DNA from: a virus
IMG/VR virus record: IMGVR_UViG_3300025086_000293
Span: 1 to 21,919 of that record
Reading direction: 5' to 3' (one strand)
DNA: 21,919 bases
Below, piece by piece: positions 1-21,919 of the stretch; positions within the stretch are counted from its first letter, which is position 1; every line of letters starts with the position of its first letter. The notes beneath the pieces were generated by a model that had not been told where the DNA came from, ran no database searches, and saw only the letters and a list, made by a program, of their open reading frames with translations. The translations under genes were made by a program, and so were the position numbers.

Positions 1-168
1 AAGCTGAGCATTACTACCCTTTTTAGTGCTAACACTTATAAACACTTCTATTTTAGTACCATCAGGTATATCTTTTAGAAATGCATCCAGTCTTGTTTTC
101 TGGATTTTTGCTGGAAAATCAAGCTCTCCATCTTTGACAGAGAGCTTTCCAAAAAAATTATTTTTCAT
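1..168 (-). CDS. Conserved-looking hypothetical protein, 3' end outside window
   Basis: An open frame starts with ATG at 166-168 and runs leftward off the window edge without a stop, giving 56 visible residues (MKNNFFGKLSVKDG at the N-terminus). The start overlaps the stop of the next upstream gene by 11 nt, as in most of this block. The visible part is soluble and mixed in charge. I do not recognise the family with certainty, and the C-terminal part that might carry the diagnostic residues is missing. Confidence 0.75.
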   Translation of the reverse strand, partial: MKNNFFGKLSVKDGELDFPAKIQKTRLDAFLKDIPDGTKIEVFISVSTKKGSNAQL

Positions 169-307
169 TCTTTATATGTAAAGTTTGAGAAATGATGGCC
201 TCCTGACCTTTGCGGTTTTTATAACCACCTTTAGTGTGTCTTACCACTTGTTTCATTTTTCCATCTTTTGAGACAGAAATTACTTTTTCTTTTACTTCTT
301 TACCCAT
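158..307 (-). CDS. Small basic hypothetical protein (49 aa)
   Basis: A 49-codon frame runs from ATG at 305-307 to TAA at 158-160. The product is strongly basic (many Lys, several Arg/His; e.g. KDGKMKQVVRHTKGGYKNRK), with no membrane segment. It overlaps the upstream gene by 8 nt and the downstream one by 11 nt, so it fits the tightly packed translationally coupled arrangement. The charge is compatible with nucleic-acid binding, but no named domain is visible. Function unknown. Confidence 0.65.
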   Translation of the reverse strand: MGKEVKEKVISVSKDGKMKQVVRHTKGGYKNRKGQEAIISQTLHIKNEK

Positions 308-518
308 TTTCTTTTTCTTTTAAATATTGAACTACATCTTCTTCACATGACTTGTATGTTGTTACTGTAACATTATATAACTTTTTAAACTCATATATTG
401 CTCTTACGCCACGCTGCATATAATGCAAATCTGTAGTGTAAACTTTACGTTTTTCTAATATATTAGTATCAGGACATCTTGCTTCTATAATTCTAAATAT
501 CCTACTCATAACCTTCAT
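300..518 (-). CDS. Hypothetical protein (72 aa)
   Basis: This is a 72-codon frame with ATG at 516-518. It overlaps the upstream acidic gene (502-825) by 17 nt and the downstream 49-aa gene by 8 nt. The product is basic and soluble, with two cysteines (Cys15 and Cys58) too far apart for a zinc motif by themselves. The second half reads like an alpha/beta fold (YEFKKLYNVTVTTYKS). I do not recognise a family. Being coding is supported by the overlapping gene chain and absence of a competing frame. Confidence 0.7.
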   Translation of the reverse strand: MKVMSRIFRIIEARCPDTNILEKRKVYTTDLHYMQRGVRAIYEFKKLYNVTVTTYKSCEEDVVQYLKEKENG

Positions 519-825
519 CTATTGCTTCATTTTCAATCACATCTTCAATAAACCTTGCTAAAGTGCTCCACACCATAAATCTATCAGGACCATAATCAAA
601 CATATCCCAATGATATATACCTGTTTCAAACTCTGTTTCAAATTCCTCATACAATTTTTCAGCAACTTCCATCATATATTCCCAATCTGGGATATCTTCC
701 ATCTCATCCAACTCTTTTCCACTATATTCAACTAATACTTTATTGTTGTCAACTATAGTATGCATTTCATCATGTTCTTTAACTTGCTTTAATAAGTCTT
801 CTATTTGTTTATCTGATTTACTCAT
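502..825 (-). CDS. Highly acidic hypothetical protein (107 aa)
   Basis: A 107-codon gene overlaps its upstream neighbour by 4 nt and its downstream neighbour by 17 nt. By direct count it carries 32 Asp/Glu against 9 Lys/Arg, with acidic residues spread along the whole chain, several Trp/Tyr/Phe, and no signal peptide or membrane segment. Small, uniformly acidic phage proteins are sometimes DNA mimics that block host nucleases. That is only a possibility here, since charge alone is weak evidence and no family is recognised. Confidence 0.75.
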   Translation of the reverse strand: MSKSDKQIEDLLKQVKEHDEMHTIVDNNKVLVEYSGKELDEMEDIPDWEYMMEVAEKLYEEFETEFETGIYHWDMFDYGPDRFMVWSTLARFIEDVIENEAIDEGYE

Positions 826-1091
826 TTTTGTATTCTTTTTTCTAATAAATTAATAAGGCTTTGAACTTCACCAAAACTATCAAATCTAATTGGTGGATGT
901 GTCTCTGCTATTGTAACATCCCAATTTTCTATTGCAAAATCATCTAACTTTGCTTCATCATTAGCACAAGATACAAATGTTAGATTTGCTACACCATGTA
1001 CCCAATAGTGAAAGTCATAACCATTACCACTTTCTTTATCTTTAACATAAGTTTTCTTAAAACCTAATATTTCTAATTCACGTTCTGTCAT
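822..1091 (-). CDS. Hypothetical protein (89 aa)
   Basis: An 89-codon gene with ATG at 1089-1091. It is linked by a 4-nt overlap to the acidic gene downstream, and a 14-nt overlap links it to the 33-codon frame upstream. The N-terminus (MTERELEILGFKKTYVKD) followed by aromatic beta-strand-like sequence (YDFHYWVHGVANLTFVSC) resembles a small domain common in Bacteroidetes phages and mobile elements, but I cannot name it. No catalytic motif is evident. Confidence 0.75.
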   Translation of the reverse strand: MTERELEILGFKKTYVKDKESGNGYDFHYWVHGVANLTFVSCANDEAKLDDFAIENWDVTIAETHPPIRFDSFGEVQSLINLLEKRIQK

Positions 1092-1179
1092 CTCTCTGTT
1101 GTTTTTTAATTAAATACTCAATATAAAGATCTTGATCAAAATGATCCCAATATTTTTTCCATTTATCTATATCGCTCAT
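1078..1179 (-). CDS. Micro-gene, 33 aa, Trp/Asp-rich
   Basis: ATG at 1177-1179 opens a 33-codon frame ending with TGA at 1078-1080. It overlaps the start of the 89-aa gene by 14 nt, and its own start lies inside the end of the small membrane protein gene (1163-1315). The peptide (MSDIDKWKKYWDHFDQDLY onward) is amphipathic, probably one or two helices. Support is limited to its position in the gap, the overlaps at both ends and plausible residue use. It could be a chance frame. Confidence 0.5.
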   Translation of the reverse strand: MSDIDKWKKYWDHFDQDLYIEYLIKKQQRDDRT

Positions 1180-1315
1180 AAATACTTTTTAAAACCATGA
1201 ATACTGTATAAGTAAGTAACATTGTAATTAATACACTTACTGGTGTAAATACTTGAAGTATCCACATTATTAACGTTAATATTGGTATGGATAAGAGCAA
1301 TGCCCCTATCCACAT
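1163..1315 (-). CDS. Small two-helix membrane protein (50 aa)
   Basis: ATG at 1313-1315 opens a 50-codon frame to TAA at 1163-1165. The product is almost all hydrophobic, with two probable transmembrane helices (about residues 2-20 and 23-43) and a basic end (KSIYERYR). An in-frame TTG at 1340-1342 overlaps the stop of the DUF2459-like gene. It would add nine mostly basic residues (KRRKR) in front of the first helix, so either start is possible, with ATG preferred. The role is unknown; the host inner membrane is the likely location. Confidence 0.65.
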   Translation of the reverse strand: MWIGALLLSIPILTLIMWILQVFTPVSVLITMLLTYTVFMVLKSIYERYR

Positions 1316-1338
1316 CAATATATTTCTTTTTCTTCTTT

Positions 1339-1905
1339 TCAATATAATTCACTTAATGATTCACTATTCAATGTATACAACCTAGCTCTTAAGCCGGCTG
1401 ATTTTATTACTTTATTAGCCCATGTATTACATGTGTTTAAAGCATAATAGTTTCCTTCTGCCACATAAAATCCATCTTTAATACGGATTCTATTACCTAT
1501 ATCATCATATTTAAACATTATATCTACTTCAGATTTTACTTTAAGCAATTGTTCTTCAGATAATTTTACTACCTTCCATTCAGGATTACGTGTATTGTAT
1601 TTAATTACACGCATACAAGATGCCGGCTTTGTAAATAAAGCTTGAAACCCAACGCTATATGTTAAATCATCCCAAGATGGAACCTCCATAAAAAATATTC
1701 TAGATCCCCATCCATATGCTGCAAAACTACCATCTTTACATGGTATAATTATATCTACATGCATTCCATTATCATGTAGATAAATTTCTTTGCTAGCATC
1801 TTTATTATATTCACCAACCGTTATATAATGTGATAAGTATATACTAAGGCTGATCATTATTACTGTTACTATTGCGAATTTCATTAATTTTTTCAATACT
1901 CTCAT
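1339..1905 (-). CDS. DUF2459-like membrane-anchored protein, possible cysteine hydrolase
   Basis: A 188-residue protein with an N-terminal membrane anchor or uncleaved signal (about residues 7-29), then a domain matching the DUF2459 pattern as I remember it. The pattern includes NGMHVDIIIP (His49), AAYGWGSRIFFMEVPSW (65-78), FTKPASCMRV, and a late NTCNTWANKVIKSAGL (Cys159). The His-first, Cys-late order resembles permuted papain-like/NlpC-type folds, so hydrolase or acyl-transfer activity in the periplasm is a reasonable inference but is unproven. The ATG start is followed directly by basic residues and the anchor. It lies 17 nt after the zinc-ribbon gene. Cellular versions of the family are mostly of unknown function, and its presence in a phage is notable. 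Confidence 0.75.
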   Translation of the reverse strand: MRVLKKLMKFAIVTVIMISLSIYLSHYITVGEYNKDASKEIYLHDNGMHVDIIIPCKDGSFAAYGWGSRIFFMEVPSWDDLTYSVGFQALFTKPASCMRVIKYNTRNPEWKVVKLSEEQLLKVKSEVDIMFKYDDIGNRIRIKDGFYVAEGNYYALNTCNTWANKVIKSAGLRARLYTLNSESLSELY

Positions 1906-1922
1906 TATAATTGATTTAGTGG

Positions 1923-2159
1923 TTATTTAAATTTTACTGTGTTTTCACCTATTTTTATAAATTCATATCCGCACTTAAAGCATTTTAGATCTATTTCACT
2001 GTCTTGAGCTAATTTTTCTTTCATGCAATTTGGACATGTTATATTAGTTGATGAAAACCCTTCATATATTCTGCTTGCTTGTTCTTTGAGATACGCAGAT
2101 GGGTCACCTTCATACTCTTCATTTAACATTTGAATATATATTTCTTTCATTTTACCCAT
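1923..2159 (-). CDS. Zinc-ribbon protein (78 aa)
   Basis: The protein has a helical N-terminus (about 1-36) followed by a clear zinc ribbon: Cys42-Pro-Asn-Cys45 and Cys60-Phe-Lys-Cys63, separated by 14 residues, then a short beta-rich tail. The stop precedes the DUF2459-like gene by 17 nt and the start overlaps the ClpS-like gene by 8 nt. Small zinc ribbons of this type in phages often touch nucleic acid or RNA polymerase, but nothing here specifies the partner. Function unknown. Confidence 0.8.
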   Translation of the reverse strand: MGKMKEIYIQMLNEEYEGDPSAYLKEQASRIYEGFSSTNITCPNCMKEKLAQDSEIDLKCFKCGYEFIKIGENTVKFK

Positions 2160-2427
2160 TTTCTACTTCTGAGTTTAACTTATTAAGGTTTAACATTACA
2201 TTTATCATTTCTATTTTAAACCTGGTACCTTTTTTTATACAACATTTACCTTTATGATGTACTATTGTAGCACACTGTTCTGCTTGAATTGCAGAATGAT
2301 CACAGTATATTTGTAAACAATTGATGACGTGATCAAAGGTATTCACGTCATCATTGTATAGTATAAGCTTTGAGGGATCCCCCAACTTACTTTCATTTAA
2401 TATTTCTTCCAATTCTTCTACACTCAT
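2152..2427 (-). CDS. clpS: ClpS-like adaptor of the Clp protease
   Basis: A 91-residue protein that matches the ClpS core closely. It has LILYNDDVNTFDHVI (residues 21-35, with the Asn25-Asp26 pair that binds the alpha-amino group of an N-degron), the helix CLQIYCDHSAIQAEQCATIV, and V56-H57 followed by HKGKC, equivalent to the pocket Val-His of bacterial ClpS. The NDDVNTFDHVI form is the one typical of Bacteroidetes ClpS. Cellular ClpS docks on the N-domain of ClpA/ClpC and delivers substrates with bulky N-terminal residues to ClpP. The short N-terminal extension (about 20 residues) that modulates the unfoldase is present. It is coupled by overlaps with the helicase upstream and the zinc-ribbon gene downstream. 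By inference it redirects host Clp proteolysis during infection. Confidence 0.88.
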   Translation of the reverse strand: MSVEELEEILNESKLGDPSKLILYNDDVNTFDHVINCLQIYCDHSAIQAEQCATIVHHKGKCCIKKGTRFKIEMINVMLNLNKLNSEVENG

Positions 2428-3560
2428 GCTAAAGGATTAAAGTATTCTATTTTATTTTGGTCAAATGTTTCCAATGCTTTCTCAACCCACTTTTCATCTT
2501 GTGTGTCTTTATAACAAAGGATATGACATGTTGCTTTTTGATCTGGTGATAGCCTTAGAAGTCTACCTATTCTTTGCGCTGATTTTCTATTATTACCATA
2601 AGCATGCATAATAATGCCTTGACGCAAATTAGGGATAGATATACCTTCGCTAAGCTGTAAGACACAAGATAGTTTATCAATTCTTCCATCACTGAATAAT
2701 TCTAAGTTATAGTCTGAATTTTTATTTCCAGAATGATAACTATGTTTACATACTCTATCAGCCTGTTTATGAGTATTGGCAAATATGATACACTTAGATG
2801 AAATATTCTTTAGAATACCTTTTAAGTAATCTTCTTTTGTAGTATATTCCATTAAACCGCGCATTCTCATAATTGCAGCCATTTGCTGTTGCTTTCCACT
2901 CATAGCCTCTTGCCAACGCCTATTTAAATAAGCGTAGTCTTTTACTTCAGATGTATACCATACTCCTCCATTCTTATTTTTCTTTTGAAGATTTGGTACT
3001 TTAGATAACTCTAGAAGATGTATTACTATTCTGTAATCATTAAGAATATTACTATCTGTTGCTTCATCTACGCTAAACTCATATACAATAGGGCAATACT
3101 TTTGAACCATTGTATACTTTTCAGATCCTTTTTTAGGTGGTGTACCAGTTAAACCTAGAACTTTTCCATTATAATTTTTAAGAAACTCTTCATGTGAAAA
3201 TAATAAGTTATGGCATTCATCTAAATAAACTACATTGTAATGTGTTGGGTCAAGTTTATTTATAGATCTATAATTAACAAATTGTATTTGTTGTTTAATA
3301 ACTTCTAAATCTATGTCATAATTCTCATCTGATAGATCTTTAAACTGATCTACCATCTTTTCCATTTCATCATTCCATGAGTCTATTACAGTATTTTTTG
3401 GTACCACAACTAAGTATCTACATACAGGATGGTAATTCTTTATAAGATGTTGTAATGCTATTCTAGTTTTACCAACACCCATAGAAATCCCTAAGCCACA
3501 ACGTTTGTGACCTAGGGTTATTTCTAAAGCTTCCTTTTGTACTTTTTCTCTATTTGACAT
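2424..3560 (-). CDS. SF2 DNA helicase / SNF2-type ATPase
   Basis: A 378-residue superfamily 2 helicase. Motifs in order are Walker A GISMGVGKT (24-32), motif Ia-like YLVVVPKNTVIDSW (about 49-62), Walker B as DECH (114-117), motif III TGTPP (138-142), a C-terminal RecA-like domain with KCIIFANTHKQADRV, and motif VI QRIGRLLRL (from 329). It is short compared with SNF2 remodellers and lacks accessory domains, as is usual for phage replication helicases. crAss-like phages commonly carry such a helicase in the replication block. It presumably acts on replicating or recombining phage DNA in the cytoplasm. The start overlaps the lipoprotein gene stop by 11 nt. Confidence 0.9.
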   Translation of the reverse strand: MSNREKVQKEALEITLGHKRCGLGISMGVGKTRIALQHLIKNYHPVCRYLVVVPKNTVIDSWNDEMEKMVDQFKDLSDENYDIDLEVIKQQIQFVNYRSINKLDPTHYNVVYLDECHNLLFSHEEFLKNYNGKVLGLTGTPPKKGSEKYTMVQKYCPIVYEFSVDEATDSNILNDYRIVIHLLELSKVPNLQKKNKNGGVWYTSEVKDYAYLNRRWQEAMSGKQQQMAAIMRMRGLMEYTTKEDYLKGILKNISSKCIIFANTHKQADRVCKHSYHSGNKNSDYNLELFSDGRIDKLSCVLQLSEGISIPNLRQGIIMHAYGNNRKSAQRIGRLLRLSPDQKATCHILCYKDTQDEKWVEKALETFDQNKIEYFNPLA

Positions 3561-3753
3561 CTTCTAGCGAATCAGATTCTATTGGTAACGGTACATCAAA
3601 CTGATGAATAGCTTGTATAGAATCTGTATATCTATGCCATTCCGTATTATCACCTCCACCGTTTTTATACCAGTTGCCTGGAGCAAGATTTTCACATCCT
3701 ACTAGAAGTACAGGCATTATAGATATTAAAATACCTTTTGTTATATTTTTCAT
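3550..3753 (-). CDS. Small lipoprotein (67 aa)
   Basis: The protein has a basic N-terminus, a hydrophobic stretch, and the lipobox LVGC with Cys20 as lipidation site. A short soluble tail of about 47 residues follows (ENLAPGNWYKNGGG onward), rich in Gly, Asp and Trp. Bacteroidetes lipoproteins are usually moved to the outer membrane and can be surface-exposed. A phage-encoded lipoprotein may act in superinfection exclusion by masking a receptor, but that is inference. It lies between the helicase and a small membrane protein gene. Confidence 0.8.
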   Translation of the reverse strand: MKNITKGILISIMPVLLVGCENLAPGNWYKNGGGDNTEWHRYTDSIQAIHQFDVPLPIESDSLEDVK

Positions 3754-3759
3754 AGCTGC

Positions 3760-4023
3760 TTATTTTATAATTTGATTAATTCTGTAAATGTTATCATTTA
3801 CTTTTGTAAACTCTTTAACATCAAAGTTTTCATTTGTTATTACAACTTCTCTAACTTCTTTTAAGCGTTCTCCAATCATATATAAGTCATGATTAGATAT
3901 ACACTTTCCTTCATCACATTGTTTATGGACAAATATTACTTTTTCTTTCTTTAAAAGAGATGTTAAGCACATTCCTGCAAAGAATGCGCTTAATATACTC
4001 AGTACTATTATTGTCTTTTTCAT
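3760..4023 (-). CDS. Single-pass membrane protein (87 aa)
   Basis: The product has an N-terminal membrane helix or signal anchor (about residues 4-25, KTIIVLSILSAFFAGMCL), then a soluble tail with Cys36 and Cys41 flanking DEGK. The rest is helical (MIGERLKEVREVV). It is 6 nt from genes on both sides, in the run of envelope-directed small genes 3550-4668. The tail probably faces the periplasm. No family recognised. Confidence 0.75.
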   Translation of the reverse strand: MKKTIIVLSILSAFFAGMCLTSLLKKEKVIFVHKQCDEGKCISNHDLYMIGERLKEVREVVITNENFDVKEFTKVNDNIYRINQIIK

Positions 4024-4029
4024 AATTAA

Positions 4030-4668
4030 TTATTTATAAATCCACATAAGGGTGGGCTTTGTTTGACTTTTAATTAATTTATCTATTTCTTTAAATGACT
4101 CATTAGATACAGCTGGACATCCCCAACCTTCTGGAGTACCTGCAGGATAAGTTTCTTCATTTGATATCATACCCCATGAATGAAATACAACCCAACGGTT
4201 AAATGCATTAGAATTAGATTCTTCTAAACCATGTAAACTATACTTTGCATTTACTCCCCAATCACTCCAACTTCTTTTTCCTATTTTATATTTACCAAGA
4301 GAAGACATATGACTGTCTACTGTATTGCTAAATTCTGGAGATATTTTACTTTCATCACTTGCCCATGTATTATTTCCACAACCATGACTAACTAAGTATT
4401 TATGTGTAACTTTTTTTTGTTTAAAGTCATAAACATAAAACCTTTTCTTACCAGAATGAATGCTCATATCTATAAGAATACAAAAGCTCTGATTAAAATC
4501 ATTTTCTTTACAATATGTTTTTGCTTCAATACCTTTATCTGCCAACTTTGTTTCTTTTTTCATTTGACTTATTGAAGGTCCTGCTATAAAGGACATTATT
4601 GCAGCTATCCCAAAAGATAATGCAATTCCCAAACTTAATATTATTATATTTTTTGTTAAATTTTTCAT
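4030..4668 (-). CDS. L,D-transpeptidase-like protein (YkuD_2 type), membrane anchored
   Basis: A 212-residue protein with an N-terminal signal anchor (about residues 7-30) and a periplasmic domain resembling the murein L,D-transpeptidase catalytic domain family. Key features are SLGKYKIG (123-130), YSLHGLEESNSNAFNRWVVF (His146 and His163) and GWGCPAVS (181-188, nucleophile Cys184). Cellular enzymes of this superfamily form 3-3 cross-links or attach or exchange residues on the tetrapeptide of peptidoglycan. In a phage early block it could strengthen or remodel the wall to resist superinfection, or modify cross-links before lysis; the direction is unknown. It overlaps none of its neighbours but is separated from them by only 2-6 nt. 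Confidence 0.82.
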   Translation of the reverse strand: MKNLTKNIIILSLGIALSFGIAAIMSFIAGPSISQMKKETKLADKGIEAKTYCKENDFNQSFCILIDMSIHSGKKRFYVYDFKQKKVTHKYLVSHGCGNNTWASDESKISPEFSNTVDSHMSSLGKYKIGKRSWSDWGVNAKYSLHGLEESNSNAFNRWVVFHSWGMISNEETYPAGTPEGWGCPAVSNESFKEIDKLIKSQTKPTLMWIYK

Positions 4669-4670
4669 TA

Positions 4671-4937
4671 TTATTTTGATTTTGATATACTAAAACCCAA
4701 TTCTTTTGATTCTTCTGGGTGTGTTTCTATCCAATTATGGCAATTTCTACATACTGATAACCAGGTACTTGTATCTAATAAATATTTTCCCCTACCTTTT
4801 TTATGATGTACATCTGTAGATTTTAATGTACATCTATGAATTTTTGCTTGACACACTGGGCGATCAGTAAGCCACGTTTTACGCAGCTTACTATATTCCC
4901 TTTGTTGTTGTGCAAGTTTTTTACTTACCTTTCTCAT
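4671..4937 (-). CDS. HNH endonuclease family protein (88 aa)
   Basis: A small HNH domain: Cys29 and Cys36 (a spaced first pair), the catalytic segment TDVHHKKGRG with His44-His45, and the second zinc pair with the terminal HNH residue as CRNCHNWIE (Cys63, Cys66, His67). The N-terminus is basic and helical. It is a free-standing gene embedded in the operon with 2-4 nt junctions, not inserted in another gene, so it looks like a phage nuclease (DNA processing, recombination or host DNA attack) rather than a homing enzyme. Its start overlaps the stop of the 171-aa gene. Confidence 0.88.
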   Translation of the reverse strand: MRKVSKKLAQQQREYSKLRKTWLTDRPVCQAKIHRCTLKSTDVHHKKGRGKYLLDTSTWLSVCRNCHNWIETHPEESKELGFSISKSK

Positions 4938-5449
4938 TTTATTGTAAGAAAGTTTTTAGGTAATAAACCCGATTGCATGAACTTTAATATTAAATCTTCA
5001 TACGTAATACCCAAATCTTTTAAAGATTGAGTATTTTTAAATCTTGGATCTGTTTCATTAACAGGTGCTGACAAAAGATCTCTTATAATAGAACTTCTTT
5101 CACCAAAAGTTACAAATAAATATTTATTTGCCCACTTATTGCATATTACTTGCTTCCACTCATTTATAACATTCTGACCTTTACGCCATACTTTGCTAAT
5201 TCTTTTCTTCTTTTGTGGATGCATTTCTGCAACTTGCTCCTTTGAATACATATTTAATCCATGTAATACACGTTTAAATAAAAAATGTTGTTTAGGATTG
5301 AGTTTTGTGTAATCCAAACGTTGTATGTTTGGTTTGTTTGCGCAGTATGACTCATAAATGCCATAATAAATAAATCTGCTTTCTCTTTGATTTAACTCAA
5401 GTATTGCTTTTTCATTTTGCAATAATTGTTGTTGATTCTGTGATAACAT
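4934..5449 (-). CDS. Hypothetical protein (171 aa)
   Basis: A soluble, basic, helical protein starting MLSQNQQQLLQNEKAILEL. The middle part (KKKRISKVWRKGQNVINEWKQ) is strongly basic, and the C-terminal part (LGITYEDLILKFMQSGLLP) is hydrophobic-helical. It is the first gene after the strong terminator at 5477-5513, so it may begin a transcription unit running down to the HNH gene and beyond. No domain is recognised, and no promoter matching TAnnTTTG was found in the 27 nt between terminator and start. Confidence 0.8.
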   Translation of the reverse strand: MLSQNQQQLLQNEKAILELNQRESRFIYYGIYESYCANKPNIQRLDYTKLNPKQHFLFKRVLHGLNMYSKEQVAEMHPQKKKRISKVWRKGQNVINEWKQVICNKWANKYLFVTFGERSSIIRDLLSAPVNETDPRFKNTQSLKDLGITYEDLILKFMQSGLLPKNFLTIK

Positions 5450-5470
5450 AATATATTGGTTTTAGTTAAT

Positions 5471-5513
5471 AAAAATAAGGTCCCTCCGCTATGATTTTAC
5501 GGAGGGATACCTT
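5471..5513 (-). terminator. Strong Rho-independent terminator after the SSB gene
   Basis: On the minus strand the arms AAGGTATCCCTCCG and CGGAGGGACCTT pair over about 12 bp with a two-base interruption around an 11-nt loop (plus 5477-5488 with 5500-5513). They are followed by TATTTTTATT. It lies about 76 nt past the SSB stop. It is the most GC-rich hairpin in the left block and implies high transcription of the gene before it. Confidence 0.88.
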
Positions 5514-5589
5514 GTACGCTTTATATCAGTGACTCTACACTGCCCAAAAGTGCTGCATTGGAACTAGTCCTGCTGTAAGTTATTGGATT

Positions 5590-6168
5590 TTATAATTCAA
5601 ATGATTGATCATCTACTTCTACTTCATCTGGTGCTTCTTCAACCTCTTCAGTAGTATCCTCTATAGATAATGAATCTTCTTCTACTGATTCTTCAGCATC
5701 TTTAGCGCTAAACTCATCAGCAGCTATTGCTTCAGCTCCTGCACCTTCTGCATTTGCTTGTCTAATAGCATCACCATTAGCATGTGGAATAAATGCATCT
5801 GCTTGTTCACCTGTAACATCATAGAAAGTTGTTCTATAAATAGGCTCTCCGTCTGCAGTACAGCAAATAATACCAGTTTCACCGGCAATTTTGAGATCTC
5901 TATCAGGATCTGACATACTAAATGGAGTTGTAGACTCTTGTACTACAATTCTACCATCTAATTTCTGATTGTTTTTAAATTTAAAAGACTTTAAATCTTC
6001 TAGATTACCAAGAATTAAGGCACTACGTGTCTTCTTTTGAACCCAACCTGTTGCACTAAAATTTACTGCATCTTGAGTTACTCTTACATATCCAATTTCT
6101 GGATTTTGTGATTGACGTATAACATTACCGTTATCATCAGCAACCACGGTCACTTTGTTTTTTGACAT
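5590..6168 (-). CDS. Probable single-stranded DNA-binding protein with acidic tail
   Basis: A 192-residue protein. Residues 1-125 are beta-rich and OB-fold-like (KVTVVADDNGNVI; IGYVRVTQDAVNF; RSALILGNLEDLKSF; DGRIVVQE). After that come an Ala/Glu linker and a very acidic tail from about 151 ending DDQSFEL with a penultimate Phe region. This plan (OB core plus acidic tail) is that of phage SSBs such as T7 gp2.5 and T4 gp32, where the tail recruits replication partners. crAss-like phages carry an SSB in this block, and the N-terminus resembles it. A single-gene unit with its own strong terminator fits an abundant protein. The OB fold is inferred, not proved. Confidence 0.75.
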   Translation of the reverse strand: MSKNKVTVVADDNGNVIRQSQNPEIGYVRVTQDAVNFSATGWVQKKTRSALILGNLEDLKSFKFKNNQKLDGRIVVQESTTPFSMSDPDRDLKIAGETGIICCTADGEPIYRTTFYDVTGEQADAFIPHANGDAIRQANAEGAGAEAIAADEFSAKDAEESVEEDSLSIEDTTEEVEEAPDEVEVDDQSFEL

Positions 6169-6194
6169 AATAAAAAAATTAAATTGTTGTTTAC

Positions 6195-6216
6195 TTTAGA
6201 ATGAAAATATTCTAAA
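6195..6216 (-). repeat. AT-rich perfect inverted repeat ahead of SSB gene
   Basis: TTTAGAAT (6195-6202) and ATTCTAAA (6209-6216) form an 8-bp perfect stem with a 6-nt loop. It overlaps the stop codon of the 89-aa gene and lies about 27 nt upstream of the SSB start on the minus strand. No U-run follows directly. It could be a leader hairpin, RNA processing site or protein operator. Confidence 0.6.
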
Positions 6217-6481
6217 TATCATCTGGATAAAAATCTGGATCAATCATTTTATCTTCATCATCTATTTCATATAGAGTTGGTTCATAATCATCATCTTCTT
6301 CAAACGCTTTTTTAGCTGTTTTTAGTTCTGATGCAAATGAGTTGATAAAAGGATTGTTAGATTCTTCTTTTGTATACTGAACGCCTAGTCCGTTTAATTC
6401 ATTGATTTCCTGATCAGATAACTGTAAGTATATCTCAACAGAACATTCAATTATTTTTCCGGATGGTAGTTGTATAATCAT
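6212..6481 (-). CDS. Small acidic hypothetical protein (89 aa), SSB neighbour
   Basis: An 89-codon gene beginning MIIQLPSGKIIECSVEIYLQLS and ending in an acidic tail (EDDDYEPTLYEIDDEDKMID). The first part looks like a small beta/helical module. Small genes of this kind sit next to the SSB gene in crAss-like genomes as I remember them, but the function is unknown. It is the first gene of a unit with a consensus -7 promoter element and a perfect palindrome directly in front of its ATG (6482-6503), and it is followed within 44 nt by the SSB gene. Confidence 0.78.
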   Translation of the reverse strand: MIIQLPSGKIIECSVEIYLQLSDQEINELNGLGVQYTKEESNNPFINSFASELKTAKKAFEEDDDYEPTLYEIDDEDKMIDPDFYPDDI

Positions 6482-6496
6482 GGTTAATCATTAACC
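6482..6496. promoter_or_regulatory. Operator-like palindrome at the start of the 89-aa/SSB unit
   Basis: GGTTAAT-C-ATTAACC is a perfect 7+1+7 inverted repeat placed between the -7 promoter box and the ATG at 6479-6481. It would cover the transcription start. A repressor bound here would block initiation; as RNA it would be a hairpin at the start codon. The small HTH protein encoded just upstream (6585-6824) is a candidate ligand by position only. Confidence 0.6.
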
Positions 6497-6503
6497 AAAT
6501 ATA
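6496..6503 (-). promoter_or_regulatory. Bacteroidetes-type -7 promoter element
   Basis: On the minus strand TATATTTG exactly matches the TAnnTTTG consensus of the Bacteroidetes primary sigma factor, 15 nt upstream of the 89-aa gene start. No convincing -33 TTG/TTTG is seen at the expected spacing. Predicted transcript start is about 6488-6490, inside the palindrome. Confidence 0.6.
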
Positions 6504-6584
6504 ACAATTAAACATTCATTTTATAAAGCATATATATAAAATTAAAGTTATTAATTAAAAATAAATAGCAGTATTATAGCTAAC

Positions 6585-6824
6585 TCACTTAAGTTTAATT
6601 TTGCGACCTACTCTTTTTAAGTAATTTTGGTCCTTTAATTCTTTAATATAGACAGATATTTGGGTAGTACTCTTATTACTTATATCTGCTAATGTTGATA
6701 TTGATGGGTAACATTCCCTAGATTTATCAGCATAGCAACATAGTAATGCATATAAACCTTTTGCTTGTATTGATAACTCAGGGTCCGACATTACATCATA
6801 GTTTACTATACCAAATCTTTTCAC
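6585..6824 (-). CDS. Small winged-helix DNA-binding protein (HTH_36-like, 79 aa)
   Basis: The sequence MKRFGIVNYDVMSDPELSIQ is followed by KGLYALLCCYADKSRECYPS, a recognition region STLADISNKSTTQISVYIKE and a wing LKRVGRKIKL. This is the pattern of the HTH_36/replisome-organiser N-terminal winged helix. Only the DNA-binding domain is present, with no effector domain. The start overlaps the stop of the following 69-aa gene by 4 nt. It could be a transcriptional regulator of this block or an initiation accessory protein. The palindrome at 6482-6496, 89 nt beyond its stop, is a plausible target. Confidence 0.82.
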   Translation of the reverse strand: MKRFGIVNYDVMSDPELSIQAKGLYALLCCYADKSRECYPSISTLADISNKSTTQISVYIKELKDQNYLKRVGRKIKLK

Positions 6825-7030
6825 TTCATATCTTTTATTTCAATTACATATTTAGATTTAATATGATCATATGCATCATAATCATTTAGTTCTAAAAGTT
6901 TATCATCTTTGAATCTATATTTTTGATTCATTTCATCTCCAAAAGATAATTTTTTATCTTTTAAAAAACCTTTAAGTCCATTATATGTTTCCCATTCTTT
7001 TTCAAATAGTTTAGGTGATATCTGTGCCAT
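6821..7030 (-). CDS. Hypothetical protein (69 aa)
   Basis: A small soluble protein, basic at the N-terminus (KLFEKEWETYNGLKGFLKDK) and mixed at the C-terminus (DDKLLELNDYDAYDHIKSKY). The start overlaps the 152-aa gene by 20 nt and the stop overlaps the HTH gene by 4 nt, so it is translationally coupled on both sides. No family recognised. Confidence 0.72.
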   Translation of the reverse strand: MAQISPKLFEKEWETYNGLKGFLKDKKLSFGDEMNQKYRFKDDKLLELNDYDAYDHIKSKYVIEIKDMK

Positions 7031-7469
7031 AATTAAAATGTTTTATATTCTTTTTACTTATTTTAGTTAATCTATAGGATGATATAGTGCAATCTCTTTG
7101 CACAAGATTCTTATTATCATCATGTAAAAATAAAGAACATTTCATTTTATGATAATATGGATTAAATTCAGATCCCCAGTCATCAGATGTTTGCACTTGA
7201 CCATAGATATAACCATCAAGATATAATCCCATATCATATAATTGATCTAAATTAGTTGACCCGCCAAATTCTTTTTCATCCCAAGGTGTTTTAAAATAAC
7301 AACCTTCAGTTAGAAATTCAAACTTTTCTTCAGTCATTGCTTTAGCTAAATATTCTATTTGCACTCTACTCAATGTTCCTGCAAGTAATTCTGTTACATT
7401 TTTATCTGCATCATCTCTTAATATTTTATTAAGCACTAAACTGTTTATTCTAGCATCAATAGTTCTCAT
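7011..7469 (-). CDS. Hypothetical protein (152 aa)
   Basis: A soluble protein with a helical N-terminal half (residues 1-50) and an aromatic, beta-like middle part containing GCYFKTPWDEKEFGGS and YIYGQVQTSDDWGSEFNPYY. The last 30 residues are basic. The start lies 2 nt from the stop of the 31-aa membrane micro-gene, the stop overlaps the next gene by 20 nt. No catalytic motif is recognised, and no close family comes to mind. Confidence 0.75.
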   Translation of the reverse strand: MRTIDARINSLVLNKILRDDADKNVTELLAGTLSRVQIEYLAKAMTEEKFEFLTEGCYFKTPWDEKEFGGSTNLDQLYDMGLYLDGYIYGQVQTSDDWGSEFNPYYHKMKCSLFLHDDNKNLVQRDCTISSYRLTKISKKNIKHFNYGTDIT

Positions 7470-7470
7470 A

Positions 7471-7566
7471 TTAATAGTTTATATATGCAAATAGTATTAC
7501 TACTACTGCTGTGATTATAAAAATACTAAGGGTTTCCATACCCGCTGTTTCTACATTATTCTTCAT
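7471..7566 (-). CDS. Membrane micro-protein (31 aa)
   Basis: ATG at 7564-7566 opens a 31-codon frame ending with TAA at 7471-7473, just before the 152-aa gene. A short polar start (MKNNVETAGMET) is followed by one clean membrane helix (LSIFIITAVVVILFAYINY). The terminator at 7580-7616 ends just upstream of it, so it begins the next unit. The hydrophobic profile and fit between neighbours support it. Confidence 0.65.
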   Translation of the reverse strand: MKNNVETAGMETLSIFIITAVVVILFAYINY

Positions 7567-7579
7567 AATTCTATTTTAA

Positions 7580-7616
7580 AAGATAAAAGAACAGGGACAA
7601 ACCAATGTCCCCGTTC
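7580..7616 (-). terminator. Rho-independent terminator after the 169-aa gene
   Basis: On the minus strand GAACGGGGACA pairs with TGTCCCTGTTC (plus 7606-7616 with 7589-7599) around a 6-nt loop, followed by TTTTATCTTTT. One position is a G.U pair on the minus strand but an A-C mismatch on the plus strand, which supports minus-strand use. Confidence 0.85.
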
Positions 7617-7677
7617 AGTTATCTACCACTCATCAACCTAACCTAAATGTTGACTTTAAATACTGGTGTTGTTAGTA

Positions 7678-7691
7678 TACGGTATACCGTA
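7678..7691. repeat. Perfect 14-nt palindrome after the 169-aa gene
   Basis: TACGGTATACCGTA is fully self-complementary and begins 2 nt past the stop codon at 7694-7696 on the minus strand. A second partial copy (GTATAC) abuts it. It could be a small hairpin (TACGG/CCGTA, TATA loop) that stabilises the mRNA end, or a protein-binding site. Confidence 0.55.
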
Positions 7692-7693
7692 AA

Positions 7694-8203
7694 TTAAATA
7701 TTGATAGGTAATATTAGTTGATTATCTTCTATGTCACAAGAAGTTAGTTTAGTGTAGTCTATATTCTTAAGCCATTCTCTTACTTGAGCCCATTTATATC
7801 TAAGTTCAGCAAACTTATTTATATTTTCACGGTGACCTGTAAAATTTAGACCTTCACATTTAATCTTAAAAGATATATGTGCATGATTAGGCATTATAGT
7901 TAATTCAAAATCATCTCTTTTACATGATTGCGATAAAGGAAGTGCTAAATTTTGAATTTCAGTACAATATTTATGAAACCATATAGGATTTCTAGCACTA
8001 AATGGATAATATGTAAATAGTGTATCCGTTGTATTATCATTTATACAGTACGTACTTAATACTGATTGAGAGGAAAAATAATTTTGTGATAAAGTTAACG
8101 TTGTACCTTCTCCATAATTTTGTTGTACTAAATTAAAAGTATGACCCTTGAATAACTTTCCAGGGTCACCTTTTAATATATTTTTATATGACATATTAAT
8201 CAT
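7694..8203 (-). CDS. Hypothetical protein (169 aa)
   Basis: A soluble beta-rich protein. The first ATG (8201-8203) overlaps the lipoprotein gene stop by 8 nt. An internal ATG three codons in (MSYKNILKGDPG) is an equally good start. Polar beta strands (HTFNLVQQNYGEGTTLTLSQ; FELTIMPNHAHISFKIKC) precede a helical C-terminal part (FAELRYKWAQVREWLKNI). Five cysteines lack a zinc spacing. No family is recognised. It is followed by a palindrome and a terminator, closing the unit that starts near 8411. Confidence 0.75.
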   Translation of the reverse strand: MINMSYKNILKGDPGKLFKGHTFNLVQQNYGEGTTLTLSQNYFSSQSVLSTYCINDNTTDTLFTYYPFSARNPIWFHKYCTEIQNLALPLSQSCKRDDFELTIMPNHAHISFKIKCEGLNFTGHRENINKFAELRYKWAQVREWLKNIDYTKLTSCDIEDNQLILPINI

Positions 8204-8411
8204 TATCTTCCATAAATGCCGCTCTCTCAGGCGTCATTATTTGATAGGTGATCATAGTTTTACTATAATCTGGTTTTTTATCATAACGATTTTGACCATA
8301 TGCATCACAATGTACATATCCTGCACATGAACTCACTAGTAATGCAAATATACTTACGCCCACAAACCATGAGCAAACATAAAATACTGGGTTTTTTAAT
8401 AACTTTTTCAT
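8196..8411 (-). CDS. Small lipoprotein (71 aa)
   Basis: MKKLLKNPVF, a hydrophobic stretch and lipobox LVSSC (Cys29), then a 42-residue tail with Cys35 and polar residues. SSC-type lipoboxes are common in Bacteroidetes. The gene starts the unit after the terminator at 8427-8462 and overlaps the next start by 8 nt. A role at the cell surface, for example blocking superinfection, is possible but inferred from location only. Confidence 0.78.
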   Translation of the reverse strand: MKKLLKNPVFYVCSWFVGVSIFALLVSSCAGYVHCDAYGQNRYDKKPDYSKTMITYQIMTPERAAFMEDND

Positions 8412-8426
8412 TTTGTTAGATTTAAA

Positions 8427-8462
8427 TAAATAAAAATGGTAGCCTACTCTTTTTCGGCTACC
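8427..8462 (-). terminator. Rho-independent terminator containing a stop codon in its loop
   Basis: On the minus strand GGTAGCC (8456-8462) pairs perfectly with GGCTACC (8438-8444) around an 11-nt loop, then ATTTTTATTTATTT follows. The TAG stop of the 54-aa gene (8444-8446) sits at the loop/stem edge, so the end of the gene is itself the terminator. Confidence 0.87.
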
Positions 8463-8608
8463 AATACATCTGTTCCCTCATCTTTTCTCTTAAATGCAAT
8501 AGCATCAGATGGTGTATAATAAGGCTTACCATTTCTTATATAGATATATAATATATCATCTTCTTCTTCCATCTCTCTCTTCATACGCTTATGCTTTAAC
8601 ATACTCAT
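8444..8608 (-). CDS. Small hypothetical protein (54 aa)
   Basis: ATG at 8606-8608 opens a 54-codon frame ending TAG at 8444-8446. The N-terminus is charged and helical (MLKHKRMKREMEEEDD). The rest, ILYIYIRNGKPYYTPSDAIA, resembles a short beta hairpin plus helix. The start overlaps the upstream 71-aa gene by 20 nt and the stop lies in a terminator, which together support expression. No family recognised. Confidence 0.7.
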   Translation of the reverse strand: MSMLKHKRMKREMEEEDDILYIYIRNGKPYYTPSDAIAFKRKDEGTDVLVAEKE

Positions 8609-8804
8609 TTTTTAGTTCTTTATGGATCCTAATACAATATCTTAAAGAGAAACATAGAAATAAAATAGTTAAATCTCTTTCTTTGCTTTGTTTATAAGAA
8701 TGTCTTTCATATCCAATTGCTAGACCAATAAATGGACCCATTTCTACTTCAATTCTCCTAGTTCTTTTGGGAGTTACTTTTCTACTTGATACAATACTTT
8801 TCAT
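8589..8804 (-). CDS. Small basic protein with one hydrophobic segment (71 aa)
   Basis: A basic N-terminus (SSRKVTPKRTRRIEVEMG), then a weakly hydrophobic segment (GPFIGLAIGY), a charged stretch, and a stronger hydrophobic segment (LTILFLCFSLRYCI, about residues 45-58). It overlaps the genes on both sides by 20-23 nt. It may be membrane-associated. Function unknown. Confidence 0.62.
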   Translation of the reverse strand: MKSIVSSRKVTPKRTRRIEVEMGPFIGLAIGYERHSYKQSKERDLTILFLCFSLRYCIRIHKELKNEYVKA

Positions 8805-9009
8805 TTTTGATTGATTTTAGGGTTAATATTAATTGATTGTAGTTGTTAACTGCTATAGCATGTTCTTCTTCTGTAATTCTTTCTTGAAATAGATCTTCAT
8901 TAGACCATTCAATAAAATCTTCTACATCAGATATAGCTTCATTCAGTTTAACGTCTTGTTGATAGGCACCATTTAATAAAGTGCCTATCATAAATATTAT
9001 TGTCTTCAT
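8782..9009 (-). CDS. Probable secreted small protein (75 aa)
   Basis: A short signal-like N-terminus (MKTIIFMIGTLLNGAYQQ) is followed by an acidic helical domain (NEAISDVEDFIEWSNEDLFQ; EEEHAIAVNNYNQLILTLKS). The most likely location is the periplasm or the outer face of the inner membrane. It overlaps the upstream 74-aa gene by 4 nt. No family recognised. Confidence 0.7.
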   Translation of the reverse strand: MKTIIFMIGTLLNGAYQQDVKLNEAISDVEDFIEWSNEDLFQERITEEEHAIAVNNYNQLILTLKSIKNEKYCIK

Positions 9010-9230
9010 GTTATATCATTTTGTTTTTTCTTAATTGCTTCAAGCTCTCTTTCACGCTTTGAATAAACAGCTGCTAATATGCAAGCCATAATACCAGATG
9101 ATATTGCATACCACATAACAATATCATTATCAGCAATTATATTTTTGCTAAATAGTGATATGTAAAGTGGTGACATAAATTGTAATGCTAAAAACATTAT
9201 AGTAAATGCTAAAGGGTGTTGATTTTTCAT
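9006..9230 (-). CDS. Two-helix membrane protein (74 aa)
   Basis: Two predicted membrane helices, about residues 7-27 (LAFTIMFLALQFMSPLYISL) and 38-56 (MWYAISSGIMACILAAVY), then a charged cytoplasmic coiled tail (SKRERELEAIKKKQND). The size and shape are compatible with a holin-like or accessory membrane protein, but it lies in the early block, far from the endolysin gene, so I would not call it a holin. It follows the 56-aa gene by 6 nt. Confidence 0.72.
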   Translation of the reverse strand: MKNQHPLAFTIMFLALQFMSPLYISLFSKNIIADNDIVMWYAISSGIMACILAAVYSKRERELEAIKKKQNDIT

Positions 9231-9236
9231 AATAAA

Positions 9237-9407
9237 TTATTTTGATGAATGATTATCCCGGTTTTCACCGGGACTTTTCTTATGCTTGGCTTTTCTTGTG
9301 TACTTTTTTTTGTTTTTGTAGATCCTATGTTTCATGGCATCCTGTATCTCACCTTGAGTTACAGTTATCCGTTGAAGATTGGACTGTTGATTAGATTTTT
9401 TACACAT
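9237..9407 (-). CDS. Small, very basic protein (56 aa)
   Basis: ATG at 9405-9407 opens a 56-codon frame to TAA at 9237-9239, ending 6 nt before the next gene. The middle is extremely basic (MKHRIYKNKKKYTRKAKHKK), suggesting nucleic-acid binding. It begins inside the 37-aa frame in another register (43-nt overlap). Near its 3' end the DNA forms CCCGGT-GAAA-ACCGGG on the minus strand, a GNRA-capped hairpin. Coding status is supported by spacing but not proven. Confidence 0.58.
   Translation of the reverse strand: MCKKSNQQSNLQRITVTQGEIQDAMKHRIYKNKKKYTRKAKHKKSPGENRDNHSSK
9257..9272 (-). repeat. GNRA-capped hairpin in the end of the 56-aa gene
   Basis: Minus-strand CCCGGT, loop GAAA, ACCGGG: six GC-rich pairs closed by a GNRA loop. 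It is the only GC-rich hairpin between 8500 and 9700. No U-run follows on the minus strand, so it is not an obvious terminator there. It may stabilise the message or be part of an RNA structure. Confidence 0.6.
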
Positions 9408-9478
9408 AGTATTAATGCTCCAATTAAATAAATTGCAAGCAATACTTTTTCGTATAACTTTAGTTTTATTTTAGTCAT
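9365..9478 (-). CDS. Membrane micro-protein (37 aa)
   Basis: ATG at 9476-9478 overlaps the TGA of the 49-aa frame (ATGA); TAA is at 9365-9367. A basic start (MTKIKLKLYEK) leads into one membrane helix (VLLAIYLIGALILCV), a positive-inside single-pass layout, and a short outside tail. It overlaps the 56-aa frame. Confidence 0.6.
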   Translation of the reverse strand: MTKIKLKLYEKVLLAIYLIGALILCVKNLINSPIFNG

Positions 9479-9624
9479 GCTGTTTCTCCTGGTAACATAG
9501 GTGCTAACATGCATCCCCAAAAACAATAACAAAGTACAAAGGCCATAACTTCACCACCACCAAGCAGTGCGGTAAAGGTCCCTAACAATAGGGTAAACCA
9601 TAGATAATAAATAAATGATTTCAT
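9475..9624 (-). CDS. Small hydrophobic protein (49 aa)
   Basis: ATG at 9622-9624 and TGA at 9475-9477, with ATGA overlaps to the frames on both sides. The product is almost wholly hydrophobic, with two probable membrane segments (FIYYLWFTLLLGTFTALLGG and VMAFVLCYCFWGCMLAPM) joined by GGGE. Three cysteines lie in the second segment. Codon-level overlap with neighbours supports translation. Function unknown. Confidence 0.65.
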   Translation of the reverse strand: MKSFIYYLWFTLLLGTFTALLGGGEVMAFVLCYCFWGCMLAPMLPGETA

Positions 9625-9692
9625 GATTGATTGATTTTTGATTGAGTCCATATTAATAATGAAGACAATCCGATGATTAATAAAATGTTCAT
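9621..9692 (-). CDS. Membrane micro-peptide (23 aa)
   Basis: ATG at 9690-9692 and TGA at 9621-9623, overlapping the next start as ATGA. The peptide is MNILLIIGLSSLLIWTQSKI plus three residues: a single hydrophobic helix with a polar end. It is the first frame after the terminator of the structured RNA (9708-9742). It may serve mainly to feed ribosomes to the next gene. Confidence 0.5.
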   Translation of the reverse strand: MNILLIIGLSSLLIWTQSKINQS

Positions 9693-9707
9693 AATGGTTA
9701 GATTAAG

Positions 9708-9742
9708 TGAATAAAATAAAAGAGCTGAGAGCTTGACTCTTT
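9708..9742 (-). terminator. Rho-independent terminator at the 3' end of the giant structured RNA
   Basis: Minus-strand AAAGAG (9737-9742) pairs with CTCTTT (9719-9724) around a 12-nt loop that can itself pair partly (AGCT/AGCT), followed by TTATTTTATT. It separates the non-coding structured region from the micro-gene chain and sets the probable RNA end near 9710. Confidence 0.72.
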
Positions 9743-10380
9743 ACGTACAGATTAATTAACTTTTCAGTAATTATCTCACACAGTCCATTTCGGGTCTGTA
9801 CTGCACATGTTCACGGATTAAGATGTCCGCCATCACTACTAAAGTGGTCATAAGTTCACTTTCATACCGCATGCCTTACGAGCTTAAGAGGGTGTCCCCT
9901 CACTACAGATACTACCGGATTCCTTCATAGCAAGCCTTGCGAGCTATCTATGCCTCCATATTACAGAAGGATAAGAACATTGTTGCCTTTAGTGGGCTCA
10001 CAATAGTCTCCAAACTAATTTTGCTTTCTTCATTTGTTTATCTTGTTTAAATGTGCCAATCTAATGGCTAAGTTAGGATTCAGGTTAATGATAAGAGGCG
10101 CTTAGAGTTTATGTAATCATGCTTCCTTTTGGGAAGTTTAGACTACTACTCCTACCTGCTTTTGCTTGTCACGGCTACTCACTAAACTATTATCTATATG
10201 AACACGTGATTTCTCACAGCATTCTAGATGCAAATTCTAATACCAGCTCTAAGTGCGACAACACCATAGTACCAATACCTATCTCAATTCTTATTGCCTT
10301 TTAAGCTCAAGAGCATGCCTGTCATACTCTCCACACAACTCACGCACCCGAAGGGATTTGACGCTGCCGTTACATGGATA

Positions 10381-10440
10381 TTGAAATACTCTTCTATAAA
10401 ATACATATAGCGAACTATATATATCTCCACAGCCTTTCAA
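10381..10440 (-). other. UUCG-capped long hairpin domain of the structured RNA
   Basis: A closing helix TTGAAA/TTTCAA (10381-10386 with 10435-10440) encloses a 10-bp hairpin (10401-10410 with 10415-10424) whose minus-strand loop is UUCG. One pair (10404/10421) is G.U on the minus strand but C-A on the plus strand. This is the clearest local evidence for both structure and strand. Confidence 0.72.
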
Positions 10441-10845
10441 GTTGCTGATAGATTTATACCATTACTGGTTTATCTTAACGCCATGAGAGCTGGCGAACAT
10501 TTCTATAGACACTAATGCTACCTCAAGGATAGACATAAGCCACGGCAATGTTAAGCGTTCCAAGGATTCTCACCTTAGCTTTACACAGGTAGTTAGTAAA
10601 GACTGAATTCAATGTATCTTCTTTCAACTAACAACGAGACTATGCTGCATCTTGTCCCTGTGACCATAGACGTAGTGATCAATTACGATTATGGATTTTA
10701 TAAAAGGGGAACGTCCCCTAATGTTTAGTATTCTCTTACAAGGTTGCAACCCTTGATCCATACCCTTTGTTTTCAGCTAGAATTATACCGACATTGATAT
10801 AATTATCTTAATAACATTACTGCAATTGGATAAGAGAATAATTTA

Positions 10846-10952
10846 TAAGGGTGTGATTGGTATCTCTCATACGCTATTTAGATGCTTATTTCAACATCCA
10901 CCGTGATACCTGATATTTATAATGCGTATCCCTTAAAGTTTACACACCCTTA
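10846..10952 (-). other. Pseudoknotted domain of the structured RNA
   Basis: A 10-bp closing stem (10846-10855/10943-10952) encloses GGTATC/GATACC (10859-10864/10905-10910) and ATACGC/GCGTAT (10869-10874/10924-10929), whose strands interleave, giving a pseudoknot. A small GATG/CATC hairpin (10881-10884/10895-10898) sits in one loop. All pairs are Watson-Crick. Confidence 0.65.
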
Positions 10953-10961
10953 ATTAGATAA

Positions 10962-11003
10962 GCACAGAGTGGATGAGGTGATCAAGACTCAAGGACTCTG
11001 TGC
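10962..11003 (-). terminator. Hairpin at the end of the 61-aa gene, possible weak terminator
   Basis: GCACAGAGT and ACTCTGTGC form nine perfect pairs around a 24-nt loop (10971-10994). It covers the last codons and stop of the 61-aa gene. On the minus strand only TTATCT follows, so termination would be weak. It may equally be the first stem of the structured RNA downstream. Confidence 0.5.
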
Positions 11004-11174
11004 CCGTTTAGTATTTTTATCCATGGCATCTTGAAGTTTCTGTAAACGAATACGCTTACCTTCTTCATATGCTTCATGGCATTGTTGACAAGTGTGAACA
11101 TCATCACACTGACATGTTAATTCTGGATGGATACTATGTAGAGCAGCCATAAACTGTGCATCTTCAAACATCAT
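10989..11174 (-). CDS. Small Cys/His protein between two structured RNA regions (61 aa)
   Basis: A 61-codon frame with ATG at 11172-11174 (a second ATG follows directly). The core TCQCDDVHTCQQCHEAYEEG carries Cys21, Cys23, His27, Cys29, Cys32 and His33, a compact set that could bind one zinc ion. A basic helix follows (KRIRLQKLQDAMDKNTKR). The AT-rich leader with TTTAAAACTATTATT is like other starts here. The residue pattern argues against a chance frame. It is the only convincing gene in 2.2 kb and may bind the flanking RNA, but that is guesswork from position. Confidence 0.68.
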   Translation of the reverse strand: MMFEDAQFMAALHSIHPELTCQCDDVHTCQQCHEAYEEGKRIRLQKLQDAMDKNTKRAQSP

Positions 11175-11881
11175 AATAATAGTTTTAAATTAATAAATAA
11201 TAATTGTAGTATTTCCTGATGACGTTGTTTCCACAGTGCACTGCTACGTAATAGTCTAAGATAACCTATCTTGCTAACTCGGCATATACTACAAATTCCG
11301 GGTTCTATTATATAAACTCTATAGAGAGAGAGAATACAATAGATAATAAGTAAAGCAGTTTGTCTACTTGCTTAGGTATACAACGAATATCACGTTCTTT
11401 CTTTAGTTCTTAGCATGTGTTGACGGTATCTTTCTCTACCAGATGTTTAACGTCACTCTCTGAACCCTGTCAATATAGTTTACAACTACATGCAGTTAGC
11501 CATATATATATTATGGACTAACTAATTTCTTATTGGATGCCAACCCAATGATTATGGCAAATGAGGTGTCACATTAATAATGCAACACACATTTAATTAA
11601 ATTAAACCATTTCTGTTGCCAAGCTGGTTAAACTCCGTCCACTCTGTGGTTAATGTTGCGCTTTCCGGCAACAATACATGAGGATAATGGCTTCCTACCC
11701 ATTATCGTTGGTTAACCACTCAATTGGAGTGATTACACCATTATGTTCTGTGTACATAATAAATTGGTTTTAGATTAAACAATGAGTAATGCTTCTGTTC
11801 CCAGGCACATGCATTAAGCCCGGCTACACTTATGGTAGCAATAGTTTCCCACAACTAGACAACCCCGAAGGGCTAGACAGT
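11175..11881 (-). ncRNA. Second structured non-coding region (leader RNA or separate ncRNA)
   Basis: About 700 nt without a credible gene on either strand, again with many stems. They include AGTTAG-CCATA/TATGG-CTAACT (11494-11523, 11 bp, one bulge), ATAATGG/CCATTAT (11684-11705), TGTTGC/GCAACA (11654-11673), AAGATA/TATCTT (11258-11272), GCTAC/GTAGC (11823-11839), CACTC/GAGTG (11718-11732), and an interleaved ATTGG/CCAAT with TGCCA/TGGCA at 11532-11559 (H-type pseudoknot). Minus transcription is assumed because both flanking genes are on that strand. It could be a long 5' leader for the 61-aa gene, a 3' region of the 98-aa gene, or a distinct RNA. No tRNA and no terminator with a clear U-run was found inside. 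Confidence 0.5.
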
Positions 11882-11905
11882 TTAGCTACGGCTAAACGTG
11901 TCTAG
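11855..11905 (-). repeat. Long hairpin with competing CTAGACA repeats at the end of the 98-aa gene
   Basis: CTAGACA-GTTTAGC (11873-11886) and GCTAAAC-TGTCTAG (11891-11905, one bulged base) form a 14-bp hairpin with a 4-nt loop. It spans the last codons and stop of the 98-aa gene. A second CTAGACA at 11855-11861 could replace the first in pairing, and between them lies CCC-UUCG-GGG (11863-11872, minus strand). No U-run follows, so a simple terminator is unlikely. Confidence 0.75.
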
Positions 11906-12178
11906 GGTGTTGGCACCGCCATCACCTTGGAGATGTAGCATGTACGATCCAGCGTCTGGATCTCCTTCTACATCAACCCACGTTACACGGAGGTCAGCAG
12001 ATAACTTTGTTATCTTGGTGTTAACTCTACCTGTAACGCTGGTACCCTCAACAGAGAAGAACTTCTTCTTTGTTTTGGGGCTGACGACTAACTTGATAGT
12101 GTTAGCACCTTGCTTGATTAGAAAATCTACTAGAGATTGAGAATCATCTTGTGAGAAAATTAATTTTGATTGTGACAT
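11882..12178 (-). CDS. Hypothetical protein, first gene of the leftward block (98 aa)
   Basis: A soluble protein starting MSQSKLIFSQDDSQSLVDFL, with a beta-rich middle (NTIKLVVSPKTKKKFFSVEG) and an end GGANTLDTFSRS. The start is preceded by the AT-rich string TAAAAATTTTAATT, like other starts here. The opposite-strand frame at 11898-12140 is its shadow. The base composition is more GC-rich than other genes, which may reflect the hairpin at its 3' end or high expression. Being first after the divergent region, it is a candidate for earliest expression. I do not recognise the family, and the C-terminal 8 codons are constrained by the hairpin. Confidence 0.78.
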   Translation of the reverse strand: MSQSKLIFSQDDSQSLVDFLIKQGANTIKLVVSPKTKKKFFSVEGTSVTGRVNTKITKLSADLRVTWVDVEGDPDAGSYMLHLQGDGGANTLDTFSRS

Positions 12179-12365
12179 AATTAAAATTTTTAGTTACACG
12201 CATGAGGGGTATCCCCATGTCAAACTATAGCCGGGGAGCAGAATGCTAGGACCCTATAAGCATGCAACACATACAACTTTTTTACAGGGGTGGGGATAAA
12301 ATTTTGAAATAAGGATTAGGGGGACTGAGCAAAAATGAGTATATTATTCATATAAAGAAGTAGCT
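12179..12365. promoter_or_regulatory. Divergent intergenic region between the two gene blocks
   Basis: This 187-nt region separates the minus and plus blocks and must hold the start of the leftward transcript. It contains a GC-rich hairpin in the 98-aa leader (CAT-GGGG/CCCC-ATG, 12201-12219). It also holds a near-consensus minus -7 box TATAGTTTG (about 12222-12230, one base too long), and on the plus strand TAAAATTTTG (12297-12306, one mismatch to TAnnTTTG). Three G-runs (GGGG 12287-12290, GGGG 12292-12295, GGGGG 12319-12323) are conspicuous in so AT-rich a genome. Exact promoters are not certain. Confidence 0.55.
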
Positions 12366-12686
12366 ATGGAGGAACCAGAATTCAATGAGGAAGACAGATT
12401 AACTGAAGTAGAGAGAATGGAAATAGAACGTCTTATGTTAAGTGCTGCCTATGAGAATTCTTATAGAGTACTCACTAATAAGGTGGAGTTTGAAGATCTC
12501 TTAGAAGAAAAGAGTGATTTGGGCGTTAGTGCTCTTATGGCCTATGATCCTCTTAAGGGAGTCCAGAAGGAAGAGCTTGAAAACATTATTACCTTTTATA
12601 TAGATCTTGATGAAACAGAATATTATCTCCGTTGTGCTGAACTTAAAAAGATAATGCACGAAATATATCCTGAAACTCTTAATTAA
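12366..12686 (+). CDS. Hypothetical protein, first gene of the rightward block (106 aa)
   Basis: An acidic, soluble, largely helical protein (MEEPEFNEEDRLTEVERMEI at the start, HEIYPETLN at the end). No signal peptide or membrane segment. It is separated by 98 nt from the next gene, which has its own consensus promoter, so it may be a single-gene unit, possibly expressed at a different time from the late operon. No family recognised. Confidence 0.75.
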   Translation: MEEPEFNEEDRLTEVERMEIERLMLSAAYENSYRVLTNKVEFEDLLEEKSDLGVSALMAYDPLKGVQKEELENIITFYIDLDETEYYLRCAELKKIMHEIYPETLN

Positions 12687-12752
12687 TTCGCAAGCAGTCG
12701 TAATACCTATAAGTAAAAAAATATTAAACTTTAATTAGTTAAACTTTTTTTG

Positions 12753-12760
12753 TATATTTG
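12753..12760 (+). promoter_or_regulatory. Bacteroidetes-type -7 element for the late block
   Basis: TATATTTG matches TAnnTTTG exactly, 24 nt upstream of the 104-aa gene ATG and preceded by a T-run (12745-12751). No clear -33 TTG/TTTG is found at the usual distance. It probably starts the main rightward transcript, since no other gap of similar size occurs until the window end. Confidence 0.65.
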
Positions 12761-12784
12761 ATCAAAATATAAATATCAAATATT

Positions 12785-13099
12785 ATGAGTGAAGAAACCA
12801 ACAAAGAGCCTATGTCAACAGAAGAGGCTAACAAGAAACGTAAAGAAATTACGGATTGGTATAAGAAACAAATACCTCATCTAAAAGCACAAGCGGAATA
12901 TGAACGTCTTATGACGCAAATAGAAGAATCTCGTGCTAAGAGAATGCAAGCGCAAGCGTTTTTAGCAGACGCATATATGCAAATGGAGGGAGCTAAAGAA
13001 ACCCCTGATGAAATGTCAAGCAATCAGAAGGAAGCTGCAAAAGATTTTGAAGCAGCTAAGGGTAAAAGAAAACTTAAGGTAGAAAAATCTGAATCATGA
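12785..13099 (+). CDS. Coiled-coil hypothetical protein (104 aa)
   Basis: A highly charged, almost wholly helical protein. KKRKEITDWYKKQIPHLKAQ and AEYERLMTQIEESRAKRMQA form a likely coiled coil, followed by an Ala/Gln-rich helix and a basic end (AAKGKRKLKVEKSES). The stop overlaps the endolysin start by 4 nt (ATGA). Proteins with this ITDWYKKQIP...EYERL pattern recur ahead of the packaging genes in Bacteroidetes phages as I recall, with no assigned function. A virion or scaffold-like role is possible. Confidence 0.8.
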   Translation: MSEETNKEPMSTEEANKKRKEITDWYKKQIPHLKAQAEYERLMTQIEESRAKRMQAQAFLADAYMQMEGAKETPDEMSSNQKEAAKDFEAAKGKRKLKVEKSES

Positions 13100-14034
13100 T
13101 GAACAAACTTTTAAAAAAAGGTGATAGGGGTCCAGATGTAGTTCGTCTACAAAAGATCCTTAACATAATTCCAGACGGAGCGTTTGGACCTAAGACTGAG
13201 AAGGCTGTAATGAGGTTTCAACTTGAGAAACAACTAAAGGTTGATGGCATTGTTGGCTCAAATACTTGGCATATGTTAAGCTTAAGTAAATCTAGCGGTG
13301 AAGCTATTGATGAAGACACTGATCTCAATAGTCAACATTTTACTACTAACTATGATCAACTGATTCATAGGCATTACTTATATAAAGGGGAGTATGTAAA
13401 CAAACCCGGAAAGTTAGAGTATTGTTTTTTACATCATACTGCGGGAAGAGAAAACCCATATAGAACTATTGACCATTGGAATAAAGATACCAGGGGTAGA
13501 GTTGCTACAGAGTTTGTTATAGGGGGTCAATCTCATAAAACAAGTAATGATGAGTATGATGGTGTAGTAGTACAAGCTTTTCCAGAAAGTGGATATGGGT
13601 GGCATTTAGGTAAAACTGGATCAGGTCGTATGAATAGACATTCTATTGGTATAGAAATATGTTCTGCAGGATGGCTATCTCAGGATCCCGGTACAGAAAA
13701 TTACCTTACTTATTTTAAATCTAAGGTTGCAAAAGATCAAATAATAAAGTTAGATGAGCCTTTTAGAGGAAAGCTTCATTATCATGTATATTCTGATAAA
13801 CAAATAGAAGCAGTAGAAAAATTATTAAGATACATTGCTGAAAGAGATCAGATTGATATGAGACTTGGGCTTAGACAGTGGATTAAAAAATATGGACCTA
13901 AAAAAGCATTTGAGTTTCAAGAGGATGCATATTATGGTAAAGTAAAAGGGTTGTTATCGCATACAAACGTAAGACGAGATAAATCTGACATTTATCCAGA
14001 TGAAAGAATTGTAGATATAATTTTAAATTTATAA
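13096..14034 (+). CDS. Endolysin: peptidoglycan-binding domain plus N-acetylmuramoyl-L-alanine amidase
   Basis: 312 residues in two domains. Residues 4-61 are a PG_binding_1 repeat (LLKKGDRGPDVVRLQKIL; DGAFGPKTEKAVMRFQ; VDGIVGSNTWHML). After a linker, residues 105-310 are a zinc amidase of the Amidase_2/PGRP fold. Motifs are FLHHTAG (His113), GYGWHLG (His170), SIGIEICSAG (Glu187), and SHTNVRRDKSD (His289 and Asp298 as the expected zinc ligands with His113). It cleaves between MurNAc and L-Ala of the stem peptide at lysis. There is no signal peptide, so a holin or other export route is needed; no holin is evident beside it. The binding domain at the N-terminus is the reverse of many endolysins. 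Confidence 0.93.
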   Translation: MMNKLLKKGDRGPDVVRLQKILNIIPDGAFGPKTEKAVMRFQLEKQLKVDGIVGSNTWHMLSLSKSSGEAIDEDTDLNSQHFTTNYDQLIHRHYLYKGEYVNKPGKLEYCFLHHTAGRENPYRTIDHWNKDTRGRVATEFVIGGQSHKTSNDEYDGVVVQAFPESGYGWHLGKTGSGRMNRHSIGIEICSAGWLSQDPGTENYLTYFKSKVAKDQIIKLDEPFRGKLHYHVYSDKQIEAVEKLLRYIAERDQIDMRLGLRQWIKKYGPKKAFEFQEDAYYGKVKGLLSHTNVRRDKSDIYPDERIVDIILNL

Positions 14035-14036
14035 TA

Positions 14037-14393
14037 ATGGCAGAAGTAACTAAGATATCAAAGAAAATTAGAACGAGTTTAGATAAAACTCTTAAATATC
14101 AAATATTGACATATTGTTTTTTTAATAACATTCAAGTTAGTATGGCGGATTTAGATTGTTTAAGTTTACTTGCTAGTCTTGGGGAACATGAACTTACTGA
14201 TTTTTGTAAAATAGCTGTAGATAATGATGTGTTTAAAAGTGCCCAATCTGCAAGAAATGCTGTAAATAAAGCAGCTAAAAAAGGCCTAATTACAAAGAAT
14301 GGAAAAAGTAAGAAGAGCATTTTACTATCTCAAAAAATAAAAATAGAAAACAATGGAATAGTGTTACTGGATTTTAAAATTTTAGGTCAATGA
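14037..14393 (+). CDS. Winged-helix-like conserved phage protein (118 aa)
   Basis: An N-terminal helical basic part (KKIRTSLDKTLKYQILTYCF) leads to a region like a MarR-type wHTH: DLDCLSLLASLGEHELTDFC, a second helix pair (KSAQSARNAVNKAAKKGLI) and a wing-like KNGKSKKSILLS. It lies between the endolysin and the IHF-like gene, where crAss-like genomes keep a conserved small gene. A DNA-binding or structural role is inferred. It overlaps the next gene by 4 nt. Confidence 0.75.
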   Translation: MAEVTKISKKIRTSLDKTLKYQILTYCFFNNIQVSMADLDCLSLLASLGEHELTDFCKIAVDNDVFKSAQSARNAVNKAAKKGLITKNGKSKKSILLSQKIKIENNGIVLLDFKILGQ

Positions 14394-14776
14394 ATCCAAA
14401 AAAACATAAAGAATTTAAAAAAAAAATAGCAGATGAAATAGAAGTACATGACTCCGCTGTAGATGATCTTGTATCATTTTATTATGCACGCATAAGAACC
14501 GCATTGTCTAACTTAGAAGATACTAGAGTATATGTTGAAGGGCTTGGTACATTCTCAATACGTAAAGCAAGGTTAGAAAAAGCTATAGTAAAGAATAAAA
14601 GTTATTTAGGAAATCTAGACAAACAAACTTATAAAGGATATTCTAAAAGCATAAACACCAAAAAGAAAATAACAAAGCTTGAAGAAGTACTTAAGAAAAT
14701 TGAAGATACTTATATAAAAAGAAGAGAGTTCAAAGAAACAGGCCATGAAAGCAATAAAAAAAATATTCAGGAATAG
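14390..14776 (+). CDS. IHF/HU-like DNA-binding protein
   Basis: 128 residues. The N-terminal part (KKKIADEIEVHDSAVDDLVS; YARIRTALSNLEDTRVYVEG) is the helical dimer core of HU/IHF proteins. It is followed by the signature strand LGTFSIRKARLEKAI, the counterpart of the GFGTF motif, then a basic, longer-than-usual C-terminal coiled extension (KKKITKLEEVLKKIEDTYIK). crAss-like phages carry IHF-like subunits in this position upstream of the terminase. The likely job is bending phage DNA for packaging, replication or transcription. The C-terminal part has no equivalent in cellular HU. Confidence 0.85.
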   Translation: MNPKKHKEFKKKIADEIEVHDSAVDDLVSFYYARIRTALSNLEDTRVYVEGLGTFSIRKARLEKAIVKNKSYLGNLDKQTYKGYSKSINTKKKITKLEEVLKKIEDTYIKRREFKETGHESNKKNIQE

Positions 14777-15077
14777 AAAACAAATTCTAGAAGGGATAAA
14801 AAATAAGTTATTCAAGAAAGAACACGTAGAGGCTATAGCTAAAGATAGATGGCAGATATGCATCAAATGCGGATCATTAGATGTAGTTGGTGATAAATGC
14901 GTGATGCCAGGAACTCAACCATGTTGTGGTGAATGCGGATGTAGTATGGGATTTAAACTTAGATCTCTATCTAGCTCTTGTCCAATAGACAAATGGAAGG
15001 CTGTATTAACAGAAGAAGAAGAAGATGAATTAAATAAAAATATAGAAGATGCGCAAGACAAAAAACAATCTGAATAA
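14745..15077 (+). CDS. Cysteine-rich zinc-binding hypothetical protein (110 aa)
   Basis: A basic helical start (KAIKKIFRNRKQILEGIKNK) precedes a cysteine cluster: Cys39-Cys42 (ICIKC), Cys52, Cys60-Cys61, Cys64, Cys66 (PCCGECGCSMG) and Cys79 in SSCPIDKWK. The tail is acidic. This is enough for one or two zinc sites. The pattern ending CP-x-x-KW is one I associate with small proteins of Bacteroidetes phages, without known function. It overlaps the IHF-like gene by 32 nt and the next gene by 29 nt. Confidence 0.82.
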   Translation: MKAIKKIFRNRKQILEGIKNKLFKKEHVEAIAKDRWQICIKCGSLDVVGDKCVMPGTQPCCGECGCSMGFKLRSLSSSCPIDKWKAVLTEEEEDELNKNIEDAQDKKQSE

Positions 15078-15267
15078 ACTCAGACAAACTAAAGAATATT
15101 ATGTACCTAAAGTAGAGTACAATTATGTAACAAAAGATCCAAACTTTAAGGAAAAGGTTGCAAATTTAAGAAGGTCATTTCCAAATGATAAAGAATTTGG
15201 GGCTGCTGTAGCAAGTTTATTACTAGAAAATGCTAATGTAAACTACCCTGGGGTACAAAATTTATAA
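15049..15267 (+). CDS. Hypothetical protein (72 aa)
   Basis: A small basic protein (MRKTKNNLNKLRQTKEYYVP; VANLRRSFPNDKEFGAAVAS) with a helical C-terminal half. The start overlaps the cysteine-rich gene by 29 nt and the stop precedes the nuclease gene by 2 nt. The later Met codons do not give a better start. No family recognised. Confidence 0.72.
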   Translation: MRKTKNNLNKLRQTKEYYVPKVEYNYVTKDPNFKEKVANLRRSFPNDKEFGAAVASLLLENANVNYPGVQNL

Positions 15268-15269
15268 TT

Positions 15270-16079
15270 ATGGCGTTACAATTTAAAGAAGAAGGTCATA
15301 TTTATGAAAGTATAGACCAAGATAAAATAGAATGGAAGAGTGTTACATCTTTAATTAGCATGTTTAAGGAGCCATTTGATAGTAAAGCTATAGCTAAGAA
15401 ATCTTCTAAAAATAAAAAATCTAAATGGTACGGCATGACCCAAAAAGAAATATTAGATGCTTGGGAAAATGAAAGTAAACGAGCCATAAAGCTTGGGAAC
15501 TTTTATCATAATCAAAGAGAAGCTGATTTTTTAGCATTAGAAACTATAGAAAGACATGGCGTTGAGGTTCCTATTATTAAACCAATAATTAAAGAAGATG
15601 GTGTTAAGATTGCTCCAGAACAAAAGCTTTTTGATGGCGTATATCCAGAACATTTTGTTTACTTAAAATCTGCAGGTTTATGTGGTCAAGCAGATCTAGT
15701 AGAGATTGTAAATAATGAAATTAATATTACAGATTACAAGACAAATAAAGAAATAAAAGAAAAAGGATTTACAAACTGGGAGGGTATAACCAAAAAGTTA
15801 TATAATCCAGTATCTCATTTAGATGATTGCAATCTAAACCATTATAACTTACAATTGAGTATTTATGCGTATATTATTAAAAAGCACAATCCTAAATTAA
15901 AAATTGGAAAGCTTCAAATACAGCATGTAAAGTTTAAACAAGTTGGTGAAGATAAAAATGGATATCCAATCAATGAACATGTAAACGGAGAACCTGTATT
16001 AGAAGAAATTATTATGTATGATTTACCTTATTTAAAAAATGAAGTAACATCTATTATTAACTGGCTAAAAACAAAATAA
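15270..16079 (+). CDS. RecB-type PDDEXK nuclease (crAss-like packaging block)
   Basis: 269 residues with the full motif set of the RecB/Cas4-like branch of the PDDEXK fold. It has GNFYH (His80), LCGQADLVEI (Asp142), NITDYKTNKE (Asp155, Lys157) and QLSIYAYII (Gln195-x3-Tyr199). The N-terminal part (EEGHIYESIDQDKIEWKSVT) is the beta-rich start common to phage exonuclease-like members. A PDDEXK nuclease upstream of the terminase is a usual feature of crAss-like phages, and may trim or process DNA ends during packaging or recombination. There are no frameshifts. Active-site residues appear intact. Confidence 0.9.
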   Translation: MALQFKEEGHIYESIDQDKIEWKSVTSLISMFKEPFDSKAIAKKSSKNKKSKWYGMTQKEILDAWENESKRAIKLGNFYHNQREADFLALETIERHGVEVPIIKPIIKEDGVKIAPEQKLFDGVYPEHFVYLKSAGLCGQADLVEIVNNEINITDYKTNKEIKEKGFTNWEGITKKLYNPVSHLDDCNLNHYNLQLSIYAYIIKKHNPKLKIGKLQIQHVKFKQVGEDKNGYPINEHVNGEPVLEEIIMYDLPYLKNEVTSIINWLKTK

Positions 16080-16080
16080 A

Positions 16081-16434
16081 ATGGCATTACTTCCTGCAGA
16101 TGAATTAGTACAATTCACATTTATAGAAAAGGTGACTACTACCAGTACACAAATGACTACTCCTGGTCCAAGTACAAGTCAAACGGTTGGGAATCCTCCT
16201 AATCAAACTACAATCAATATACCAGGTACACCATCATATCCTGAAACAACACAAAATACTACTGATGTTTCAGTACCTGGATTTTTATATATTCGTCAGA
16301 TAGTTTCTTTATCTGTACATATCAATGATGCGGGAAATGTTCAGCCCAGCAGAACAAATGTAGCATTGGCAGATGGTAATACAAAGATTGTAGCGGCTAA
16401 TATAGCTTCTGTATTGGATGATATAACAGATTAA
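16081..16434 (+). CDS. Hypothetical protein with Thr/Pro-rich linker (117 aa)
   Basis: A beta-rich start (LVQFTFIEKVTTTSTQMTTP) is followed by a low-complexity Thr/Pro/Ser/Asn-rich stretch (about residues 20-62) and a second beta-rich part (SVPGFLYIRQIVSLSVHIND) ending with a short helix. It sits in the packaging operon with 1-2 nt junctions. The composition suggests a surface-exposed or structural protein. No family recognised. The repeat-like threonines are coded by varied codons, so this is not a simple DNA repeat. Confidence 0.75.
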   Translation: MALLPADELVQFTFIEKVTTTSTQMTTPGPSTSQTVGNPPNQTTINIPGTPSYPETTQNTTDVSVPGFLYIRQIVSLSVHINDAGNVQPSRTNVALADGNTKIVAANIASVLDDITD

Positions 16435-16436
16435 AT

Positions 16437-16952
16437 ATGATGACTAAATTATTTGATATTCAAAATGACAAAGTAGTAGTAACAGAACACTGCTATAGTT
16501 TAAGTTTTTTAAAATCCATTATGGATGAATATCCTAAAACACACATGGCTATATATCAATACTTATTCTACATGACATGCCCAGACCCTGAAGCTAATCC
16601 ATTCTTTAATCTACCTGAACATGAAAAAGAAGATATTATTATAGAAGAAGTTGGTTTAGAAGAGTCAACAGAGGATCCGAAAATAAGATATGCTTTGGAT
16701 ATGTGCATGAAATTGTATGAAACTCCTACATTTAGAGCATATATGGGTATAAAAAAGGCTTTAGATAATATGGCTACATATATGGCAAATACTCAAATAA
16801 CAGATGGTAGAGATGGTAATATTAGCCAAATTAGAGCTGTAGCAAAAGACTTTGATGCAATACGCCAATCATTTAAAGGTGCATATAAAGACCTTAAAGA
16901 TGAACAAACAACTTCTGTAAGAGGAGGGCAGGGATTAGCTTATGATCAATAA
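16437..16952 (+). CDS. Conserved-looking packaging-block protein (171 aa), possible terminase partner
   Basis: A soluble acidic helical protein. SLSFLKSIMDEYPKTHMAIY and IRYALDMCMKLYETPTFRAY lead to a helical end (AVAKDFDAIRQSFKGAYKDL). It lies two genes before the large terminase. By position it could be the small terminase subunit, but no HTH is clear, so I leave the function open. The Met-Met start at 16437 gives two equivalent choices. Confidence 0.75.
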   Translation: MMTKLFDIQNDKVVVTEHCYSLSFLKSIMDEYPKTHMAIYQYLFYMTCPDPEANPFFNLPEHEKEDIIIEEVGLEESTEDPKIRYALDMCMKLYETPTFRAYMGIKKALDNMATYMANTQITDGRDGNISQIRAVAKDFDAIRQSFKGAYKDLKDEQTTSVRGGQGLAYDQ

Positions 16953-17070
16953 AGAAAAAGATAATTTAATTTTTTTATACTGGGATGAACCCAAATACAA
17001 AACAAAATCAAATAAAAATGACAAAACAAAGAGTAGTGCCAATAGGAAGGAAAGTTCTAATAAAAAGTAA
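16942..17070 (+). CDS. Possible small overlapping gene (42 aa)
   Basis: ATG at 16942-16944 lies inside the end of the 171-aa gene, with TAA at 17068-17070, overlapping the GroES-like gene in another frame. The product is MINKEKDNLIFLYWDEPKYK followed by a Lys/Ser/Asn-rich tail. Its beginning fills the gap between the two genes, but the tail looks like a read-through of a Lys-rich coding stretch. It is probably weak or spurious. Confidence 0.3.
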   Translation: MINKEKDNLIFLYWDEPKYKTKSNKNDKTKSSANRKESSNKK

Positions 17071-17293
17071 AACTCCTTCTCAATATTATGCGGGAACAAC
17101 AATACTAAAAACTGAAGTAACTAATGAATATATTGCAGAAGTAGTGGCCGTTGGAGATGCTGTAGATGGAATAGAAGTAGGAGATACTGTTAAATATTCA
17201 GAGCACGCAGATGGCATAGAGATGAAGCATGATGGTGATAATGTTCTATTAATGAACTATGATATGATATTTGCAAAAATCATAAATGATTAA
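16985..17293 (+). CDS. GroES-like co-chaperonin
   Basis: The domain TKQRVVPIGRKVLIKSKTPS...YYAGTTIL...YIAEVVAVGDAVDGIEVGD then TVKYSEHADGIEM...LLMNYDMIFAKI follows the GroES beta-barrel order: RPIGDRVLV-like start, mobile-loop region around residues 30-42, GDxV turn, final I-like strand. The ATG at 16985 adds 11 polar residues. The internal ATG at 17018 gives 91 aa, close to GroES length, and is the better start. Phage GroES-type proteins such as T4 gp31 replace host GroES to fold the capsid protein. The mobile loop here is short and lacks an obvious hydrophobic tripeptide, so host GroEL binding is uncertain. It overlaps the terminase start by 8 nt. Confidence 0.75.
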   Translation: MNPNTKQNQIKMTKQRVVPIGRKVLIKSKTPSQYYAGTTILKTEVTNEYIAEVVAVGDAVDGIEVGDTVKYSEHADGIEMKHDGDNVLLMNYDMIFAKIIND

Positions 17294-19466
17294 GAAAGTA
17301 CCTACATATGAGAATGGTCAATGGACTGAAACCACTTTTGCAAATGATGAAGAGTGGTTAAATTTTTTATTGCCTTTATTCAAAGAGCCGGGTAAGTATG
17401 AGTTTGATGAAACAGCTCACATATTTAATGAGCAAGCTAGAATATTTAATACCCAAGGTTTTTATTGCAACTCTCCGTTTAGATCTAAAGATTTTATTAA
17501 ATATTGGAATGATCAAAAAGATAAATGCAGAAATGGCGCAATATACCGCAATAATGGTAAAACTTGGTATCTAACTAGAGATTACTATATGTGGCTAAAC
17601 TTTCTTCCTATTTATGATAAAGAAGAAAAGGCTTATGGCTTTGCTAAAGTTAGAGATGCTCAATATCACATGGCATTATATGAAATAATAGCAGAATTAA
17701 ATAATAAACATGCTGCTATATTTAAAAAACGTCAGATAGCATCTTCTTATTTTCATATGGGTAAAATAATTAATACTTATTGGTTTGAAGAAGGATCTGT
17801 CTGCAAGATTGGTGCTAGTTTAAAAGACTACATAAATGATAAAGGTTCTTGGAAGTTTTTAGAAGAGTATAAGGATTTTCTCAATGAACATACGGCTTGG
17901 TATAGACCAAGTAACCCGGAAAAAGTTTTACTTTGGCAGCAGCAAATAGAAGTCAGAGTAGGTAACAGGAAAACAAGTAAAGGGTTAAAATCAAAGATAC
18001 AGGGTGCTTCATTTGAAAAGAATGCAACAACTGGTGTTGGTGGTCCAACAACTTACTTCTTTCACGAAGAGGCGGGGATTGCTCCAAAGATGGGGGATAC
18101 ATATGAGTACTTACGTCCTGCTATGTCTTCTGGTATGATGACTACAGGTCAATTTATTGCAGCTGGATCAGTTGGTGACTTGGATCAGTGTAATCCTCTT
18201 AAGGATATGATACTCAATCCTACAAATAATGATATATACGCAGTTGAAACAAACCTTTTAGATAAAGATGGAACGCAAGGTCTTTCGGGATTATTTATTC
18301 CAGAACAATGGTCAATGCCGCCATACATAGATGATTATGGTAATTCTAAAGTAGAAGAAGCTCTAGAAGCAATCATGATTGAAAGAGCTGAATGGAAGAT
18401 AAAACTAAACCCAGAACAATATCAATTAAGAATATCACAAAAACCTACTAATATTGCTGAAGGGTTTGCATATAGAAAAGAATCTATATTTCCACAAGGT
18501 ATTATTCAGAAGCAATTAAAAAGAATTGAAGATAAAGAATATCACTATGAGCATATAAAACTTGAAAGAACTCAAGAAGGTATAAAAGCAAGTAGAACTT
18601 CTAAGCTGCCAATATTAACTTTTCCTGTAGATAAAAAAATGCAAGATAAAACAGGATGCTTAGTGGTGTGGGAAAGACCTATTAAAAATCCAAGCTGGGG
18701 ATCTTACTATGCTTCTATTGACCCTGTATCAGAGGGTAAAACAACTACATCAGACTCATTGTGCTCTATTTATGTTTACAAAAATGCTGTAGAAATAACA
18801 AGAGAGTCTCCAGAAGGAATAGAGCATATTATTGAAAAAGATAAACTAGTTGCTGCATGGTGTGGTAGATATGATGACATAAATAAAACACATGAGCAAT
18901 TACAATTAATAATTGAATGGTATAATGCTTGGACTGTAGTGGAGAATAATATATCATTGTTTATTCAATATATGATATCAAAGAAAAAACAAAAATATCT
19001 TGTACCAAAACAACAAATTCTTTTTCTAAAAGATATAGGATCAAATAAAACAGTATACCAAGAATATGGTTGGAAGAATACAGGAACATTGTTTAAATCT
19101 CATTTGATATCATACGCTATTGAATTTTTAAGAGAAGAAATTGATGAAGAATTAGATCAGGATGGTAATACTATTAGTAGCACTTTAGGTATTGATAGAA
19201 TACCAGACCCCATGTTGTTAAAAGAAATGCTAGCATATCAACCAGGCGTTAACGTGGATAGGTTAGTATCATTTGCAGCCTTAATTGCATTTGTCAAAGT
19301 TCAACAGTCAAATAGAGGATATTTGAAGATTAAAGAAACAGACTCTTCCTTGGAAAAGTCACAAAATTTGTATAAATTAAAGTATAGTCCGTTTAAAAAT
19401 ATAGGACGTAAGAAGTCAGCCTTATCAAAGAAAGGAAAAAGAAGCGGATTTAAAAATTTTAGATAA
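17286..19466 (+). CDS. terL: Terminase large subunit
   Basis: 726 residues. The ATPase part has a degenerate Walker A-like segment (FKKRQIASSYFHMGKI, about 145-160) and a Walker B with catalytic glutamate TTYFFHEEAG (about 254-263). Then comes a C-terminal RNase H-like nuclease with the metal ligands in SIDPVSE (Asp about 479), VVENN (Glu about 553) and DRLVSFA (Asp about 658), followed by a very basic tail (IGRKKSALSKKGKRSGFKNF). The protein packages DNA into the prohead through the portal and cuts concatemers. The length and the sequence around FHEEAG are typical of crAss-like terminases. It overlaps the portal start by 1 nt (TAATG). Confidence 0.93.
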   Translation: MIKKVPTYENGQWTETTFANDEEWLNFLLPLFKEPGKYEFDETAHIFNEQARIFNTQGFYCNSPFRSKDFIKYWNDQKDKCRNGAIYRNNGKTWYLTRDYYMWLNFLPIYDKEEKAYGFAKVRDAQYHMALYEIIAELNNKHAAIFKKRQIASSYFHMGKIINTYWFEEGSVCKIGASLKDYINDKGSWKFLEEYKDFLNEHTAWYRPSNPEKVLLWQQQIEVRVGNRKTSKGLKSKIQGASFEKNATTGVGGPTTYFFHEEAGIAPKMGDTYEYLRPAMSSGMMTTGQFIAAGSVGDLDQCNPLKDMILNPTNNDIYAVETNLLDKDGTQGLSGLFIPEQWSMPPYIDDYGNSKVEEALEAIMIERAEWKIKLNPEQYQLRISQKPTNIAEGFAYRKESIFPQGIIQKQLKRIEDKEYHYEHIKLERTQEGIKASRTSKLPILTFPVDKKMQDKTGCLVVWERPIKNPSWGSYYASIDPVSEGKTTTSDSLCSIYVYKNAVEITRESPEGIEHIIEKDKLVAAWCGRYDDINKTHEQLQLIIEWYNAWTVVENNISLFIQYMISKKKQKYLVPKQQILFLKDIGSNKTVYQEYGWKNTGTLFKSHLISYAIEFLREEIDEELDQDGNTISSTLGIDRIPDPMLLKEMLAYQPGVNVDRLVSFAALIAFVKVQQSNRGYLKIKETDSSLEKSQNLYKLKYSPFKNIGRKKSALSKKGKRSGFKNFR

Positions 19467-21919
19467 TGAAGGTATTTAATGCATTGCAGCTAAAAAATGG
19501 TGCTAAAGGTGAAGGTTATCCAACCTCATCTAGTTTAACGCAACCAATACAATTTTTACCAGCCAAGAAAAAAAATGATGATTGGTATGCTTGGAATATT
19601 GATTGGCTTGAACTACAAGGTATTGAGTTTATACGGCAAAATGCTAGAAAACTTTTAAAAAACTATAAACTAGCCAAAGGCATTATTGATAAGTCAGATT
19701 ATATTGTAGAGGAAGATAATGACTACAAAGAATTAATGGATGTTTTGACAAAGGAAGATCAAAGTGCCTTAGAGCTAAAGTTTTATCCAATAATACCAAA
19801 TGTAATCAATGTATTAACTGGAGAATTTTCTAATAGATTTTCTAAAGTTCAATTTAGAGCAGTTGATGACACGTCATATAATGAAATGCTTGAGGACAAA
19901 AGGGCAATGGTTGAAGAGAACTTATTAGCTGATGCAACCGCAAAGCTTGTAGCAAAGATGGTAGAAATGGGAATGGACCCATCATCTGAAGAAGCTCAAC
20001 AGCAATTAAATCCAGAAGCTATAAAATCTCTTCCAGAAATAGAAGACTTTTTTTCTAAAGATTATAGAAGCTTGGTTGAAGAATGGGCTTCACATCAGCT
20101 AAAAGTTGATGAAGAAAGGTTTAAAATGCAAGAGCTTGAAGAAAGGGGCTTTAGAGATATGCTCATAACAGACAGAGAATTTTGGCATTTTAAAATGCTA
20201 GAAGATGATTATGATGTTGAGCTTTGGAATCCTGTTTTAACATTTTATCAAAAATCTCCTGATGTTAGATATATTGCTAATTCTAATTATTCAGGTAAAA
20301 TTGATTTAATGACTGTATCTGATGTAATTGATAAATATGGTTATTTAATGACAGAAAAACAATTACATTCACTTCAAGAAATATATCCAGCTAGATCTGC
20401 ACAATACCAAGTTAACGGTATGCAAAATGATGGTTCTTACTATGATCCTTCAAGATCTCATGCATGGAATACAGAAATGCCAGGTTTGGCTTACAGACAA
20501 TTTGTAAGCAATTGGTCAGATGATCCAGCCAGAGGCGGGGATATTGTTAGCATGATTCTAAATGAAGGAGAAGATGTTGGTGTATGGGGTGAATCAGAAC
20601 TAATGCGTGTTACAACTACATACTGGAAAACGCAACGTAAACTTGGCCATCTTACTAGAATTAAGGAGAATGGTGAAATGATTCAGGAAGTGATTGATGA
20701 AAATTATAAAGTCACAGAAAAACCTATATATGATAATACCATCTTTAAGCAAAAAACTAGAGAAAATTTATTGCAAGGAGAGCATATTGATTGGATATGG
20801 ATTAATGAAGTTTGCGGAGGGGTTAAAATTGGACCAAATCTTCCAGCGTTTTGGAGATCAAACATGGGAGATAATATAAATCCAATATATCTCGGAATTA
20901 ACAGAACTAAACCAGGTAGAATACCATTTCAGTTTAAAGGAGATTCTACACTTTATGGATGCAAACTTCCAGTTGAAGGTAGAGTATTTTCAGATAGAAA
21001 TACTAAATCAACATCTCTTGTTGACTTAATGAAGGCATATCAAGTAGGTTATAACATGGTTAATAATCAAATTGCTGATATACTTGTTGATGAACTTGGT
21101 ACAGTTATTATGTTTGATCAGAACGCCTTACCTAGACACTCAATGGGCGAAGACTGGGGAAAACATAATTATGCAAAAGCATATGCAGCTATGAAAGATT
21201 TTAGCATGCTTCCTTTAGATACTTCTATTACAAATACAGAGAATGCTACTAATTTTAATCATTATCAAACTCTTAATTTAGAGCAAACCAATAGAATAAT
21301 GTCTAGAATACAGCTAGCTAATTATTTTAAACAACAAGCATTTGATGCAATAGGTGTAAACCCTCAACGTTTAGGTGCGCCTATGGGCCAAGAAACAGCA
21401 ACTGGTATTGTAAATGCAATGAATCAATCATATGCGCAGACAGAAATGTATTTTACTCAACATGCAGATCAGCTTATGCCAAGAGTTCATCAAATGAGAA
21501 CTGACTTAGCTCAATTTTATCAAAGCACCAAACCTAGTGTAAGATTAAGTTATATTACTAGTGAAGCTGAAAAAGTAAATTTTGTAATTAATGGTACAGA
21601 TTTATTAATGCGTGACTTCAACATATTTACTACAACTAAGGCAAATCATAGACAAATCTTAGAACAGCTTAAACAAATGGCTATTCAAAATAATACTACA
21701 GGTGCTAGTATTTATGATCTTGGTAATATTATTAAAGCTGAATCAATTGCAGAAGTATCAGACATTCTTAAAGATGCTGAAATGAAAACTCAAGCTCAGA
21801 AACAACAAGAAATGCAGCAACAACAGCAAATGCAACAAGAGCAATTACAAGCTCAACAGCAACAAGAACAAATGAGAATTCAAGCTGAAGCTGAAGAAGC
21901 TGAGAAAGAAAGGCAGAAA
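19466..21919 (+). CDS. Portal protein, 3' end outside window
   Basis: ATG at 19466-19468 overlaps the terminase stop, and the frame stays open to the window end (818 codons, no stop). The N-terminal part (KNGAKGEGYPTSSSLTQPIQ; DYKELMDVLTKEDQSALELK; YPIIPNVINVLTGEFSNRFS) and the middle (QVNGMQNDGSYYDPSRSHAW; WIWINEVCGGVKIGPNLPAF) match the portal of crAss-like phages by position and style. The long helical stretch before the end and a Gln-rich coiled tail (from about residue 775) are as in that family. The portal forms the dodecameric DNA channel at the capsid vertex. Called from context and remembered pattern rather than a short motif. Confidence 0.88.
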   Translation, partial: MKVFNALQLKNGAKGEGYPTSSSLTQPIQFLPAKKKNDDWYAWNIDWLELQGIEFIRQNARKLLKNYKLAKGIIDKSDYIVEEDNDYKELMDVLTKEDQSALELKFYPIIPNVINVLTGEFSNRFSKVQFRAVDDTSYNEMLEDKRAMVEENLLADATAKLVAKMVEMGMDPSSEEAQQQLNPEAIKSLPEIEDFFSKDYRSLVEEWASHQLKVDEERFKMQELEERGFRDMLITDREFWHFKMLEDDYDVELWNPVLTFYQKSPDVRYIANSNYSGKIDLMTVSDVIDKYGYLMTEKQLHSLQEIYPARSAQYQVNGMQNDGSYYDPSRSHAWNTEMPGLAYRQFVSNWSDDPARGGDIVSMILNEGEDVGVWGESELMRVTTTYWKTQRKLGHLTRIKENGEMIQEVIDENYKVTEKPIYDNTIFKQKTRENLLQGEHIDWIWINEVCGGVKIGPNLPAFWRSNMGDNINPIYLGINRTKPGRIPFQFKGDSTLYGCKLPVEGRVFSDRNTKSTSLVDLMKAYQVGYNMVNNQIADILVDELGTVIMFDQNALPRHSMGEDWGKHNYAKAYAAMKDFSMLPLDTSITNTENATNFNHYQTLNLEQTNRIMSRIQLANYFKQQAFDAIGVNPQRLGAPMGQETATGIVNAMNQSYAQTEMYFTQHADQLMPRVHQMRTDLAQFYQSTKPSVRLSYITSEAEKVNFVINGTDLLMRDFNIFTTTKANHRQILEQLKQMAIQNNTTGASIYDLGNIIKAESIAEVSDILKDAEMKTQAQKQQEMQQQQQMQQEQLQAQQQQEQMRIQAEAEEAEKERQK

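Follow-up and report, generated by a model that had tools for sequence, protein, structure and literature searches.

A far-diverged GOLLD-class RNA with coupled L21 loops in a distantly crAss-like phage fragment

Introduction

GOLLD RNAs are free-standing transcripts that often adjoin tRNAs, and they are among the very few natural RNAs known to form large RNA-only assemblies. The solved member, GOLLD env-38, is a 14-mer cage; its loops L21a and L21b are reported to kiss symmetrically, each self-pairing with another chain, and L21a to alternate GC/CG (PMC12286853). A GOLLD RNA of a Lactobacillus brevis prophage is described, as cited in PMC7567579, as accumulating in lytic infection and yet being dispensable.

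We analysed a 21,919-nt stretch of viral DNA (IMG/VR virus record IMGVR_UViG_3300025086_000293, positions 1 to 21,919; hereafter the window). An initial annotation had proposed that the minus strand at positions 9708-10952 (1,245 nt) encodes a single giant, structured non-coding RNA, possibly a distant member of GOLLD or ROOL or else a new class. We conclude with good confidence that the minus strand from 10703 to 9714 encodes a GOLLD-class RNA of ~990 nt, carried by a phage whose terminase is distantly crAss-like and belonging to a subfamily beyond Rfam's curated family, and that by analogy with the solved member it would form a cage.

Results

Identification of the RNA as a GOLLD Relative

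At the gathering cut-offs, no Rfam family matches in the window. In a sensitive scan (cmscan with an E-value threshold), the GOLLD model RF02032 aligns over its positions 1-416 to 10156-9722 (-), with 47.2 bits and an E-value of 1.3e-10. This is less than the gathering cut-off of 150 bits, which is a curator's threshold and not a biological feature; the RNA lies outside the Rfam family as curated, though it is homologous to it. The comparison with Rfam models proposed in the initial annotation thus gave a full-length GOLLD match, while ROOL, OLE and other Rfam families gave no other relevant match in the region up to an E-value of 10. Relatives with full-length sequence homology score 50-122 bits against RF02032, bridging the gap to loci that the same pattern search found above the cut-off.

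Of the two GOLLD domains, RF02032 covers only that at the 3' end. The 5' domain was compared using R1, a covariance model built from the 5' domain of this clade. R1 matches the canonical GOLLD locus L120 (RF02032 score 304.8 bits) at E = 2.7e-12, upstream of its 3' domain as expected, and further matches L129 at 3e-5 and loci of ~410-kb phages at about 1e-19. Several other canonical loci (L121-L128) give no match to R1, indicating that 5' domains differ within the GOLLD class. In addition, two long-range helices beyond Rfam's annotated structure share their position, and not their sequence, with canonical GOLLD, and the size of ~990 nt, with a covariation-supported structure, compares with the >800 nt of GOLLD RNAs. 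The RNA is therefore a far-diverged GOLLD relative, a conserved non-coding minus-strand RNA whose 5' and 3' domains are both homologous to canonical GOLLD. Among the options of the initial annotation, GOLLD stands on the matches of both domains, the shared long-range helices and the covariation, while ROOL and a new class fall away: what is new is an outlying subfamily of a class already known.

Extent, Strand and Coding Potential

Comparison with relatives using nhmmer places the start of the conserved element near 10703, from where homology to L087, L091, L092 and L137 begins; the whole RNA spans 9714..10703 (-), with covariation along its length and an approximate 5' end. The limits first assigned to it were thus right as to a large minus-strand RNA and too wide at the 5' part. 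The ~250 nt from 10952 to 10704 were considered as part of the RNA and ruled out, having no conserved structure in common with most relatives. Within them, a ~95-nt stretch at 10950-10855 (-) has a closing stem of 9 bp (AAGGGTGTG/CACACCCTT) together with two 6-bp pairings that cross, and was not found in relatives.

Immediately before the start of the RNA, and outside it, sequence and alignment reveal a terminator-like hairpin at 10705..10719 (-), AGGGGACGUUCCCCU followed by UUUUAU, which is also found in L087. It probably ends an upstream transcript; a scan places its stem on the plus strand only. A scan for sigma-70-type promoters gave no excess over shuffles, and for this reason no promoter is claimed.

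No minus-strand ORF of at least 50 aa lies inside the RNA, and on the minus strand from 10989 to 9651 there is no ORF fit to be a gene, as the initial annotation had held. A coding signal in homologues, which it had named as a ground for rejecting its claim, was looked for and did not occur. A 61-aa plus-strand ORF (10119-10304) was rejected as coding: it runs across covarying helices, and its open frame is due to chance. At 37-39%, the G+C content of the RNA region exceeds that of the minus-strand genes on either side (about 27-33%), again in line with the initial annotation. In the conserved structure, G.U occupies 890 cells vs. 78 for A-C, which is the would-be wobble of the opposite strand. 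The RNA strand is thus the minus strand, in agreement with the transcription first suggested.

Covariation and Conserved Structure

To collect homologues, IMG/VR was searched with patterns of two conserved GOLLD motifs and then of the most conserved stretch of the clade, and the matches were aligned by nhmmer; 40 distinct sequences span both domains. Covariation was measured by a G-test with APC on these 40 sequences (799 columns), the null being alignments simulated on a FastTree tree. There are 40 covarying pairs at E ≤0.05, spanning 10521-9731, and all of them (40/40) are Watson-Crick or wobble in at least 85% of the sequences. In a further alignment, made with MAFFT from 35 of the 40 sequences and scored on a structure that includes three pseudoknotted pairings, 143 of 178 pairs have two-sided changes and 93.8% of the cells are paired. 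Controls in which the structure was slid by 1-3 columns have 37-44% of cells paired, a comparison tilted somewhat toward the structure, which came from a related alignment, though the margin is very large; no shuffle attains the observed value.

By contrast, the single-sequence fold of 10703-9714 has a z-score of -1.22 against shuffles (3 of 20 fold equally well), and the plus-strand fold of the same region has a z-score of -0.89. The initial annotation had placed its weight on stems in the single sequence. The elements that it listed, namely helices, pseudoknotted pairings (of which there are several), GNRA/UUCG-type loops and a 3' hairpin with a U-run, are all real, yet with a folding energy indistinguishable from shuffles that list is by itself not evidence, and it is the comparison of homologues that carries the statistical weight. 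There, the absence of covarying pairs that would have told against one giant structured non-coding RNA did not materialize, and that claim is borne out.

The RNA opens with a 5' extension (10524..10703, -), beginning with the hairpin CCAUA...UAUGG. Among the nearest relatives, the extension is kept in the window, L087, L091, L092 and L137, and partly in L119 and L168; 17 of its 56 pairs have two-sided changes (alifold, on only five sequences). The core of the 5' domain follows (10157..10523, -) and is, from the R1 alignment and model, the counterpart of the GOLLD cap domain; taken alone, this domain has two-sided changes in 38 of 48 pairs, with 95.3% paired. Inside it, a covarying loop-junction pairing joins 10489-10486 (CUCU) with 10389-10392 (AGAG) on the minus strand. 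All of its cells are paired (100%) and all four pairs (4/4) change on both sides, as CCUU/AAGG, CUCU/AGAG and CCAU/AUGG.

The 3' domain (9722..10156, -) is the part matched by RF02032. It contains a variable, A-rich linker (10016..10099, -), which differs in length and sequence among homologues, has a small hairpin GCCA...UGGC and takes in, at its start, the 3' strand of that domain's first stem. By analogy, this linker would correspond to the one that is unresolved inside the GOLLD cage; ARAGORN detects no tRNA in the linker or in the window. The linker is closed by an 8-bp helix that covaries in this clade, between 10107-10100 and 10008-10015 (-; CUCUAAGC/GUUUGGAG). This helix pairs J13/15 with the segment following AAAGCAAAA; in most canonical GOLLD members examined it occurs with other sequences. 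A 6-bp long-range helix (J17/18 with J22/23) joins 9980-9975 (AUGUUC) to 9807-9812 (GAACAU), likewise on the minus strand; it is paired in 99.5% of cells, covaries with two-sided changes in 3 of 6 pairs, and can be seen by eye in canonical L121, L122 and L125. Finally, the RNA ends in a 3' hairpin with the GOLLD loop UCUCA and a U-rich tail (9714..9742, -; 9742-9736 paired with 9725-9719), recognized from its sequence, the Rfam alignment and a helix of the conserved structure. It is a probable intrinsic terminator and conserved L27-type element.

Coupling of Loops L21a and L21b

Two hairpins identified by covariation and a table of loop sequences branch off one stem, P21: P21a (9888..9901, -), with the loop core AC at 9895-9894, and P21b (9873..9883, -), with the complementary core GU at 9879-9878. 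The names L21a and L21b for their loops (9896-9893 and 9880-9876) are our own assignment, made by position from residue 656-657 (PMC12286853) and the layout of the Rfam model.

The two loop cores are mutually complementary in about 40 of 40 homologues, three of which need a one-step register shift made by eye. The combinations of L21a with L21b are GC with GC (n = 26), AC with GU (n = 9), CC with GG (n = 2) and, in the shifted L082, L086 and L164, GG with CC; L202 is a further case of the latter, by eye. The nine AC-GU sequences come from the group of the window and from a separate lineage, L151/L155. Furthermore, the pair 9895-9878 covaries (E <0.05) and is among the pairs never attained in the tree-based null. 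Coupling of L21a with L21b in this subfamily is thus supported.

Cores of AC, CC or GG are unable to self-pair. The self-complementary L21a loop (bridge B8), a trait of the solved member and not of the Rfam definition, is absent in the window, where the AC core pairs with the GU of L21b instead. Inspection by eye of canonical members shows a palindromic GGCC in the L21a of L122, L124 and L131, and no second hairpin in L122 or L124. From these sequences, the subfamily may use a different cage interface or an internal contact.

Distribution among Phages

Near homologues (L092, L091, L116, L102, L087 and L094) are 80-95% identical over the core, and distant ones 51-62%, most with E <1e-100 against the core profile. 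The RNA is present in contigs with terminases 82-92% identical to that of the window (G051, G055, G050, G007, G091 and G100). Since an RF02032 search of whole records missed G055, G066 and G078, whose RNA is 87-93% identical to the window's, calls of absence from RF02032 alone were distrusted and repeated with R1. By either model, the RNA is missing from L004 (115.6 kb, with a 90% identical terminase) and from L036 and L066 (contigs of ~115-117 kb). The RNA is thus patchy in the clade, which indicates that it is dispensable. Flanking sequences vary between carriers, and homologues also occur in contigs without a related terminase.

In a blastn search against named phages, neither the window nor two divergent homologues had a match. 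A pattern scan of bacterial and archaeal genomes gave 18 matches, with L222 as the only true homologue; it is a 4.6-kb contig binned as an alphaproteobacterial MAG and probably a phage contig, so the scan gave no identification of the host. Separately, the ~410-kb huge-phage contigs L141, L144, L150 and L154 carry GOLLD with both domains, and L141 also has tRNA genes and a tmRNA gene near it.

Genomic Context

The window is a phage fragment with a crAss-like terminase (phrog_6681); the best named relatives of the terminase, from Flavobacterium and crAss-like phages, are 25-27% identical. The RNA sits in a leftward unit that adjoins a divergent rightward unit with the endolysin (13096-14034, ~2.4 kb from the RNA) and the terminase. 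Small leftward genes lie directly downstream of the RNA, the first ORF being 9651-9475. Elsewhere in the window are genes for a Cpn10 (GroES-like) co-chaperonin (16985-17293, +), a protein with a YkuD_2 L,D-transpeptidase domain (4030-4668, -) and a DUF2459 protein (1339-1905, -).

Several small elements were also observed around GOLLD loci. A region of the window without listed genes contains a conserved 20-aa micro-ORF, MYTEHNGVITPIEWLTNDNG (11760-11698, -), whose changes in L092, L004, L091 and L026 are synonymous and conservative. Directly after it comes a highly conserved leader-like RNA (11680-11490, -; GGAGUUUAACCAGCUUGGCAACAGAAAU ... GUUAGUCCAUA...UAUGGCUAAC), which belongs to no Rfam family and is retained in L004, a contig without GOLLD; a pattern scan matches six stretches, mostly in this phage group. 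A ~55-nt block (window 11411-11349, -) recurs 3' of GOLLD in L090, L094, L101 and L168, as if transferred as a module. Degenerate tRNA-like genes with a good T arm and an odd anticodon arm adjoin the RNA in L119 (1414-1488), L137 (1166-1240), L091 (3656-3728) and L164 (4106-4180), and another (L004:463-534) lies beside the empty GOLLD slot of L004. That slot is filled by an ORF-free stretch of ~670 nt ending in a U-run (L004:1230-560, -), which has no Rfam family and one relative, L229, and is possibly another large RNA.

Discussion

From the solved GOLLD structure, the RNA would be expected to fold during its synthesis, and its copies to assemble, by way of A-minor and loop-loop contacts, into a hollow cage of RNA alone that encloses the linker. 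We infer that it would accumulate during infection, late, and might act as a container or sequestering body; both cage formation and function are ascribed to the window RNA by analogy. Weighing against this GOLLD-cage reading are the score of 47 of 150 bits, the patchy presence, the lack of a tRNA nearby, L21 loops that do not fit the reported self-kissing, and the several canonical loci without an R1 match.

The low score, well under the gathering cut-off, would also suit a separate class of large RNA, resembling GOLLD only by convergence on shared junction and tetraloop motifs and forming no GOLLD-like cage, as would the different wiring of the L21 loops and the lineage-specific 5' extension. 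We regard this as very improbable: the 3'-domain match is colinear and full-length, intermediates of up to 122 bits stand in the same alignment, the 5' domain is homologous in the best canonical member, and the long-range helices and the 3' UCUCA hairpin are shared. The position of the RNA, directly upstream of the small leftward gene run, and the fact that phage leaders can be long, would be expected as well of a cis-acting structured leader or regulatory region for those genes. Such a leader is improbable too, given that a conserved hairpin with a U-run terminates the RNA ahead of the next gene, that GOLLD RNAs are not part of other transcripts, and that carriers differ in their flanks, including contigs without a related terminase.

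Within a GOLLD-class RNA, the coupled loops can be read in two ways: either two half-shells would meet through them, or both hairpins would kiss within one chain. Known riboswitches show 2-bp loop-loop kisses between neighbouring hairpins, and L21a-L21b could likewise be an internal kiss in one three-way junction (cf. L2-L3 of the purine riboswitch), with the cage interface otherwise as solved. That both hairpins branch from P21 accords with this, and covariation cannot tell a contact within a chain from one between chains; on the other hand, both loops contact other molecules in solved GOLLD (PMC12286853), and the short stems and linkers may forbid an internal contact. We consider the internal kiss a serious possibility, if somewhat short of an even chance. 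That a heterotypic L21a-L21b contact between chains has replaced the two self-pairing contacts, giving a changed cage interface and perhaps another subunit number, we put forward only tentatively. If true, evolution would here have altered the quaternary structure of an assembly made only of RNA.

Whichever way the loops are joined, the dozens of homologues missed at the Rfam cut-off, many of them from phages with crAss-like terminases, provide a second well-sampled GOLLD subfamily in which both domains can be aligned. Covariation can be read straight from it; among the signals is the coupling of the two loops, which predicts that the cage interface has changed and is testable by a few point mutations. 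In addition, patchy presence at ~90% terminase identity gives natural pairs of carriers and non-carriers, which can be compared in the search for the function of the RNA.

Among known systems, the ~800-nt abundant orf-less transcript of phage ICP1 (PMC7567579) is similar in being a large non-coding transcript of a phage, located by the lysis genes rather than by tRNAs; it is likened here by description, and that paper does not establish its family. ROOL is also a large phage/prophage RNA that forms a nanocage (PMC12286853), but its Rfam model does not match the region, even with E-values up to 10 allowed. The closest system is GOLLD itself (RF02032/env-38, PMC12286853). The window RNA departs from it in its 47 bits vs. 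150, its ~180 nt of extra 5' extension, its distantly crAss-like phage lineage, the lack of a tRNA in the linker or the window, and L21a and L21b loops that pair mutually and are not self-complementary. It shares with GOLLD a phage-encoded RNA of >800 nt with a divergent 5' and a conserved 3' domain, a colinear full-length match of the latter, homology of the former to a canonical member, the AAAGCAAAA segment, the variable linker with its closing helix, the J17/18-to-J22/23 helix and the UCUCA 3' hairpin.
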